A DNA stretch of 64,000 bases from Desulfurobacteriaceae bacterium (GTDB lineage: Bacteria; Aquificota; Aquificia; Desulfurobacteriales; Desulfurobacteriaceae), in contig JALUGO010000009.1 of assembly GCA_027051905.1 (NCBI GenBank), forward strand, positions 62,001 through 126,000, written 5' to 3'. The position numbers and the translations under genes are program-made. The notes under the pieces were generated by a model. That model saw only the letters and a list, made by a program, of their open reading frames with translations, was not told where the DNA came from and made no database searches. Numbering within the stretch: the first letter of the stretch is position 1; every line of letters starts with the position of its first letter. Below, piece after piece: positions 1-64,000 of the stretch.

Positions 1-537
1 AGGGTTCAGAGGATTCCCGTTACAGAGTCTGGCGGAAGGATTCACACTTCAACTGCAACCGTTGCAATCCTTCCAGAGGCTGAAGAGGTTGACATTGAGA
101 TAAACGAGAAAGACTTAAAGATTGATACCTACCGCTCCTCAGGAGCCGGCGGACAGCACGTTAACACAACAGACTCTGCCGTCCGTATTACCCACATTCC
201 AACAGGGATAGTTGTTACCTGCTCAAACGAGCGTTCCCAGATTCAGAACAGGATTAAGGCGATGAAGATTTTAAGGGCAAGGCTTAAAGAGCTTTACGAG
301 AGGGAGCAGAAAGAGAAGCTTGACTCTGCCCGCCGCTCTCAGGTTGGAAGCGGAGATAGGAGCGAGAAGATAAGGACTTACAACTTCCCCGAAGGGAGGG
401 TAACAGACCACAGGATAAAACTTACACTCTACAACCTTCAGGAGTTTTTAGACGGAGACCTTGATGAGATGATAGATGCCCTTGCAGCCGCCGAGCAGGC
501 ACAAAAGATCGAAGAGCTTGCTAAGGCAGATACTTAA
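1..537 (+). CDS. prfA: Peptide chain release factor 1, C-terminal part (partial at window edge)
   Basis: Class I release factor that reads UAA/UAG and triggers peptidyl-tRNA hydrolysis on the ribosome. Frame 1 is open from the first base, giving 178 residues, so the N-terminal half (about 180 residues of a roughly 360-residue family) lies outside the window. The peptidyl-transferase motif GGQ is visible in GAGGQHVN (about residues 49-56 of the fragment). The later stretch [16 protein letters not shown] is typical of RF1. RF1 rather than RF2 is judged from that segment because the PxT/SPF anticodon-like region is not in the window. Function is well supported; only the start is unknown. Confidence 0.95.
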
Positions 538-543
538 GAGATT

Positions 544-573
544 TTGTCTATATGATGAATATTCAAACATAAT
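544..573 (+). promoter_or_regulatory. Possible sigma-70-type promoter for the octaheme cytochrome gene
   Basis: TTGTCT (544-549) and CATAAT (568-573) are separated by 18 bp and lie about 80 bp upstream of the cytochrome start, in the only non-coding gap before it. The -10 matches the consensus at 5 of 6 positions and the -35 at 4 of 6. A half-conserved FNR/CRP-like dyad, ATGAC-ATAA-ATCAA at 584-597, follows just downstream. Both calls are by eye. Confidence 0.35.
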
Positions 574-600
574 AAATTAAAAAATGACATAAATCAATTA

Positions 601-653
601 CTCCCCCTCCAGAAAATGGGAAGATGGAGTTAAACCATATAAAGGAGGGGGAG
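601..653 (+). promoter_or_regulatory. 5' leader stem-loop that can sequester the Shine-Dalgarno of the cytochrome gene
   Basis: CTCCCCCTCC at 601-610 is the exact reverse complement of GGAGGGGGAG at 644-653, which is the ribosome binding site directly in front of the ATG at 656. The mRNA can therefore form a perfect 10-bp, GC-rich stem around a 33-nt loop, with the Shine-Dalgarno paired. There is no U-tract, so it does not look like a terminator. It may act as a translational switch (temperature, protein or ligand controlled). The pairing is seen; the regulatory role is inferred. Confidence 0.5.
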
Positions 654-655
654 CT

Positions 656-1987
656 ATGATAAGAAGGCTCCTGCTTTTATCAGCTGTTGTCTCTGCCTTT
701 ATACTGCCCCAAACTTCTCTGGCTAAAAGCCGGTGTATTGAGTGTCACGAGAAGGTGACCCCCGGCATTGTCAAGCAGTTCCTATCTGGAAAAATGGGGA
801 AAGCTGGAGTTGACTGCTCTGCCTGTCACGGCAGTGAGCACATGACGTCAACCGACTACAAGAAGGCCAAATTCCCAACGCCAGACACCTGTAAAAAGTG
901 TCACCCTGTTCAGGTTCAGCAGTTCAGGGCCGGAAAGCACGACCTTGGCTGGATAGCCTTTAGCGCAATGCCTATGGTTACCCACCAGCCGAGGGCAATT
1001 GTTGGTGCAGGCTACAAAGGGTGTTCAGGGTGCCACAAGATTGGGAGGAAGCCTCCGGAGGTCATGGCACACTACAGGTATGGAAACGCCCAGTGTGATG
1101 CCTGCCACACTCGCCACAAGTTTAGCGTTGAGGAAGCTCGTTCTCCAAGGGCTTGTTCAAACTGCCACATGGGATTTGACCATCCTCAGTGGGAGATGTA
1201 TGAGTCCTCAAAGCATGGGATAATCTGGGACATAGACGGGAGGAAACCGGATGGGAGAGCTCCCACCTGCCAGTTCTGCCATATGCCTGAAGGAACCCAC
1301 AACGTTGTTACTCCCTGGGGCTTCCTGGCTTTAAGGCTTCCAACCAAAGAGAACGTTCTTGCTCTGATTAAAGTGGCACCTCAGCTTGAAAAACAGCTCA
1401 GGTCTTTGGCCGCTAAACTTCCGTCTGGCCACTACATTGACCTTGATGACGACCCGCAGTGGACCTTTGACAGGGCTGTAATTCTTCAGGGAATTGGAGT
1501 CCTTGATGGGAACCTGCAACCAACAGAAAGACTGGAAGTTGTTCTAAAAGCAAGGGTTGTTAGAGGTCCTGAGGAGTTTAACAAGCTCAGAATGGCCATG
1601 AAAAAACGTTGTTATACCTGCCATTCAAAACCTTATATCGATGCTCAATTCAGGGCGGCAGATGAAGTTGTGAAGGCTGCAGATCACGAGTTTGCCAAGG
1701 CCATTCTTACCGTTAAGAAGCTCTACGACGACGGAATACTTAAAAAACCAAAGGGCTGGAAGTATGCCCCAGATATCCTCCACTTCTACGACTCTCCTTC
1801 AGAGCTTGACCAGAAGCTCTACCTCATCTTTCTTGAATATAGACAGAGGGCCTTCCAAGGAGCCTTCCACATAAGCAACGACTATATGCACTGGTACGGT
1901 TGGGCCCCTTTAAAAGAGACCGTTGTTGAGATCCAGCAGAAGGCCAAAGAGCTTAGGGAGCTCCACCAGTTTGAGAAAAAGGAGTAG
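656..1987 (+). CDS. Periplasmic octaheme c-type cytochrome, hydroxylamine oxidoreductase (HAO) family
   Basis: 443 residues with a Sec signal peptide (hydrophobic residues about 5-22, cleavage near A23) and exactly eight CXXCH heme sites: about residues 27, 54, 79, 123, 147, 167, 205 and 319. Heme count, length and the aromatic tail (HWYGW near residue 415) fit the HAO family rather than pentaheme NrfA. In ammonia oxidisers HAO oxidises hydroxylamine; the homologues in anaerobic ammonifiers are proposed to work reductively on nitrite or hydroxylamine. Here a reductive role in nitrate ammonification is inferred. The gene stands alone between a leader hairpin and a palindromic terminator and precedes a heme-type radical SAM gene and hemE. 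Whether the cross-linking tyrosine of oxidative HAO is present needs an alignment. Confidence 0.85.
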   Translation: MIRRLLLLSAVVSAFILPQTSLAKSRCIECHEKVTPGIVKQFLSGKMGKAGVDCSACHGSEHMTSTDYKKAKFPTPDTCKKCHPVQVQQFRAGKHDLGWIAFSAMPMVTHQPRAIVGAGYKGCSGCHKIGRKPPEVMAHYRYGNAQCDACHTRHKFSVEEARSPRACSNCHMGFDHPQWEMYESSKHGIIWDIDGRKPDGRAPTCQFCHMPEGTHNVVTPWGFLALRLPTKENVLALIKVAPQLEKQLRSLAAKLPSGHYIDLDDDPQWTFDRAVILQGIGVLDGNLQPTERLEVVLKARVVRGPEEFNKLRMAMKKRCYTCHSKPYIDAQFRAADEVVKAADHEFAKAILTVKKLYDDGILKKPKGWKYAPDILHFYDSPSELDQKLYLIFLEYRQRAFQGAFHISNDYMHWYGWAPLKETVVEIQQKAKELRELHQFEKKE

Positions 1988-2000
1988 TTCTTCATTTCTG

Positions 2001-2020
2001 GGGAGGGGAGCTCCCCTCCC
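2001..2020 (+). terminator. Perfect GC-rich palindrome downstream of the octaheme cytochrome
   Basis: A 20-bp perfect palindrome centred on GAGCTC starts 13 bp after the cytochrome stop codon and is followed by a pyrimidine-rich stretch. It can form a hairpin and probably acts as a transcription terminator, but there is no clean T-run. It also contains the octamer GGAGCTCC that recurs across the window. Confidence 0.5.
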
Positions 2021-2028
2021 TCCATTTC

Positions 2029-2055
2029 TTGATTAAGATTCCCTTCCTCTATAAT
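2029..2055 (+). promoter_or_regulatory. Possible promoter for the radical SAM-hemE unit
   Basis: TTGATT (2029-2034) and a perfect TATAAT (2050-2055) are 15 bp apart, about 40 bp before the radical SAM start at 2096. The short spacer lowers confidence. Confidence 0.35.
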
Positions 2056-2095
2056 TTCAATTAAACCAATCCATTAAACCATCAGGAGAGAGAGA

Positions 2096-3211
2096 ATGGC
2101 TGTAAAAGAGGAGTTTCTGCCAAAGTGGATAGCCTGGGAGATTACAAGACGCTGCAACCTTGAGTGTATCCACTGCCGTTCCGCTTCAACTATAGAGTCT
2201 GAGCAGGGAGATTTCTCAACTGAGGACGGGAAAAAACTCCTTGACGATATAGCGAAACTCTCGAAGCCTACTGTCGTTCTTACGGGAGGTGAACCACTCC
2301 TGAGGGAAGACATCTGGGAGCTTGCGGAATACGGAACTAAACTTGGCTTTAGAATGTGTATAGCCACAAACGGAACTTTAGTTGACGACGAAGTGTGCCA
2401 TAAGATGAAAGAGGTTGGAATAAAAATGGTTTCCCTCTCTTTAGACGGCTCAACTCCAGAGATTCACGACGACTTCAGGAAGCAGCCCGGAGCCTACGAG
2501 GGGGTTATAAAGGCTGCGGAGCTCTTCAACAAACACGGAATTCCCTTCCTTATTAACTCTTCGTTTACAAAGAGGAACGCCTTTGACATCCCAAACGTTT
2601 ATAAGAAAGCTAGGGAGCTTGGAGCAAAGGCCTGGTACATGTTTATAGTTCTTCCCGTTGGAAGGGGAGAGGAGGCCAATGCAGAGCTCCTCAACGCCGA
2701 AGAGGCTGAATACTGGCTCAACTGGCACTACGAGCTTGAGAAGGAACTGATTCTAAAGGGAGATAACACAATCTTAGTCCGCCCGACCTGTGCTCCCCAC
2801 TACTACCGGATCTTCTACCAGAACGCCAAAAGAGACGGCTTAGATCTTAAGAGGAGAAACCTTGTATTTGGAACCGGCGGAGGGAAGGGCTGCGTTGCAG
2901 GACAGTCTATTGCCTACATAGACTGCCATGGCTGGCTCAGACCCTGCAGCTACTTCCCCATTTCCGACGCCAACGTCTTTGACATTCCCTTCCACAGGGC
3001 CTGGTTTGAATCAAAAATAATGCAGGATATGAGAAAGATAGAAGAGTACAAAGGAAGGTGTGGAAGCTGTGAATACGTGAAGATCTGCAACGGCTGTAGA
3101 GTTCGTGCCTACTGGGAGCACGGCGACTACATGCACGAAGACCCTATCTGCCGTTACATTCCTGTGAAAATGAGGGTAGGAGTTGACCTGAACAAGATAA
3201 AACAGGTTTAG
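2096..3211 (+). CDS. Radical SAM/SPASM protein of the heme-biosynthesis AhbD/NirJ type
   Basis: 371 residues. The radical SAM cluster motif CNLECIHC lies at about residues 20-27, followed by the SAM-binding GGEP element (TGGEPLL, about residue 63). The C-terminal quarter has a SPASM-like cysteine set ([14 protein letters not shown] plus nearby Cys) for auxiliary Fe-S clusters. The opening [11 protein letters not shown] resembles AhbD/NirJ enzymes, which decarboxylate or cleave side chains of (iron) porphyrins in the siroheme-dependent or heme d1 routes. hemE starts about 60 bp downstream, supporting a tetrapyrrole role, although HemE belongs to the uroporphyrinogen route, so the exact substrate is open. 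The start has a good AGGAGAG site. Family certain; subfamily probable. Confidence 0.75.
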
Positions 3212-3271
3212 CTTGCTTTCTTTGCTAAACTTTTGCTCGTTTTCTTTTTGATTACTCATCTGGAGGAGAGA

Positions 3272-4318
3272 ATGTCTTTGAAAGACCATCCCATTCTGAA
3301 GGCTGCAAGGGGAGAAAAGACCGAATACACGCCCATCTGGATAATGAGACAGGCAGGAAGGTATTCGGCTAAATACAGGGAGATAAGAGCAAAAGCAGGT
3401 TCTTTTATGGATCTGTGCAAAAACCCTGAGCTTGCGGCAGAGGTTACGCTCATTCCTATAGAAGAAATTGGAGTTGATGCTGCGATTCTCTTTTCTGACA
3501 TCCTCGTTCCTGTTGAGAAGATGGGGATAAACGTCTCTTTTGTTGAGGGGAAAGGGCCTGTTCTTGAGCCAAAGGTTGAGAAACTGGAAGACGTTAAGAG
3601 GTTGAAGGTTCCAGAGCCAGAAAGGGATTTACCTTACGTTCTTGAGACCATTCAGATAATAAAAAAGAGGTTAACCGACAGGCCTTTAATCGGTTTTTCG
3701 GGGGCTCCCTTCACCCTGGCAAGTTACATGTTGGAAGGGGGGAGTTCCAAAAACTACATAGCTGCTAAGTCAACAATGTGGAACAGGCCAGAACTCTGGG
3801 ACGCCCTCATGACTAAACTTACAGATACCATAATTGAATACCTCTCTGCCCAGATAAGGGCAGGGGTTGACCTTGTTCAGATCTTTGACTCCTGGATGGG
3901 AGTTCTCGCAAAAGAGGACTACGAAGCGTTCGTCTTCCCTTACACGGAGAAGATTGTAAATGAGTTAAAGAAAAGACACCCTGAAACCCCTATAATCCAC
4001 TTCGGTGTAAATGCTGCCCATCTCTTAGAGGTAAACAACAGGCTCAACGTTGACGTTATAGGCCTTGACTGGAAGACAGAGATCCCATTTGCCCTTGAAA
4101 GGGTTAACAAGTCTATTCAGGGGAACCTTGACCCTGTAGCTCTCTTTGCCGATGAGGAGACGATAGAGAGGAAAGTGAGGAAAATACTAAAAGAGGGAAT
4201 GAAAGCGCGGGGGCACATTTTTAACCTTGGTCACGGAATACTTCCGCCGACAGATCCAAAAAAGGCAAGGTTCCTGGTTGATACAGTTCATAGAATTAGC
4301 AGGGAGCTCCGCCAATGA
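3272..4318 (+). CDS. hemE: Uroporphyrinogen decarboxylase
   Basis: Converts uroporphyrinogen III to coproporphyrinogen III by four decarboxylations, in the cytoplasm. 348 residues from the chosen start, the usual family length. The signature PIWIMRQAGRY lies near residues 20-30, with the family segments GFSGAPFTLASYMLEG, QIFDSWMG and the C-terminal FNLGHGI. The ATG at 3272 is chosen over one at 3233 because GGAGGAGAG sits 2-9 bp before it and the extra 13 residues look non-native. The stop overlaps the next gene by ATGA. Together with the upstream radical SAM gene this gives a small tetrapyrrole unit, needed for the cytochromes. Confidence 0.95.
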   Translation: MSLKDHPILKAARGEKTEYTPIWIMRQAGRYSAKYREIRAKAGSFMDLCKNPELAAEVTLIPIEEIGVDAAILFSDILVPVEKMGINVSFVEGKGPVLEPKVEKLEDVKRLKVPEPERDLPYVLETIQIIKKRLTDRPLIGFSGAPFTLASYMLEGGSSKNYIAAKSTMWNRPELWDALMTKLTDTIIEYLSAQIRAGVDLVQIFDSWMGVLAKEDYEAFVFPYTEKIVNELKKRHPETPIIHFGVNAAHLLEVNNRLNVDVIGLDWKTEIPFALERVNKSIQGNLDPVALFADEETIERKVRKILKEGMKARGHIFNLGHGILPPTDPKKARFLVDTVHRISRELRQ

Positions 4319-5181
4319 AAAAGAAGATTCTTCTTGCTCTTCTCCTCTTTCTTGCAGCCCTTGTTTCTTCTTACTTTGCCCTTGAGGCATACGCCAACGT
4401 AAAACTAAAGGAGAAGATAGACAGGCGTTTGTCAAAACTTTCTTACTCTTCTTCTTACTCCCGTTTTCACTACAACCTTGCTTCAAACGACCTTGAGTTT
4501 AAGGATTTTACTGTAAAAGGAAATGTTTTTTCTTTGACTATGGGGGATTTTGTTATTGATCTGCCATACAATTTTCGTAAAAAGAGTTTTCCTCCCTACC
4601 TGAGGATTGCCGTAAAGGGAGGCGTTTTCAGTATTGAGTTTCCTCTTCTTGATGAACTTTTGGGGGAATCTCTTTTCAAGTTTGATATGGAAGGGTGGTA
4701 TAGGTTTGGTGACAATCGTTTTGTTTATTCATTTTTCTTAAGACTTCAGAACCTTGGAGAAGTTTATCTCAATGCAGAAATTGATAACCTTGATTACCCT
4801 ACTGTTGAACGTTTCTTTGAAGGGAGAACAACTGTCAATGCCCTGATAAACCGCGGGAAACTCTCTAAATTTGAGATGGTGTTAAAGGACCATGGGTTCT
4901 ATGAAAGGTTCCTCCACTACGCTGCAGAACAGGAGGGGACTACGCCTGATGAAATCAGGAACGAGCTTCTTACCATGGTTAGGCAGAGTTTTAGTGGGGA
5001 ACTCCGCAGAAACATAGGAAAAGCCATTGAGGAATTTATTAAAAATCCTTCATGTTTGAAAATTGAAGTAAAACCAGAACAGCCAGTTGACCTGAAAAAA
5101 CTGAAAAAGATGGTTTTCTCCCGTCCCGACATTGAAAAGACGGTTAAAGAGCTGGGAATAAAGTTTTCCCTCTGTGATTAA
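4315..5181 (+). CDS. Membrane-anchored protein of unknown function
   Basis: 288 residues. Residues about 4-27 form one hydrophobic segment with a preceding KKK, so the protein is anchored with the bulk outside the cytoplasm or is secreted. The body is beta-rich with an FxLxLxNLGxVYLNAEID-like region. The C-terminal third (about 195-280) is helical and has a NPSCLKIEVKPEQPV stretch resembling the uncharacterised end domain of some proteobacterial periplasmic proteins. It overlaps the hemE stop by 4 bp and so is probably translationally coupled to it. It ends convergently, overlapping the ferredoxin gene by 4 bp with no terminator visible. I do not recognise a function. Confidence 0.6.
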   Translation: MKKKILLALLLFLAALVSSYFALEAYANVKLKEKIDRRLSKLSYSSSYSRFHYNLASNDLEFKDFTVKGNVFSLTMGDFVIDLPYNFRKKSFPPYLRIAVKGGVFSIEFPLLDELLGESLFKFDMEGWYRFGDNRFVYSFFLRLQNLGEVYLNAEIDNLDYPTVERFFEGRTTVNALINRGKLSKFEMVLKDHGFYERFLHYAAEQEGTTPDEIRNELLTMVRQSFSGELRRNIGKAIEEFIKNPSCLKIEVKPEQPVDLKKLKKMVFSRPDIEKTVKELGIKFSLCD

Positions 5182-5501
5182 CGGGAACTCTTTCTTGCCT
5201 TAACGCGTCTTTTCATCTCTTCAAGGGGAATAGGCCTGGCCTCTATGCTTTTAGCTGGGCAGACATTTCCACAGTGGCCACATCCTGAACAGATTTCAGG
5301 AAGTTCAGGTATAACCCTTCCATCCTCGTCAAGTCCTCTGGTTTCACACAGATGGAGGCACTTTTCACAATTCTGACACCGGTTGTGGTCTATTTCTTTT
5401 AGGTAAGATGGGGTATAGAGAATCCCACCAAGTGTAAGGTAAGCGTAGTTACCGTTTTCGTCTGAAAGGAGTTCTTCTTCATTTACCTCTACTTCCTCCA
5501 A
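5178..5501 (-). CDS. Ferredoxin with two [4Fe-4S] motifs, nif-type ferredoxin III-like (second module)
   Basis: 107 residues. Cluster motifs are CQNCEKCLHLC (about residues 42-52) and CSGCGHCGNVC (about 71-81) followed by P. The segment before the first cluster (GGILYTPSYLKEID) matches the pattern of nif-associated ferredoxin III (FdxB family), in which the dicluster core follows a G-x-x-YTPxYL-x-x-ID segment. It is in the same frame as the upstream ferredoxin and separated from it only by one UGA and 21 nt. The only usable canonical start is TTG at 5501, which lies in a hairpin and has no Shine-Dalgarno. It is therefore made by reinitiation, from UGA readthrough, or as the second half of a broken fusion. 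Probable role: low-potential electron donor. Confidence 0.7.
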   Translation of the reverse strand: MEEVEVNEEELLSDENGNYAYLTLGGILYTPSYLKEIDHNRCQNCEKCLHLCETRGLDEDGRVIPELPEICSGCGHCGNVCPAKSIEARPIPLEEMKRRVKARKSSR

Positions 5502-5525
5502 ACTGGAGGAACAGTTAATGCCTCA
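5493..5525 (-). other. In-frame UGA followed by a hairpin between two ferredoxin modules
   Basis: On the minus strand the UGA at 5525-5523 is followed after 11 nt by a perfect 7-bp stem, TTCCTCC/GGAGGAA (5511-5505 with 5499-5493), around the loop AGTTT. The apical loop begins 18 nt after the UGA and has G as its second base. That geometry resembles a bacterial SECIS element, but it could equally be a coupling or pausing element. The TTG candidate start of the downstream module spans the loop and stem. Confidence 0.4.
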
Positions 5526-5774
5526 GAGAAAAGCATCTTCCGGGCAGACGATTTTACAGAAACCGTCTCCTATACAAAGTTCTGGTTTTGTTATCAGTGC
5601 AACTTTTTTCCCTTTTATTTCCTTGAGTTCTATACACTTCTGAGGGCATATCTCTATGCAATCTCCACACCCTGTGCACTTTAGAATATCTATACCACCA
5701 GGATATTGAGGAATAAAAGGAGAACCATCCTGCGTTAAGATTACCTGCATCTTTATTTCGGTTGAAGACTTCAT
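5523..5774 (-). CDS. Ferredoxin, nif-type ferredoxin III-like (first module)
   Basis: 83 residues. The pattern TQDGSPFIPQYPGGID precedes the first cluster CTGCGDCIEICP (about residues 34-45), as in nif-associated ferredoxin III. The second cluster region CIGDGFCKIVCP (about 68-79) has only three closely spaced cysteines before P, with D where the second Cys of a standard CxxCxxC would be. That position resembles the family variant whose second cluster is atypical or [3Fe-4S]. ATG at 5774 has an AAAGGTGAG site. It lies next to an NtrC/NtrB-like pair. No nif structural genes are in the window, so a link to nitrogen fixation is only suggested by family and context. Confidence 0.8.
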   Translation of the reverse strand: MKSSTEIKMQVILTQDGSPFIPQYPGGIDILKCTGCGDCIEICPQKCIELKEIKGKKVALITKPELCIGDGFCKIVCPEDAFL

Positions 5775-5865
5775 GTTCTCACCTTTACATCATGTCATAA
5801 AGCATAACTTATTTTATACCTATATGTAATTTATTCCAAGATACCAATTAAGGAATTGACCTTTG

Positions 5866-7233
5866 TCAAGAAAGTTCTATCCCCAGCTCTTTTATTTTTT
5901 TCCTTAGTGTGTTTCTGTGAATTCCAAGGAGTTTTGCAGCCTTAACTTGGTTAAAGTTGCATCTCTTCAGAACTTCTGAAATCACAGCCTTCTCGGCAGC
6001 CTTCACGACAATCTCGTATAGGTTGTTTTCTTCTTTTTGCTCAACAGAAAACACCCTAAAGACAAACTCTCTGATGAGACTTTCCAACGAGGGAGGTTCC
6101 TGGTATGCCTGTCTTTTAAGATCTTCGGCCGTAATAAGGTTTGAAGGGGAAAGGATCATTGCTCTTAAAATCATGTTTTCAAGTTCTCTGACGTTTCCTG
6201 GAAAATGGTATGAGAGGAGAAACTCAACGGCGTCAGCGGAGAGTTCTTTTGGAGAGAGTTTAAACTCTTTTGAAAACCGTTTTATGAAGTGGTGTGCAAG
6301 TGGAACTATGTCTTCTTTCCTCTCTCTTAGTGGAGGGAGTTTAATTTTTACGATATTGAGCCTGAAGTATAGGTCTTCTCTGAACGTTCCCTTTTTTACC
6401 TCTTCTTCAAGGTTTCTGTTTGTCGCTGCTATCACTCGAACGTCAATTTTTTTACTTCTCTCGCTTCCTATTGGTCGAACCTCTTTTTCTTGAAGAATCC
6501 TTAACAGTTTAGCCTGCAAAGAGAGAGGGAGTTCCCCTATTTCATCGAGAAATATTGTTCCACCGTTTGCCTGTTCAAAAAGACCTTTTTTGGAAGAGAC
6601 TGCTCCTGTAAATGCTCCCTTTTCATATCCGAAAAGTTCTGCCTCTAAAAGATTTGCCGGTAGAGCTGCACAGTTAACCGCAACGAAAGGTTTGTTTTTC
6701 CTATCTGAATACCTGTGTATAGCCCTTGCAATGATTTCTTTTCCTGTTCCACTTTCACCTGTTATAAGGACGGTTATGGAGCTCCGTGCTACTTTTGCAA
6801 CAGTTTTGAAAACTTCCTGCATTACCTTGCTGCTTCCGACAATTCCAGATGTTGTGTCTTTACCTATTTCTTTATCCTCTTTCTTGATGAGTAACTTTTT
6901 TAAGATTTCCCTTATTTCTTCGAAGGAGAACGGTTTTGTAATATAGTCAACAGCTCCTAGTTCTATAGCTTTTACAGTATAGTCCATAGTGCCGTAAGCT
7001 GTTAAGACAACTGTGGGAATACCCTTGATTTTCTCAAGAACTTTAAGACCGCTTAATTTGGGCATTTTTAAATCTAAGAAGATGAGATCTACTGATTCCT
7101 TTTTTAAAATTTCAAGAACTTCTCTGCCGTTTTCTGCCTCTAAAACCTCGTATCCTCGAGATGTTAAAAATTTCTTAAGAACGAGCCGTATGCTTTTTTC
7201 ATCGTCTGCAATCAGTATCCTTGCCAACTTCAC
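5866..7233 (-). CDS. Sigma-54-dependent response regulator, NtrC-like
   Basis: 455 residues in three domains. Receiver, about 1-125: acidic pair D10/D11, phospho-acceptor D54 in FLDLKMP, conserved T in VVLTAYG and K in ITKPF. AAA+ domain, about 135-370: Walker A GESGTGKE, sigma-54-contact loop GAFTGA, Walker B GGTIFLDEIGEL. Fis-type helix-turn-helix at the C-terminus, with NFNQVKAAKLLGIHRNTLRKK. It would open promoters with sigma-54 RNA polymerase when phosphorylated. Its start overlaps the kinase gene stop by 4 bp, so the two are a cognate pair. Adjacent nif-type ferredoxins make nitrogen control plausible but other sigma-54 regulons are possible. Confidence 0.92.
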   Translation of the reverse strand: MKLARILIADDEKSIRLVLKKFLTSRGYEVLEAENGREVLEILKKESVDLIFLDLKMPKLSGLKVLEKIKGIPTVVLTAYGTMDYTVKAIELGAVDYITKPFSFEEIREILKKLLIKKEDKEIGKDTTSGIVGSSKVMQEVFKTVAKVARSSITVLITGESGTGKEIIARAIHRYSDRKNKPFVAVNCAALPANLLEAELFGYEKGAFTGAVSSKKGLFEQANGGTIFLDEIGELPLSLQAKLLRILQEKEVRPIGSERSKKIDVRVIAATNRNLEEEVKKGTFREDLYFRLNIVKIKLPPLRERKEDIVPLAHHFIKRFSKEFKLSPKELSADAVEFLLSYHFPGNVRELENMILRAMILSPSNLITAEDLKRQAYQEPPSLESLIREFVFRVFSVEQKEENNLYEIVVKAAEKAVISEVLKRCNFNQVKAAKLLGIHRNTLRKKIKELGIELS

Positions 7234-8210
7234 CTCTTCATAGGAATCAAGAGTTTAATTTCAGTGCCCTTGCCGGGCGAGCTCCTTACTTTTACTTCTC
7301 CTCCGTGACTTTTGATAACCTCTTTTACAATAAAGGCTCCAAGACCTGAACCCTTTTCTTTTGTTGTGAAAAATGGAAGACCGAACCTTTGAAGCTCTTC
7401 TTCGTCCATTCCTTTTCCTGTATCTTTAATCTTTATGAAGATAAACCCGGAAGGTCTTATCGCGTATCCTGTTTCGACCGTTATTTCCTTAATCCTGGAA
7501 TCCTCAACAGCTTCTATTGCGTTTTTTACGACATTTAGAACTGCCTGTGTCATCCTGTCAACGTCAACTGGAACATCTGGCAGTGACGGGTCGAAGAAAA
7601 ATTTTACCTGAATCCCTTTCTCTTTAATTTGAGGAGAGAAAAGATTGAAAACTTGCTGGATTATTTTATGGATATTTTCTTTTCTAAAAGAGAGTCTTGT
7701 GAAATCGAAGCTTTTGGTTATGTTTTTGAGGAGCCTTTCTATTCTTTCTACCTCATAAACTATAACCTGGGCAAGTTCCTCATCATAGCTTTTAAGTTCC
7801 TTGAATAACTTTGCCGCTCCTTTAATACCGCTTAGGGGATTTTTGATCTCATGTGAGAGCCCTTTGAGGAATGAAGTAATGTTTTCTTCAAAAGGAGAGG
7901 CAACACATGGTTCTATAAGAACTATGACTCCGACTTTTTTTGAAGGGGTAAAGAGGGGGGAGATATGAAATGTGTAATTTCCTTTTTTAAATCCGATGAT
8001 TTCTATTGTTTCATCAAAAGACTTTTCTATAAGAAAGGATAGCTCTCTAATTTCAAGAATATCTCCGATATTCCTTCCGTTCAGGAATTTAAAGGACTTG
8101 TTTGAGAATGATTCAAACTTCTGGTTTACCTTCTCTATTCTTCCTGTCCTGTCTGTTATTACTGCCGGGAAAGGAAGAGAGAACAGTAGATCTTCAAACT
8201 CAACGTTCAT
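7230..8210 (-). CDS. PAS-domain sensor histidine kinase, NtrB-like
   Basis: 326 residues, no membrane segment, so cytoplasmic. N-terminal PAS-like domain (about 1-110), H-box GLSHEIKNPLSGIKGAAKLF (phospho-His near residue 140), which is the NtrB-type sequence, then N-box VLNVVKNAIEAV, G1 DTGKGM and G2 GSGLGAFIV. It should autophosphorylate and transfer to the NtrC-like regulator encoded immediately downstream (4-bp overlap). NtrB normally responds to nitrogen through GlnB; no glnB is in the window. Pairing with the regulator is well supported; the signal is inferred. Confidence 0.9.
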   Translation of the reverse strand: MNVEFEDLLFSLPFPAVITDRTGRIEKVNQKFESFSNKSFKFLNGRNIGDILEIRELSFLIEKSFDETIEIIGFKKGNYTFHISPLFTPSKKVGVIVLIEPCVASPFEENITSFLKGLSHEIKNPLSGIKGAAKLFKELKSYDEELAQVIVYEVERIERLLKNITKSFDFTRLSFRKENIHKIIQQVFNLFSPQIKEKGIQVKFFFDPSLPDVPVDVDRMTQAVLNVVKNAIEAVEDSRIKEITVETGYAIRPSGFIFIKIKDTGKGMDEEELQRFGLPFFTTKEKGSGLGAFIVKEVIKSHGGEVKVRSSPGKGTEIKLLIPMKR

Positions 8211-8243
8211 TTTAGGATCTCTTTATAACAGGGAGCTCTCCCC

Positions 8244-8645
8244 CTAAGTTATGGAGAGCCCCCCTTTGTTTCCTCCGCCTTTTGGAAACTCTTTGAGCTT
8301 TGAAACGTCTATTGTTCCAGCGCTTGGAAGCTCGATTCCTGCGGCTGCAGCTTTAAACTGCTGATGGAACTCCTTGAGTTTTGATATTTCTCCCACCGGA
8401 ACAATTGCAACGATTTGAGATTTTACAAGGTAAGCTTCTACAGGTTCATTTGCTGTTGGATCCAGAGGCATTATTGTTGCTTGTGCTCCCTTCGTTGTTG
8501 GAAGAAGTGCAAATACTCCAGCTTCTTTGAGCTTTACAAATTCAGGAGTAATCTCCTCAACAACTCCCAGGATTCCCGTTGTTGGAACTGCTCCTTCTCC
8601 TCCTGCAGTTTGAACAAAAACAAGTTTACCTTTGAGCTCTTCCAT
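8244..8645 (-). CDS. Small conserved-looking protein of unknown function
   Basis: 133 residues, soluble, with a beta-rich N-terminal half (KLVFVQTAGGEG... ITPEFVKLKEAGVFALLP) and a helical part KLKEFHQQFKAAAAG near residue 95, then a Gly/Lys-rich tail GGGNKGG. The ATG has a strong GGAGGAAAG site. It lies just upstream of the NtrB-like kinase on the same strand with about 30 bp between them, so it may be co-transcribed with the two-component pair, although inverted GAGAGCTC/GAGAGC repeats in the gap could attenuate transcription. I do not recognise a family. Confidence 0.55.
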   Translation of the reverse strand: MEELKGKLVFVQTAGGEGAVPTTGILGVVEEITPEFVKLKEAGVFALLPTTKGAQATIMPLDPTANEPVEAYLVKSQIVAIVPVGEISKLKEFHQQFKAAAAGIELPSAGTIDVSKLKEFPKGGGNKGGLSIT

Positions 8646-8745
8646 CTTTCCTCCAGATTTTCATTCAATGTTATTTGATTAGATAATTTAGGTTTCTGAC
8701 GGGGTAGAGAAAACCTTTTCTGAAGGTCAAGGTGCTTCGAAGGGG

Positions 8746-10389
8746 TTAGTTGTTGGAGGCTTGGCAATCGATAATTACGTCGGCTAAAGTTGTTTTATGA
8801 GAAAAGGGATCTCCTTTAAACCAGCTGGTAATACATAATGTGTTGCAAATCGGTAGTGTTGCCTTTTCACATTTTTCGATTAGATTGACAATATTCTTCA
8901 TACTGTTATCAACAACTATAGGAAATTTATCTCCTTTGTTTTCTTTTATAATTTCAAAAACTTGATCTATTTTGTCTGATATTTTACTGATAAAATCGGC
9001 AACTAAGGGGGAGAAAATGGATATGAATGCAAAGATCCTTTCTTTACAGGATAGAGGACTGCAGAAGAGGAATGATTTACCACACATTGACTCATAAATT
9101 CCTATCCCTCTTGCTATTGGAGTTTTTTTAAGAATTTTGGCTAAGAAATCAGCTATTTTATCTCCTAGTAATTCTCTGAGTTTACTTTTTTCTCTATTTA
9201 ACATTCTGTCTGCAAATTGTTCTAGTAATTTGTCCCCTTTTTCTGGAAATATTTTACTGAAAATTTCTTCTGCTTTTTTCACCAGATCGCATAAGAGTTT
9301 TTGATAGAAAGTTTCACTTTTTGAAGGATGTGGTATGTGAACGGAAAGATCTTCTACGTTTGAAATAGGTGAGATTCTTTGCTTCTTTGCCGCAGGTTGA
9401 ATGTAATAATCAAGGGGAGAGAATTCTACAGGTTTGTAGGAGAAGTTGAGGATGTCCACTTTTGCTGTTAAAGGGGCCATTCCAATTGTTTTGGCATATA
9501 GATCTCTGGCTATTTGGGAATAGCCTGGGCCTTTAGGGCTTGGAGTTTTGGCTCCTTGTTGTATTAAATTGTTTATCAGTTCCTGAGTGGCATTAGGGTT
9601 GGAAATAAGGTTGTCGAGAGTATAAGTTTTGCCGTTAAGCTTAACTTCAAAGCTTTTTAGAAGAGTTAGCAGTATCTCTTTTGGTATTTGCGTTTTTTTG
9701 TAATTAAGTATAGAGTTTTTACTGTTTGGACATACTTTATCCAATTCGTTGAGTATAGAAGAATATTTTGAGCTTGTTAAATCAGAATAAGGTATCTTAT
9801 CTAGTTCTATTAGGAACCATACGATTCCTTGAGGATTTTTTAGTTTATCTTTGTTTAGGATAACGCATTTGAAGATTGGTAGAATTTCCTCTGGGATTCT
9901 ACTTTCTACTAAAGGTTTCAATCTTAGAAGATCGTTCTGAACAGGTGCTGGATATGTTTTGTTCATACAAAATCCATGCTGTTTGTAGCTTATTAAGTAT
10001 CCAGGTGGAATTATTATTTTTTGGTTTTTAACGATAACTTTTGGTTTATTGTTTGTAGTTTTTAGGATAGTGATATAAATAAACATCTGAAGGAATTTAA
10101 ATAGAAGGATTGAATATAGATTTACAAAGTCGCTGAGCTTTATATATTTTACTGCCCTATATTCTTTGTAAAGTTGATATATACCCCTTATAAGTTGCTG
10201 ATAGAGCTGGATATACTTCAGAGTTAATGGGTCATCTTTGCTTTCAAATATGCTTTTTATTTTGGCTTCGTTAGAGTATCTATAGGGTCTAATGGGAAAC
10301 TGCCGAGAAAGAATTTTTGAGCTTGCGCATCCTGATGTTATTGGTAGTAAAAAGCTCGTTGAAAATTTAATAAACTCTCTTCTTCTCAT
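8746..10389 (-). CDS. Large Tat-type lipoprotein of unknown function with a pre-toxin-like region
   Basis: 547 residues. The N-terminus MRRREFIKFSTSFLLP carries a twin-arginine motif, followed by a lipobox ending at ITSGC (C about 20). Residues about 420-470 (IARGIGIYESMCGK ... SPLSCKERIFAFISIF) resemble the G-x-G-x-YE-(x)4-GK-x-L-x-ERxLA pattern of pre-toxin TG domains in secreted polymorphic toxins. A cysteine-rich tail follows. Base composition is clearly more AT-rich than the neighbours, with many ATA, AAA and TTT codons, suggesting transfer. The flanking operons do not hint at function. The lipoprotein call is moderately firm; the toxin link is tentative. Confidence 0.6.
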   Translation of the reverse strand: MRRREFIKFSTSFLLPITSGCASSKILSRQFPIRPYRYSNEAKIKSIFESKDDPLTLKYIQLYQQLIRGIYQLYKEYRAVKYIKLSDFVNLYSILLFKFLQMFIYITILKTTNNKPKVIVKNQKIIIPPGYLISYKQHGFCMNKTYPAPVQNDLLRLKPLVESRIPEEILPIFKCVILNKDKLKNPQGIVWFLIELDKIPYSDLTSSKYSSILNELDKVCPNSKNSILNYKKTQIPKEILLTLLKSFEVKLNGKTYTLDNLISNPNATQELINNLIQQGAKTPSPKGPGYSQIARDLYAKTIGMAPLTAKVDILNFSYKPVEFSPLDYYIQPAAKKQRISPISNVEDLSVHIPHPSKSETFYQKLLCDLVKKAEEIFSKIFPEKGDKLLEQFADRMLNREKSKLRELLGDKIADFLAKILKKTPIARGIGIYESMCGKSFLFCSPLSCKERIFAFISIFSPLVADFISKISDKIDQVFEIIKENKGDKFPIVVDNSMKNIVNLIEKCEKATLPICNTLCITSWFKGDPFSHKTTLADVIIDCQASNN

Positions 10390-10431
10390 GGATCTAATTG
10401 TAACAAATTAGGTCTTTTAAGTTTTTACAGG

Positions 10432-11145
10432 TTATGAGAGGGATTCTAAAAATACTTTATATAGAGCTATTGCTGTTGCATTGGATACGTTGAGAGAATT
10501 GACGTGACCTCCCATCTCTATTTCGACAACTTCATCTAAGAGCTTCATCGTGCTCCTTGAAATTCCCCTGCCTTCTGAGCCTGCAACAAGCCCTAAAGGA
10601 AAGGGGAAGGAGAACTTGCTAAGAGGTTTTCCTCCTGCTTCAAGGCCGATGAGCCAGCCCCCTGCCTCTTTAAACTCTCTGAGGGCAGTTGAAAAGCTGT
10701 TTACAACGGCAAAGGGGACGTAGAAAACCGCTCCAGTAGAGGCTTTAACGACCGTTTCTGTAATTGTTGCGCTCCTGTCTCTTGGTAGAACTATTCCTGA
10801 AACTCTGAATGCATCTGCCGACCGGAAGATTGCCCCGAGGTTGTGGGGATCTTCGATCCTGTCTAAAAAGAGGAGGTAACCGTTTTCTTTTACGGTTTTC
10901 TCAAGGAGCTCCCCGTAGTCAACAGGCTCAACGGGGGAGACCAGAGCCACTATTCCCTGGTGTTTATCCGTTCTGGAAAGCTCCTTCAGTCTCTTTTTTG
11001 AGGCTTTAACTATTTTTATCCCTTTTTCCCGGGCAGTTTTTAGGACTTTCTCCCTGTCTCTAAAGTGTTCGTCGATGTAGATTTTCAGAATCGGGTAGCC
11101 AGCCTTTACGGCTTCAGCCACAGGATTAACGCCATAGATAACCAT
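10432..11145 (-). CDS. rlmB: 23S rRNA 2'-O-ribose methyltransferase RlmB/TrmH family
   Basis: SpoU-family methyltransferase that methylates a ribose 2'-OH in rRNA (G2251 in E. coli for RlmB). 237 residues from the chosen ATG. An N-terminal substrate-binding domain (YGVNPVAEAV) precedes the SPOUT domain. The three SpoU motifs are visible: LDRIEDPHNLGAIFRSADAF (motif 1), GLVAGSEGRGIS (motif 2) and VNSLNVSNATAIALY (motif 3). An upstream in-frame extension to 11253 is rejected because it is antisense to gspG and non-native in composition. The ATG overlaps the gspG stop as TAATG, showing coupling to a pseudopilin gene in a mixed operon. Confidence 0.9.
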   Translation of the reverse strand: MVIYGVNPVAEAVKAGYPILKIYIDEHFRDREKVLKTAREKGIKIVKASKKRLKELSRTDKHQGIVALVSPVEPVDYGELLEKTVKENGYLLFLDRIEDPHNLGAIFRSADAFRVSGIVLPRDRSATITETVVKASTGAVFYVPFAVVNSFSTALREFKEAGGWLIGLEAGGKPLSKFSFPFPLGLVAGSEGRGISRSTMKLLDEVVEIEMGGHVNSLNVSNATAIALYKVFLESLS

Positions 11146-11576
11146 TACTGGCTTACCTTCAGGTCGTCCTCTGTTCCCTCTTCTCCGTCTGGGCCAGGAG
11201 AGATGAGTGTAAAGTGTTTCCCGTCTGAAATGTAGATGAAGTTGTTTCCCCATGCATCCTGTGGAACTTTTTCTATGTAGGGTCCTTTCCAGTTCTTTGG
11301 GATTGGCTCCGTTTCAGGTTTTTCAACCAGAGCTTTAAGTCCCTGTTCCGTTGTGGGGTAGAGTGAGTTATGGAGTTTATAGAGTTTCAAAGCATCCTCT
11401 AGATTTTTCATCTGAACCTGAGTAAGTGTAACTTTCGCCTCTTCTCCCCTCTTTATAAGTTTCAGTCCTATCAACCCTGCAAGCATTCCCAGGATAATAA
11501 TTACAATCATCAGCTCCAAGAGGGTGAAACCCCTTCTCTTTCTTCTTTCCAACTTTACCTCCCTTACTCTCTCCAC
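11145..11576 (-). CDS. gspG: Type II secretion major pseudopilin GspG
   Basis: 143 residues. Prepilin peptidase site RRGFTLLEL (cleavage after G, methylated F, E at +5), a hydrophobic helix of about 20 residues and the GspG C-terminal pattern: YPTTEQGLKALVEKP, GPYIEKVPQDAWGN and PGPDGEEGTEDD, the last being the calcium-binding tail of the family. It forms the periplasmic pseudopilus of type II secretion. No other gsp genes are nearby. It sits between a DUF4911-like gene (13-bp overlap) and rlmB (1-bp overlap), so its partners must be encoded elsewhere. Confidence 0.93.
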   Translation of the reverse strand: MERVREVKLERRKRRGFTLLELMIVIIILGMLAGLIGLKLIKRGEEAKVTLTQVQMKNLEDALKLYKLHNSLYPTTEQGLKALVEKPETEPIPKNWKGPYIEKVPQDAWGNNFIYISDGKHFTLISPGPDGEEGTEDDLKVSQ

Positions 11577-11818
11577 CAGTTGTCCCCTACCTCTTCTACA
11601 AACTCCATTTTATCAACGAAGTTTTTTAAATGTTCAACCGCCTTCATTGCTTCGTCAAAGAAATCGGGGGCTATCCAGAGTTCAATTAATCCTTCTTTAG
11701 GATCTCTCGTTCTGACCGTTGCCACTTCATGATACCACTCAAAAATAGCGTTTATAAAAGCTATGTCCTTTGGGTTGACCCTGTAAACCAGGTTTCTGCC
11801 TTTAATTAGCGGTTTCAA
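11564..11818 (-). CDS. DUF4911-like small protein
   Basis: 84 residues, soluble, with a YRVNPKDIAFINAIFEWYHEVATVRTRDPKEGLIELWIAP pattern that resembles DUF4911 proteins, which occur in delta-proteobacteria and Aquificota next to housekeeping genes. Function of the family is unknown. The start overlaps the RACo-like gene stop by 4 bp and its end overlaps gspG, so it is translationally coupled on both sides. Confidence 0.65.
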   Translation of the reverse strand: MKPLIKGRNLVYRVNPKDIAFINAIFEWYHEVATVRTRDPKEGLIELWIAPDFFDEAMKAVEHLKNFVDKMEFVEEVGDNWWRE

Positions 11819-13248
11819 AACTCCATTCCCTCTATGTAGGCTTTCTCAAAGGTTTTGTTCGTGGCAAGCTCTATAGTTTCGGTTTTTTCCTTTAATCTTT
11901 TAATTTTTTCCCTTTCTTCCTCTCTGCCAAGTAGAAGGGAGGCTCCCTTTAAAGCCAGGTTCCCGGCAGCAATGGGCTCCGGGAAGTTTTCCGGAATGAG
12001 CCTGAGTCCCTTTACGCTCCGTTTGTCTATGTGGCTTCCGAATGCTCCGGAGAAGTAGAGCTCGGCGGGAGCTCCCGCCTCTTCCAACAGGGTTTTTAGA
12101 GCTCCGTAAACGGCACCCTTTGCCAGCAGGAACTTTCTAACGTCGCTCTGGGTAAGGGCAGTAAGAGTTTCTTCGGTTTCATGAAGAATGAATGCCCTTT
12201 CTCCCTCTATCTCTCTTATCCTCTGAGCTATCAATGGAGGGGTGTCCTCTGTTTGGATCGTTCCCTCTTCAGTTAAAACCCTAAAACTCTTTAAAAGGTA
12301 GATCAGATCAAAGTAGCCGCTGGCGCAGATGCCTAGCGGTTCTTTGTTGCCGATCGTAAGGAATCTGAAATCTCTACCGTCGAAGAAAATTTTGTAGATG
12401 GCTCCCTCAACAGCCCTCATTCCAGAGAAGAGGCCAACGCCTTCAAAGGCAGGCCCAGCAGGAACGGAGGCAGCGAATCCGCCTTCTTCCTTCCAGATTC
12501 CCATCTCTGCGTTTGTTCCAAGGTCTGCAACGGCAAAGTCTGGGTGGTTTTGAGTTAAGACCAAAAGGTTTGAGAGGAAGTCTGAGCCTATGAAGTTCTT
12601 GAGGGGCGGAGGAATGTAAAAAGTAGTCTTTTCAAACCCTTCAAGCCCTAACTCTTTTCCGGTTGTATAGACTTCATCTTCAACTTCAAGTTTGAACGGG
12701 AACCTCTCAAAGCCTGAAACCGGCAGCCCTAAGAGGAAGTGCTGGATTACCGGGTTTGAGACGACCACGGCCTCTCTTATGGGAGCTCCCATCTCTTTCA
12801 GAAGGAATGAGAGGGTTTTTAAAAGGAGCTCCCTCTCTTTATCGTAGTTTTCCCTTGCAAGCTCAACCCTTGTTACAACATCTGCTCCAAATGCCGACTG
12901 GAAGTTGAGGGTTTTCAGGCTCTTTATAAACTTTCCGGTTGAGAGGTCAAAGAGTGCTGCTTCAACGCCTGTTGTTCCGAGATCTATTGCAACTCCAAAC
13001 CCTTCTCTGGCGTCAACGGGAATGTCGGAGAGGTTCTCTCCCCTGGAGGTGAGGTTCTCTTCCGGGAGCTCCACCTCTCCCTCAAAGGGGCCAAAGAGCA
13101 GACAAGCAAGTTCTTCCTTTTCACCTACCTTAACGATACACTTTCCACATATCCCTCTGCCTCCGCAGTAGGCAGACTTCATAAATCCTTTTTCTCTCAG
13201 AATCTGATAGAGAGTTTTTCCTTCCGGAACCGATACCCTTAGCTTCAA
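11815..13248 (-). CDS. Ferredoxin-ASKHA protein, corrinoid-protein activator (RACo)-like
   Basis: 477 residues. The N-terminal domain (about 1-75) is a plant-type [2Fe-2S] ferredoxin with CGGRGICGKC plus a later Cys in LACLLFG. The rest is an actin/Hsp70-like ATPase (ASKHA, DUF4445 type): phosphate loops GVAIDLGTTGVEAALFD near residue 85 and VADLGTNAEMGI near 240, and ASGYFDLI. RACo enzymes use ATP to re-reduce inactive Co(II) corrinoid proteins such as the CoFeSP of the acetyl-CoA pathway. No CoFeSP gene is in the window, so the partner is unproven. It is coupled to the DUF4911-like gene downstream. Confidence 0.8.
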   Translation of the reverse strand: MKLRVSVPEGKTLYQILREKGFMKSAYCGGRGICGKCIVKVGEKEELACLLFGPFEGEVELPEENLTSRGENLSDIPVDAREGFGVAIDLGTTGVEAALFDLSTGKFIKSLKTLNFQSAFGADVVTRVELARENYDKERELLLKTLSFLLKEMGAPIREAVVVSNPVIQHFLLGLPVSGFERFPFKLEVEDEVYTTGKELGLEGFEKTTFYIPPPLKNFIGSDFLSNLLVLTQNHPDFAVADLGTNAEMGIWKEEGGFAASVPAGPAFEGVGLFSGMRAVEGAIYKIFFDGRDFRFLTIGNKEPLGICASGYFDLIYLLKSFRVLTEEGTIQTEDTPPLIAQRIREIEGERAFILHETEETLTALTQSDVRKFLLAKGAVYGALKTLLEEAGAPAELYFSGAFGSHIDKRSVKGLRLIPENFPEPIAAGNLALKGASLLLGREEEREKIKRLKEKTETIELATNKTFEKAYIEGMEF

Positions 13249-13472
13249 GCTTCCAGACCTCTTTTCCTCAGGAAATCTTTGAACCTCTCAAAGGTTGAAA
13301 GGAGTTCCATAGACCGTTTCAGTGTAACTTTAAGGTTCTTAATCAGTTTTTCCTTTTCCCAGGGGTAGGTGTGGGTAAGGAGGTTACGGAACTCCTTTAA
13401 TTCCTTCCACTTTTCTGCCGACTCTATAAGTTCAAGTTTTTCCAGCCGGTTCAGTGTGTCAATTTTTACCAT
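13245..13472 (-). CDS. Short HEPN-domain-like protein (probably N-terminally shortened)
   Basis: 75 residues, all helical and charged. The segment LIESAEKWKELKEFRNLLTHTY carries the R-x4-H (RNLLTH) motif of HEPN/HepT-like proteins, the RNase active site when functional. Full HEPN domains are about 110-130 residues, so the first two helices seem to be missing. No partner nucleotidyltransferase (MntA-type) is adjacent. An AAGGGAG abuts the ATG directly, which is poor spacing. It overlaps the RACo-like gene by 4 bp. It may be a remnant of a toxin-antitoxin unit or a small RNA-binding protein. Confidence 0.55.
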   Translation of the reverse strand: MVKIDTLNRLEKLELIESAEKWKELKEFRNLLTHTYPWEKEKLIKNLKVTLKRSMELLSTFERFKDFLRKRGLEA

Positions 13473-13484
13473 CTCCCTTACGGT

Positions 13485-14399
13485 TTAATAAATAGGGGTT
13501 AACCAGTGGGAGTATTTCTCGTTTTCTCCCTTGACGATTGAGAAGTAAACCTCCTGAAGCCTCTTGGTAACGGCTCCTATCTCTCCATTCCCTATAACAA
13601 CGTGGTCTATCTGAACAACCGGGGCAACCTGAGCTGCCGTTCCCGTGTAGAAGACCTCGTCTGCAACGTAGAGCTCGCTCCTTAAAATGGGTCTCTCTTC
13701 TACTTCTATTCCAAGTTCGTTCCTTGCAAGTTCAATTACTGCGTTCCTCGTAATTCCCTCTAAGATGTTTGAGGCCGATGGGGTTGTTATCAGCTTTCCG
13801 TTCCTCACCATAAACACGTTCTCTCCGCTTCCCTCTGCTACCGTTCCGTCGGGGTTTAGCATTATGGCCTCGTCGTAACCGTTTAAAAGGGCTTCAGTTT
13901 TTGCAAAGGCGCTGTTTACGTAGGCTCCGGCAACCTTGCACCTTGCCGGAATCATTGTGTCGTTTATCCTGTGCCAGCTTGAGGTTTTAGCTTTTAATCC
14001 CCTTGAAAGATCTAAGTAGTCTCCCAGCGGAACTGTGTAGATGGCAATTTCCGTTCTGTAGCCTATGAGCTTGGGGGAGATTTTGAGGTCTGCAAAGTAG
14101 GCTATTGGCCTTATGTAGGTATCCTCCCTGTGGCCACATTTCCTTAGGAGTTCAACGGTAATCTCTGTCAGCTCTTCGGCACTCTTCCCGACCTGCAGGT
14201 TCAGAATTTTGCAGTTTGCCAGCATCCTTTCGTAGTGCTCTTTTATAAAGAGGCCAAAGAGCTGTTTCTTCTCCTCGTTCCAGTAAGCCCTTATCCCTTC
14301 AAAGACTGCCGTTCCGTAGTGGAAAGAATTTGTTTGTATGTTTATGTTGGCCTCCTCAACAGGAACAAATTTTCCCTCGAAGTAGGCAAACCTTCCCAT
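13485..14399 (-). CDS. ilvE: Branched-chain amino acid aminotransferase
   Basis: PLP fold-type IV transaminase for the last step of valine, leucine and isoleucine synthesis. 304 residues, the usual length. Visible features are FHYGTAVFEGIRAYW, the PLP lysine in AKTEALLNGYDEAIML, EGSGENVFMV, ITRNAVIELA and VFYTGTAAQVAPV. It is followed without a gap by the lgt gene upstream on the same strand and ends just before the HEPN-like gene; probably part of the murJ-lgt-ilvE run. Confidence 0.93.
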   Translation of the reverse strand: MGRFAYFEGKFVPVEEANINIQTNSFHYGTAVFEGIRAYWNEEKKQLFGLFIKEHYERMLANCKILNLQVGKSAEELTEITVELLRKCGHREDTYIRPIAYFADLKISPKLIGYRTEIAIYTVPLGDYLDLSRGLKAKTSSWHRINDTMIPARCKVAGAYVNSAFAKTEALLNGYDEAIMLNPDGTVAEGSGENVFMVRNGKLITTPSASNILEGITRNAVIELARNELGIEVEERPILRSELYVADEVFYTGTAAQVAPVVQIDHVVIGNGEIGAVTKRLQEVYFSIVKGENEKYSHWLTPIY

Positions 14400-15158
14400 C
14401 TAAACTTCCTCCGCTCTTTTTCTCCTGTAAATAACGATAACTATTCCTGCGGCGACCATTATAATACTAATAATCTGATTGTTGCTGAATATTCCAAATA
14501 TCTCTTTAGGAGTTGACCTTACAAACTCTATCAGGAATCTGAAGATTCCGTAGAAAATCAGGTAGAAACCGAAGACTTCTCCGGGAGCTCTCCTTCTTCT
14601 GTATAACAGGTAGAGTAGCAAGGCTATAAGAAAGTTTGCCGCAGAGGAGATCGGTTGAGTAGGCCATAGGGGAACGTTGAGAGGAGCAGCGGAGTGAGTA
14701 TCCTTAAATACGAGGGCAAATGGGGTGTGGCACTCTTTGCCGTAGCAGCATCCGGCCATTGTGCAGCCTATTCTTCCAAACCCGAGGCCTACAGAAAGGG
14801 CGATTGAAACGATGTCTGCAAACTTCCAGACCGGTATTTTTCTCTTCCTTACAAAGTAAATGGCTGTAAGGGTTCCAAATATTACTCCTCCATACCAGAC
14901 AAGTCCTCCTTCCCACACAAACAGGATCCTATACCAGGGTTTTAGATACTGAGGGTTGTAGATGAAGAAGAAGAGCCTTGCTCCTATGAATCCTGAAACG
15001 ATGCTCCAGAAAGCTGTATCTACTACATCTTCTCTGGGGATCCCCTCTCTCTCTGCGAGCTTAACAAGGATTAAAGAGCCAAAAAAGATTCCAAGGGCAA
15101 CCATTACCCCGTAAGTGTAGATTGTTACGGGACCAATCTTGAGGAGTATCGGATGCAT
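14400..15158 (-). CDS. lgt: Prolipoprotein diacylglyceryl transferase
   Basis: Inner-membrane enzyme that transfers diacylglycerol from phosphatidylglycerol to the lipobox cysteine of prolipoproteins. 252 residues with about seven hydrophobic segments. The Lgt signature GFGRIGCTMAGCCYG lies near residues 125-140, with conserved YGVMVALG at the N-terminus and FLIEFVR near the end. It directly abuts murJ upstream and ilvE downstream with no spacing, so it is operonic. It would process the lipoproteins predicted elsewhere in this window. Confidence 0.95.
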   Translation of the reverse strand: MHPILLKIGPVTIYTYGVMVALGIFFGSLILVKLAEREGIPREDVVDTAFWSIVSGFIGARLFFFIYNPQYLKPWYRILFVWEGGLVWYGGVIFGTLTAIYFVRKRKIPVWKFADIVSIALSVGLGFGRIGCTMAGCCYGKECHTPFALVFKDTHSAAPLNVPLWPTQPISSAANFLIALLLYLLYRRRRAPGEVFGFYLIFYGIFRFLIEFVRSTPKEIFGIFSNNQIISIIMVAAGIVIVIYRRKRAEEV

Positions 15159-16670
15159 TTAGACCTCCTTCAGTTTCTGAATGACAGGGTCTTTGAGTGT
15201 AAAGAGGAGAGCTCCGTAAACCCCCGCTGCGATCAGAATCGTCAACAGAACTGTAACTGCCTTTCCCGGAAATGTGCTGGCCTTAAAGTAAACCTCTGTT
15301 CCTAAAACGGAAACCACTCCAACCGGCACAGAGAAGAGTAGGTATCTTACTCCCTGTGTTGCAACGGTTTTGATGACGTCAACATCGAACTTTTTCCTGA
15401 GGATTAAAAGGAGAACTGCAAGGTTTAAAAGGGAAGTGAGGCTCGTTCCGAGGGCGAGACCGGGAGCTCCCATACCTAACCCGAAGCAGAAGATCAGGTT
15501 AACGATAAAGTTGAAAACCAGCGTGTAGGCAGCAACTTTAACTGGAATTTTGAACTCTTCCATTGAGTGGTAAACGTTGGAAACTATCTTTTCCATGGAG
15601 AAGAAGAAAAGCCCTGTTGAGTAGCAGACAAGAACAGCGTAAGTCCCGATAAGGTCTTTTTCGGTAAAAGCTCCGTGGTTGAAAACGATGTCAACTATTG
15701 GCTTTCCGAAGAAAATGAGCCCAACAGCTGCCGGGATAACCACCGCCGAGCAGAGTAAAATTCCAGCTTCTAACTCCCTGTGATAGTCCTTTTCTCCTAT
15801 TCTCTTTGAAAGTCTTGGTAGCAGAACCTGAGAGAGGCCAATTGCAAACATTCCTAACGGAAGCTGAACGAACCTGTTGGCGTAGTAAAGGTAAGAGATT
15901 GCTCCGGATGTAAGGAAAGAGGCTATTACCGTATCTATAAGCATCGATACCTGTCTGACGGCAAAGCCAAAAATTCCCGGAACAGTGTTTAGAAGAACCT
16001 TCTTTGCCTCTTCGGATAGTTTAAGGATCGGCTTCAGATTGAAATCGATGCTCCTTAAGAAAGGAATTTGAAGAGAAAGCTGAAGAAATCCGCCGATTAT
16101 GACGCCAAGGGCGAGGGATTCCACAGAGAGTTTTTCAGAGAGCAGAAGAGCCGAAAGAATTAGGGACAGGTTGAAGAGAGCAGTTGAAAATGCCGGAGAA
16201 AAGAATCGGTCAAATGCGTTGAGGATTCCCCCTATGAACGCCGTAAGACTTACAAGCATTATGTAGGGAAACATCTCCCTTAGAAGTTTCACCGCATAGG
16301 AGAATTCCTTCCCGCCGAAACCCGGAGCCACGAGCTTTACAATGAGAGGGGCAAAGATCTCCCCGAAAACAACCGATGCCGTCAGCAGTATCAGGAGAAC
16401 CGCAAATATCTGACCTGCAAGGAGCTCAGCTTTCTCTTTTGAGTCTTTTAATTTTTTTGTAAACGCAGGAACAAAGGCAGAGTTAAAGGCTCCCTCTGCA
16501 AAAATTCGCCTCAGCAGATTGGGAATCCTGAAGGCCACAAAGAAGATGTCGGTTAGAGCTCCAGCTCCAAACGTTGAGGCTATAACTATGTCCCTCAATA
16601 GCCCCAGGACTCTACTGCTAAATATTGAAAGTGATACAATACCAGCCGATTTAAAAAGGGAACCCTTCAT
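15159..16670 (-). CDS. murJ: Lipid II flippase MurJ (MviN)
   Basis: Moves the peptidoglycan precursor lipid II to the outer face of the inner membrane. 503 residues with about 14 predicted membrane helices. Family segments visible: SRVLGLLRDIVIASTFGAG at the N-terminus, DIFFVAFRIPNLLRRIFAEGAFNSAFVP, and GLALGTSLTSLLNL near the end. It heads the murJ-lgt-ilvE cluster. Its ATG is only 15 bp from the divergent trkA start, so the two promoters must lie inside each other's genes. Confidence 0.95.
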   Translation of the reverse strand: MKGSLFKSAGIVSLSIFSSRVLGLLRDIVIASTFGAGALTDIFFVAFRIPNLLRRIFAEGAFNSAFVPAFTKKLKDSKEKAELLAGQIFAVLLILLTASVVFGEIFAPLIVKLVAPGFGGKEFSYAVKLLREMFPYIMLVSLTAFIGGILNAFDRFFSPAFSTALFNLSLILSALLLSEKLSVESLALGVIIGGFLQLSLQIPFLRSIDFNLKPILKLSEEAKKVLLNTVPGIFGFAVRQVSMLIDTVIASFLTSGAISYLYYANRFVQLPLGMFAIGLSQVLLPRLSKRIGEKDYHRELEAGILLCSAVVIPAAVGLIFFGKPIVDIVFNHGAFTEKDLIGTYAVLVCYSTGLFFFSMEKIVSNVYHSMEEFKIPVKVAAYTLVFNFIVNLIFCFGLGMGAPGLALGTSLTSLLNLAVLLLILRKKFDVDVIKTVATQGVRYLLFSVPVGVVSVLGTEVYFKASTFPGKAVTVLLTILIAAGVYGALLFTLKDPVIQKLKEV

Positions 16671-16685
16671 AGTGGGGAATTATAG

Positions 16686-17972
16686 TTGAAGATCTGCGTT
16701 ATAGGAGCTGGAGTTGTTGGAAGTCACCTTTCAAAAAGGCTCAGCAAAGAGGGTTTCGAAGTAGCCGTTATAGATGTTGATTCTTCCAAGCTGGAAGCGC
16801 TTTCATACAGCTACGATGTTATGACCATTAACTGTAATGCTCTGGAAGTTAACTGTTTAAAAAACGTTCAGGATTTTGACCTTTTCGTTGTTGTTACAGA
16901 GAGCGACGAGAAAAACCTTTCTGTGGCGATTCTCTTAAAGTCAATCTTTAAAAAGGAAAAAATCATTGTAAGAGTCAGTAACAAAGCTTTTTCTTCACCG
17001 CCGGTAAAGGAATTTCTGAAGTGTGAAGTGGTTAACATTCTGTCTGAAACCGTTCAGGCTGTTCTTAATCAGGTCAAGTATCCTTTTGCTTTGGATGCAG
17101 TGAGACTTGAAAAAGAGGGAATTGTCATACTCAAAGTAAAGATCTCTGTCGATAGCTCTCTTGCAGGGAAACAGATTCTTGAACTTTCAGAGATAAGAGA
17201 AGAAGTTCCTTTTACGATTGTTGCAGTTGAAAGGGATGGAAAAACGATAATTCCTTCAGGAACTAACTTTATCTATCCGGAAGATGTTATCTACCTGGCT
17301 GTTAAAGAGGAAGAGGCTGACAGGGTTGCTGAAAAGCTCGGTCTAAAGTTTGAACAGGTTAAACTCATTTTTATTTTTGGTTACTCAAGGTTTACGGAGG
17401 AGCTCCTCGCCCAGCTCTCAAATCTGCCTGTGAAAGTAAAGTTTGTCTGTTCCGATATGGAAAAGTGTGAGGAGGTATCAGGCAGGTTTCCCGGAGTTGA
17501 CGTGTTTCATGGAGAGTTTTCCGATATAGAGTTTCTTAAAGAAGAGGGAATAGAAAAAGCAGATCTCTCTATATCGATTACTGACGATGAGGAAGAAAAC
17601 ATACTTTCGGCTGTTCTCTGCAAAAAGCTTGGAGTGAAGAAAACCCTCGCTCTCATTATGCATCCAGAGTATGAAAGGATAGTTACATCTATCGGTATAG
17701 ACGTTCCGGTTATTCCACGTAAATTGCTGGCCTCAAAGGTTTACAGACAGCTCAGCCATAGGAAATTTATCGATCTCTTTGAGCTTTCTGAAGAGCTTGA
17801 GATTGTGGAGATGGAAGTTCCTAAGAAGAGTGCCAGTAAACAGGTTAGAGATGCGAACCTCTGTAACCTGATAGTTGCTGTTAAAAAAGGAGAAAAAGTT
17901 GAGCTGGCAAGGGGAAGCACTGTTCTTGAAGAGGGGGATACCCTTATCTGTATAAAGAAGAGGGAAAGTTGA
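16686..17972 (+). CDS. trkA: Trk potassium uptake protein, NAD-binding regulatory subunit
   Basis: 428 residues with two tandem RCK units. The first Rossmann fold starts at once with IGAGVVGSHLSKRLS. The second, near residue 225, is less canonical (FIFGYSRFTEELLAQL). Each is followed by a TrkA_C domain. It gates the TrkH channel in response to nucleotides. The start is TTG, preceded by a GGGGA site. The stop overlaps trkH by 4 bp. The upstream gap to murJ is only 15 bp. Confidence 0.93.
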   Translation: MKICVIGAGVVGSHLSKRLSKEGFEVAVIDVDSSKLEALSYSYDVMTINCNALEVNCLKNVQDFDLFVVVTESDEKNLSVAILLKSIFKKEKIIVRVSNKAFSSPPVKEFLKCEVVNILSETVQAVLNQVKYPFALDAVRLEKEGIVILKVKISVDSSLAGKQILELSEIREEVPFTIVAVERDGKTIIPSGTNFIYPEDVIYLAVKEEEADRVAEKLGLKFEQVKLIFIFGYSRFTEELLAQLSNLPVKVKFVCSDMEKCEEVSGRFPGVDVFHGEFSDIEFLKEEGIEKADLSISITDDEEENILSAVLCKKLGVKKTLALIMHPEYERIVTSIGIDVPVIPRKLLASKVYRQLSHRKFIDLFELSEELEIVEMEVPKKSASKQVRDANLCNLIVAVKKGEKVELARGSTVLEEGDTLICIKKRES

Positions 17973-19417
17973 GGTATCAGCTCGTTTTCAAGTATGTTGT
18001 GATACTTCTCTTTTTTCTGTCCCTGTCGTTTCTCATTCCTGCCGGCTACTCCCTCTTTACGGGAGATGGCCTTACAGAGGAGTTTCTGTTTCCTCTGATA
18101 CTGATGGGAGCTCTCTTTTTAGTTGCTCTTCAGATAAAGGAAAAAGTCTCTGATATCTCTGTAAAGGAGGCGATTTTAGTTGTTGTCCTTGTCTGGTTTC
18201 TGTTTCCTGCTCTCTCTGCCTTTGTTTACATGGAGACCGGCTCCATTCCTCATTTTGCAGATGCTTATTTTGAGTCTGTATCAGGGTTTACAACTACCGG
18301 GGCATCCGTACTTACGAATATTGAAGCACTTCCAGATAGTGTTCTCCTGTGGCGTTCAACTACCCACTGGATAGGGGGAATTGGCTTTGTTGTCTTCTCC
18401 CTTTCAATACTTCCTGCCCTTGGAGCAGGAGGAGCTCAGCTCATAAGGTTTGAGTCCTCAAAAGCAGTGGAAGAGAGAGTTCTTCCCAGAGTCAAAGAAA
18501 TAGCAAAGGCTATCCTTTTCGTTTATGTGGCGTTAACCGTGTGTGAGATTTTCCTGTTGAAACTCTGCGGTATGGATCTCTACAACGCTGTTAACCATAC
18601 CTTTGCAACCGTTGCCACCGGCGGTTTCTCTACAAAAAATGAGAGCGTTGCTGCGTTTCACTCTTTTGCTGTTGAGATGGTGATTTCTGTTTTTATGCTT
18701 TTAGGGGCTATTAACCTTTCCCTCTACTACAGGGCTTTTAAGAAGAGGAGCTTGAGACTCTTTTTCTCATACTACGAAGTGAGATCTCTCCTGGTAATTG
18801 TCGTTGTCTCTACGCTTTTTGTTACATTGCTCCTCTACGACAGAGGTTTTTATACCTCCCTTCTTGAATCCTTCAGATATGCGTTCTTTCAGATCTCAAC
18901 GGCGGCTTCGACTACCGGTTTTGCGTCGACGGACTATTCCAGCTGGCCTTCTTCCATCCTTGCGCTTTTGATGGCTCTTTCTCTGATAGGAGCCTCTTCA
19001 GGCTCAACGGCTGGAGGTATAAAACAGTTCAGGTTTCTAGTTATGGTTAAAACAATGATGAGAGAGGTTAAAAAGACTGCCCATCCAAGACTTGTTTACA
19101 GGGTTAACCTTGGAGGGAAAGTTCTGGAAATAGACACTCTGAATGCAATCTGGGCTTTTATTTCTGTTTACTTCTCTCTTACGTTCCTTTTCGGTTTCAT
19201 CATAGCCATTTCCGGTTATGACCTTATTACCGCCTTCTCGGCTTCTATTGCCTGTATAACCAGTTTGGGGCCCGGACTCGGGAAAGTGGGGCCTGCAGGA
19301 AACTTTGCTTTTTTCTCAGATTTTGACAAACTGCTTCTTTCCTTTGAAATGCTCCTTGGAAGGCTGGAGGTATTTCCCCTATTAACGGTTCTTCTTCCTG
19401 CCTTCTGGAAGGATTAG
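17969..19417 (+). CDS. trkH: Trk potassium uptake membrane subunit
   Basis: 482 residues with about 10-12 hydrophobic segments. The four pore-loop repeats show the expected selectivity signatures: SVSGFTTTGAS, TFATVATGGFSTKN, STAASTTGFAS and ITSLGPGLG. It forms the K+-conducting part and works with TrkA, with which it overlaps by 4 bp. The start is TTG. Likely co-transcribed with the thiD-like gene downstream. Confidence 0.94.
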   Translation: MRYQLVFKYVVILLFFLSLSFLIPAGYSLFTGDGLTEEFLFPLILMGALFLVALQIKEKVSDISVKEAILVVVLVWFLFPALSAFVYMETGSIPHFADAYFESVSGFTTTGASVLTNIEALPDSVLLWRSTTHWIGGIGFVVFSLSILPALGAGGAQLIRFESSKAVEERVLPRVKEIAKAILFVYVALTVCEIFLLKLCGMDLYNAVNHTFATVATGGFSTKNESVAAFHSFAVEMVISVFMLLGAINLSLYYRAFKKRSLRLFFSYYEVRSLLVIVVVSTLFVTLLLYDRGFYTSLLESFRYAFFQISTAASTTGFASTDYSSWPSSILALLMALSLIGASSGSTAGGIKQFRFLVMVKTMMREVKKTAHPRLVYRVNLGGKVLEIDTLNAIWAFISVYFSLTFLFGFIIAISGYDLITAFSASIACITSLGPGLGKVGPAGNFAFFSDFDKLLLSFEMLLGRLEVFPLLTVLLPAFWKD

Positions 19418-19437
19418 AAGTGTTTTTGGGAGGTGAT

Positions 19438-20148
19438 GTGCAGTTTCTCGTTTCTGTTGCCGGCTTTGATCCTACCGGTGGTGCAGGAGTTTTAAGGGAT
19501 ATCAAAACTTTCAACTATTTTGGCTTTCTGGGGGGAGCGGTTGTTACTGCCAATACGGTGCAGAATACAAAAGGAGTGAAGGAGTTTCAGTATGTTGACG
19601 GTTCGTTTATTCTTCATCAACTGAATGCCATACTTGAGGACTTTTCCCCTAAAGGAGTAAAGGTTGGTATACCTCATGGGGAATACAGGGTAAATAAAGA
19701 AATTGCGGCTCTCATATATTCTTTATCTATTCCTGTTGTCTTTGACCCTGTTCTCTCTCCAACTTTTGGAAAGGAGTTTGTTGAAAATTTGGAAGTTATC
19801 AGGCCGTTGATTGATGTTTCAACTGTTTTAACTCCTAACTACTCTGAGTTTCTAAAGCTAAGGGAGCTCCTTCAGAGAAAAACGTTTATTGTTAAAGGAT
19901 GGCCTTACGGCGATAAGGTCTGCGATGTCCTCTTTGTTAACGGAAAGGAAGTTGGTAGAGTTTGCCATGAAAGGGATAACAGGGTTGTTAGAGGAACGGG
20001 ATGTGCCTTCTCATCTGCTCTTACAGCTTTACTTGCCAAAGGTTTAAACTTGGAAGAAGCATTCAGAGAGGCCGTTGATTTTATAACGGAATACAGGAGA
20101 AGTGCTTTTGAGATAGAGGGAGCTCCCCAGCTCTACCCTTCACTTTAG
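19438..20148 (+). CDS. thiD: Hydroxymethylpyrimidine/phosphomethylpyrimidine kinase-like protein
   Basis: Ribokinase-fold kinase of thiamine synthesis, phosphorylating HMP and HMP-P. 236 residues. The N-terminal VAGFDPTGGAGVLRDIKTF is the ThiD substrate segment, and RVVRGTGCAFSSALTALLA near residue 190 is the anion-hole and catalytic region, with C in GTGC as in ThiD. The central region is somewhat divergent from the 260-270-residue enzymes. GTG at 19438 is chosen because GGGAGG lies 5 bp before it; the frame is open 18 nt further upstream. Confidence 0.82.
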   Translation: MQFLVSVAGFDPTGGAGVLRDIKTFNYFGFLGGAVVTANTVQNTKGVKEFQYVDGSFILHQLNAILEDFSPKGVKVGIPHGEYRVNKEIAALIYSLSIPVVFDPVLSPTFGKEFVENLEVIRPLIDVSTVLTPNYSEFLKLRELLQRKTFIVKGWPYGDKVCDVLFVNGKEVGRVCHERDNRVVRGTGCAFSSALTALLAKGLNLEEAFREAVDFITEYRRSAFEIEGAPQLYPSL

Positions 20149-20183
20149 GCCTATATTTCTTAAAAACCTTCTGGAGAGGTTAG

Positions 20184-21980
20184 ATGAACCAGGAGCTTAT
20201 AAGGAACTTCTGCATAATTGCCCACATAGACCACGGAAAGTCTACCCTTGCAGACAGACTACTGGAGTATACGGGAACTGTTTCTAAGAGAGAGTTAAAA
20301 GAGCAGATGCTTGACACTTTAGAACTTGAAAGAGAAAGAGGTATCACAATCAAGCTCAACGCCGTTAGGATGAAGTATAAGGCAGACGACGGTAAAACCT
20401 ACACGATGCACCTTATTGACACTCCCGGCCACGTTGACTTTACTTACGAGGTCTCAAGGAGTTTGTCTGCCTGTGAGGGAGCTCTCCTCGTTATTGACGC
20501 AACCCAGGGGATAGAGGCTCAGACAATCGCAAACTTCTTCTTAGCTTTAGATGCCGGCCTTGAGATTATTCCTGTTATAAACAAAATAGACCTTCCCAGT
20601 GCAAACCCTGAGTGGGTAAAGGAGCAGATTGCAGACGTTTTAGGCTTAGACCCAGACGAGGCCATTTTAGCCTCTGCAAAAGAGGGAATCGGGATAAAGG
20701 AGATTTTAGAAGCGATAGTTAAAAGGGTTCCTCCACCTTCAGGAGACCTTGAAAAGCCCCTAAAAGCCCTCATCTTTGACTCTTTCTACGACAACTACAG
20801 GGGAGTTATTCCCTTTATCAGGGTATTTGACGGAAAGATAAGGCCGGGAATGAGAATAAAGCTGATGTCAAACGACAAAGAGTTTGAAGTTGTTGAAGTT
20901 GGAACACAGTCGCCAAACATGGTGAAAACGGAAGAACTCTCTGCCGGAGAGGTTGGCTGGATAGCTGCAAACATCAAGAACATTGAGGATACACAGGTTG
21001 GAGATACGATAACAGATGCTGAAAACCCAACAGATGAGCCATGCCCCGGCTTCAGGCCTGCCAAACCTATGGTATTTGCGGGTTTATACCCTGTTGACTC
21101 AGACGACTACGAAAACCTGAAAGAGGCCTTAGAAAAGCTCAAGCTCAACGATGCAGCACTCTTCTTTGAACCTGAAACCTCAGCAGCTTTAGGTTTTGGT
21201 TTCAGGTGCGGATTCTTAGGACTCCTCCACATGGAGGTTATAAAAGAGAGGCTTGAGAGGGAGTTTGGGCTTAACCTTATAGCTACAGCTCCCAGCGTTG
21301 TTTATAAGGTTTACATGAAAGATGGCTCTGTTAAGGAGGTTCAGAACCCTGCTGAAATGCCGCCTCCTGAGAAGATTGAGAGGATTGAGGAGCCCTACAT
21401 CTCTGCTTCAATCATAACTCCGGCAGACTACGTTGGCCCCATAATGCAGCTCTGTCAGGACAGGAGGGGAATCCAGACAGGATTTACCTACTTAGACCAG
21501 CAGAGGGTGGAGCTCCGCTACGATATGCCACTTTCCGAGATTCTCTTTGACTTCTTTGACAAGTTAAAATCTATCTCCCGCGGCTACGCCTCCTTTGACT
21601 ACGAGTTTGCAGGTTACAGGCCTTCAGACCTTGTAAAACTTGACATACTGATCAACGGAAAGCCTGTTGACGCCCTCTCTGTAATCGTCCACAGGGACAA
21701 GGCTTACCAGAGGGGAAGACAGTTAGTTGATAAGCTGAAAGAGATAATTCCAAGACAGCTCTTTGAAGTTGCAATTCAGGCTGCAATAGGAAATAAGATC
21801 ATTGCCCGTTCAAACGTTAAGGCTTTAAGGAAAGACGTTCTTGCAAAGTGCTACGGTGGAGACGTTACCAGGAAAAAGAAGCTACTTGAGAAGCAGAAAG
21901 AGGGTAAGAAGAGAATGAAGATGCTGGGTAAAGTTGAAGTTCCTCAGGAAGCGTTTTTAGCGGTTCTAAAGGTTGATTAA
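20184..21980 (+). CDS. lepA: Elongation factor 4 (LepA), back-translocating GTPase
   Basis: 598 residues, full length. GTPase motifs: [10 protein letters not shown] (G1), ERGITIKLN (G2), DTPGHVDF (G3), NKIDL (G4). Downstream are EF-G-like domains and the LepA-specific C-terminal domain ([16 protein letters not shown] at the very end). It binds the ribosome and is used in initiation-stage assembly or stress translation. A GGAGAGGT site precedes the ATG, and a hairpin terminator follows. Confidence 0.97.
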
Positions 21981-21983
21981 ACG

Positions 21984-22005
21984 GGGAGGGGGACTCCCTC
22001 CCTTT
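21984..22005 (+). terminator. Hairpin terminator after lepA
   Basis: A 7-bp perfect stem, GGGAGGG (21984-21990) with CCCTCCC (21996-22002), around GGACT, is followed by TTT. It lies between the convergent lepA and Uma2 genes and may serve both directions. Confidence 0.65.
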
Positions 22006-22543
22006 AAATTCTCCTCCACAGTTGCTCAAGGTTAACGGTAAATGGACATTCTAAGTCAAACCTAAAGCTACCTCTGTCTGAGTCAAAGATCTTCTCATAT
22101 CTGTTATTGGTGAGCTTGAACACCCTCATCTTCTTCAAGTTTGGGTAGACCAGGCCGTAGTATTTGACCTTTTCCTTCTCGTAGAGCTCAAACTTCAGCT
22201 GCTCGTCTCTTATTGCAGTAGACCTTGAAACAACTTCAAAGATAACTTTTGGAGTGGTTTTAATAAAGTCTTCAACTTTTCCACAGACCACTACAACGTC
22301 TGGCCTTACAACAGTATTTTCGCTAACTATCCAGTCAAGCTCTAAGTAAACTTTACAGTCTTTAGGACATTCTTCAAGTTGACCTTCTATCTGGTTTGCA
22401 ATCAAAAACGAAACCCTCTGATGGACAGCTAAAGGAGAGGGAGCCATTGCAAAGGGAACTCCCTCTATCAGCTCCCAATCTCCTTCCCACTGCAGGTAGT
22501 CGTCAACGGTATAGTTTGGTAAGTATTTCTCTGCCAAACTCAC
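22004..22543 (-). CDS. Uma2 family (DUF820) putative restriction-fold endonuclease
   Basis: 179 residues. Family features are YTVDDYLQWEGDWELIEGVPFAMAPSP at the start and the PD-(D/E)xK-like core RPDVVVVCG ... PKVIFEVVSRSTAIRD-Q-KFELYEK, with the catalytic-type D and E-x-V pattern. Uma2 proteins are common, often in many copies, in cyanobacteria and thermophiles. Their cellular role is not established. It lies between lepA (convergent) and hpf (same strand). A second, divergent copy is at 41493-42116. Confidence 0.85.
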   Translation of the reverse strand: MSLAEKYLPNYTVDDYLQWEGDWELIEGVPFAMAPSPLAVHQRVSFLIANQIEGQLEECPKDCKVYLELDWIVSENTVVRPDVVVVCGKVEDFIKTTPKVIFEVVSRSTAIRDEQLKFELYEKEKVKYYGLVYPNLKKMRVFKLTNNRYEKIFDSDRGSFRFDLECPFTVNLEQLWRRI

Positions 22544-22561
22544 TGTCCTTCTCTGTTAAGT

Positions 22562-23125
22562 TCACTTGCAGGCCGGCATCTCTATCAGTCCGATGTTTCC
22601 GTCTTTTCTCTTGTAGACAACTGCTGCGTTTCCCGTCTCAACGTTACAGAAGACGACGAACTCCCTGTTTGAGCCAAGGAGCTTAACAATTGCATCTTCA
22701 ACAGAAATGGGCTTGTAGAGCTCTGGCTCAACTTCAATTATCTCAATAGGTTTCTCAACAACCTCTTCCTCAACAACTGTCATCATCCTCTTAGACTTCT
22801 GGGCCTCTTTCTTTCCAGTTGTTTTAACTTTGTCTTTTAGTCTTCTCAGCTGTTTCTCTGCTGCGTCAACAACGTAGTCGACGGCTGTGTAGAGGTCATC
22901 TGTTTCCTTCTTAATCCTTAGAGTGTGGTCAAAAACGTTGTAGATGACGATTTCAACAGATGAACGGAACTTTTCTTTGTGAACAATTACGTCTGCAAAC
23001 ACCTCCCTTCTGTCGTCATCCCCCAGATACTTTTCAAGCCGTTTGAACTTCTCTTCCAGTGTGCTCTTAATTGCCCCTGTAAGATCAATTCCGTGACCGA
23101 TAAGGTTGAGCTTTAGCTGTGCCAT
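22562..23125 (-). CDS. hpf: Ribosome hibernation promoting factor, long form
   Basis: 187 residues. The N-terminal domain (about 1-100) has the HPF/RaiA pattern (LIGHGIDLTGAIKSTLEEKFKRLEKY ... DLYTAVDYVVDAAEKQLRRLK), which binds at the decoding site. The C-terminal domain (about 130-187: YKPISVEDAIVKLLGSNREFVVFCN) is the dimerisation domain that makes 100S ribosomes. A KKEAQKSKR linker lies between. It is divergent from the PP-loop gene across a 60-bp promoter region, and a strong GGAGGAAGG site precedes the ATG. Confidence 0.93.
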   Translation of the reverse strand: MAQLKLNLIGHGIDLTGAIKSTLEEKFKRLEKYLGDDDRREVFADVIVHKEKFRSSVEIVIYNVFDHTLRIKKETDDLYTAVDYVVDAAEKQLRRLKDKVKTTGKKEAQKSKRMMTVVEEEVVEKPIEIIEVEPELYKPISVEDAIVKLLGSNREFVVFCNVETGNAAVVYKRKDGNIGLIEMPACK

Positions 23126-23186
23126 CCCTTCCTCCTTCTCTTTTGTCTCTTAACTTTAAATTAAAGCAAAAGGAAAGGGAGTGTCT

Positions 23187-24176
23187 ATGGAGAGGAAAAA
23201 AGCTTACCTTCTCTTTTCAGGAGGGCTTGACAGCATTATAGCGGCTAAACTCCTTAAAAAACTTGGTTTTGACGTTGTAGGTGTTCACATTACGTCGCCT
23301 CTCTTTGAAAAAGATGTTGAAAGGGTTAAGGAACTTGCAGATAAAGTCGGAATTGATCTAAAGGTTGTTGAAGCAGGGGAAGATTACCTTGAGATGCTGA
23401 AAAACCCGGTTTACGGTTACGGAAAGAATCTGAACCCCTGTATAGACTGTAAGGCCTACATGCTCAGAAAGCTGAAAGAGGTAGCAGAGGAGGGAGCTCT
23501 CCTTGCCACAGGCGAGGTTCTGGGTCAGAGACCCATGTCTCAAAGGAGGGACTCCTTTAACACAATAGAGAAGCTTTCAGGTTTAAAGGGTCAGATTTTG
23601 AGACCTCTTTCGGGAAAGCTCCTTCCTCCAACTGTTTACGAAGAGAAGGGAGTTGTTAACCGGGAAGAACTTTTAGACCTTAAAGGCCGTTCAAGGAAGC
23701 GGTATCCAGAGGTTTTGAAAAAACTCGGTTTAAATGGTGAGGAGCTCCCCACCCCTGCCGGCGGCTGCCTCTTAACGGAACCCTCGTTTGCAAGAAAAGT
23801 TAAGGATTTGATGGAGCACGACGAACTCAGCTGGGAGAATATAAAACTCCTTAAAATCGGCCGCCACTTCAGGGTTAACGGCTGTAAGCTGATAGTTGGG
23901 AGGAACAGAGAAGAGAACAGAAAAATAAGGGAGGTTGCAAAGGAGGGTGATTACCTGATAACCGTTCCGGATATTCCATCTCCAACAGCCCTTTTGAGGT
24001 GTAGAGGAGAACCTTCCCATGAAGTTTTAAAGAAAGCAGGAGGTATTGTTGCCCGTTACTCAGACGCAAAGAACGAAAAAGAGGTAAAGGTAGCTGTTTA
24101 CAGAGGTGGTAAACTATTAACAGAACTTACAGTTCAGCCGATATTTGATTTAGAAAAGTTCTCTATAACGGGATAA
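23187..24176 (+). CDS. ThiI/MnmA-like PP-loop ATPase, probable tRNA-thiolation enzyme
   Basis: 329 residues. The PP-loop SGGLDSIIAAKLL near the N-terminus binds ATP. Cysteines at CIDCK (about residue 90) and in PAGGCLL (about 195) are the expected sulfur-carrying or catalytic residues. The C-terminal part (from about 220) resembles the NFACT-type RNA-binding domain found fused to such enzymes in several bacteria. The likely reaction is adenylation and thiolation of a tRNA uridine; the target position is unknown. ATG at 23187 is preferred to GTG at 23181 because AGGAAAGGGAG then has proper spacing. Confidence 0.78.
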   Translation: MERKKAYLLFSGGLDSIIAAKLLKKLGFDVVGVHITSPLFEKDVERVKELADKVGIDLKVVEAGEDYLEMLKNPVYGYGKNLNPCIDCKAYMLRKLKEVAEEGALLATGEVLGQRPMSQRRDSFNTIEKLSGLKGQILRPLSGKLLPPTVYEEKGVVNREELLDLKGRSRKRYPEVLKKLGLNGEELPTPAGGCLLTEPSFARKVKDLMEHDELSWENIKLLKIGRHFRVNGCKLIVGRNREENRKIREVAKEGDYLITVPDIPSPTALLRCRGEPSHEVLKKAGGIVARYSDAKNEKEVKVAVYRGGKLLTELTVQPIFDLEKFSITG

Positions 24177-24186
24177 GGAGGGAGAG

Positions 24187-24660
24187 ATGCCCCTTTTTGA
24201 GAAGACCCTTTACTCAACAGATTTTTCTCCCCTTGCAGAGGTTGCTTTAGACTACGTAAAGAAGCTGAAAGAGGCGGGGGAGAAAGAGGTTGTTGTTGTT
24301 CACGTTGTTGATGACCTCTCAATAGAGCTCCCCGAGGGAGCAGACCTTCTAAAAGAAAAGGAACTCTACAAAATACTTCCTGAGGTAGATCAAGAGTATG
24401 TAACTTCACTGATTGAGAGACTTGAGGCCATTAGGAAAATCCTTGAAAGCGAGGATTTAACTGTAAAACTCTACCTGAAATACGGAAATATTCCCAAACA
24501 GATAGTTGAAGTAGCAAAGCAGGAGAAGGTAAAACTTATCGTTATGGGAGCTCACGGTAAAGGTCTTTTAACGGAAATTCTTCTCGGAAGTGTTTCAACA
24601 GATGTCATAAGAAACGCAGAGTGCCCTGTTCTAATAGTTAAGAGAAGGGAGGAGGAATGA
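24187..24660 (+). CDS. Universal stress protein UspA family (first of two)
   Basis: 157 residues. UspA fold: TLYSTDFSPLAEVALDYVKKL at the start, VVVVHVVDD, and the ATP-binding motif VMGAHGKGLLTEILLGSVSTDVIRNAECPVLIVK, i.e. G-x2-G-x9-G-(S/T), at about 115-150. Members bind ATP or AMP and act in stress survival. It is 10 bp after the PP-loop gene and overlaps the next Usp gene by 4 bp, so the two form a coupled pair. Confidence 0.9.
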   Translation: MPLFEKTLYSTDFSPLAEVALDYVKKLKEAGEKEVVVVHVVDDLSIELPEGADLLKEKELYKILPEVDQEYVTSLIERLEAIRKILESEDLTVKLYLKYGNIPKQIVEVAKQEKVKLIVMGAHGKGLLTEILLGSVSTDVIRNAECPVLIVKRREEE

Positions 24661-25148
24661 TGCTGTTTGAGAAAGTTTTATATCCCTTTGATATGAGAAG
24701 GGCCAGCTTAGGCGTTAAGCCATATGTTTTAAAACTGAAAGAGGCAGGGTGTAGGGAAGTTCACATGCTCTACGTTCTTCTACCTTCCGAGTGGGGATTT
24801 GTTGCAAAAGAGGAATACGACTCAGAAGGCAAGATAGAGGCTTTAAGGGGAGCCATAGATGACGGCTACGTTGACGGCCTTAAAAGGATATTTGAGAAGA
24901 TGAAAGAAATTGCGAAGGAGTTTGAAGAGAACGGAATAAAAACCCGTGTTGTTTTGATTCCCGGTGAGCTTGATGAGACAATTGGTTATTACTCAAAAGA
25001 ATACGGAATTAAGCTTGTTGCCCTTGGCGTAACAGATGAATCTCTCTCTTTCTTCAGAGTGGGTAAAGTTCTTGACATCATAAAGGCTGTTGACTCTCCC
25101 GTTCTTGTTGTTAAGAGCCCTGAAGAGGATGGCTGCCAAAAGATTTAA
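24657..25148 (+). CDS. Universal stress protein UspA-like (second of two)
   Basis: 163 residues. Same fold as the upstream gene (KVLYPFDMRRASLGVKPYVLKL at the start, AVDSPVLVVK at the end), but the G-x2-G-x9-G loop is degraded (LGVTDESLSFFRVGKVLDIIK). It is therefore probably a non-nucleotide-binding partner that may heterodimerise with the first protein. It is translationally coupled through an ATGATG overlap. Confidence 0.8.
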   Translation: MMLFEKVLYPFDMRRASLGVKPYVLKLKEAGCREVHMLYVLLPSEWGFVAKEEYDSEGKIEALRGAIDDGYVDGLKRIFEKMKEIAKEFEENGIKTRVVLIPGELDETIGYYSKEYGIKLVALGVTDESLSFFRVGKVLDIIKAVDSPVLVVKSPEEDGCQKI

Positions 25149-25180
25149 AGAATTTGGAACTTTGATGCTATGTTTGTGTT

Positions 25181-25888
25181 CTAATGTTGCATTGTTTTAA
25201 TACTTACAGCTACTTTTTTGATTGAAGTTAAAGGTAGAATGGATAGAGCTACAAAAACATTTGCTACAATTTCTAACGTTTCTTCCACGCTCCTTAAGAC
25301 GTGAATTACCTGATACTTTGAAAGGTGGAAGGCCCTCATAAAAAACTTCATATTTGTTCTTAAACCTTCGTAAAAGTCCATAGACTGACTGATAAAATAG
25401 AGAATATATCCCATACTCAGAAACACAAATGCTTTGTAATCTTTATTGTGCAGCAGATTCCTAGATACAAATATATACAAAGCAAGGAAGATTACAAAAA
25501 ACACGGGGCCATAAATTCCCTGCCAGTAGTAGCTGGAGAAAATACCTTTTAAAAGCCGTTTTCCTAAAAAGCTTCCTACTTGTTCATGAATCATTAACAA
25601 ATCGTCAAGTGCCAGATACAGAAAAAAATAGCCGAAAAATTTCCACTTTTTCGGGCTTGAATCTCCAGCTATTTTAACGTTGAGCAAAAGTAGAGATACT
25701 ACAAAAAAGCTAAAAGAGGAAAGCAAAGTTGGCAGATTTCTCTCTAAGGTTGGATTTAGATATTTACTGAAGAAAGGAATAACATACATGCCATTAAAAT
25801 AGGCTATTAAATCTACGAAGAATATTGCAAACGCTAAAAAGCAAATAAAAAGAATAAGTCTACTAAATCGTATTTCTATTTGAAACAC
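25181..25888 (-). CDS. Polytopic membrane protein of unknown function
   Basis: 235 residues with about six hydrophobic segments. A LALDDLLMIHE motif near residue 92 (acidic residues then HE at the membrane edge) recalls uncharacterised bacterial membrane proteins with a D-x4-HE signature. The gene is AT-rich compared with its neighbours and, with the adjacent lipoprotein, forms a low-GC patch. It stands alone between the usp pair (convergent) and a strong hairpin upstream. No function recognised. Confidence 0.55.
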   Translation of the reverse strand: MFQIEIRFSRLILFICFLAFAIFFVDLIAYFNGMYVIPFFSKYLNPTLERNLPTLLSSFSFFVVSLLLLNVKIAGDSSPKKWKFFGYFFLYLALDDLLMIHEQVGSFLGKRLLKGIFSSYYWQGIYGPVFFVIFLALYIFVSRNLLHNKDYKAFVFLSMGYILYFISQSMDFYEGLRTNMKFFMRAFHLSKYQVIHVLRSVEETLEIVANVFVALSILPLTSIKKVAVSIKTMQH

Positions 25889-25910
25889 TCCTTCCCCTAC
25901 CAGGTATGTA

Positions 25911-25938
25911 GCGGGGAAGACAATAGTGTCTTCCCCGC
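25911..25938 (-). terminator. Strong hairpin between lipoprotein and membrane-protein genes
   Basis: A perfect 12-bp inverted repeat, GCGGGGAAGACA (25911-25922) with TGTCTTCCCCGC (25927-25938), surrounds the loop ATAG. It lies just past the stop of the frameshifted lipoprotein. There is no T-run on either side, so termination efficiency is uncertain, but the stem is the strongest in this part of the window. Confidence 0.6.
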
Positions 25939-25948
25939 CAGCGCACAG

Positions 25949-26846
25949 TTATTCCCTGCTGCCAGAAGTTCCAGAGCCGCCTTCACCTCCGGTGCCACCA
26001 GAACCGGGAGTTGCAGATGCTCCCTCATCTTCGGATCTAACACAGATTTTTCCCATATCGTCAGTGTAGAAACAGAACCCGTTATGGCTTATATGAAGCA
26101 CAATGTCTCTTTTGCCATCCCCTTCATAAAGGTAGGGTGTCCCGTTTTCTACACTAAATGTTACATTGTCGTCTTCCATATCACCTTCGCAAGATACAAA
26201 TTCGGCGGTTATAGTTTTTTCAGTATCATTAATACTATTTAACTCGAAATAACAGCTACCAGACATATTTGGTCCATGGAATGCAATTTCTTTGTTGTCA
26301 AGCTTTTGAAGTGTTTCATTAAGAAGATCAAATATGGATCCTGAGAGATGTTCTTTTGCTTCTTCTAAATGTTCTTCCACTTTGGTTTTAATTTCTTCAG
26401 GTAGCTCATCCATTGTACAGTTCCATAGATGTATTTCTTTGTTCACTGTGATGTTATCACTCTTAACCTGAATCCCGTTATCTGGATTGCCATCACTATC
26501 AAGTGCCAGAAGGAATGCAGATATTATCAGAACGTTATTGGTATTATTACCAGCCAGCTCCACTGGAGTAATAATTTCTCCAGCCTCTGCTCTGCCCAGG
26601 ATAACTTTGCCTACTCTAAAATGTAATTTTATCTCCAGTTCTATACCTGAAGGTTCCGTTACCATCTGTTCTTCCAGACAGTCCTGTAGAAGTTGAATAT
26701 TCAACGTTAGCTACAGGGCTATCGTAAAATTGACCCGAGTTAGTTGTTTCACTGCTTGTACCACCACCTCCTCCACCTCCGCAGCTAGCAAGCAACCCCA
26801 TTGCCAGAATTAGCGATGCACCAAAGGTTCTCATTCTTTTTATCAT
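25949..26846 (-). pseudogene. Glycine-rich lipoprotein split by a +1 frameshift
   Basis: Two overlapping reading frames make one protein of about 297 residues. The first (26846 to 26616) has a signal peptide, lipobox LLASCGGGGGGG and a STGLSGRTDGNGTFRYRTGDKITF segment typical of surface lipoproteins. The natural continuation RVGKVILGRAEAGEIITPVELAG is in the next frame (ending at 25949). The break is ACA-TTT-TAG-A: dropping one T of the T4 run restores the family pattern. The tail is GSGGTGGEGGSG-like. A strong AAGGAGGTG site precedes the ATG. It is either a recent frameshift, a sequencing error, or +1 recoding at UUU-UAG. Confidence 0.7.
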
Positions 26847-26890
26847 TTTTACACCTCCTTATTTCTTTTTTTGTTTCTTGTGTGTAAAAA

Positions 26891-28249
26891 CTAACAAATT
26901 TTTTCAAGAATTTCTACGATGGCATCCCTGTAGGTTTTAACCATAAAGTCAATTTCTTTCTCACTTATTGCAAGGGGCGGCATTATAACAAGGACGGGGC
27001 CTAAAGGTCTGGTAAAAACTCCTTTCTCAATGATTCTTCTTGAAACTTTTCTTCCCACATCGTCTTTCCAGCTGAATCCCTCTTTCGTCTTTTTGTCTTT
27101 GACCAGCTCAACTCCAACCATAAAACCTTTTCCTCTTATATCTCCAACGTATTTGAGGGGGGAGAGCTCCTCCTTTAACTTCCTGTAGAGGTAATCAATC
27201 TTCTCCTTTAGTTCTTCAGGCCACCCCTTTTTCTCAAAGAGCTCAATGTTTTTAAGTGCTACTGCACAGCCAAGCTGATTCCCTGTAAAGGTGTGGCCGT
27301 GGAAAAAGGTCTTTCCGCTTCCGTAGTCCCCTCCCCAGAAAGCTCTATAAACTTCATCTGTTGCCATTGTAACCGCTAAAGGCATGTAACCTGCAGTTAA
27401 TCCCTTTGAAATTGCCATAATATCTGGAACGACACCTTCCCACTCACAGGCAAACATCTTTCCGGTTTTCCCAAATCCTGTTGCAACCTCGTCTAAGATG
27501 AGAAGAACACCGTATCTGTCGCAGAGCTCTCTCACTCCCCTTAAGAAGCCCTCCGGATGGACGATAATTCCTGCAGCAGCCTGAACTAAAGGCTCCATAA
27601 CAACAGCTGCAATCTCATCTCCGTGCTTTTTTAAAACCTCCTCTAACTTCTTTAAGGAGTAGTTCTTGCACTCTTCGGTGGTTCCGGGAAACCTGTAAGG
27701 GTGAGGGGCGGGGATTTTGTAGGTCTGGAACATGAGCTCTCTGAACATTGAGTGGAAAAGGTCTATTCCGCCAATGCTTACAGAGCCTATCGTGTCCCCG
27801 TGGTAGGCCTCCTCAAGCTTTACAAACTTCGTCCTCTTTTTTTCCCCTTTCAGCTGCCAGTACTGGTAGGCCATCTTTAAGGCAACTTCCATTGCCGTTG
27901 AGCCGTCGTCTGAGTAAAAGACGTGGTTCAAACCTTCAGGGGTTATCTCAACTAACTTCTTTGCAAGAAGAATTGACGGAACGTTTGCAAGACCTAAAAG
28001 GGTTGAGTGGGCAATCTTTCCCGCCTGTTCACAGAGTGCCTCGTTGAGCTCCTTGACGTTATGGCCGTGAACGTTGCACCAGATTGAGCCGACGGCGTCT
28101 AAGTATCTTCTTCCCTCTGTATCTATGAGCCAGCACCCCTCTCCCCTTTCAATAACGATAGGTTCGTGCTTTACATACTCGGCCATCTGGGTAAAGGGGT
28201 GCCAGACAAACTCTTTGTCCCACTCTTTTAGCTTTTCCGGGCTGGCCAT
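26891..28249 (-). CDS. bioA: Adenosylmethionine-8-amino-7-oxononanoate aminotransferase
   Basis: Biotin synthesis: converts KAPA to DAPA with SAM as amino donor, PLP-dependent. 452 residues. Motifs: FVWHPFTQMAEY near the start, YSDDGSTAMEVALKMA, LKEAYHGDTIGSVSIGG-type segment, LILDEVATGFGKTGKMFA and ISKGLTAGYMPLAVTMA with the PLP lysine. ATG at 28249 is chosen over GTG at 28267 because GGAGGAGAAG precedes it. It overlaps the upstream stop as TGATG. bioB lies far away at 52513. Confidence 0.95.
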   Translation of the reverse strand: MASPEKLKEWDKEFVWHPFTQMAEYVKHEPIVIERGEGCWLIDTEGRRYLDAVGSIWCNVHGHNVKELNEALCEQAGKIAHSTLLGLANVPSILLAKKLVEITPEGLNHVFYSDDGSTAMEVALKMAYQYWQLKGEKKRTKFVKLEEAYHGDTIGSVSIGGIDLFHSMFRELMFQTYKIPAPHPYRFPGTTEECKNYSLKKLEEVLKKHGDEIAAVVMEPLVQAAAGIIVHPEGFLRGVRELCDRYGVLLILDEVATGFGKTGKMFACEWEGVVPDIMAISKGLTAGYMPLAVTMATDEVYRAFWGGDYGSGKTFFHGHTFTGNQLGCAVALKNIELFEKKGWPEELKEKIDYLYRKLKEELSPLKYVGDIRGKGFMVGVELVKDKKTKEGFSWKDDVGRKVSRRIIEKGVFTRPLGPVLVIMPPLAISEKEIDFMVKTYRDAIVEILEKIC

Positions 28250-28485
28250 CACTTCTCCTCCTGCCACTGTTTAACGTAAATATATCCACTCCAAGGAGAA
28301 GTTCTTTTGAGCCAGCCCAGAACTCTTATTTTGAGGGGAGCTCCCTTCCTCTTTCTTACCTCCTTTAAAATTTCTTCTGCAGCGCTTTCAGGGGAAACCC
28401 TGTAACTCCTGCGGCACTTACACTCCGGGTTGACAACGAGGTAAACTGCTCCGGGAATAATTTCAACAGCACCCCGGAGCTCCAC
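28249..28485 (-). CDS. Small protein with a CKC motif, unknown function
   Basis: 78 residues, soluble and basic, with VNPECKCRRSYRVSP near residue 20 and a helical SAAEEILKEVRKRKG. GTG start overlapping the upstream stop by one base (TAGTG). The end overlaps the bioA start. It is thus tightly coupled between a large envelope protein and bioA, although neither suggests a function. Not recognised. Confidence 0.5.
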   Translation of the reverse strand: MELRGAVEIIPGAVYLVVNPECKCRRSYRVSPESAAEEILKEVRKRKGAPLKIRVLGWLKRTSPWSGYIYVKQWQEEK

Positions 28486-30923
28486 TACTTTCCCCTATTG
28501 CACTCCTTCAGAACTTTTATCTCAACCCGCCTGTTTTTCGCCCTGTGTTCCGGCGTGTCGTTCGGGTAGAGGGGTTTCGTTTCACCATATCCTATGACCG
28601 TTATTTCTTCCTTCGGTATTCCCTTTGCTATCAGGTAGTTGGCAACGGACTGTGCCCTCTCTTTAGAGAGCTTCAGGTTGTATTTTTCAGAACCTACGTT
28701 ATCCGTATGCCCTTCTACAACTATCTTCTGGTAGTCCATTCCAGAAAGGATGGAGTAGATCGTGTCAAGGAGCTTCATGGCTTCAGGCTTCAGTTGGTAG
28801 CTATTGAAGTCAAAGAGAATTCCTGAGCCCATCGTTATCTTTGTTTCACACTGAGACTCTTCTATCTTTGCAGGGGCAAACTCCCTTATGTCAAAAGGGA
28901 CTTCTCTTCCGTTCTTTATAAGTGAGAGAACTAAAGCTACCTGATACCTTGGCCCCTGGAAGTATTGAACCTCAACTGTGTGAAAGCCTTTTGTGAGCTT
29001 TACACTTCCAGTTTTCTTTGTTGGAGGGTGGATTCCATCGTTGTCTATAACGGTTTTGCCATCAATTATCAGCTTTGCCCCGTCGTCGCTGAGGAGAGAG
29101 AACGTGTAGGTTCTTGTTTCAGGGATAAAGATTTTCCCCTTGTAGTCTATTGCGAACCACTCAAACCGGTTTGAAACTCCCGGAAACCCGGTGCTGAAGT
29201 CCCTTGGAGTGATGTTTAGAACGGCTGAGTATATCTTCCCTATGGGTTTCAGTTTTGAGAAGTCTGGAAGTCTATCTGTTCCTGGCGGTATTGCGTATAT
29301 GGTTCCTTCAAATACAAATGGGTTTTCCTTCGTTGAGCCAAAGGAACTCCCTTCAGGGATATTCTCTGGAGCTTCTTTCCTGTAAATTTCTGCAATCTTT
29401 TCCGGCGTTAAGGGGTAGTTGTAAATTCTCAGCTCATCAATGGCTCCCTTAAAGTCCGGGTCGTTAAAGCACCAGTTGGAATGACCTATAAAGTTGCTTT
29501 CCCTTTCTACGTTTGCTACAGAGTTGCCGGTCTTTTCTGCTTTGAGCTGGCCGTTTGTGTAAATTCTCATCTTCCCTGTTCTGTTGTCTATAGTTGCACA
29601 GTAAAACTGCCACTTTCCGTTGACGATTCCCGGGTATGTTAGCCTTCCAGCAGATCTGTTGTAGTCTCCGTTGCTGTTTACCCAGCTTTCAAGATCTATT
29701 CTGTTTGTATCGGCCAGCCGTCCGAAAACAACGTTGTATCCGCCTTTTTCTCCAGTTGTTTTTCCAAGATCTACTATCTTTTCATACCAGCGGTTGTCTT
29801 CAAACTTTACCCAGCTACAGATTGTAATTCCTCTGCTCCAGACCCTTCCAATTTTGGGAACTGCTATGTAGTCTCCTCCTGGTTTTCCACAACCGTTGTC
29901 CCTGTCAGAAGCGTTGAAGTAAAGAGCTTTTCCCTTTACTCCTTTTACGCAGACGGGAGCTCCCACAACCGTCCCATCGTATCTGTTTCCAGAGGCGTCT
30001 TTAGCTGTGCAGTCGTCAAAGGGATAGTAGATGAGGAGCTTCTTTTCAGCCTGAGGGATTTCTCCCTCTCTAGCAAGGGGAGTGCAGTCTCCCAGTCCTC
30101 TAACCCTTGAGTCTGCCTCTCCGTTCATGGAAACTCTCCAGAATGAGGTATGGAAAGGGGCTGGAGAGAGCTGAACGAGTCTTTTAAACTCGTAAGTTCC
30201 AGGTTTTTCGGCTTTAAAGCCGTTCTCTATTAATCTTTCAACATTCCAATGGTTGTCCCTTATCTCTATCTCCGATTTAACGTATCCGGGAGTATTTACC
30301 TTCACCTTTCCGGTAAGGAGAAATCCGCTACCTTGTCTGAAAGCTTCATAGCTCAGAATTCTTAAGTTTTTGTTTGGGGGAGTTTCCTCCCCTTCCTGGT
30401 AGAAAGTAAAGGCTCCGTCGTTGTATGCTCTATCGGCTCCGGTGGCGTCCTCAAACTGGAAGTAGTAGAGGTGTTTTCCCTTTTTAAAGGCTTTGAAAAA
30501 TCGTGGATCCTGTGAAGATACGGGTCCCATCCACCTGCCGTCCCAGTGGGTTTTGACGAGGAACCGAACTCTGTCTCCCTTCTTTAAGCCTTCAATGGGG
30601 ATGGGAGCTCCCACCGGCGGTCTTGGTCCGGCAAACTCAACTAAAAATACCGGTTTGCCGTTATTTACCTGATAGTAGATTCTGGAGCAGGCTGCAGCGT
30701 CAAACCATTCCATTTTGAAGAACCAGGGCTTTGAAATGTCGTCTATTACGACTTCTCCTGAAATTGGTCTTTCTCTGACTGCCTGTTGAACTTCTTTAGC
30801 CCGTTTCTGGATCTCTTGAACCTGTTTTATTGCTTCCTCAAACCTGCCAATGTCAAAGCCGCCTGCAAAAGCAGAAAAGGGTAGAAATAAAAAAAGTGTT
30901 AGGGAAAAATGGGAAAGTTTCAA
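28485..30923 (-). CDS. Large envelope protein: LamG-like and PA14-like modules with C-terminal OmpA peptidoglycan-binding domain
   Basis: 812 residues with a Sec signal peptide (SLTLFLFLPFSAFAG). Module order: N-terminal beta domain (about 35-180), a concanavalin/LamG-like lectin domain (about 305-515: DASGNRYDGTVVG ... ITICSWVKFED), a PA14-like domain (about 565-690: YTFSLLSDDGAKLIIDGK), and an OmpA domain (about 700-805: LFDFNSYQLKPEA, VVEGHTDNVGSEKYN-LSKERA, NRRVEIKV). The OmpA domain should anchor it to peptidoglycan while the lectin modules bind glycans outside. The TTG start at 30923 is preferred because GGAGGGGG lies 5 bp upstream; in-frame ATGs at 30938/30947 lack a site. Domain calls are by pattern. 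Confidence 0.8.
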   Translation of the reverse strand: MKLSHFSLTLFLFLPFSAFAGGFDIGRFEEAIKQVQEIQKRAKEVQQAVRERPISGEVVIDDISKPWFFKMEWFDAAACSRIYYQVNNGKPVFLVEFAGPRPPVGAPIPIEGLKKGDRVRFLVKTHWDGRWMGPVSSQDPRFFKAFKKGKHLYYFQFEDATGADRAYNDGAFTFYQEGEETPPNKNLRILSYEAFRQGSGFLLTGKVKVNTPGYVKSEIEIRDNHWNVERLIENGFKAEKPGTYEFKRLVQLSPAPFHTSFWRVSMNGEADSRVRGLGDCTPLAREGEIPQAEKKLLIYYPFDDCTAKDASGNRYDGTVVGAPVCVKGVKGKALYFNASDRDNGCGKPGGDYIAVPKIGRVWSRGITICSWVKFEDNRWYEKIVDLGKTTGEKGGYNVVFGRLADTNRIDLESWVNSNGDYNRSAGRLTYPGIVNGKWQFYCATIDNRTGKMRIYTNGQLKAEKTGNSVANVERESNFIGHSNWCFNDPDFKGAIDELRIYNYPLTPEKIAEIYRKEAPENIPEGSSFGSTKENPFVFEGTIYAIPPGTDRLPDFSKLKPIGKIYSAVLNITPRDFSTGFPGVSNRFEWFAIDYKGKIFIPETRTYTFSLLSDDGAKLIIDGKTVIDNDGIHPPTKKTGSVKLTKGFHTVEVQYFQGPRYQVALVLSLIKNGREVPFDIREFAPAKIEESQCETKITMGSGILFDFNSYQLKPEAMKLLDTIYSILSGMDYQKIVVEGHTDNVGSEKYNLKLSKERAQSVANYLIAKGIPKEEITVIGYGETKPLYPNDTPEHRAKNRRVEIKVLKECNRGK

Positions 30924-30962
30924 CGTTTCCCCCTCCATACGGTTCAATTTTTAACTTATTGT

Positions 30963-31382
30963 TTACTTTTCAGAATTGCCAATGGGCTTATCAAGGAAGT
31001 AGGCCTGACCGACAAAGAGCGCCACTACTGTTTTGTCTTCTTTCCTTACGATTACCTCGTAAACGCCTACTCTCCTGCTTCTGTTGACTTCTTTTGCCTC
31101 TGCTATGAGCTTTTCTCCTTTTAAAGTAGGTTTTGTAAAGTTAATGTTTGCTGATGTTACAAGTGCAACGTTCCCGTAGCTGTTAGAGGCAACTGCAAAG
31201 GCAAAGTCTGCAAGAGAGAAAATTACTCCTCCCTGGCACACTCCAGCTGCGTTGAGCATTGAGTCGTTTACGGAGAGCTCCACAAGAGCATACCCTTCTT
31301 TCATCTCTTTAACTTTCATTCCGAAAGTTTTTGCAACTCTGTCGTTTTCCTCCATAAACTTTGCAATCTCTTCCGGTTTCAA
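30963..31382 (-). CDS. PaaI-type hotdog-fold acyl-CoA thioesterase
   Basis: 139 residues. The hotdog signature LNAAGVCQGGVIFSLADFAFAVASNSYG (about 43-70) carries the catalytic-type segment G-x-(I/V)-(F)-(S/T)-L-A-D of PaaI enzymes, which hydrolyse acyl- or phenylacetyl-CoA esters. The start is TTG with an AGGAG site. It lies alone between the kor terminator and the envelope-protein gene. Substrate unknown. Confidence 0.85.
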   Translation of the reverse strand: MKPEEIAKFMEENDRVAKTFGMKVKEMKEGYALVELSVNDSMLNAAGVCQGGVIFSLADFAFAVASNSYGNVALVTSANINFTKPTLKGEKLIAEAKEVNRSRRVGVYEVIVRKEDKTVVALFVGQAYFLDKPIGNSEK

Positions 31383-31461
31383 GGCTTTTTCTCCTGATGG
31401 GTTTCAAAAATTATAGACCGAGTATTGAAAAGTTTTGATTTTGAGAGGGGGAAATGTGAGG

Positions 31462-31485
31462 AAAGGGGGAGGGAGCTCCCCCTTT
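31462..31485 (-). terminator. Hairpin terminator at the end of the suc-kor operon
   Basis: A perfect 10-bp stem (31462-31471 with 31476-31485), four-base loop, just beyond the korC stop at 31492. On the minus strand the 3' arm ends in TTT. It also contains the GGAGCTCC octamer. Confidence 0.65.
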
Positions 31486-31491
31486 TGGAGT

Positions 31492-32118
31492 TTAAGCCTT
31501 CTGGAGGGCAGCCTTTCCTATCTTTACCCCTTCTTGGAAAGCTGTTTTGTTGAGGTCAATGAAACGTTTTGGAACGCTCTTTTCAATAGCCTTGAGGAAA
31601 GACTCCTCAGAGATAAGGGGCTTTCCGTCAAACTGGAGAGATGTTGCAACCTGGAAAACTCCAAGGGCAACGATGTTCATAACCTGTCTTCTTCCAAGGC
31701 CTTCTGCTGCGGTCCTTGCAATAGGAGCAGAGACAACCCTGTACATGTTGCAGTCAAGGTCACACTGAACGAGGTCTTCGTCAACTATTACAAGAGCTCC
31801 CGGCTTAACGTTAACTAAAACATCTGCCGTATTCTCTCCACATTCAGGGTCTAACCTTACAGGTTTACCCTTAACCATCTCATCGTAGGCTTCCTGAGAC
31901 TGAATGATAACCGCATCAAGCTCTGTTACCTGGGGGAAGTCAATCGGCTGGTCTGAGATTACAACGTCTCCAAGAGACGTTCCGCTCCTCATTGCAGCGC
32001 CGTAGGTTGCCGTTTGAGTAGCCCAGAGCCCTTCCTCGGCGGCAGCTGTTGCAAGAACAACCGCAGCAAGGATTGAACCTTGCCCGGCAGAACCTATAAC
32101 CCTAACCTCATACCTCAT
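31492..32118 (-). CDS. korC: 2-oxoglutarate:ferredoxin oxidoreductase, gamma subunit
   Basis: 208 residues. Gamma-domain pattern VIGSAGQGSILAAVVLATAAAEEGLWATQTATYGAAMRSG, the G-x-G-G-Q-G-like opening and R-G contact motif of 2-oxoacid:ferredoxin oxidoreductases. It is the last gene of sucC-sucD-korD-korA-korB-korC, overlapping korB by 4 bp, and is followed by a terminator. Assignment to 2-oxoglutarate rests on linkage to sucCD; sequence alone would fit other 2-oxoacids. Confidence 0.85.
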   Translation of the reverse strand: MRYEVRVIGSAGQGSILAAVVLATAAAEEGLWATQTATYGAAMRSGTSLGDVVISDQPIDFPQVTELDAVIIQSQEAYDEMVKGKPVRLDPECGENTADVLVNVKPGALVIVDEDLVQCDLDCNMYRVVSAPIARTAAEGLGRRQVMNIVALGVFQVATSLQFDGKPLISEESFLKAIEKSVPKRFIDLNKTAFQEGVKIGKAALQKA

Positions 32119-32966
32119 TTCTCACCTCCGGAAAGCTGCTTAACCCTGTTCCAGTAAACCTCTGTGTACTCAGGTCTTGAGTCGTCGTGGTAGAGAACAC
32201 CCCTTGGGAGCTTTCCAGCCCTTTTCTCCTCAGGAAGCTTCTCCCAGGCCTTAACGGGAATTGTGTTCTCCTTGAGCCACATGTACATTTCTTCAAAGGT
32301 CATCCTGTTCTTCCTTCCGTAGATAATCGTACACGGAGAGAGGACTTCAATAAACGAGAAACCTTTATGCTTTATGCCGTCCTGGATCAGTTTCTTAAGC
32401 TCTGTAACGTGGTATGCGGTTCCCCTTGCAACGTAAGTTGCTCCGGCAGCCTTTGCAAGCTCTGCAACGTCAAAGTTTGGCTCGTAGTTTCCTCCGGGAG
32501 TTGTTGTAGTCTGTGAGCCGAGGGGAGTTGTTGGTGAAACCTGACCGTGGGTCATTCCGTAGATCCAGTTGTTAATCATTACAACAGTTACGTCAATGTT
32601 CCTACGGGCTGCGTGGATGAAGTGGTTCCCACCGATTGCAAAGCAGTCTCCGTCTCCCGTAAAAACAATCGTTGTAAGTTCTGGCTTAAAGAGTTTAAGC
32701 CCTGTTGCGAATGCTAAAGCCCTTCCGTGGGTTGTGTGGAGAGTAAATCCGTCAAAGTAACCGGGAGTCCTTGAGGAACAGCCAATACCTGAGACCATTG
32801 CAACCTGGTCGTTGTCAATTCCAAGGTCGTAGAGGGCCATGCAGGTTGCTTTTAGTGCCTGGCCGATTCCACACCCCGGGCACCAGATTGTTGGGAGTTT
32901 GTCAAGCCTTAAGTATTTAAAGTAGGACTCCTTCTTCTCAAGAACCTTCTCAAAGGGAACGTTCAT
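32115..32966 (-). CDS. korB: 2-oxoglutarate:ferredoxin oxidoreductase, beta subunit (TPP-binding)
   Basis: 283 residues. WCPGCGIGQALKA near residue 28 holds the proximal [4Fe-4S] cysteines. The thiamine-diphosphate motif is FTGDGDCFAIGGNHFIHAARRN ... INNWIYGMTHGQ at about 100-140. A further Cys of the cluster is in SPCTIIYG near residue 215. The subunit catalyses reversible carboxylation of succinyl-CoA with reduced ferredoxin when paired with korA. Good GGAGGTAAG site. Confidence 0.88.
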   Translation of the reverse strand: MNVPFEKVLEKKESYFKYLRLDKLPTIWCPGCGIGQALKATCMALYDLGIDNDQVAMVSGIGCSSRTPGYFDGFTLHTTHGRALAFATGLKLFKPELTTIVFTGDGDCFAIGGNHFIHAARRNIDVTVVMINNWIYGMTHGQVSPTTPLGSQTTTTPGGNYEPNFDVAELAKAAGATYVARGTAYHVTELKKLIQDGIKHKGFSFIEVLSPCTIIYGRKNRMTFEEMYMWLKENTIPVKAWEKLPEEKRAGKLPRGVLYHDDSRPEYTEVYWNRVKQLSGGEK

Positions 32967-32977
32967 TACTTACCTCC

Positions 32978-34129
32978 TTAAACTCTTGCTTTTACGATCT
33001 CCTCAAGTTTTGAGAGGATCTCAGCCGGGTAGATAACCTTACCGTTTGCTCTGTTGAGCCTGTAAACGGGGGCTTCTCCCTTAGCGCACCTTTCAACTTC
33101 AAGGACGTATTGCCCCATGTTGAGCTCTGGAACTAAGATTGCGTTTACGTGTTTTGCCAGCTTGTTGAGGGTCTCTTCCGGAGATGGCCAGATGGTTACA
33201 ACCCTCAAAAGGCCTGCTTTGATTCCCTTCTCCCTTGCCATGTCAACGGCAGTCTTTGCAGCCCTTGCAGTTGTTCCAAAGGCCACAATTGCTACTTCAG
33301 CGTCGTCTAACTTGTACTCCTCGTTCTTCTCCATCTCAGGCTGATTTCTCTTAACCTTCCTGATTAGCCTTTCAATAAGCTCCTCGCACATCTCAGGGTT
33401 TGTTGTCGGGAAGCCTGTGTAGTCGTGGTGAAGACCTGTTGCGTGTCCCCTGTATCCCGGTGTTCCGTATGGAGCTATTGCTGGAACGTCGTCCTCTCCG
33501 GGCTTGTAGGGGAGATACTCCTCAGGTGGAACGTCGGGCATCTTCCTGTTCCAGATCTCAACCTTGTCTGGTGTAAACTGTTCCATATCAACAGTTTCTC
33601 TCATGTGGCCAAGGACTTCGTCTAAGAGGAGAACAACGGGAGTTCTGAGCCTCTCTGCCCAGTTGAAAGCCCTAATTGTTTCTTCCATTATCTCCTGAAC
33701 GTTTCCAGGGTAAAAGACGGGAATGAGCTTGTCTCCGTGGGTTCCCCACAAAGACTGCATAATCTCCTGCTGGCCGATCTGAGTTGGAAGACCTGTTGAC
33801 GGGCCGCCCCTCTGAACGTTTACTACAACGCAGGGAGCTTCAACCATAAATGCATAGCCGAGGTTCTCCTGCTTTAAAGAGAAACCGGGGCCAGAGGTTG
33901 CTGTCATTGCCTTTGCGCCGGCAAAAGAGGCTCCAACGATAGCTGCCATAGAGGCTATCTCGTCCTCCATCTGGATGAAGGCTCCTCCGTGACGGGGCAG
34001 GAGCTCCGCCATCCTCTCAGCAATCTCAGAAGATGGTGTAATCGGATAACCTGCGTAAAACCTGCAGCCTGCAAGAATTGCAGCCTCTGCACAGGCGTGG
34101 TTTCCATACTTAAGCTCAAGCTTTGCCAT
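32978..34129 (-). CDS. korA: 2-oxoglutarate:ferredoxin oxidoreductase, alpha subunit
   Basis: 383 residues from the chosen ATG. Opening LKYGNHACAEAAILAGCRFYAGYPITPSSEIAERMA, then QMEDEIASMAAIVGASFAGAKAMTATSGPGFSLKQENLGYA, the conserved pyrimidine-binding and CoA-site region of alpha subunits. An in-frame extension to 34204 is rejected because it runs over korD and lacks a ribosome site, whereas GGGAGGAAAGT precedes 34129. It forms the alpha-beta-gamma-delta enzyme of the reductive TCA cycle with its neighbours. Confidence 0.9.
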   Translation of the reverse strand: MAKLELKYGNHACAEAAILAGCRFYAGYPITPSSEIAERMAELLPRHGGAFIQMEDEIASMAAIVGASFAGAKAMTATSGPGFSLKQENLGYAFMVEAPCVVVNVQRGGPSTGLPTQIGQQEIMQSLWGTHGDKLIPVFYPGNVQEIMEETIRAFNWAERLRTPVVLLLDEVLGHMRETVDMEQFTPDKVEIWNRKMPDVPPEEYLPYKPGEDDVPAIAPYGTPGYRGHATGLHHDYTGFPTTNPEMCEELIERLIRKVKRNQPEMEKNEEYKLDDAEVAIVAFGTTARAAKTAVDMAREKGIKAGLLRVVTIWPSPEETLNKLAKHVNAILVPELNMGQYVLEVERCAKGEAPVYRLNRANGKVIYPAEILSKLEEIVKARV

Positions 34130-34140
34130 ACTTTCCTCCC

Positions 34141-34368
34141 TTAAGCGCTTGCTATTTCTTCGTACTCCTCTGGAGTAAAGACGTAGATGCAGAAGTCGGG
34201 GCATATCATTTCACACTGCTTACACCCTATGCACTTTTCAGGGTGTGCAACGGTCATAACTGCCCTAACTTTGTCAAGCTCAAGAACTTTTGTGGGGCAG
34301 ACCGATGCACAGATGTTGCACCCCTTGCACCAGTCCTCTCTAACTTCAACAATTCCTTTTACAGCCAT
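34141..34368 (-). CDS. korD: 2-oxoglutarate:ferredoxin oxidoreductase, delta (2x[4Fe-4S] ferredoxin) subunit
   Basis: 75 residues. Two complete cluster motifs, CKGCNICASVCP (about 13-24) and CIGCKQCEMICP (about 46-57). It passes electrons between external ferredoxin and the beta-subunit cluster. Gene order delta-alpha-beta-gamma is that of four-subunit archaeal-type enzymes. Spacing to sucD is 11 bp, with a GGAGGAAAGT site. Confidence 0.9.
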   Translation of the reverse strand: MAVKGIVEVREDWCKGCNICASVCPTKVLELDKVRAVMTVAHPEKCIGCKQCEMICPDFCIYVFTPEEYEEIASA

Positions 34369-34379
34369 ACTTTCCTCCT

Positions 34380-35282
34380 TTAGAGAAGTCCTCTTTCCTT
34401 TAAGGCTTTTTCCATCATCTCGCCAATTTCGGCTGGAGTGTTGCAGACGTAAGCACCGGCTTCCCTTAGTGCCTCCATCTTGCTCTTTGCATCTCCCTTG
34501 CCGCCGGAGATGATTGCTCCAGCGTGTCCCATCCTCCTTCCCGGAGGAGCTGTAACTCCCGCTATGTATGCAACAACAGGCTTCTCAACGTTCTCCTTAA
34601 TGTACTCAGCAGCCTCCTCCTCCATTGTTCCACCAATCTCACCTATGAGGACAATGGCATCTGTATCAGGGTCGTTGTTGAACATCTCAACGGCTTCTCT
34701 GTGTGTAGTTCCGGGAACAGGGTCTCCACCAATTCCAATAACTGTTGACTGTCCGATTCCTCTCATAGTTAGCTGGTAGGCAGCTTCGTATGTAAGTGTT
34801 CCTGAACGGGAGACAATCCCAACCCTTCCCTTCTTAAAGATGTGGCCGGGCATGATTCCCATCTTACACTCTTCTGGTGTAATAATTCCTGGGCAGTTTG
34901 GGCCGATGTAGCGAACACCGGTTCCTTCTAGGGTTCTCTTAACCTTAACCATGTCGTTAACGGGAATTCCTTCTGTAATGCAAACGATCAGCTTGATTCC
35001 TGCGTCTGCTGCTTCCATTATTGCATCTGCCGCAAAAGCAGGCGGAACAAAAATGAGGGAAGCATCTGCTCCTGTTTCTTTTACAGCCTCTTCAACTGTG
35101 TTGAAAACGGGAACTTCATACTTTCCTTCATCGTCTTTCCAGATAAGCCCTCCCTTACCGGGAGTTACACCTGCAACTATCTGTGTTCCGTAGTCTAAAC
35201 ACTGCTTTGCGTGGAAAGAACCCTCTTTTCCTGTAAGCCCTTGAACTACAACTTTCGTGTTTTTATTCACCAAAACGCTCAT
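34380..35282 (-). CDS. sucD: Succinyl-CoA synthetase (ADP-forming), alpha subunit
   Basis: 300 residues from the ATG at 35282, which follows AAGGAGGGGAAA; the open frame reaches 35303, overlapping sucC, but that start has no site. CoA-binding Rossmann domain [35 protein letters not shown] at the N-terminus. The phospho-histidine region is [11 protein letters not shown] near residue 245. It makes succinyl-CoA from succinate in the reductive direction, feeding KorDABC encoded just downstream. Confidence 0.95.
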
Positions 35283-35292
35283 TTTCCCCTCC

Positions 35293-36462
35293 TTATAGTT
35301 CACCTTTTGCTGCTTCTACTGCCTTTTGGGCGCCGTCTGCCATGTCTTTGGCAGGGATTATGTTGAGGCCGCTCTCCTCAAGCATCTTCCTTCCAAGCTC
35401 AACGTTTGTTCCCTCAAGGCGTACGATTAGAGGCCTGTCAAGCTCAACCTGTTTTGCGGCCTCTATGATTCCTCCAGCTATCCTGTCGCACCTTACGATT
35501 CCGCCGAAAATGTTGACGAAGATGGCCTTTACTTTAGGATCTGAGAGTAGGAGCCTGAATGCTGCTGCAACTCTCTCAACTGTGGCAGTTCCACCAACGT
35601 CTAAGAAGTTTGCAGGCTCTCCGCCGTAGAACTTGATCGTATCCATCGTTGCCATTGCAAGGCCGGCACCGTTGACCATGCAGCCGATGTTCCCATCAAG
35701 CCTTACGTAGTTGAGGTCCCACTTCTTGGCCTCAAGCTCTAACGGGTCAATCTGGGTTGTGTCCTCAAGCTCCTGAATGTCTGGGTGCCTGTAGAGGGCA
35801 TTGTCGTCAAAGTCAATCTTTGCGTCTAAGCAGATGAAGTTGTCCTCTTTTGTTTTAACAAGGGGGTTTATCTCAATGAGAGATGCGTCTAAATCAAAGT
35901 ACATCTTTGATAGGGTCATGAGGATTTTTGCAAACTGGCTTACCAGTTTTCTATCTGTAAGACCTATTTTGAAAGCGATTTTCCTTGCCTGGTAGGGAAG
36001 AAGGCCAATCGCAGGATCAACGTGTTCTTTAATTATCAGCTCAGGGTTTGTCTTTGCTATCTCTTCAATCTCCATTCCGCCTGCTGCAGAGACCATAAAG
36101 ACAGGCCTTGAAACTTCCCTGTCTAACGTGAGGCCTACGTAAAACTCTTTGTCTATGTTTACTCCCTCTTCAATCAGAACGCAGTTGATTGGCAAGCCTT
36201 CAGGGTTCTGGTAGGTTTTGAGTCTGTTGCCTATCATTTCGGCAGCTATTTTGCCAGCCTCTTCCGGGGATTTTGCGAGTTTAACTCCTCCTGCTTTACC
36301 CCTTCCGCCGGCGTGAACCTGGGCTTTGACGACAACTACCGGTGTTCCAAGTTCTTTTGCAGCACATTCTGCTTCGTGGGCATTGTGGGCAACTATTCCC
36401 CTTGGAACGGGCAGGCCATACTTCTTAAATATCTCTTTTGCCTGATACTCGTGGATTTTCAT
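35293..36462 (-). CDS. sucC: Succinyl-CoA synthetase (ADP-forming), beta subunit
   Basis: 389 residues. ATP-grasp domain with [22 protein letters not shown] at the start and [21 protein letters not shown]. The C-terminal ligase part contains [14 protein letters not shown] and [11 protein letters not shown]. First gene of the suc-kor operon, with a GGAGGAAAG site. The 70-bp gap to the HD-GYP gene upstream is AT-rich and should contain the operon promoter, but I see no clear pair of boxes. Confidence 0.96.
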
Positions 36463-36533
36463 TCTTTCCTCCCGCCACTGAAATTGGTAATCATTTTAAC
36501 AAAATTTTTACAGAACGTTTACAAGAAAGAAAA

Positions 36534-38663
36534 CTAGGATTCAAACTCAAGTCTTGTAAGCTCTACCTTGAGGGCTTCTATGTCTTCTACGTTTTCTATC
36601 TGGTGGAGAGTAATTCTGATTTTCAGTTCTTCTTCTATCTTTTGCACGGCTTTCTCTACAGGCTCTTTCTCAGGGAAGAAGATCAGGAAGTTGTCTCCGG
36701 AGTATCTTGCTATTACACTGTCTTTCAGGCTGTTCAGGAGGAGCTCCACCGTCTTCTTCAGAATCTGATCCCCTTTTTCCCAGCCCTCTTTGACGTTTAT
36801 CTCCCGAAGCTCCTTAATATCTACCGTAAATGCCAGAAACTTACCAAATCTGTCCTGGGCTATTTTGTAGGCTAACTCTAAAGCGTTTCTGTTGAAAACT
36901 CCTGTTAGATGGTCTCTTAAGTAATAGTCCAGTCTCCTTTCCTCTATGGTAGAGAAGATATCGGAATCTATATACTGGTCTGCTATTTCTGGTGGTTCCT
37001 CATGGAGAAGGATGTGTAATGCGTTTTCTACAATTTCTGGGTCGTATTTTTTCCCAGACAGTTTTTTGAGTTCTGTTATGGCTTTGGACTTTGACATTCC
37101 TTTTCTGTATATCCTGTCGCTGGTCATTGCATCAAATGAATCTGCAACTGCAAGAATTCGAGCCTGAAGGGGAATCTCTTTTCCCTTTAACCCTTCCGGG
37201 TATCCGCTTCCGTCCCATCTTTCATGGTGGTATTTTATGCCTGGAAGAGAATTTTTTAGGACGTCTATGTGATTAAGAAGTTCATAACTGAGAGTAGGAT
37301 GGAGTTTAATAATTTCATATTCTTCATTTGAAAGTTTTCCTGGTTTTAACAGAATGCTGTCAGGGATTCCTATTTTTCCTATGTCGTGTAAAAGTCCAGC
37401 TACGTATATTGCTTTAACTTCATCCTTCCTGAGCCCCATTTCTTCTGCTATTCTCTTTGAAAAGTAAGCAACTCTTTCGGAATGGCCTCTAGTGTAAGAA
37501 TCTCTTATCTCTATGCCCCTAACAAGACTCTTTACTATTTTCTCTGTGAGTTCTTTCTCTTGTTTTAGTTTCGCTTCAAGGTTTTTGATAAGTTTTCTTA
37601 TTTCAACAGAAATTGCAATTGATTTGGCAATGTTTCTGATAAACTGTTTGGCATCCGGTTTCAGGGGAGTTTCTTTTTTTCTGAAAAATATTATAAAACC
37701 GGCTGTTTTAGACATAACTGTCAATGGTATACCGAATACATATTTAATTCCAAGTTTTTTCTCGTCTTCAGATAGAATAGAGGTTTTTTTGGTCTCGATT
37801 TCTCTTTCTAATTCGAGAATGTAGGGTTCTATTCCTTTAAGATCAGAGATAGCTTTCCTTTGAACTGATGGACTTTCTTTTTTATTGCGTGGAATATACC
37901 TAACTTGAATAAACTCGGAATCGTTTTCTTTTACTCCTATTATTACACCGTCACATTTTGTTATGTCTAATACGGTTCTCATGAGGCTGATGAATTCACC
38001 ATTAAATCCTTTTCCTACAGTCAGAAGGTGGATAAACTGAGAGATAACGTCTTCTCTTTCGCTTTTTCTTTTTATTGTTTCTATCATTCTATTTATACTT
38101 CTTCTTATTCTGTTAAATTCATCTCTGGAGCTATCTCGGGATTCGGGTAATTTTGAGAGTTCTCCCGTTGATATCTTTTTGATGTCTCTTTTTATCCTCC
38201 AGAGAGGTTTGAGGTAGAAGTTTCTAACAGCCAAAAGGATTAAACCCGATAGAAGAACTGTAACGAAAAAGATACCCAAAGCTATTTTCTTCGCTACCTG
38301 TTTTGCATATTCCAGAATGGTGTTCTTGTTAAGAAAAACGTATATTTTGAGATTCCCGTCGGGGAAGAGCAAGTTTTTTCTAATTACAAATTCGCTTTTT
38401 GAATTTTGAGGAACGTTCAAGTAAACTTTTTTTATGTATGGGGCTTTTTCTAGTATTTCCACAAGTTGCTTTGACTTTTTTTTAGAACCTAAGGATACAG
38501 AAACCACTTCTATGTAGTTCTCTGCGTTTTTTATGTTAACTTTTAGGATTTGTTCCTTTAGGAAAAGATAAGACAAAAAGTAGGAACTTATACCTATCAA
38601 AATTGCTACTGAAAGGTTTATTGTAGATAGTAACCAGTATTTATCGATGTTGAGTTTATTCAT
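36534..38663 (-). CDS. Membrane sensor: periplasmic domain-HAMP-GAF-HD-GYP with degenerate GGDEF
   Basis: 709 residues. TM helices at about 12-34 and 122-146 flank a periplasmic loop of about 85 residues. Then come a HAMP-like linker, a GAF-like domain (about 215-360), an HD-GYP phosphodiesterase domain (about 390-560: GLLHDIGKIGIPDSIL, HHERWDGSGYPEGLKG), and a C-terminal GGDEF-like domain (about 580-700: DHLTGVFNRNAL) whose active-site loop reads SGDNF, so it is unlikely to make c-di-GMP. Having GGDEF after HD-GYP is less usual. It overlaps the upstream lipoprotein gene by 8 bp, suggesting that protein supplies the periplasmic signal. Confidence 0.85.
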   Translation of the reverse strand: MNKLNIDKYWLLSTINLSVAILIGISSYFLSYLFLKEQILKVNIKNAENYIEVVSVSLGSKKKSKQLVEILEKAPYIKKVYLNVPQNSKSEFVIRKNLLFPDGNLKIYVFLNKNTILEYAKQVAKKIALGIFFVTVLLSGLILLAVRNFYLKPLWRIKRDIKKISTGELSKLPESRDSSRDEFNRIRRSINRMIETIKRKSEREDVISQFIHLLTVGKGFNGEFISLMRTVLDITKCDGVIIGVKENDSEFIQVRYIPRNKKESPSVQRKAISDLKGIEPYILELEREIETKKTSILSEDEKKLGIKYVFGIPLTVMSKTAGFIIFFRKKETPLKPDAKQFIRNIAKSIAISVEIRKLIKNLEAKLKQEKELTEKIVKSLVRGIEIRDSYTRGHSERVAYFSKRIAEEMGLRKDEVKAIYVAGLLHDIGKIGIPDSILLKPGKLSNEEYEIIKLHPTLSYELLNHIDVLKNSLPGIKYHHERWDGSGYPEGLKGKEIPLQARILAVADSFDAMTSDRIYRKGMSKSKAITELKKLSGKKYDPEIVENALHILLHEEPPEIADQYIDSDIFSTIEERRLDYYLRDHLTGVFNRNALELAYKIAQDRFGKFLAFTVDIKELREINVKEGWEKGDQILKKTVELLLNSLKDSVIARYSGDNFLIFFPEKEPVEKAVQKIEEELKIRITLHQIENVEDIEALKVELTRLEFES

Positions 38664-39192
38664 ATTTCTGCTTTCCGCATCGGATAAACTTTAGGTAAAT
38701 TTCTTTCTTTGGAGATAAGAGCATTGCAACTGCTGGATCTCTTAGTAACTCTATTCCATAGTTCCATCCTTTTATGATAGTTATAGCTTCTTTACGTTTC
38801 TTCAGGATTGAATCTTTCATTAACAGGATAAACCTCCCCCTTTTGCTGATATTTAAATTATTTTCTTTTCTTTTGAAAGCAACTATACATATAGGAATCC
38901 ATCTTTTGGTATAGTTTTCTATTTTCGCAACGGTTTTATCATCTGTTATAACGATAGTGTATTTACTGAAATTAAGAAATCTAATTAAGAAACTGCTGTC
39001 AGGGGTGGTATCACACTGAAGTTTTATTCCTTTTTTCTCAAAGAAACCGAAAAACTTGCTGGCTTTAAGTGGTAATTGAAGTTCAGGATCAGAAGATATT
39101 ACGTATATAGTTCGGTCATTGTTGCAGCTGTATAGCATTAAAAGTAGTAAAACTATAGCTAATGCTTCCAGTATAGGTTTTGTAAGCTTCAT
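38656..39192 (-). CDS. Small lipoprotein with substrate-binding-protein-like sequence, paired with the HD-GYP sensor
   Basis: 178 residues. Signal peptide with lipobox LMLYSC (C about 23). The mature part (LKASKFFGFFEKKGIKLQC ... NFSKYTIVITDDKTVAKI ... IVAFKRKENN) resembles NMT1/SsuA-type periplasmic binding proteins, which usually have an EAxxFGyFeeeGLdV-like opening, but it is only about half the usual length. It is translationally coupled to the downstream membrane HD-GYP gene, so a role as ligand-sensing partner is inferred. No transporter genes are adjacent. Confidence 0.65.
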   Translation of the reverse strand: MKLTKPILEALAIVLLLLMLYSCNNDRTIYVISSDPELQLPLKASKFFGFFEKKGIKLQCDTTPDSSFLIRFLNFSKYTIVITDDKTVAKIENYTKRWIPICIVAFKRKENNLNISKRGRFILLMKDSILKKRKEAITIIKGWNYGIELLRDPAVAMLLSPKKEIYLKFIRCGKQKYE

Positions 39193-39207
39193 GACGGGAC
39201 AATTATA

Positions 39208-40458
39208 TCATTTAATTGTAAGTTCTGATTTGATACATTCTGCCAATAGGTCAGCAATATGGAGGGTTTTTCTTTCAGATTCTATCCTTTCCAGGCCTTC
39301 AGCGATGTTCATAACACACCCGGGGCATTCTGTTAAAACGGCGTCTGCTCCTGTTGACTCTGCATTCCTTGCCTTTTTAAGCTGAATTTCCCTTGATATT
39401 TCCGGGTGAGAGAGTTTGAATGACCCTCCCATTCCGCAGCAGTTGTCGGCCTCAGGCATGTCAACAAACTCTACGTTCTGGAGAACTTTTAGAACGTCCA
39501 ACGGGTAGTGGCGGGGGATCTTCTGCCCTCGGACTATGTGGCAGGGGTGGTGCCAGGTAACCTTTACCTTTTTTGGGAGTTTCCACTTTCCAATCTCTTC
39601 AATGTTCTCGTAGAGGACTTCAATGAGCTCTTTTACAGGAAGTTTTAGCTCTTTATACTCTCCCTTTAAAACGTGGCCGCATGTTGCACAGGCAGAGACT
39701 ACAAAGTCTGCCTTTTCACCTCCCCACCCCTTCAGGTTCTTCTCTTTCATCTTCTCAAAGGATTTGAGGTCGCCAGAGAAGAAGGCGGGAGCTCCGCAGC
39801 AGAACTGCTCCCTGGGAACGAAAACCGTATAGCCAAGGGCGTTTAAAACCTTAACGACGTTCTCTGCAGTTTTCGTGTAGAAGTTGTTGAACATACACCC
39901 TGTAAAGAAGATTACTCTTCCCTTCTCCTCTCCCTTTGCCGTGTAGACTCTGTCTCTATCGTTAAACGGTTTTGAGCTGGGCTGTGGGAGTAGGACTTTC
40001 CCAAGTTTTGGAACCTTTACCGGCAATAGCCTGTTCTGTGGGCTGTTTGACTTTTTCGTGAAGAGCTTTGTTAGAGGAGATGTGAGTTTTCCAACGGTTT
40101 CAAGTAGATTCCTGTTTGAGAAGAGCTTAACTGCTGCTGCCTTTTCAGGGGGAAGTCCAAACTTCTCAACAGCTTTAGCTCTGGCAGAGATGATTATCTT
40201 TTCGTAGTCAACCATTACAGGGCAGATTTCGGCACACCTTAAACAGGTTGTGCAGAGGTTGAAAAAGTGAGCAGCTTCCCTGTCAAGCTCAGCTTTTCCT
40301 TTGTTTATAAGGTCTGCAAGGAATATTTTTCCCCTGGCAACGGAGGGCTCTTCGTGGGTAACGTTAAAAACCGGGCAGACCTGCCGGCAGGAGCCGCACC
40401 GAACGCACTTCTCAATCAGCTCGTCTGTTATTCCTAATATCTTTTTCTCCTCTGCCAT
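39208..40458 (-). CDS. GlcF-like iron-sulfur oxidoreductase (two 4Fe-4S plus two CCG domains)
   Basis: 416 residues. N-terminal ferredoxin part with CVRCGSCRQVCP (about 16-27) and CTTCLRCAEICP (about 69-80). Two cysteine-rich CCG domains follow, with FCCGAPAFF and NCCGMGGSF, as in glycolate oxidase GlcF and heterodisulfide reductase HdrB/D. It carries electrons from a flavin dehydrogenase or to quinone. No glcD-like FAD gene is adjacent, so the substrate is unknown. A Fur-like box lies in the upstream gap. Confidence 0.82.
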   Translation of the reverse strand: MAEEKKILGITDELIEKCVRCGSCRQVCPVFNVTHEEPSVARGKIFLADLINKGKAELDREAAHFFNLCTTCLRCAEICPVMVDYEKIIISARAKAVEKFGLPPEKAAAVKLFSNRNLLETVGKLTSPLTKLFTKKSNSPQNRLLPVKVPKLGKVLLPQPSSKPFNDRDRVYTAKGEEKGRVIFFTGCMFNNFYTKTAENVVKVLNALGYTVFVPREQFCCGAPAFFSGDLKSFEKMKEKNLKGWGGEKADFVVSACATCGHVLKGEYKELKLPVKELIEVLYENIEEIGKWKLPKKVKVTWHHPCHIVRGQKIPRHYPLDVLKVLQNVEFVDMPEADNCCGMGGSFKLSHPEISREIQLKKARNAESTGADAVLTECPGCVMNIAEGLERIESERKTLHIADLLAECIKSELTIK

Positions 40459-40512
40459 TTAAACCACCAAACTGGAAAGTTTCCTCTTAATTTAGTCCTG
40501 CAGTTTCTAAAT

Positions 40513-40531
40513 GGGAATGATTCTCATTTGA
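40513..40531 (-). promoter_or_regulatory. Fur-like operator upstream of the GlcF-like gene
   Basis: On the minus strand the sequence AATGAGAATCATT, an inverted repeat of AATGA/TCATT, sits in the 86-bp gap between pyrK and the GlcF-like gene. It matches the core of the classical 19-bp Fur box at 12 of 19 positions by eye, and extra GAAAT/ATTTC-like half-sites follow. It suggests iron-responsive control of the Fe-S protein gene. Confidence 0.5.
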
Positions 40532-40544
40532 AATGAAGTTGCTT

Positions 40545-41291
40545 TTAGAAGATAACCTCTTCAGCTCTGAAGATTGGGCCTTCAACGCAGCACCGCTTGT
40601 AGCCTTCTGTCGTTTTAACCGTGCACCCCAAACAGGCTCCTACACCGCAGGCCATCCTCCTGTCTAAAGAGAGGAAGCATTCCACCTTTTCCTCTTCTGC
40701 AATCTCCTTAACGGCTTTAAGCATCGGTGTTGGCCCGCAGGCCACCCAGGTGTAGTCTTTGAATTTGGGGAGCTCCGCCGTAACAAGCCCTCTTTTTCCG
40801 TAAGAGCCGTCTTCTGTGTAGATAAAGGTTTCTATTCCATACTTTCTCAGAAACGGAAGCCCTGAGAGGTTCTCAGAGCTCCGTTCTCCGTAAAGGACAA
40901 CAACTTCTTTCCCGGCCTCTTTGAACCACCTTGCTGCCAGGAAAAGGCCTCCTATTCCGATTCCTCCGGCGATGAAGAGGTACTTTTCTCTGTTTTCGGG
41001 AATTGAGTTCCCAAGGGGCATTAGAACTTCAACTTCTTCGCCGGCTTCTGTTTTTGTAAGGAGCTCCGTTCCTCTTCCGTAAACCCTGTAGAGGAAAGAG
41101 ACCCTGTTTCCCTCAACGTTGAAAATCCCTAAGGGGCGGCGAAGTAGGGGGTCAAACTGGAGATTACTCCTCACCTGAACCATTCCAAACTGGCCTGCCC
41201 TTATCTTTTCAATTGTTTCCTCGTATGCCTCAACTGTTAAGAGGTAGTCTCTTCCACAGACTCTGTAGTTCTCAACTACCTTAAAGCCCAT
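40545..41291 (-). CDS. pyrK: Dihydroorotate dehydrogenase electron transfer subunit (PyrK-type)
   Basis: 248 residues. Ferredoxin-reductase fold: FAD site RRPLGIFNVEG (R-x-P-S/L-type), NAD site FIAGGIGIGGLFLAARWF, CGPTPMLKAV, and a C-terminal [2Fe-2S] site CGVGACLGCTVKTTEGYKRCC. In PyrD type 1B enzymes it links FMN oxidation to NAD. pyrD is not in the window. It overlaps rpoZ by one base at the end of the ppiD-yicC-gmk-uma2-rpoZ-pyrK run. Confidence 0.9.
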   Translation of the reverse strand: MGFKVVENYRVCGRDYLLTVEAYEETIEKIRAGQFGMVQVRSNLQFDPLLRRPLGIFNVEGNRVSFLYRVYGRGTELLTKTEAGEEVEVLMPLGNSIPENREKYLFIAGGIGIGGLFLAARWFKEAGKEVVVLYGERSSENLSGLPFLRKYGIETFIYTEDGSYGKRGLVTAELPKFKDYTWVACGPTPMLKAVKEIAEEEKVECFLSLDRRMACGVGACLGCTVKTTEGYKRCCVEGPIFRAEEVIF

Positions 41292-41500
41292 TATTCCTCT
41301 CTCTTGGGGCAGACCTTTCCTTCTAGGATTTCAAAAAGTGCAATTACGGTCTTTTTATGTTCCTCTCCTTTCTCATCCTTTCCAAACGTGTATGGGTCAA
41401 CTGTGTAGAGGTGTCTTGCCCTTTTAGCTGCAACGTGGACAGTTTCATAGAAGTTTCCAACCTTCTCAACTACAGGTTCTAAGGGTATTCTCTTAGCCAT
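41291..41500 (-). CDS. rpoZ: DNA-directed RNA polymerase omega subunit
   Basis: 69 residues. Omega pattern IPLEPVVEKVGNFYETVHVAAKRARHL ... KTVIALFEILEGKV. Binds the C-terminus of beta' and helps assembly. In many bacteria rpoZ follows gmk directly; here a Uma2 gene intervenes and overlaps the rpoZ start by 8 bp (ATGGCTAA). Confidence 0.88.
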   Translation of the reverse strand: MAKRIPLEPVVEKVGNFYETVHVAAKRARHLYTVDPYTFGKDEKGEEHKKTVIALFEILEGKVCPKREE

Positions 41501-42116
41501 TTTCCTCCTCCTCTACAAGGTCTTTCAGCGTAAATGTGATGCCTTCAAGGATAAGTATTTTGTAGTCCCAGTCAACTATGAGCCACGGTTTTCCTTTCTC
41601 TGCAACCCATACCTTCTTCTCTTTTGTGAATATCCAGATAACCCTCTCCGTTCCGGCCTCTAAAAGGTCTTTTGTTTTTCTGTGGAAGTAGTCCATGGGG
41701 GTTGTGAACTTCCTCAGATCTGCCTTTGTGTCAACCTCTATGACAACTTTCGGTGGAACTTCAACGTAGGTGTCCTTTTTCAGGTAAGGTTTCACCTTCT
41801 CTTTTTCCCAGACTGCTATGTCAAGGTTGTACCAGTTCTTTGGAGCGAACTTGTATCCCACTTCGTTTCCCAGAACTGTGTAGCCCAGTTTTTTGAGTTT
41901 TGGGTAAAGTATTGAGAGTAATAGAGTAACTAAGTAAGACTGTAGTCCGCTGCTTCCTATTACCTCCTCCAGGCTCTTCTCGCCAGAGAGAACGAGGTTG
42001 TAGTCCCTGTAGTAGATGGGACTCCCGTGGCGCATCTCGTAGACGAGCTCTTTCGGTATTCGTTTCCTTTTCCTCTTTGGGGTCTCTTTTCCCTTCACTT
42101 TCTCTACCGTTGCCAT
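41493..42116 (-). CDS. Uma2 family (DUF820) protein inserted between gmk and rpoZ
   Basis: 207 residues. Basic N-terminal extension (KGKETPKRKRKRIPKELVYE), then the Uma2 core with NLDIAVWEKEK and PPKVVIEVDTKADL (PD-(D/E)xK-type D and E-x-D). It is divergent from the copy at 22004-22543. It lies in the middle of a housekeeping operon where gmk and rpoZ are usually adjacent, and overlaps rpoZ by 8 bp. Function unknown. Confidence 0.8.
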   Translation of the reverse strand: MATVEKVKGKETPKRKRKRIPKELVYEMRHGSPIYYRDYNLVLSGEKSLEEVIGSSGLQSYLVTLLLSILYPKLKKLGYTVLGNEVGYKFAPKNWYNLDIAVWEKEKVKPYLKKDTYVEVPPKVVIEVDTKADLRKFTTPMDYFHRKTKDLLEAGTERVIWIFTKEKKVWVAEKGKPWLIVDWDYKILILEGITFTLKDLVEEEENG

Positions 42117-42142
42117 TGTTTCCTTTTATGGGGTTCTGACTC

Positions 42143-42802
42143 TCAATTTAGTTCTGCTCCCTTTTCAAGGAGCTCCACCATCTCCGGGTCTTTCACTAAT
42201 TTCTCAAACTGGCCTTTAAGCCTTTCTGTTTTGCACTTTTCGGCTATCACTATAGACCTGAGTTTTTCGTAGGCATTCTCTAAAACGTCGTTTACAACTA
42301 TGTAGTCGTAGAGGGGAGCTCTCTCTACCTCTTTCCTTGCTATCCTCAGCCTTTTCTCTATCGTCTCCTCGTCATCAGTTCCTCTGCTCCTGAGCCTCCT
42401 CTCAAGCTCTTTAAACGATGGAGGAAGAATAAAGATGAGGACGGCCTCGGGGAAGTTCTTTTTTACCTGGAGAGCTCCCTGGGTGTCTATGTCAAGCAAA
42501 ATATCTTTCCCCTCGTTGAGGGCTTTAAGAACCTGGCTTTTAGACGTTCCGTAGAGATTTCCGTAAACCTCTGCCCACTCCAAAAAATCCCCCTCTTCAA
42601 CCATCTTCTCAAAAGTTTCCCTGTCAACGAAGAAGTAGTCTTTTCCATTTACCTCTCCAGGCCTCGGCTTTCTGGTTGTGTATGAGACCGAGAACTCCAT
42701 ATCTGGGAACTCTTTTAGGAGCATATGGGTAAGTGTTGTCTTTCCCGTTCCAGACGGGGCAGAGATGACGATTAAAAGGCCCTTCAGCTTTTCACTCAAC
42801 AT
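42143..42802 (-). CDS. gmk: Guanylate kinase
   Basis: Phosphorylates GMP to GDP. 219 residues. P-loop SAPSGTGKTTL near residue 15, GMP-binding segment FSVSYTTRKPRPGEVNGKDYFFV, and LLDIDTQGALQVKK. The start overlaps yicC by 11 bp, the usual yicC-gmk pair. The downstream gap to the Uma2 gene is only 26 bp. Confidence 0.97.
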   Translation of the reverse strand: MLSEKLKGLLIVISAPSGTGKTTLTHMLLKEFPDMEFSVSYTTRKPRPGEVNGKDYFFVDRETFEKMVEEGDFLEWAEVYGNLYGTSKSQVLKALNEGKDILLDIDTQGALQVKKNFPEAVLIFILPPSFKELERRLRSRGTDDEETIEKRLRIARKEVERAPLYDYIVVNDVLENAYEKLRSIVIAEKCKTERLKGQFEKLVKDPEMVELLEKGAELN

Positions 42803-43673
42803 TTTGAACCTGCTCCTTTATCCTTGCGATTTCCGTCTTTACCCTTAAAACCGGTTCTGTGACGTCTATCTCTTTTACCTTGTTCCCCAGGGTGTTTATC
42901 TCCCTGTGCATCTCCTGACACAGGAAGTCTAAGGTTTTTCCTATGGGTTCGTTTTCAATTTCCATTATCTCTCTGAACCGCTTTACGTGTGCTTTAAGGC
43001 GGGAGATTTCCTCTGAAACGTCTTGCTTTTCGGCAAGGAGTGCCACTTCAAGCTCTAACCTCTTCTCAAACTCCTCTGGAATCTCCTCTCCTTCAAGGAG
43101 CTTTTTCACCTTTTCCTTTAACTTCTCAAAGAGCTTTCTCTCAATCTCAGAGACTTCCTTCTCAAGCTCTTCAACTGTTTCCTCTATTACAGAGAGGTGC
43201 TCCTCAAAAAAGGCTTTCAGCTTTTCTCCCTCAGATCTCCTTGCGCTGTCAAGCTCTAGTAGTGCCTTTTCTACCGCTTCAAGGAGCGGCTCTTTAAATG
43301 GCTCTACGTCAACTTCCTCCTTCTGGAAAACCTCTGGAATTGAGAGGAGGTCTTTCAGTGAAACAGTTATTTCCCTTCCTGAGAGAGCTCCCAACCTCTC
43401 AGCCGCCCTTATGTAGGTCAAACCCTCTGAATAGTTTACGTTTACAGGAATTTGAAAGTTGGGAGAAGTTCTGTACTTAACGTGGAGCTCCAGATCTCCC
43501 CTCTTTACGTAAGAGGAGATGAGGCTGTTAAGCTGGTTTATGAGAGGATTGAAGAGCCTTGGAATGGAGAACCTGACCTTAAGGGCCTTGCTGTTTAGAC
43601 TTCTGACCTCTGCCGTTATCTCCACGAATTCGCTGGCTGCTATTCCTTTTCCGTATCCCGTCATACTTTTCAC
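42792..43673 (-). CDS. yicC: YicC family endoribonuclease-like protein
   Basis: 293 residues. Starts KSMTGYGKGIAASEFVEITAEVRSLNSKALKVRF and ends DFLCQEMHREINTLGNKVKEIDVTEPVLRVKTEIARIKEQVQNVE, both hallmarks of YicC/YloC. A long charged coiled region lies between about 150 and 230. YicC of E. coli is reported to act as an endoribonuclease. The GTG start overlaps the ppiD-like stop (GTGA) and the end overlaps gmk. Confidence 0.92.
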   Translation of the reverse strand: MKSMTGYGKGIAASEFVEITAEVRSLNSKALKVRFSIPRLFNPLINQLNSLISSYVKRGDLELHVKYRTSPNFQIPVNVNYSEGLTYIRAAERLGALSGREITVSLKDLLSIPEVFQKEEVDVEPFKEPLLEAVEKALLELDSARRSEGEKLKAFFEEHLSVIEETVEELEKEVSEIERKLFEKLKEKVKKLLEGEEIPEEFEKRLELEVALLAEKQDVSEEISRLKAHVKRFREIMEIENEPIGKTLDFLCQEMHREINTLGNKVKEIDVTEPVLRVKTEIARIKEQVQNVE

Positions 43674-44980
43674 TTCAGACTCCTGAAAAGTTTCATGTTT
43701 ATCTTTATGTTTGCCTTCTGCCTCAGAAGGTTGAGGAAGTTGGCGTAGTCGCTCTTTCTCTTCTGTTCTAACAGGAACTCTTTCAGTCTCTTAACCTTTT
43801 CAGGATCCTGTTTCTCAACCAAGAGCTCAGTTGTGGGAGAGAATACTCCGTATCCGTCAGAAAGTTTAAGAACGATTCTCTCTCCCGTTTTTGCAGTAAA
43901 AAGTTCCTCGGGGCTTTCAACAGGTTTGAACTTCTGTGCAAACTCTGCTCTGTCTAAGAGTTCTGTCTTTTCTGTCAGCTCTCCTTTGTAGTTTTCAGCG
44001 GCCTTTTTAGCCTCCTCGGCGGCCTTCTGGAGGGAGAGCTCCCGAACAATCTCATCCCTCACTTCGTTTAAGGGTTTGTATTTTTTCGTTTCAACCCTGA
44101 AGGCCAGAAGGAGCTCTTTATCTGAGGTTTTAAACACGAATGGCTTTTTCTCAAGTTCCTCCTCTAACGTTTTATCGTTCAATTTCTGAGGGTTCATTTT
44201 GAGGAGCTCCGTAAACTTCCCCTCTTTGGCAAGCTCAAAGGCCTTCTGGGCTTCCCTTTCTCCCTCTTTGTTTTTGGAGAACTTCAGGACAAACTTTCCG
44301 GCTTCCTCTCTGTTTGCAAACAGCTCTCTGTTCTTTTTGTAGAACTCTTTAATCTCTTCTTCTGAGATTTCGGGTTTAAACTGGCTTAATGGGAAGAGTT
44401 TGTAGCTAAACTCCCTGCTTCCGAAAAATTCCCGGTAAAACTTTTTAATCTCCTCCTCCGTTACCGATGGAGTGTGGTTAATTACGGAGAGTAGTTTCTG
44501 AATCAGCAGGTCTTCCCTGACGGTTTCCTCAAAGACCCCTGGAGTTAATCTCCTTGCCCTGAGGAACTCCTTGTAGAGCTCCACTGAAAACTTACCGTTC
44601 TTCTGGAAGGCGGGGATTTCCTCTATTGCCCTTGCCACAGCGCTGTCGCTTACCTTCAATCCCTCTTCTCTGGCTGCCTGGAGGAGGAGTTTCCTGTTTA
44701 TCAGCCTTTGTAGAGTGAGTTTTTTAATTTCCTCATCGCTTATTATCTTCCTGTAGTTTTCTCCTAATTGCGCTTTGAACTGGTTTACTGTGTTTGAGTA
44801 TTCCCTTGCAAACTCTGTTAGCTTAATACCTTTTCCGTTAACAGTTGCTATTTCATTTCCTGAAGGCCCTGAAACGGAACCCTTTCCCCATACAAGGAAA
44901 ATTGTTCCAACAAAGGAGGCTGCTACTATCCAGAGCGGGAGGCTGAAGGCTCTAAGGTTTTTCCTTATTTTTGAAAGCAT
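43670..44980 (-). CDS. SurA/PpiD-like membrane-anchored peptidyl-prolyl isomerase/chaperone
   Basis: 436 residues from the ATG with a GGAGGAACA site; the frame is open to 45040 but that start has none. N-terminal TM (FSLPLWIVAASFVGTIFLVWG), then a SurA_N-type chaperone region (about 45-200: LTEFAREYSNTVNQFKAQLG, KLTLQRLINRKLLLQAAREEG) as in PpiD. The parvulin PPIase domain is not clearly visible, so it may be chaperone-only. It would assist folding of proteins exported across the inner membrane. First gene of the run to pyrK. Confidence 0.78.
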   Translation of the reverse strand: MLSKIRKNLRAFSLPLWIVAASFVGTIFLVWGKGSVSGPSGNEIATVNGKGIKLTEFAREYSNTVNQFKAQLGENYRKIISDEEIKKLTLQRLINRKLLLQAAREEGLKVSDSAVARAIEEIPAFQKNGKFSVELYKEFLRARRLTPGVFEETVREDLLIQKLLSVINHTPSVTEEEIKKFYREFFGSREFSYKLFPLSQFKPEISEEEIKEFYKKNRELFANREEAGKFVLKFSKNKEGEREAQKAFELAKEGKFTELLKMNPQKLNDKTLEEELEKKPFVFKTSDKELLLAFRVETKKYKPLNEVRDEIVRELSLQKAAEEAKKAAENYKGELTEKTELLDRAEFAQKFKPVESPEELFTAKTGERIVLKLSDGYGVFSPTTELLVEKQDPEKVKRLKEFLLEQKRKSDYANFLNLLRQKANIKINMKLFRSLK

Positions 44981-44991
44981 TGTTCCTCCGG

Positions 44992-45019
44992 TTGAAAATC
45001 GGTTGGACAGATTTATACT
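44992..45019 (+). promoter_or_regulatory. Promoter for the TPR protein gene
   Basis: TTGAAA (44992-44997) and TATACT (45014-45019), 16-bp spacer, each 5 of 6 to consensus, about 40 bp before the GTG start. It lies in the 77-bp divergent gap with the ppiD-like gene. Confidence 0.5.
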
Positions 45020-45057
45020 TAAAATCAGAACCCATCTCAACCTTTCAGGAGAACTGA

Positions 45058-46311
45058 GTGAGAAACAGTTACGAGGAGAAAAGGTCTAACATCAAAAGCG
45101 TTCTTGAGAGAGCCCAGTCTCTCATTAAATCGAAAAACTACAGGGAGGCTGTTGAGGAGCTTGAGAAGAACAAAGTAAGAGATGTTGATTACTACCTCCT
45201 TCTTGCCGAAGCCTATGAAGCTCTTGGAAATAGCGAAAAGGCTGAAATTTACTTTGAAGAGGCAAGGTTTTTGGATACAGAGCTCAGATCGAGGGAGCTC
45301 CTCCAGCGTGGAATTACCCTCGCCTCTATGAGGAACTTTAAGGCTGCCGAGAGGGAACTCCTTGAGTCGATAAAGCTAAACCCATTCGAGAAAGAGGCCT
45401 ACTTAGAACTCTACCGCCTCTACAAGGAGACAAGCTCCCACAGGAAAATGGTAAAAACTCTGGAGAACCTGATTACTTTAGACCCCTACTCAAAATTTCC
45501 CTACGTGGAGCTCGCCCGCTACTACGCTTTGAGACGGAACTTTAGAAAGGCAGAATCCGTTCTGAAAAAAGGTCTTGACCTTATGGATTCTGCAGAGCTC
45601 CACTACGAGCTTGGAAAAGTTTACGCCGACTGGGGCAAGCTGGAGGAGGCTAAAGAGGAGCTCCGTGAAGCCTGCCGATTGGACTACAGAAACGCTGACT
45701 ACAGACAGAAGCTCATAGAGGTTCTGGTAAGTGATGAGGACTATAAAGGAGCCCTTGAGGTTGTTCACAATACCCTGGAGCTCTACCCCGATGCCGTATA
45801 TCTCCTCCAGAGTGCGGGAGCTCTCTACGACCTTTTAGGAAAAGAAGAAATTGCCGAACACTACTACAGGAAGGCTGTTTCCGCCTCTGAAGGATTCATC
45901 AGAGATGATGCTCTCAAAGTTCTTGCAGAGTTCCTTGCAGAAAAGGGACGCTACGACCAGGCCGAGGAGATCTTAAAAGAGATACTCTACACAACGGATA
46001 ATGTTTGGGTTCTTTTAGACGTCTTCTCAGAGCTCTCCATAATTCTCCTGGAGCAGGAGAGGCTCTCAGACATCGTTGAAACTGGGAAGTTTGTCCTTAA
46101 AAATCCGGAACTCTCTGAAGAGGAGTTCTGCGAGGTTGCAGAGGTTGTTGGAGATGCCCTCTTTGAGCAGGGCAGGTTTGGTGAGGCAAAGGAGTTCTAC
46201 CAGAAAATTGTTGAAACTTCAGACGACGAAAAACTGATAAAACGAGCCTACTCCAAACTTAAAGAGGCTGAAGAGGTCGACTCTCTGGAAGAGATGTTTA
46301 AGAAGAGCTGA
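45058..46311 (+). CDS. Tetratricopeptide-repeat protein
   Basis: 417 residues made almost wholly of about 10 TPR-like helix pairs (YLLLAEAYEALGNSEKAEIYFEEA, ELGKVYADWGKLEEAKEELREA, ALYDLLGKEEIAEHYYRKAV, GDALFEQGRFGEAKEFYQKIV). No signal peptide, so probably a cytoplasmic scaffold. The GTG start has an AGGAG site at 6 bp. It ends convergently, overlapping hflX by 14 bp. Partner unknown. Confidence 0.8.
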   Translation: MRNSYEEKRSNIKSVLERAQSLIKSKNYREAVEELEKNKVRDVDYYLLLAEAYEALGNSEKAEIYFEEARFLDTELRSRELLQRGITLASMRNFKAAERELLESIKLNPFEKEAYLELYRLYKETSSHRKMVKTLENLITLDPYSKFPYVELARYYALRRNFRKAESVLKKGLDLMDSAELHYELGKVYADWGKLEEAKEELREACRLDYRNADYRQKLIEVLVSDEDYKGALEVVHNTLELYPDAVYLLQSAGALYDLLGKEEIAEHYYRKAVSASEGFIRDDALKVLAEFLAEKGRYDQAEEILKEILYTTDNVWVLLDVFSELSIILLEQERLSDIVETGKFVLKNPELSEEEFCEVAEVVGDALFEQGRFGEAKEFYQKIVETSDDEKLIKRAYSKLKEAEEVDSLEEMFKKS

Positions 46312-47395
46312 TTTCCTTTAGCTTTTCTGCAATTTTCTTCTTCAGTTCCTCTATTCCCCAGCCCTTTGTGGCGGAGATAAAGACAACCTCGGGGTTTTCT
46401 TCTGGTATCTTCCCAGCTATTAGGTGGTAGAGCTCCTCCTTCTCTTCAGGTTTTTCTGTAATCCTGTCGATTTTGTTGGCAACGAAGATTTTTGGCTTTT
46501 CCCAGCTCTTTAGTCTTTTAAGAACAGACTTTACAGACTCAAGTTCTTCTTCAACCTTTGGAGATGAAACATCAAAAACTATCAGCAGCAGGTCTGCTTC
46601 CTTAACCTCACTTAGGGTTGCCCTGAATGAGGCCACAAGCTCGTAGGGGAGGTTCCTTATGAAACCTACCGTATCCGAGATGAGAACCTTTTCGCCGCCG
46701 AGGTAGAGAGCTCCCGTCTTAACGTCCAGGGTTGCAAATGGCATGTCTTTGACGAAAACATCTTTCTTTGTAAGGGCTTTAACGAGAGTTGATTTTCCAA
46801 CGTTTGTGTATCCTACAACGGCAACCGTCTCAAATCCCTTTTTCTTCCTACCCTCTCTAACGAGCTCCTGCCTCTTTAAAACTTCCTGGAGCTCCTTTTT
46901 CAGTTTGTGAATTTTCCTCCTTATTGTCCTTGCCTCAACCTCTGTTTTGGTCTCTCCGGGGCCTCTGGTTCCAACTCCACCACCAAGTCTTGAGAGTTCC
47001 TTACCCATTCCCCTTGTGTGGGAAAGCTGGTAGTAGGCTTTTGCCAGCTCAACCTGAAGTTTTGCCTCCTTTGTTCTTGCCCTCCTTGCAAATATCTCAA
47101 GGATAACCTCTGTCCTGTCTATAACGGGGAGACCTGTAATCTCCTCAATGTTCCTTTTCTGGGAGTAGGTAAGAGGATGGTAGGCAACTATGAGAGTGGC
47201 TTTTTCTCTGTCAACCTCTGAAAGCTTTCCTTTCCCGATATACGTGGATGGAGAGAAACTCTTTCTCTTCTGAATAATCTCCTGAACAACTTCTCCTCCT
47301 AAGGCCTCTATCAGGCCCCGGAGCTCCTCCAAATCCACCTCTTCCTTAGGCCTTTTAACGGCTATGACCGCGGCTTTTTCTTTTTCTAACTCCAT
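46298..47395 (-). CDS. hflX: GTPase HflX, ribosome-associated
   Basis: 365 residues. N-terminal HflX domain (about 1-175, ending in the glycine-rich LSRLGGGVGTRGPGETKTEVEARTIRRKI), then the GTPase domain: GYTNVGKSTLVKAL (G1), DTVGFIRNLP (G3), NKID (G4) and SATKGWGI (G5). It splits stalled ribosomes after stress such as heat. Divergent from ybaB over a 75-bp promoter region. Confidence 0.95.
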   Translation of the reverse strand: MELEKEKAAVIAVKRPKEEVDLEELRGLIEALGGEVVQEIIQKRKSFSPSTYIGKGKLSEVDREKATLIVAYHPLTYSQKRNIEEITGLPVIDRTEVILEIFARRARTKEAKLQVELAKAYYQLSHTRGMGKELSRLGGGVGTRGPGETKTEVEARTIRRKIHKLKKELQEVLKRQELVREGRKKKGFETVAVVGYTNVGKSTLVKALTKKDVFVKDMPFATLDVKTGALYLGGEKVLISDTVGFIRNLPYELVASFRATLSEVKEADLLLIVFDVSSPKVEEELESVKSVLKRLKSWEKPKIFVANKIDRITEKPEEKEELYHLIAGKIPEENPEVVFISATKGWGIEELKKKIAEKLKEISSS

Positions 47396-47412
47396 CTCGT
47401 CCCTTCTTTCAG

Positions 47413-47441
47413 TTGTGAACTTTTTACAGTTTGTTTACAAT
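47413..47441 (+). promoter_or_regulatory. Promoter for the ybaB-recR-por operon
   Basis: TTGTGA (47413-47418) and TACAAT (47436-47441) with a 17-bp spacer, about 30 bp before the ybaB ATG. It is the only apparent promoter before a run of ten tightly packed genes. Confidence 0.45.
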
Positions 47442-47470
47442 TAAATCACACCTTATTTGGCGGAGGTTCT

Positions 47471-47797
47471 ATGTTCAGAGGCGGAAATATAAACCAGCTG
47501 ATGCGTATGGCAAAGCAGCTCCAGCAGCAGGCTGCTAAGATGAAGGAGGAGCTTGAAGAAAAGGAATTTACTGGAACTGCTGGTGGAGGAGCTGTTAAAG
47601 TTGTTGCAAAAGGATCTGGAGAAATCGTTTCCGTTGAGATATCTCAGGAGCTTATAGACTCTGGCGACAAGGAGATGATAGAGGATCTGGTTCTCACAGC
47701 TGCCAACGCTGCCCTTAAAGAAGCAAGGGAAACAATAGCTAAAGAGATGGAGAAGATAACCGGTGGTCTTGGAATAGACCTTGGAGGTCTGTTTTGA
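47471..47797 (+). CDS. ybaB: YbaB/EbfC family nucleoid-associated protein
   Basis: 108 residues. Family pattern NQLMRMAKQLQQQAAKMKEELEEKEFTGTAGGGAVKVVAKGSGEIVSVEIS ... DLVLTAANAALKEARETIAKEM; a small dimer that binds DNA. The gene overlaps recR by 4 bp, the classical ybaB-recR pair. GGCGGAGG site before the ATG. Confidence 0.94.
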   Translation: MFRGGNINQLMRMAKQLQQQAAKMKEELEEKEFTGTAGGGAVKVVAKGSGEIVSVEISQELIDSGDKEMIEDLVLTAANAALKEARETIAKEMEKITGGLGIDLGGLF

Positions 47798-48405
47798 TAT
47801 ACCCTGAGAACCTTGAGCTCCTCATTGAGTTCCTCTCGGAGGTTCCGGGTATAAGTGAAAGGGCTGCTGAGAGGGCTGTTCTTGCCCTTTCAAAGCTTCC
47901 TGCCGATAGAAAGCAGGTTATCTCCAACGCCCTGCGGGAACTTGAGACGGTTCACCCGTGCAGGGAGTGTGGTCTGCCGGCAACGGGGGATCTCTGCTCA
48001 ATCTGTTCTGACGAAGAAAGGGACAGAACCGTAATCTGCGTTGTTGAGCAGCCCAGAGACGCCGTTTCGATTGAAAAACTTGGGGAGTATAAGGGGCTCT
48101 ACCACGTTCTGGGAGGAGTGATCTCTCCGCTGGAGGATATCTCTCCGGAAGATCTGAACATAGAGAGCCTTTTCCGGAGGATAGAGAGGGAGGGTGTTAA
48201 AGAGGTTATCATCGCCCTCAACCCCACTGTTGAGGGGGAAGCAACTGCCAAGTTCCTCATAGACAGGCTTGAGCGGTTGGGGGTAAGAGTCTACAGGATA
48301 GGCTACGGGATTCCCTACGGCGGGACGATTGACGCTTCAGACGAGCTAACTCTGAAAAAAGCCTTTGAAGATAAGAAACTCATAGCTGGAGGAAGAAATG
48401 ATTGA
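47794..48405 (+). CDS. recR: Recombination protein RecR
   Basis: 203 residues. Helix-hairpin-helix at the N-terminus (LIEFLSEVPGISERAAERAVLAL), zinc finger CRECGLPATGDLCSICSD with four Cys (about 52-71), and a Toprim domain (ICVVEQPRDAVSIEK ... ALNPTVEGEATAKFL). It works with RecF/RecO in gap repair. TTG start coupled to ybaB. It overlaps porC by 8 bp. Confidence 0.95.
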   Translation: MIYPENLELLIEFLSEVPGISERAAERAVLALSKLPADRKQVISNALRELETVHPCRECGLPATGDLCSICSDEERDRTVICVVEQPRDAVSIEKLGEYKGLYHVLGGVISPLEDISPEDLNIESLFRRIEREGVKEVIIALNPTVEGEATAKFLIDRLERLGVRVYRIGYGIPYGGTIDASDELTLKKAFEDKKLIAGGRND

Positions 48406-48964
48406 GATTAGATGGCATGCTCGGGGTGGTCAGGGCGCCGTTACGGCATCAAAGATTTTGGCCTCTGCCGTTATTAAGGAGGGTAAATACGCCCAGAGCA
48501 ACCCCGACTACGGAGCTGAGAGGTCGGGAGCTCCCCTTAGAGCCTACAACAGAGTTTCAGAAAAACCCATAACCCTCCACTGTATGGTTATAAACCCCGA
48601 CATCGTTATAGTAGTTGATCCGACGCTCCTTAAAACCGTTCCATTCCTTGAGGGAACAGACGAAAACGCAATCCTGGTAATCAACACAGATAAATCTCCC
48701 CAGGAAATCAGGGAGAAATACGGCATTAAGGGAAGAAAGATCTACACCGTTGATGCCACAAAAATTGCAATGGAGGAGCTCAAAAGGCCGCTTATGAACG
48801 TTCCGATGCTGGGAGCTCTCGTTAAGGTCTTAAACGGCCTTGTAGACATCAAAACCGTTGAAGAGGACATAAAGAAAGCCTTTGGAAAGAAGATCTCAGA
48901 GAACGCCCTCAACGCAAACATAAGGGCACTATACAGAGCTTATGAGGAGGTAAGGTCAGAATGA
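48398..48964 (+). CDS. porC: Pyruvate:ferredoxin oxidoreductase, gamma subunit
   Basis: 188 residues. WHARGGQGAVTASKILASAVIKEGKYAQSNPDYGAERSGAPLRAYNRVSE is the PorC/PorG signature. First of four por genes in the order gamma-delta-alpha-beta, the order common for archaeal-type pyruvate synthases. The start at ATG 48398 has a GGAGGAAGAA site. It overlaps porD by 4 bp. Confidence 0.92.
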   Translation: MIEIRWHARGGQGAVTASKILASAVIKEGKYAQSNPDYGAERSGAPLRAYNRVSEKPITLHCMVINPDIVIVVDPTLLKTVPFLEGTDENAILVINTDKSPQEIREKYGIKGRKIYTVDATKIAMEELKRPLMNVPMLGALVKVLNGLVDIKTVEEDIKKAFGKKISENALNANIRALYRAYEEVRSE

Positions 48965-49251
48965 GAAGCTGGAAAGAGATGCCCATTGGAGGAGTAATAC
49001 CTGAGCCCGGTTCAAGTGAGAAATACAACACTGGAGAGTGGAGAGCCTGGAGACCTGTATTTGAGGCCGATAAGTGCGTTAACTGCATGCTATGCTGGGT
49101 TTTCTGCCCCGACTCCTGCATTCTGGTTAAGGAAGAAAAAATGGTAGGGGTTGACTACGACCACTGTAAAGGCTGTGGAATCTGTGCCCACGAGTGTCCC
49201 ACAAATGCCCTTGAGATGAAACCCGAATACCTGTTCCGGGAGGAGGACTGA
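48961..49251 (+). CDS. porD: Pyruvate:ferredoxin oxidoreductase, delta (2x[4Fe-4S]) subunit
   Basis: 96 residues. N-terminal WKEMPIGGVIPEPGSSEKYNTGEW typical of PorD, then clusters CVNCMLCWVFCP (about 39-50) and CKGCGICAHECP (about 68-79). It relays electrons to ferredoxin. Coupled to porC by a 4-bp overlap and one base before porA. Confidence 0.93.
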   Translation: MRSWKEMPIGGVIPEPGSSEKYNTGEWRAWRPVFEADKCVNCMLCWVFCPDSCILVKEEKMVGVDYDHCKGCGICAHECPTNALEMKPEYLFREED

Positions 49252-49252
49252 T

Positions 49253-50461
49253 ATGAGACCTGAGCTTATAAAGGAGGTTAAATACGTTCCCTACTCGGGA
49301 AACATGGCCGCTGCCGAGGCCATGAGGCAGATAAACCCCGACGTTGTAGCTGCATACCCTATTACTCCTCAAACGGAGCTGATGCAGTTCTTTGCAGACT
49401 TTGTGGCCAATGGCCTTGTTGATACAGAATACATCCCTGTTGAGAGTGAACACTCTGCAATGTCTGCCTGTGTTGGAGCTGCAGCTGCCGGAAGCAGGGC
49501 TATGACTGCTACTGCCGGTCCTGGTCTTGCCTACATGTGGGAAGTTCTTGGGATAGCCTCTGGAATGAGGCTTCCAATCATTATGACAGTTGTAAACAGG
49601 GCACTTTCAGCCCCCATCAACATCCACGGCGACCAGTCCGATATGATGGGAGCCAGAGACCAGGGCTGGATTCAGATCTTCTCTGAAAACGCGGAAGAAC
49701 AATACGACAACCTCATCCAGGCAATTAGAATAGCAGAAGATGAGAGAACCCGTCTTCCCGTAATGGTTGGAATGGACGGCTTTGTAATCTCCCACGCTAT
49801 AGAGAGAGTAAGACTCCTTCCAGACAGAGCCGTTGAGGAGTTCATCGGAGAGCTTAAACCCATGTATCCACTTTTAGACGTTGACAACCCGGTAACCCAC
49901 GGTTCTGTTGCCATGACAGACTCCTACATGGAGTTTAAGAGACAACAGAGAGAAGCGATGATGAACGCCTACAAGGTAATAAGGGAAGTAGGCGAAGCTT
50001 TTGAGGAGGCATTCGGTAAGAAGTATGAGCACATAGAGACCTACAAAACTGAAGATGCCGACTACATCCTCATAATCATCGGCTCAACGGCCGGAACGGC
50101 AAAGTTTGTGATAGATAAACTCAGGGAAGAAAAAGGAATTAAGGTTGGTTTGATAAAGATAAGGACTTACAGGCCGTTCCCTTACTACGACGTTATGGAT
50201 GCCATAGAGGCGTCAAACTGCAAAGCCATTGGAGTCTTTGACAGAGCTGAAACCTTTGGAGCCGTTGGAGGGCCTCTCTACAGCGACATCGCCACTGCAA
50301 TGTATCTGAGGAACAAGCAGTATCCAATGGTTAGTTTTATCTACGGCCTTGGTGGAAGAGATACAAACGTTCACCATATTGAAGAGGCGATAGACAAGGT
50401 TATGCAGGCAGCTGCAGGTAAAGAGGTTTCATTTATCAACTACCTTAACCTTAACGAGTAA
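49253..50461 (+). CDS. porA: Pyruvate:ferredoxin oxidoreductase, alpha subunit
   Basis: 402 residues. Segments SGNMAAAEAMRQINPDVVAAYPITPQTELMQFFADF, PVESEHSAMSACVGAAAAGSRAMTATAGPGLAYMWEVL and NIHGDQSDMMGARDQGWIQ are PorA hallmarks. With porB it carboxylates acetyl-CoA to pyruvate in autotrophs using the reductive TCA cycle or acetyl-CoA pathway. GGAGGAGG site. The stop overlaps an in-frame upstream ATG of porB. Confidence 0.95.
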   Translation: MRPELIKEVKYVPYSGNMAAAEAMRQINPDVVAAYPITPQTELMQFFADFVANGLVDTEYIPVESEHSAMSACVGAAAAGSRAMTATAGPGLAYMWEVLGIASGMRLPIIMTVVNRALSAPINIHGDQSDMMGARDQGWIQIFSENAEEQYDNLIQAIRIAEDERTRLPVMVGMDGFVISHAIERVRLLPDRAVEEFIGELKPMYPLLDVDNPVTHGSVAMTDSYMEFKRQQREAMMNAYKVIREVGEAFEEAFGKKYEHIETYKTEDADYILIIIGSTAGTAKFVIDKLREEKGIKVGLIKIRTYRPFPYYDVMDAIEASNCKAIGVFDRAETFGAVGGPLYSDIATAMYLRNKQYPMVSFIYGLGGRDTNVHHIEEAIDKVMQAAAGKEVSFINYLNLNE

Positions 50462-50472
50462 TGGAGGAAGTA

Positions 50473-51453
50473 ATGGCTGAAATAAAAACTGCTGAAGTTA
50501 AGGTTCCACCGCTTAAAAAGCTTACAAACTACCCGGAAAAACTGGCTCCCGGCCACAGACTCTGTGCTGGATGTGGAGCTTCCATTATCATCAGACAGAT
50601 GTTTATGGTTGCAAATGCCCTTGGTTATGAGCTCATCTGGGCAAATGCAACGGGATGTGTTGAGGTCTGCACATCTATCTACCCATACACCTCCTGGCGT
50701 TCTCCGTGGATACACAACGCTTTTGAAAACGCAGCGGCTACAATTGCAGGTGTAGAAGCTGCTTATAAGGCTCTTAAAAGAAAAGGAAAACTTCCTACTG
50801 ATAAAAAAGTAAAATTTATAGCCCTTGGTGGAGACGGCGGAACCTACGATATTGGTTTCCAGTCCCTTTCAGGAGCTCTTGAGAGGGGACACGATTTCAT
50901 CTACGTCTGCTACGACAACGAAGCCTACATGAACACAGGTATTCAGCGTTCCTCTGCTACTCCCAAGTATGCGAATACAACTACGCAGCCGGTAGGTTCT
51001 GAGAGCCTGGGTAAGCCCCAGCACAAGAAGTGGATGCCCGAGGTTGCTGCTGCCCACGGTATTCCTTACGTTGCTCAGGTAGCTCCTTCCCACTGGAAAG
51101 ATTTTATGGAGAAATTTAAGAAGGCTCTCCTTACGGAAGGGCCGGCTTACATAAATGCGTTTGCTGTTTGTCCAAGAGGTTGGCGTTCTAAAGAAGAGGA
51201 AGGTATTCTCGTAACTAAGATGGCCGTTGAAACCAACTATTGGCCACTTTTTGAGGTTGAAAACGGCAAGTGGAGGATAACTTACAGGCCGAAGAACCCC
51301 AAGCCCATCGAGGAATATTTGAAACTCCAGGGAAGATTTAAGCACTTGTTTAAACCAGAAAATAAGGATAAAATCAAAGAACTTCAGGAGGAAGTTAATA
51401 GGCGCTGGGATTGGCTCAATAAGATGGAAGAAATCTCAAACAGGGAAGAGTGA
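50473..51453 (+). CDS. porB: Pyruvate:ferredoxin oxidoreductase, beta subunit (TPP-binding)
   Basis: 326 residues. GHRLCAGCGASIIIRQ gives the first cluster cysteines. Other Cys lie in TGCVEVCTSIYP and near residue 210 (FAVCPRGW). The TPP motif is GGDGGTYDIGFQSLSGALERGHDFIYVCYDNEAYMNTG. ATG at 50473 is preferred over 50461 because GGAGG lies at proper spacing, inside the earlier candidate. Typical PorB, not Kor, sequence. Confidence 0.94.
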   Translation: MAEIKTAEVKVPPLKKLTNYPEKLAPGHRLCAGCGASIIIRQMFMVANALGYELIWANATGCVEVCTSIYPYTSWRSPWIHNAFENAAATIAGVEAAYKALKRKGKLPTDKKVKFIALGGDGGTYDIGFQSLSGALERGHDFIYVCYDNEAYMNTGIQRSSATPKYANTTTQPVGSESLGKPQHKKWMPEVAAAHGIPYVAQVAPSHWKDFMEKFKKALLTEGPAYINAFAVCPRGWRSKEEEGILVTKMAVETNYWPLFEVENGKWRITYRPKNPKPIEEYLKLQGRFKHLFKPENKDKIKELQEEVNRRWDWLNKMEEISNREE

Positions 51454-51926
51454 TGCTGACTTTAAGACCGGAAGAGGACGAAAAGCTCAGGAAACTTCTT
51501 ACGGAGCTTAACAGGGAGAGCAAGTCAAAGATAGTTCTTCTTATCGATAAGTCGGGGCAGCTTATAAGCCGGAGTGAGTCTCCGGCTTTCTCTTCCGATG
51601 ATATAACGTTTGCTTCCCTTACTGCTGGAAATGTAGCAGCTTCTGAGGCTCTTTCCAAATTGCTGGGTGATAAGAATCTCAACCATATGTTTACAGAAAC
51701 TGAAGAAGAAGGGATCTACATGATCCTTATCGACGGGAAATACATCCTGGTTTCTATATTTAACAAAAGCGTTTCCAATCTTGGGATTGTTAGGGTAAAA
51801 ATTAAGAAATACTATAAGAAACTGGTTGATCTACTGAGACAAATCGAAAGTAGAATAGAAGAGGAGTCTTCTATTGCGGAACAACTTAATGTTGAAGATA
51901 TCGACCTTGATACCCTTTTTGAGTAG
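51453..51926 (+). CDS. Roadblock/LC7 domain protein (MglB-like)
   Basis: 157 residues. The core LTELNRESKSKIVLLIDKSGQLISRSES ... ASLTAGNVAASEALSKLLG ... IYMILIDGKYILVSIF is a roadblock/LC7 fold as in MglB, the GTPase-activating partner of MglA. A charged helical tail (about 115-157) follows. The ATG overlaps the porB stop as TGATG. The next gene is the MglA-type GTPase, so the two are a pair. Confidence 0.88.
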   Translation: MLTLRPEEDEKLRKLLTELNRESKSKIVLLIDKSGQLISRSESPAFSSDDITFASLTAGNVAASEALSKLLGDKNLNHMFTETEEEGIYMILIDGKYILVSIFNKSVSNLGIVRVKIKKYYKKLVDLLRQIESRIEEESSIAEQLNVEDIDLDTLFE

Positions 51927-51934
51927 GGGACTGT

Positions 51935-52516
51935 ATGCCGTTTATCAACTTTGCTACTAAAGAGATTAACTGTAAGATTGTTTATTACGGTCCGGGGCTA
52001 TCGGGTAAAACCACTAACATTAAGTGGATATACGACCATATTAAGCCCGAGAACAAGGGAGAGATGATTACACTTGCTACTGAGACCGAAAGAACGCTCT
52101 TCTTTGACTTTGTTCCCATTGAGGTTTCAAACGTAAAGGGTTTTAAAGTCAGGTTTCACCTATACACAACTCCAGGTCAGATAATCTATCAGGCAAGCCG
52201 TAAACTGATTTTAAAAGGTGTTGATGGAGTAGTTTTTGTAGCCGACTCTCAGGAGGAAAGACACGACGCAAACCTTGATACCTTAGACGATATGCTTGAT
52301 AACCTTAAAGAGTATGACATAGACATTAACGAGCTTCCTTTAGTTTTCCAGTATAACAAGAGAGATCTTCCAAATATCCTTCCCGTTGAGGTTTTAAGGA
52401 GAGATCTGAACAGGTGGAACAGACCAGACTTTGAGGCTGTTGCTACGAAAGGCATTGGGGTTCTTGAGACCTTTAAAGAAATAACCCGCCAGGTTCTAAA
52501 GAAACTGAAGAAGTGA
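51935..52516 (+). CDS. mglA: MglA-type small Ras-like GTPase
   Basis: 193 residues. P-loop YYGPGLSGKTTN, a switch region with ATETERTLFFDFVPIE, the unusual G3 TTPGQIIYQASRKLILKGVDGVVFVADSQ, and NKRDLP (G4), all diagnostic of MglA. MglA/MglB set cell polarity and motility in Myxococcus and are widespread in thermophiles with unclear roles. It lies 8 bp after the roadblock gene and overlaps bioB by 4 bp. Confidence 0.92.
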   Translation: MPFINFATKEINCKIVYYGPGLSGKTTNIKWIYDHIKPENKGEMITLATETERTLFFDFVPIEVSNVKGFKVRFHLYTTPGQIIYQASRKLILKGVDGVVFVADSQEERHDANLDTLDDMLDNLKEYDIDINELPLVFQYNKRDLPNILPVEVLRRDLNRWNRPDFEAVATKGIGVLETFKEITRQVLKKLKK

Positions 52517-53451
52517 GAGAACTTATCTTAGAAGTTTTAAACTCGCCACTTGAGAAGTTTTACCAGTTTCTTTCTGAGGCCAACAGGGTAAAGTTTAGGA
52601 AGTTCGGAAATTTCGTAGAGACCTGTGCCATTTTAAACGCAAAGAGCGGCCACTGCCCTTCAGATTGTAAGTTCTGTGCCCAGTCTTCCCACTTTAGCCT
52701 GAAGATAAAGGTTTATCCACTCCTTTCTGAAAAAGAACTCCTTGGAAAAGCTCTCTCTGCCTTTGACCTTGGAATAGACCGGTTCAGCTTTGTAACAAGC
52801 GGAGTTTCTCCTACAAAAGAGGATTTAAGGGTCATAGGGAAAGTTGTAGAGAGGTTAAAGTCTGAAAAACCGGAGTGTAAAGTCTGTGCCTCTCTGGGGC
52901 AGATGGGTAGAGAGGAGCTCTCATTCTTAAAGAGTTGCGGTTTAGACAGGTATCACCATAACCTTGAAACTTCCCGTGAATTCTACCCTGAAATTTCTAC
53001 CCTTCAAAAGTGGGAAGACCGGTATAGAACAGTTTTAACGGCTAAGGAGGTTGGCCTTTCAACCTGCTGTGGTGGGATTTTCGGCCTTGGAGAGAGTGAA
53101 GATGATATTGTTTCACTCATAAGCTCTTTGAAAGAGCTCTCCGTTGACTCCATACCCGTTAACTTTCTTCATCCCATTAAAGGAACGCCTCTGGAGAGTG
53201 CCGATTTCCTTACTCCCCTGAAATGTCTGAGGATTCTAACTGCCGTTAGGCTTTCAATCCCTGAGGCGGAAATAAGGGTGTGTGGAGGGAGAGAGAGGAA
53301 TCTGCGGGAGCTCCAGCCCCTTGCCCTCTTTCCTGCAAACGCTCTTATGGTTGGCAACTACCTTACAACAAAGGGGAGAAGCTTGAAAGACGACTACCAG
53401 ATGATTAAAGACCTTGGCTTTGAATCAAACCTGAAACTTCCTAAGGAGTAG
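52513..53451 (+). CDS. bioB: Biotin synthase
   Basis: Radical SAM enzyme that inserts sulfur into dethiobiotin. 312 residues. Cluster motif SGHCPSDCKFCAQSSHF (C-x3-C-x2-C), KVCASLGQMG, YHHNLETSREFYPEI, STCCGGIFGLGE and FVRICGGRE-like IRVCGGRE, covering the [2Fe-2S] ligands. GTG start overlapping mglA by 4 bp. bioA is elsewhere (26891-28249). Confidence 0.95.
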   Translation: MRELILEVLNSPLEKFYQFLSEANRVKFRKFGNFVETCAILNAKSGHCPSDCKFCAQSSHFSLKIKVYPLLSEKELLGKALSAFDLGIDRFSFVTSGVSPTKEDLRVIGKVVERLKSEKPECKVCASLGQMGREELSFLKSCGLDRYHHNLETSREFYPEISTLQKWEDRYRTVLTAKEVGLSTCCGGIFGLGESEDDIVSLISSLKELSVDSIPVNFLHPIKGTPLESADFLTPLKCLRILTAVRLSIPEAEIRVCGGRERNLRELQPLALFPANALMVGNYLTTKGRSLKDDYQMIKDLGFESNLKLPKE

Positions 53452-53480
53452 TTTTTGTTCTATATTAAACCCTGCACATT

Positions 53481-53558
53481 CGGGGCGTGGCGCAGCCTGG
53501 TCAGCGCGCTTGGTTCGGGACCAAGAGGTCGGGGGTTCAAATCCCCCCGCCCCGACCA
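53481..53558 (+). tRNA. tRNA-Pro (anticodon CGG), CCA encoded
   Basis: A 78-nt cloverleaf. The acceptor CGGGGCG pairs with CGCCCCG and starts with C1 as in bacterial tRNA-Pro. D-arm GCGC region, anticodon stem CTTGG/CCAAG with loop TTCGGGA (anticodon CGG), T-arm GGGGGTTCAAATCCCCC, discriminator A and encoded CCA (53556-53558). It is followed by a run of six T that may terminate. A TATATT at 53461 is a possible -10. The 3' 22 nt overlap, antisense, the end of the HD-GYP gene. Confidence 0.95.
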
Positions 53559-55105
53559 TTTTTTCTTATAATACTTTTAATTTCATCTGCTCTTTCTATT
53601 GCAGCTTCTACGACCTCTGGTGGGAAAAGCATTCCCGATTCAGCTCTCAGGTATTCCAGCACTTCTTCTAGGGGATATGACTTTTTATAGGGTCTTTCTG
53701 CAGTCATTGCCTCTATGACGTCTGCTACGGCAACTATTTTGGCGAGAAAGGGAATCTGGCTACACTTTAAACCTTCAGGGTATCCACTTCCGTCACATCT
53801 TTCATGGTGGTATAGAACTATTGGTATGATTTCCGAAAAAGCTCTCACCGGTTTCAGTATCCTGTAACTCCATATAGGGTGTTCTTTTATCTTTTCGTAT
53901 TCTTCAGGGGTTAGCCTGTCTTTTTTATTTAGAATTTCTGGAGGAATTCCCAGTTTTCCTATGTCATGAAGTAGAGCTCCAAGTCTCAATTTTTCCAGCT
54001 CTTCTTCGTCAAGCCCTAAAGCTTTTCCTATTTCGACTGAGATTTCGGCCACCTTTTCGCTGTGTCCCCTCGTCCAAGGAGACATGGCGTCAATTGCGTT
54101 TGCCAGAGCTTTTACTGCTCCGAAAAGTAGCTCTTCCTTTTCTTCTTTTTCGTTGATTACTCGAACCGCTCCAGATATTATGTTTCTTAGAGTTTTTATA
54201 ACCGTTTCCGGAATAGAGTTTCCCTCTACTAAGAGAAGATTTAGCTTTGGTGTTACAGTAATAGTAAGGCCACCGTCACAGTTCTCTCTACATATTTTTG
54301 CTTCCTTGAACCCGAAGAGGGCTTTAAGTGAGGGAGTTATTCTTTCTAAGAGCTCCTCTTCGTTTTTTGAAAGGGGGAGAGTGTTTAAAACCTCCTCAGT
54401 AAACAAAAGGAGCTTGTAATCTATCTCCCTTTCTTTGAGAAGTTCTTCATACATTTCTATCACTTTTGAAACGATTCTATTGATTTCAGAACTCCACTTT
54501 TTACCCTTTAGCTTTTCGATTCCGCCACTTTTCCATTTATCTATTGCTTCAACAACTGTATTTACAACTTTTTCAGCCTCCTTCATAACTATGAGAATGG
54601 CAAGTTCAGAAAAGAGGAAGAGGGTTACCAAGATAGCAGAAAGTATTTTTCTAACGGATGAGACGAAGTTTGAAAGGTGCTCTGTAGAAAAGAGAACTTC
54701 GACTTCAACGGGAATACTTCCTTTTAGACTTTTCTTTACCACATAGTAGCACGGTTCTAAAAGGGATTCTTTACATTTTTTCAGGTTTCCAGAGCTGTTG
54801 ATCTCTAACAGTTCACTGGAAAATTCCTTTAATCTTACACCAACTATTTCAGGATCTTCCTTTATGGTCTGATTAATCACAGTATAGATGGCAGTATAGT
54901 TGTAATTTTTAATGAGCGTTTGTATATAAGATGTTAGAAGTTCGGCTTCTGCTTTTGATTTTTTCTTGAAATTTTCTTCAATACTTTCCTTTAACAAATA
55001 GGCTGTTCCGAAATAGAAACTGAGAAATGAGAACAGAAATATCACCAGAGTAAGCAGAAAAATTTTGCTGAAGATAGTATCAAGTTTTGCTTTTCTTAAT
55101 AACAC
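53537..55105 (-). CDS. Membrane-anchored HD-GYP phosphodiesterase
   Basis: 522 residues. TM helices at about 14-38 and 148-170 flank a periplasmic domain of about 110 residues. A GAF-like cytoplasmic region (about 230-330) is followed by HD-GYP (about 345-505): HSEKVAEISVEIG, ALLHDIGKLGIPPEIL, YHHERCDGSGYPEGLKC. It likely hydrolyses c-di-GMP. GTG start; the upstream ferritin-like frame, if restored, overlaps it by 26 bp. The last residues (about GRGGGI) are read from the antisense strand of tRNA-Pro, and the stop TGA lies in its T-arm. Confidence 0.88.
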   Translation of the reverse strand: MLLRKAKLDTIFSKIFLLTLVIFLFSFLSFYFGTAYLLKESIEENFKKKSKAEAELLTSYIQTLIKNYNYTAIYTVINQTIKEDPEIVGVRLKEFSSELLEINSSGNLKKCKESLLEPCYYVVKKSLKGSIPVEVEVLFSTEHLSNFVSSVRKILSAILVTLFLFSELAILIVMKEAEKVVNTVVEAIDKWKSGGIEKLKGKKWSSEINRIVSKVIEMYEELLKEREIDYKLLLFTEEVLNTLPLSKNEEELLERITPSLKALFGFKEAKICRENCDGGLTITVTPKLNLLLVEGNSIPETVIKTLRNIISGAVRVINEKEEKEELLFGAVKALANAIDAMSPWTRGHSEKVAEISVEIGKALGLDEEELEKLRLGALLHDIGKLGIPPEILNKKDRLTPEEYEKIKEHPIWSYRILKPVRAFSEIIPIVLYHHERCDGSGYPEGLKCSQIPFLAKIVAVADVIEAMTAERPYKKSYPLEEVLEYLRAESGMLFPPEVVEAAIERADEIKSIIRKNGRGGGI

Positions 55106-55578
55106 CCATTATCCCCACAAGCCTTGAACGATGAACCTCTTCTCGTTTTAAGAATGAATAGATTTCGTCTCTATATTTTTTTTGACTCTGGAAGATCCAG
55201 AATTTGCTTGTAGAGTCTTATAGCTGCATTTTCCCCTTCAATATCTTCCTCAAGTAAGACTTTTAGTTCTTTTCCGGTTTGGGGAGGCCATACAGAAATG
55301 GTAGGAGTTGCTCCTTCCTTTAACAGTATTTCAGTTAACCTTCTGGCGTGGAGTATTTCATCAAGCATATTTTCTTCCAGAATTTCTTTTATTCTTCTGT
55401 CGGTTATAAGGCCACTGTGGTTAACGTATTGAACGATAGCTCCATATTCGTGGGCTATAGCTATGTTGCAAAGAGAAACAAAAGGAGGAGATACTGATAC
55501 GGAGGCCTTCAATTCAACAGGAACCACAAATGAAGCAAGAGACCCGAAAACGAGCTTCAGAAAGTTCCTTCGCTTCAC
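55080..55578 (-). pseudogene. Tat-secreted ferritin-like protein, frameshifted at an A8 run
   Basis: The GTG start at 55578 has a CGGAGGAACA site and begins KRRNFLKLVFGSLASFVVP, a twin-arginine signal. Three ferritin-like helices follow with ligands E in AHEYGAIVQY, E-x2-H in DEILHARRL and E in EGENAAIRLY. The open frame stops at 55171 right after TCA-A8, losing the fourth helix. Dropping one A (55176-55183) gives SKKYRDEIYSFLKREEVHRSRLV, with the missing E-x2-H, and an end at 55080. This strongly suggests a one-base frameshift in a bacterioferritin/rubrerythrin-like gene, or slippage-dependent expression. Confidence 0.72.
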
Positions 55579-55665
55579 TGTTCCTCCGATATTGTGAATC
55601 ACTATTCCTCAATCATTTTACCAGATTTATTAATGATTGTTTATTGGAATGTTCTACCTAAGTTT

Positions 55666-55695
55666 TTGATAGATTTTACTGATAAGCGTTATAAT
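55666..55695 (+). promoter_or_regulatory. Promoter for the acyl-CoA synthetase-oxidoreductase operon
   Basis: TTGATA (55666-55671) and a perfect TATAAT (55690-55695), 18-bp spacer, 30 bp before the TTG start, in the divergent gap with the ferritin-like gene. One of the best promoter matches in the window. Confidence 0.6.
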
Positions 55696-55725
55696 AATTG
55701 ATAAGTAATCCTTTGAGGAGATGCT

Positions 55726-57708
55726 TTGTTTCTAACAGAACCTGAAGTTTATGAACTTCTCTCAGCTTATAGTATTGCAGTTCCTAGACATAAAGTTTTC
55801 TGGAAGGATGAGATTCCCTCTTGGGATATTTTTCCCGCAGTTTTAAAGGTTGTTTCCAGAGAGGTTTTCCATAAAAGTGATTCTGGTGGAGTGATCTTTA
55901 TTGAGAAAAAAGAGAACTTTGTTGATGCAATTTTCACTCTTAGATCGAGATTTCCGGAGGTAGATAGATTTATTGTTGAGGAAAAACTGCACGGAATAGA
56001 GGCTTTTGTTGGAGTTAAAAGAGATTTCTCTTTCCTGCACGTTGTTGGGATTGGGACAGGCGGAATTTTTGTGGAGGTTTTTGGGGATGTCTGCTTCATT
56101 CCTTTAAAATCTGAAAGAGAGGAAGTCAGGGCTTGTCTCAGGAAGCTTAAACTATACAGTTTGATTAAAGGTTTTAGGGGATTTAAGGGAAATGAAAGCC
56201 TTCTTCTGGATTTTCTTGAAAAGCTGAAGGTCCTCTTGCTTGAAAACCCTCAGATTTACGAGCTTGATTTAAATCCCACGTTTATTACGGAAAGCTATGT
56301 TATTCCGGCAGATGGGAGAGCAGTATTAAAGGAACCTGAAGAAAGAAAGGAATTTAGATCGCTTCCAGAAAACCTTTTCAGACCGGAAACTATTGCTGTT
56401 ATTGGAGCATCTTCCAATCCTAAGAAGGTTGGATATGCTCTTATTCGTAACCTTGAGCGGTTTAGAGGAAAGGTTTTTCCAGTTAACCCGAAGTATAATG
56501 AGGTTCTGGGATTTAAGTGCTACCCTTCTGTTAAGGATATTCCAGAAAAAGTTGATTGTGCCCTTATCGCTATTCCTGCTCCTGCTGTTCCTGATGTTCT
56601 AAAAGAGTGTGGGGAGAAGGGAGTTAAGCTGGCAGTTGTTGTGTCTGCCGGGTTTGGAGAAGCCGGAAGAGAGGAGCTTGAGCAGGAAGTTGTCAGAACT
56701 GCCAGAAAATTTGGGATTCGGGTTCTCGGTCCTAATACTTTGGGGTTTATGGTTCCCTCCCTGAACTTGAATGCTTCCTTCTCAACTACTTTACCTCCTC
56801 CAGGAGAGATTTCCTTCCTTTCCCAGAGTGGAGCTCTCATAACCGCCGTTGTGGATGCTGCAGCTAAGGAGGATATTGGTTTTTCCGAAGTTATAAGCCT
56901 TGGGAACCAGTCCGATATTGAAGTAGCGGAGTGTTTTGAACTTGCAGTGAGGAATTCTGACACAAAGGTTATTCTCTCTTACGTTGAGGGGTTGGAGTTA
57001 GGTTGGGAGCTCCTTAACTTTGTAGGTAAAAAGCCTGCCGTTTTCATAAAGGCCGGAAGATCTGAAGGTGGAAAGAGGGCTGTGGCTTCCCACACAGGTT
57101 CTCTGGCAGGTAACTACAAGGTTTTTAAGGATGCCGTTGAGTGTAGAGGAGGAATCGTCGTTGACTCATTAGAGGAGGCCTTTGACTGCTGCCGTTTTTT
57201 GACCGCTTACGGAAGGCTCGAAGATAAAAAGCTCCTCATAGTTACAAATGCCGGAGGTCCTGGAACTCTGGCGGCAGATTACGCAACTTCTTTTGGGCTT
57301 GAGCTTGTTTCCGTTGACCCTGTTCTTGAGGAGCTCTCCAGAGTTCTTCCACCAAACTGGAGCAGGATAAACCCCGTTGACCTGATAGGGGATGCCACTT
57401 CAGACCGCTACAGGGCAGCCTTTGAGATACTGGAGAAACTGAACTGGGACGTCTGCCTTGTAATCGTTACTCCACAGTCTATGACAGACGTTCCCGAAAT
57501 TGCCCACGAGGTTGTAAAGCTTTCTGAGAGGAGCAAAAGGGCTGTTGTAGGTTGTTTTATGGGAGGGAGCTCCGTTGCGAAGGGAGTTGAAATTCTGAAA
57601 AGAGAGAAGATTCCGGTCTATCCAGACCCTTACAGGGCAGTTAACTCAATAAGGAGGGGAGTATGGAGCGTTCAGTCATCATCGGAGGAGAGGCGGGAGA
57701 AGGCGTAA
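55726..57708 (+). CDS. NDP-forming acyl-CoA synthetase (ACD-type), beta-alpha domain order
   Basis: 660 residues. N-terminal ATP-grasp domain (about 1-205: LKVVSREVFHKSDSGGV, GIEAFVGVKRD, ELDLNPTF), then a CoA-binding Rossmann domain (about 220-345: IAVIGASSNPKKVG) and a ligase/CoA-ligase_C region with the phospho-His site VASHTGSLAG (about 450) and TNAGGPGTLAAD. The reaction acyl-CoA + ADP + Pi to acid + ATP conserves energy. The usual fused form is alpha first, ATP-grasp last; here the order is swapped. TTG start with GAGGAG. It overlaps the next gene by 46 bp. Acyl substrate unknown. Confidence 0.85.
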   Translation: MFLTEPEVYELLSAYSIAVPRHKVFWKDEIPSWDIFPAVLKVVSREVFHKSDSGGVIFIEKKENFVDAIFTLRSRFPEVDRFIVEEKLHGIEAFVGVKRDFSFLHVVGIGTGGIFVEVFGDVCFIPLKSEREEVRACLRKLKLYSLIKGFRGFKGNESLLLDFLEKLKVLLLENPQIYELDLNPTFITESYVIPADGRAVLKEPEERKEFRSLPENLFRPETIAVIGASSNPKKVGYALIRNLERFRGKVFPVNPKYNEVLGFKCYPSVKDIPEKVDCALIAIPAPAVPDVLKECGEKGVKLAVVVSAGFGEAGREELEQEVVRTARKFGIRVLGPNTLGFMVPSLNLNASFSTTLPPPGEISFLSQSGALITAVVDAAAKEDIGFSEVISLGNQSDIEVAECFELAVRNSDTKVILSYVEGLELGWELLNFVGKKPAVFIKAGRSEGGKRAVASHTGSLAGNYKVFKDAVECRGGIVVDSLEEAFDCCRFLTAYGRLEDKKLLIVTNAGGPGTLAADYATSFGLELVSVDPVLEELSRVLPPNWSRINPVDLIGDATSDRYRAAFEILEKLNWDVCLVIVTPQSMTDVPEIAHEVVKLSERSKRAVVGCFMGGSSVAKGVEILKREKIPVYPDPYRAVNSIRRGVWSVQSSSEERREKA

Positions 57709-59297
57709 AAGAGGCGGGGAACCTTCTCTCTCGTGTTCTTGTCAGCATCGGCTACTCGGTCTTCACCTACCACGACTACCCGTCGCTGATAAGAGGAGGT
57801 CACAACTTCTCGTCTGTCAGATTCTCAAACGAGAAAGTTTACGCTCCCGTCAGGAAGGCAGACTACATCGTGGCTTTAGACGACAGGAGCGTAAAAAGAC
57901 ACAAGGAGGATGCCAAAGAGAACACCGTCTGGTTTTTAGACGAGAAGGTAAAAGAGGAAGTGAACGGAACCGTAATCAGGCTCCCTTTCAGGGAGAAGGC
58001 CAAGGGAGTTATGAGGAGCTCCGCCGTTTTAGGTGCCCTCTTAAAGGCATTCAGGATTCCAAAAGAGGAAGGGTTAGCTGTTCTTCAGAACCTTAAGAAC
58101 TTTGAGGAGAACAGGGAAACTTTTGAGTTCTTCTACGACTCCTCTAAAGAAGTTGAAGAGATTGTTGAAGTTGAGGGAATTAAGGGAGAGTACTTTTCCG
58201 GTAGCGAGGGGGTAGCCCTTGGGGCAGTTGACGGCGGTCTGGATATCTACATCGCCTACCCTATGACTCCGGCCTCTCCGGTTCTCCACTACCTTGCAGC
58301 CCACAAAAAGGAGTTCGGGATAAAGGTTGTTCAGCCGGAAAACGAGATTGGCGTTATAAACATGGTTCTTGGAGCAGCGTATGCTGGCGGTAGGGCTATG
58401 ACCGGAACTTCCGGCGGCGGGTTTGCCCTTATGACAGAGACCCTCAGCCTTGCCGGAATGAGCGAGACGCCTGCGGTTATCTACCTTGCCCAGAGGGGAG
58501 CTCCCTCAACAGGTGTTCCAACCTACACAGAGCAGGCAGATTTACTCTTTTCCCTCTTTGCCGGCCACGGAGACTTCCCGAGAATCGTTGTTGCTCCGTC
58601 AAACGCCCTTGAGTGTTACCTCTTAACCCGTGAAGCCTTAAACCTTGCCTGGAAGTTTCAGGTTCCTGTAATAGTCCTCTCAAGTAAAAACGTTGCAGAG
58701 AGCTTCTTTACACAACCTTTAGAGAGGGAAAGGGTTGTTGAAGAGCCAAAGCTCTGGGACGGAAACGGCGAATATAAACGCTACCTCATAACAGAAGACG
58801 GCATCTCTCCTTTAGCCTTTCCAGGAACTAAAGGAGCAGTCGTTAAGGCTACAAGCTACGAGCACGACGAGATGGGAATAACAACCGAGGAGCCGGAACA
58901 GATAGTTGCAATGAAAAATAAGAGAGAAAGGAAGAGGGAGACGATAAGGAGGTTCTTTGAGGAGAGGAAAGATACAGTTTCCGTTGGAGGAGATACAAGC
59001 TCAAAAAGGGTTCTCCTCACCTGGGGAGAGAACTGGGGAGTCTGCTGTGAAGTTGGAGAGGAGCTTGGTTACAAAGCTGTTAAACCCAACTATATGGAGC
59101 CTTTCCCTGCAAACAGTTTGAAGAGAGAACTTGAGGAAGCAGAGGAGGTTATCGTTGTGGAGCTCTCTCCTGCAGGCCAGTTTGAGAAACTCCTGAACTT
59201 TTACGGGATAAAACCTACCGATAGGTTCAGGAAGTACGACACCCGTCCAATCTTTAAGGAAGACCTTTTAGAGTTCCTTTCAGGGAGGGAGAGATGA
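57663..59297 (+). CDS. 2-oxoacid:ferredoxin oxidoreductase, fused gamma-alpha subunit
   Basis: 544 residues. Gamma domain (about 1-175: GGEAGEGVKEAGNLLSRVL, DYPSLIRGGHNF) followed by the alpha domain (about 185-540: GAVDGGLDIYIAYPMTPASPVLHYLA, QPENEIGVINMVLGAAYAGGRAMTGTSGGGFALMTE, GAPSTGVPTYTEQADL). This is the two-subunit KorAB-type layout. GGAGGGGAGT site; its start lies 46 bp inside the acyl-CoA synthetase gene. Together they form an oxidative 2-oxoacid to acid plus ATP module. Substrate (2-oxoglutarate, branched or aromatic) is not decided by the sequence. Confidence 0.88.
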   Translation: MERSVIIGGEAGEGVKEAGNLLSRVLVSIGYSVFTYHDYPSLIRGGHNFSSVRFSNEKVYAPVRKADYIVALDDRSVKRHKEDAKENTVWFLDEKVKEEVNGTVIRLPFREKAKGVMRSSAVLGALLKAFRIPKEEGLAVLQNLKNFEENRETFEFFYDSSKEVEEIVEVEGIKGEYFSGSEGVALGAVDGGLDIYIAYPMTPASPVLHYLAAHKKEFGIKVVQPENEIGVINMVLGAAYAGGRAMTGTSGGGFALMTETLSLAGMSETPAVIYLAQRGAPSTGVPTYTEQADLLFSLFAGHGDFPRIVVAPSNALECYLLTREALNLAWKFQVPVIVLSSKNVAESFFTQPLERERVVEEPKLWDGNGEYKRYLITEDGISPLAFPGTKGAVVKATSYEHDEMGITTEEPEQIVAMKNKRERKRETIRRFFEERKDTVSVGGDTSSKRVLLTWGENWGVCCEVGEELGYKAVKPNYMEPFPANSLKRELEEAEEVIVVELSPAGQFEKLLNFYGIKPTDRFRKYDTRPIFKEDLLEFLSGRER

Positions 59298-60091
59298 GCA
59301 GAGTAAACCTTAAAACCCACGCAGAGAACACCTGGTGCCCGGGGTGCGGGAACTTTGGAATACTTAGAGCCTTTGAGATGGCTGTTGAAGAGCTTTCCTC
59401 TGAAATCCCACTTGAAAACTTCGTTATAGCCTCAGGAATCGGCTGCCACGGGAAGATTGTTGACTACATCAATCTAAACAGCTTCTACTCAATCCACGGA
59501 AGGGCTCTGAACAACTTAGAAGGGATGAGGCTCGTAAATGATCAATTAATCTGCATCGGGTTCGTTGGAGACGGAGACATTTACGCAGAGGGTATATCCC
59601 ACCTTATCTTTGCTGCAAAGAGGAACGCGAATCTAACGGCAATTGTTCACGACAACCGTTCATACAGCTTAACAACCGGCCAGTTTACACCTACAAGCCC
59701 TTCTCACTTTAAGGGAAAGTCAACTCCCGAAGGGCCTCCTGAAGACCCTATGAATCCGATTCTTTTAATGCTCTCTGCCGGGGCAACCTTTGTTGCAAGG
59801 GGCTTTGCTGGAGACATTCCTCATCTTAAGGAGCTTATAAAGGCAGCGATAAAACACAGGGGTTTTTCATTTATCGATGTTCTGCAGCCCTGTGTGACCT
59901 TTTACAATACCTTCTCCTACTACAGGAGACACTGCTACAAACTAGAAGAAGTAGGTCATGATCCGACAGATTTTGATGCAGCTATTAAAAAAGCACAGGA
60001 GTGGGACTACTCTGTCGACTCTGAAGATAGCAGAATTCCTATAGGAATTTTCTACCAGGAGGAAAAACCTATCTACGAAGAAAGGGTGTAA
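59294..60091 (+). CDS. 2-oxoacid:ferredoxin oxidoreductase, beta subunit (TPP-binding)
   Basis: 265 residues. TWCPGCGNFGILRAFEMA cluster motif at about 13-20, ASGIGCHGKIVDY, TPP motif GFVGDGDIYAEGISHLIFAAKRNANLTAIVHDNRSYSLTTGQ, and LQPCVTFYN with the last cluster Cys. Partner of the fused gamma-alpha subunit (4-bp overlap). It has no own ferredoxin subunit, as expected for the two-subunit class that uses free ferredoxin. Confidence 0.92.
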   Translation: MSRVNLKTHAENTWCPGCGNFGILRAFEMAVEELSSEIPLENFVIASGIGCHGKIVDYINLNSFYSIHGRALNNLEGMRLVNDQLICIGFVGDGDIYAEGISHLIFAAKRNANLTAIVHDNRSYSLTTGQFTPTSPSHFKGKSTPEGPPEDPMNPILLMLSAGATFVARGFAGDIPHLKELIKAAIKHRGFSFIDVLQPCVTFYNTFSYYRRHCYKLEEVGHDPTDFDAAIKKAQEWDYSVDSEDSRIPIGIFYQEEKPIYEERV

Positions 60092-60147
60092 TAGTTTGTT
60101 GTCAGAACCTATAATTTAGGAAAACTTCTGGACTGGAGGGTTCTGAT

Positions 60148-60624
60148 ATGTATGTTGAGGTTGGTCAGAAGGCTCCCCCTTTTTGTCTTCCTGATGAAGA
60201 AGGTAAAGAAGTTTGTCTTGAGGATTTCAGAGGAAAGTGGGTGGTTCTCTACTTTTATCCTAAAGACAATACTCCCGGATGCACTAAGGAAGCTCAGGCT
60301 TTCTCGGAATTGCTTGATAAATTTGAGGAACTTGGAGCTGTGGTTTTAGGAGTGAGTCCCGATTCTGTTGAAAGCCACAGGAAATTCAAAGAGAAGAAGG
60401 GGTTGAAGGTTAGGCTTTTGAGTGATGAGAGTAAAGATGTTCTTAAAAGTTACGGCGTGTGGCAGAAAAAGAAGATGTATGGAAGGGAATACGATGGAGT
60501 GGTTCGAACAACTTACCTTATAGACCCTGAAGGGAATGTGGCACATTTGTGGAAAAGGGTTAGGGTGAAGGGCCATGCTGAAGCTGTTCTGAATAAACTT
60601 AGAGAGTTTGTGGAGCAGGGTTAA
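60148..60624 (+). CDS. bcp: Thioredoxin-dependent peroxiredoxin, Bcp/PrxQ type
   Basis: 158 residues. Peroxidatic motif YFYPKDNTPGCTKEA (C near residue 45, with T-x2-C arrangement PxxxT/S-x2-C). No resolving Cys five residues later (CTKEAQ), so a 1-Cys-like mechanism or partner thiol is implied. It reduces H2O2 and organic hydroperoxides, relevant for an anaerobe. A TATAAT at 60110-60115 may be its -10 box. Two bases separate it from the aminotransferase gene. Confidence 0.9.
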   Translation: MYVEVGQKAPPFCLPDEEGKEVCLEDFRGKWVVLYFYPKDNTPGCTKEAQAFSELLDKFEELGAVVLGVSPDSVESHRKFKEKKGLKVRLLSDESKDVLKSYGVWQKKKMYGREYDGVVRTTYLIDPEGNVAHLWKRVRVKGHAEAVLNKLREFVEQG

Positions 60625-60626
60625 AA

Positions 60627-61790
60627 ATGAACAGCAGGATAAAGCAGCTTAAAGCTTACCCGATGGATAGGCTAAACCGGGCAAAGGAGGAGCTCCGCCG
60701 GAAAGGTATTAAGATTTACGACTTCGGAACCGGCGACCCGAAGGAGCCAACAGACGAGAGGATAAGGAGAGCTCTTATAGAGACGGTTCCGAAAGTGAGC
60801 CAGTACCCGACGGTTAAGGGAAGGAGGGAGCTCCGCCAGGCTATATCAGGCTGGTTTGAGAAACGGTTTGGAGTTTCGTTAGATCCGGATAGAGAGGTAA
60901 TCCCAACTGCAGGCTCAAAGGAAGCTATTTTCCACTTTCCCTTAGTTTTCATTGATACAGACTCAGAAAAGAGAAAGGTTATCTTTGGAACCCCGGCCTA
61001 TCCCGTTTACGAAAGGGGAACACTCTTTGCCGGAGGAGACCCCTACCCTGTGGAGCTCAAGTATGAAGACAGGTTTCTCTTAAGACTTGACAGGGTTCCA
61101 AAATCGGTTTTAGAGGAAACGGCAATCGTCTGGATAAACTACCCTCACAACCCAACAGGGGCCGTTGCGCCCCTTTCATACTTGGAAGAGGTTTACGGTA
61201 TATGCCGGGAACACAACATCATCCTCTGCTCAGACGAGTGCTACACTGAAATCTACTTCAAAGAGCCGCCCCATTCGGCATTAGAAGTTGGAAAAGAAGG
61301 AGTTGTCATTTTCCATTCACTCTCAAAGAGGAGCGGAATGACAGGCTACAGGTCTGGTTTTGTTGCCGGAGACGAGAGGATTGTTCAGGAATATTTGAAA
61401 TACCGCTCCTCTTTCGGCGTAGCTTCTCAAGAGTTTGTCCAGAAGGCGGCAGAGGTTGCCTGGAGCGACGAGGAGCACGTTGAGAAGAGGAGAAAGATAT
61501 TCAAGGAGAAGGCAGAAATCTTTGACAGGTTTTTCCGGGAAATAGGCCTTGAGTTCCTGCCTGTTGAAGCAACGTTCTACTTCTGGGTAAAGCTTCCTGA
61601 AGGTGTAAGCGGAGAGGAGTATGCACTTCACTTACTAAACTACGGAATCGTCATCTCTCCGGGAGAGTTCTTCGGAAAAGGGGGAAAAGGGTTTTTCAGA
61701 ATAGCCCTCGTTCCAACGCCAGATGAGTGCAGAGAGGCCGTTAAAGTCTGGAGAAAAGCCCACAAAAAGTTTATGGAGAAGAGGCGTTGA
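60627..61790 (+). CDS. PLP-dependent aminotransferase, probable succinyldiaminopimelate transaminase (DapC-like)
   Basis: 387 residues, class I/II fold. KQLKAYPMDRLNRAKEELR opens as in DapC; TAGSKEAIFHFPLVF, NYPHNPTGAVAPLSYLEEVY and the PLP lysine in FHSLSKRSGMTGYRSGF (about residue 232) are seen. Best fit is the DapC-type enzyme of lysine/peptidoglycan synthesis, but LL-diaminopimelate or other amino acid transaminases share these motifs. The stop overlaps the exbD start. Confidence 0.8.
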   Translation: MNSRIKQLKAYPMDRLNRAKEELRRKGIKIYDFGTGDPKEPTDERIRRALIETVPKVSQYPTVKGRRELRQAISGWFEKRFGVSLDPDREVIPTAGSKEAIFHFPLVFIDTDSEKRKVIFGTPAYPVYERGTLFAGGDPYPVELKYEDRFLLRLDRVPKSVLEETAIVWINYPHNPTGAVAPLSYLEEVYGICREHNIILCSDECYTEIYFKEPPHSALEVGKEGVVIFHSLSKRSGMTGYRSGFVAGDERIVQEYLKYRSSFGVASQEFVQKAAEVAWSDEEHVEKRRKIFKEKAEIFDRFFREIGLEFLPVEATFYFWVKLPEGVSGEEYALHLLNYGIVISPGEFFGKGGKGFFRIALVPTPDECREAVKVWRKAHKKFMEKRR

Positions 61791-62168
61791 GGATAAGGGA
61801 AAACAAAAAAGGACTGATTGCGGACATTAACCTATCTCCCATTTTAGACCTCTCTCTGATGCTCGTTATCTTCCTTGCCGTTACAACAGAGTTTATATCG
61901 GGAGGAGAGATAAAGGTTCAGGTTCCAAAGGGGGGAGCTCCCCTAAGCCAATCGGAAGAGCCCGTAAAGATAATCGTTGATAAGTGGGGAAGAATTTACT
62001 ACAAAGGGAAACTTTACAAAGACCCGTTAGAGCTGGTTAAAGTTCTGCCTAAAAACGGCAAAATTTTCATAAAGGCCGATAAGGAAACACCTTACAAATT
62101 CGTTTTTACCCTGTTAGATACCCTCAGGCAGTCTGGGATAAAGAAGGTCTCCCTTGTGGGGCAGAGAG

Positions 62169-62176
<8 letters not shown>
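61787..62176 (+). CDS. ExbD/TolR-type proton-motive-force transducer
   Basis: 129 residues. N-terminal anchor LIADINLSPILDLSLMLVIFLAVTTEF with the conserved membrane Asp (in PILD), then a short periplasmic domain (IKVQVPKGGAP ... VKIIVDKWGRIYYKGKLY ... IKADKETPYKFVFTLLDTLRQSGIKKVSLV). It works with an ExbB/TolQ partner that is not in the window. TTG start overlapping the aminotransferase stop by 4 bp. Confidence 0.88.
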
Positions 62177-63910
<1,734 letters not shown>

Positions 63911-63915
63911 CCACC

Positions 63916-63936
63916 GGGGGCTTTGCCCCCTTTCCC
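63916..63936 (+). terminator. Rho-independent-type terminator after eno
   Basis: Stem GGGGGC (63916-63921) with GCCCCC (63925-63930), three-base loop, followed by TTTCCC. It starts 6 bp after the eno stop codon. Confidence 0.75.
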
Positions 63937-63984
63937 TCTCTTTCCTAAATTTCCCTACCAAAATTTCCAAAAGGAGGTTCTATT

Positions 63985-64000
63985 TTGGAATTCAGGAAAA
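63985..64000 (+). CDS. Start of a further gene cut by the window edge
   Basis: TTG at 63985 is preceded by AAAGGAGG at 7-bp spacing and the frame is open to the end (about five codons, L/M-E-F-R-K). Given how common TTG starts are here, this is probably a gene start, but nothing can be said about the product. Confidence 0.35.

Follow-up and report, generated by a model that had tools for sequence, protein, structure and literature searches.

A conserved hairpin over the Shine-Dalgarno sequence of an octaheme cytochrome c gene and its predicted promoter in the loop

Introduction

A hairpin that seals the Shine-Dalgarno (SD) sequence is the usual anatomy of RNA thermosensors, and the transposase genes of Tn10/IS10 are shielded from transcription entering from outside. 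At the promoter level, regulators of the CRP/FNR family recognise the dyad TGAY-N4-RTCA, and class II CRP/FNR-dependent promoters carry this site centred at -41.5.

Early read-through RNA of the phage T4 genes e (lysozyme), soc, 49 and I-TevI hides the ribosome site, and the DNA encoding the 5' strand of the hairpin holds the late promoters of these genes (PMC3014915). In IS200, a stem-loop occludes the ribosome site of the transposase gene, which is shielded from outside transcription (PMC3196728). Here we describe the leader of an octaheme cytochrome c gene from a hot-vent member of the Desulfurobacteriaceae, found in a stretch of 64,000 nucleotides that was analysed as a whole and is called the window below; positions refer to this stretch unless a locus is named.

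The octaheme cytochrome gene and its neighbours

The gene (656..1987, plus strand) encodes an octaheme cytochrome c of 443 aa belonging to the hydroxylamine oxidoreductase (HAO) family, with eight CXXCH motifs, a signal peptide-like N terminus and HAO-family matches to 6h5l (6.2e-26) and 1fgj (6.1e-20). Its co-directional upstream neighbour is the 3' part of prfA, the gene for peptide chain release factor 1 (1..537, plus strand; Pfam RF-1 and PCRF), whose stop codon ends at 537. Just after the octaheme gene lies a GC-rich palindrome, GGGGAGGGGAGCTCCCCTCCC (1999-2022), which is possibly a terminator and has no T run. The genes that follow encode a radical SAM protein of the AhbD/NirJ heme-synthesis type (2096-3211; the best NCBIfam match, heme b synthase, is below cut-off) and uroporphyrinogen decarboxylase (3233-4318).

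Relatives of the octaheme protein with 47-58% identity occur in Beggiatoaceae-type genomes, and an orange Beggiatoaceae octaheme cytochrome is described as oxidising hydroxylamine and hydrazine and also as reducing nitrite (PMC6449678). The nitrite-to-ammonium route of T. ammonificans, which shares its genus name with the closest relative (see below), was still presented as open in 2017 (PMC5441870).

A conserved stem over the Shine-Dalgarno sequence

The initial annotation had drawn attention to a perfect 10-bp stem over the SD sequence of the octaheme gene, and this stem is present as described: the left arm CTCCCCCTCC (601..610, plus strand) is fully complementary to the right arm GGAGGGGGAG (644..653, plus strand), which is the SD sequence itself and lies upstream of the ATG at 656. 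The two arms enclose a loop of 33 nt, within which an inner helix can form between UGG (617..619, plus strand) and CCA (635..637, plus strand).

When the 106 nt upstream (538-643) were shuffled 200,000 times, a stretch of 10 nt complementary to the SD arm never arose, and one of 9 nt arose once. On the scale of the genome, seven SD-covering helices of at least 10 bp with loops below 60 nt were seen among 1188 SD-bearing genes, compared to about 1.6 expected from dinucleotide shuffles, and stem length alone is therefore modest evidence. The stronger evidence for the hairpin comes from sequence comparison, namely from its conservation and from double changes. The leader was found in just three sequences, the window, L002 and L032, by a contig scan and protein searches of 61 and 22 genomes. 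L002 belongs to the closest relative (genome G001, Thermovibrio sp. WFNZ01000070.1), whose octaheme protein is 97% identical; here both arms are identical, the left one within an unchanged block of 31 nt (585-615), and the DNA upstream of this block has drifted. In L032, whose octaheme protein is 83% identical to that of the window, the left-arm core is kept in 8/8 bases and the outer stem pairs C-G and U-A have both become A-U, preserving complementarity, while the inner pair U617-A637 has likewise become A-U, so that the inner helix reads AGG and CCU. The predicted helix of L032 is 13 bp long, and none of the 13 pairs is broken across the three sequences. Stem pairs were counted by script, as the left arm of L032 came out one base off in the MAFFT alignment. 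A lack of covariation in relatives had been named at the outset as evidence that would speak against the proposed switch; what is seen instead is a total of three double changes, all of them in L032.

One might argue that the arms are an inverted repeat that arose by chance or acts at the DNA level, say as two copies of a protein site, with no role in RNA, given that some SD-sealing helix of 10 bp is expected by chance more than once in this genome. The preserved left-arm core and the outer pairs that changed in step in L032 speak against such a repeat, as does the recurrence of these arms at another gene in three genomes (see below), and we consider it quite improbable. The comparison supports the view that the SD-sealing stem is under selection and that it would block translation of any RNA containing both arms. 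No similar stem was noticed in the leaders of 21 distant orthologues inspected. Among orthologue sites with a near start codon, a Geobacter MAG (L085) provides a single case of an imperfect SD-sealing stem, with TATAAG in its loop.

A CRP/FNR-type operator and the predicted transcript start

Upstream of the left arm lies a CRP/FNR-family operator, TGACATAAATCA (585..596, centre 590.5, no strand assigned), which is unchanged in L002, carries one mismatch in L032 and matches a motif that recurs in front of orthologous genes. Within 250 nt upstream of the called starts, TGAY-N4-RTCA was found at 43 of 80 orthologue loci (44 sites), compared to 1.4 sites in shuffles with a maximum of 5, and dyads with other spacers from 1 to 9 gave 0-2 sites. 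A wider scan, reaching from 400 nt upstream to 60 nt inside the match, returned 51 dyad sites in 44/80 loci. In 15 of these 51 sites a TATAAT-like hexamer (four of six positions matching, with A at 2 and T at 6) begins 29 nt past the dyad centre, as opposed to a mean of 1.4 at other offsets; in 1000 shuffles the maximum for any single offset was 9, and after removal of similar sequences the hexamer remained at 29 nt in 11/42 sites. With the dyad centre placed at -41.5, the offset of 29 nt corresponds to position -12, which is the class II arrangement. The dyad occupies the class II position in the window and in L002, whereas in L032 the copy with one mismatch is in this place and a perfect dyad lies 14 nt further from the ATG. 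The recurrence of the dyad among orthologues suggests that this octaheme family is under CRP/FNR-type control in several phyla. Several gammaproteobacterial orthologues (L075, L045 and L048) carry a pair of CRP/FNR-type dyads in front of their octaheme gene. Across 45 orthologue sites, the spacer between operator and -10 is not generally enriched in SD complements.

As judged from its motif, the operator fits a role in nitrogen-oxide respiration, and we infer that it activates the octaheme gene. In the own genome one CRP/FNR-type regulator gene was found, beside a YgbA_NO gene and a gene of the prismane/CO dehydrogenase family, and its product is a candidate for binding at 585-596. A regulon search with TGA-N6-TCA in the own genome gave no excess upstream of genes.

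If the operator is centred at -41.5, positions -12 to -7 are occupied by the -10-like hexamer GAAGAT (620..625, plus strand), which reads AAAGAT in L002 and GAAAAT, one base further, in L032. The hexamer is a poor one, scoring -8.9 bits on the genome's own -10 matrix. It lies 36 nt before the ATG, and TATAAT in this genome is commonest 36-39 nt before the start codon with a peak at 36. The activated transcript is predicted to start at 632 (plus strand; 590.5 plus 41.5), which would give a 5' UTR of 24 nt, the usual length in this genome. With a start at 632, the left arm, at -31 to -22, would be promoter DNA and absent from the gene's own RNA. The initial annotation had considered that a start downstream of 610 would argue against the stem acting as proposed there, and a start past that position, at about 632, is what the conserved operator together with the class II geometry of the orthologues predicts.

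Other starts were considered. In the window, a strong -10-like TAAATT (573-578) could give rise to transcripts that begin ahead of the left arm, as could a promoter-like pair, TTGTCT-N18-CATAAT (544-573). Hexamers like these are not conserved in L002 or L032, and an upstream sigma-70 start was rejected for this reason. An extended -10 at CATAAA (588-593) with a start at 600/601 was also rejected, since it lacks the final T that is near-universal in the -10 boxes of this genome and, further, since its letters belong to the operator motif.

The promoter-like pair is nonetheless among the observations favouring a regulated leader, in which transcription would start upstream of 601, both arms would always be present and a protein, small RNA or ligand would open the stem. 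The loop letters GG, AA, AT, GA and AACC, which are kept in all three sequences, and the inner helix with its double change would also suit such a leader. Against it stand the lack of conservation of the upstream -10 hexamers and the conserved operator, whose spacing is that of class II with respect to the loop and not to an upstream start. The initial annotation had suggested a switch of this general kind; no Rfam family reaches its gathering score in the window (400-900) or in L032 (2090-2400), the best matches being far below the cut-offs, and no alternative pairing that is conserved and would release the SD sequence was noticed. In sum, we regard a regulated leader as a possible but rather unlikely reading.

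Promoter choice as the proposed switch

The most likely explanation, which we favour with some reserve, is that a promoter within the loop goes along with silencing of run-on RNA from prfA. According to this model, a regulator of the CRP/FNR family would bind at 585-596 in the class II position and activate the octaheme gene's own promoter, and the resulting transcript, starting at about 632 and hence after the left arm, would present an SD sequence that has no upstream partner and can be translated. The left arm would be encoded in the DNA between operator and -10 and enter RNA only by run-on transcription from prfA, in which case it would seal the ribosome site. With the regulator off, the constitutive housekeeping transcript would make none of the costly eight-heme protein, and the switch would consist in the choice of promoter rather than in melting of the stem. 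The start at 632, the occurrence of prfA read-through and its silencing are the inferred parts of this model. No intrinsic terminator was found between prfA and the octaheme gene (400-760), which permits read-through and does not show it. The earlier statement that translation is off unless the stem is opened would thus hold for run-on RNA with both arms and probably fails for activated RNA, given that the predicted start at about 632 lies past the left arm.

Calculated folding of run-on and own RNA

Folding calculations with ViennaRNA give a mean pair probability between left arm and SD sequence of at least 0.91 at 50-85 °C in all three sequences, with 0.91-1.00 at 70-85 °C and 0.91-0.98 at 85 °C. 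At 75 °C, the calculated probability that the SD sequence is unpaired in run-on RNA is 0.011 for the window, 0.018 for L002 and 0.003 for L032, compared to 0.31, 0.29 and 0.17, respectively, for own RNA starting at 632. The corresponding costs of opening the SD sequence are 7.4, 7.9 and 8.3 kcal/mol in run-on RNA and 5.4, 4.8 and 4.0 kcal/mol in own RNA. By calculation alone, the ribosome site of the run-on RNA is predicted to be sealed. However, own RNA of the window may pair its SD sequence with the coding start, which makes the calculated gain from shedding the left arm small. In a longer window RNA at 37 °C the SD sequence pairs partly with the gene start and the left-arm probability falls to 0.45, and at this temperature SD opening in the window costs 15.0 kcal/mol in own RNA versus 13.5 kcal/mol in run-on RNA. 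The calculated figures for the window at 37 °C count against a large effect at that temperature.

The same calculations bear on the suggestion, made in the initial annotation, that the hairpin could be an RNA thermosensor opening with heat. Although a hairpin sealing the SD sequence fits the usual anatomy of thermosensors, the stem is perfect and GC-rich and is predicted to stay closed through 85 °C in all three sequences, and from this folding at 37-85 °C the suggestion was rejected as very improbable; the optimum growth temperature given for T. ammonificans is 75 °C (PMC3570795).

Other genes with the same layout

Of 61 related genomes, five contain the pattern CCCCCTCC-N18-44-GGAGGGGG and none contains its reversed control; the places are the octaheme gene (G000, G001), one place in G013 and a helix-turn-helix (HTH) gene (G001, G002, G004). 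This second gene encodes a protein of 260-266 aa with sigma-70 region 4-like and other HTH matches and is situated behind a class II aldolase-type gene. Its protein was detected in 3/41 genomes searched (G001, G002 and G004), and the stem is present in all three (L128 1501-1545, L131 1501-1544 and, on the minus strand, L129 1501-1545). The arms CCCCCTCCATC and GATGGAGGGGG seal the SD sequence, and a -10 is found inside the loop, reading TATACT in G001, TATACT in G004 and TAAACT in G002 at 36, 35 and 35 nt before the ATG. At 75 °C the calculated cost of opening the SD sequence falls from 9.8, 12.3 and 11.5 kcal/mol in run-on RNA to 3.7, 1.2 and 3.8 kcal/mol in RNA from the own promoter. The HTH gene is the clearest instance of a layout with the promoter in the loop.

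Several further loci show related arrangements. Genome G007 has four copies of a transposase-like gene (L253 3029, L254 15802, L257 13483 and L264 10809; start codon uncertain) with GGTGGACACC and GGTGTCCACC arms over the SD sequence and TACAAT or TAAAAT in the loop, a layout as expected for shielding from outside transcription if our reading of the gene's identity is right. A 15-bp perfect stem of AAAGGCCGCCTCCTG and CAGGAGGCGGCCTTT with TATATT in its 27-nt loop was observed in the own genome (C5, L189 8123) at the start of a gene of 458 aa whose start codon is uncertain.

The looser pattern CCCTCC-N-GGAGGG-N-ATG was found at 78 places, compared to 33 for the reversed control, summed over 22 family genomes; the follow-up covered ORFs of at least 50 aa. 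It occurs in front of the AMMECR1 gene (assigned by Pfam) in 6 of 21 orthologues (G000, G002, G003, G008, G013 and G020), and the AMMECR1 leader of G007 does not fit it. In several genera, leaders of AMMECR1 genes and of what we take to be an AmmeMemoRadiSam-like gene have stems of the form CTCTCCCTCC...GGAGGGAGAG-ATG, whose loops are AT-rich and resemble a -10 (L236 1501-1545; L271 about 7966, minus strand; L241 1501; L152 17767-17809). A short SD-sealing stem of 8 bp is present in several family genera at a gene (L242 1501, L297 9758) that presumably encodes the cytochrome b subunit of a hydrogenase; its loop is too short for a promoter, and the stem may therefore serve translational coupling. 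SecE-like matches of the looser pattern were dropped, as their left arm appears, in our reading, to be the 3' end of a tRNA. A conserved string, CCCTCCCC...GGGAGGGAGGAGATG, near C7:108109 was dropped because it lies antisense within the YgbA_NO gene.

In three genes of the own genome TATAAT directly precedes a short SD hairpin with a loop of 6-10 nt, and 5'-terminal SD hairpins may exist. These cases lend some plausibility to a constitutive brake or stabilising 5'-end hairpin, which would lower translation or decay with no switch involved. At the octaheme gene, however, the loop measures 33 nt, and the three sequences do not share a -10 of usual strength directly ahead of the left arm, which makes such a hairpin improbable here.

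Shine-Dalgarno complements upstream of -10 boxes

The layout was also surveyed across the own genome (1.33 Mb) in an exploratory analysis, in which gene starts came from a simple home-made script and some are wrong. A TATAAT-like hexamer is present 28-50 nt before the start of 234 of the 1188 SD-bearing genes. Where the upstream neighbour is co-directional, 7/122 genes have an SD complement of at least 8 bp in the 22 nt before the hexamer, compared to 0.97 expected when SD sequences are exchanged between genes (none of 400 permutations reached 7), whereas for a divergent neighbour the count is 1/98 versus 1.2 expected. With ATG starts and gaps of at least 30 nt only, the counts are 4/52 (0.57 expected, reached in 2/400 permutations) and 1/62, respectively. 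No excess of SD complements was seen in the next 22 nt further upstream of the -10, nor among co-directional genes that have no TATAAT-like hexamer (2/201 versus 1.2 expected). Compared directly, co-directional and divergent genes differ with p = 0.08. The excess was not replicated in the partial genomes G002, G007 and G013, with co-directional counts of 0/27, 1/49 and 1/29 at 8 bp or more; the single hit in G007 is the transposase-like gene, whose four copies are included in the count. The co-directional and divergent counts leave aside 69 of 1261 called genes that have no neighbour in their stretch, among them, by the rules of the script, the octaheme gene, since prfA is cut by the edge of the window.

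It is conceivable, if somewhat doubtful, that in the Desulfurobacteriaceae a set of genes uses the DNA immediately preceding the -10 for a second layer of control, encoding there the complement of their own SD sequence, such that they would be translated from own-promoter RNA only and run-on RNA would be silenced with no need for a terminator. The octaheme gene would be the activator-controlled case of this set.

Comparison with known systems

As in RNA thermosensors and translational riboswitches, the SD sequence of the octaheme gene is paired; unlike in these, no melting in the growth range, Rfam match or alternative fold was found for its stem. The motif of the operator and, across orthologues, the spacing to the -10 fit class II CRP/FNR promoters, from which the predicted octaheme promoter would differ in that its spacer doubles as an anti-SD arm and its own -10 is poor. 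If the model is true, the spacer of an activator-controlled promoter would constitute an RNA lock directed solely at RNA from elsewhere. This would account for how costly genes that follow housekeeping genes can be kept off in compact thermophile genomes with no terminators in between, and it would provide a sequence rule, an SD complement just upstream of the -10 in combination with a co-directional neighbour, that is testable wherever transcript ends have been mapped. No comparable bacterial chromosomal gene was found in the accessible parts of the open-licence literature, which is weak evidence of novelty.

With IS200 and IS10 the locus would share that RNA entering from outside is kept from translation and that a stem-loop covers the ribosome site, although those are mobile elements and the octaheme gene is a fixed respiratory gene. 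The locus would also resemble T4 gene e, where run-on RNA is sealed, a downstream promoter immediately ahead of the ribosome site yields RNA that lacks the 5' strand and this arm is encoded in promoter DNA. In contrast to gene e, the case presented here, known from sequence, concerns a respiratory gene on the chromosome of a thermophile with the housekeeping gene prfA upstream, and a predicted class II operator of the CRP/FNR type would replace the phage late promoter; if the proposed model holds, a phage trick would be at work on a bacterial respiratory gene.
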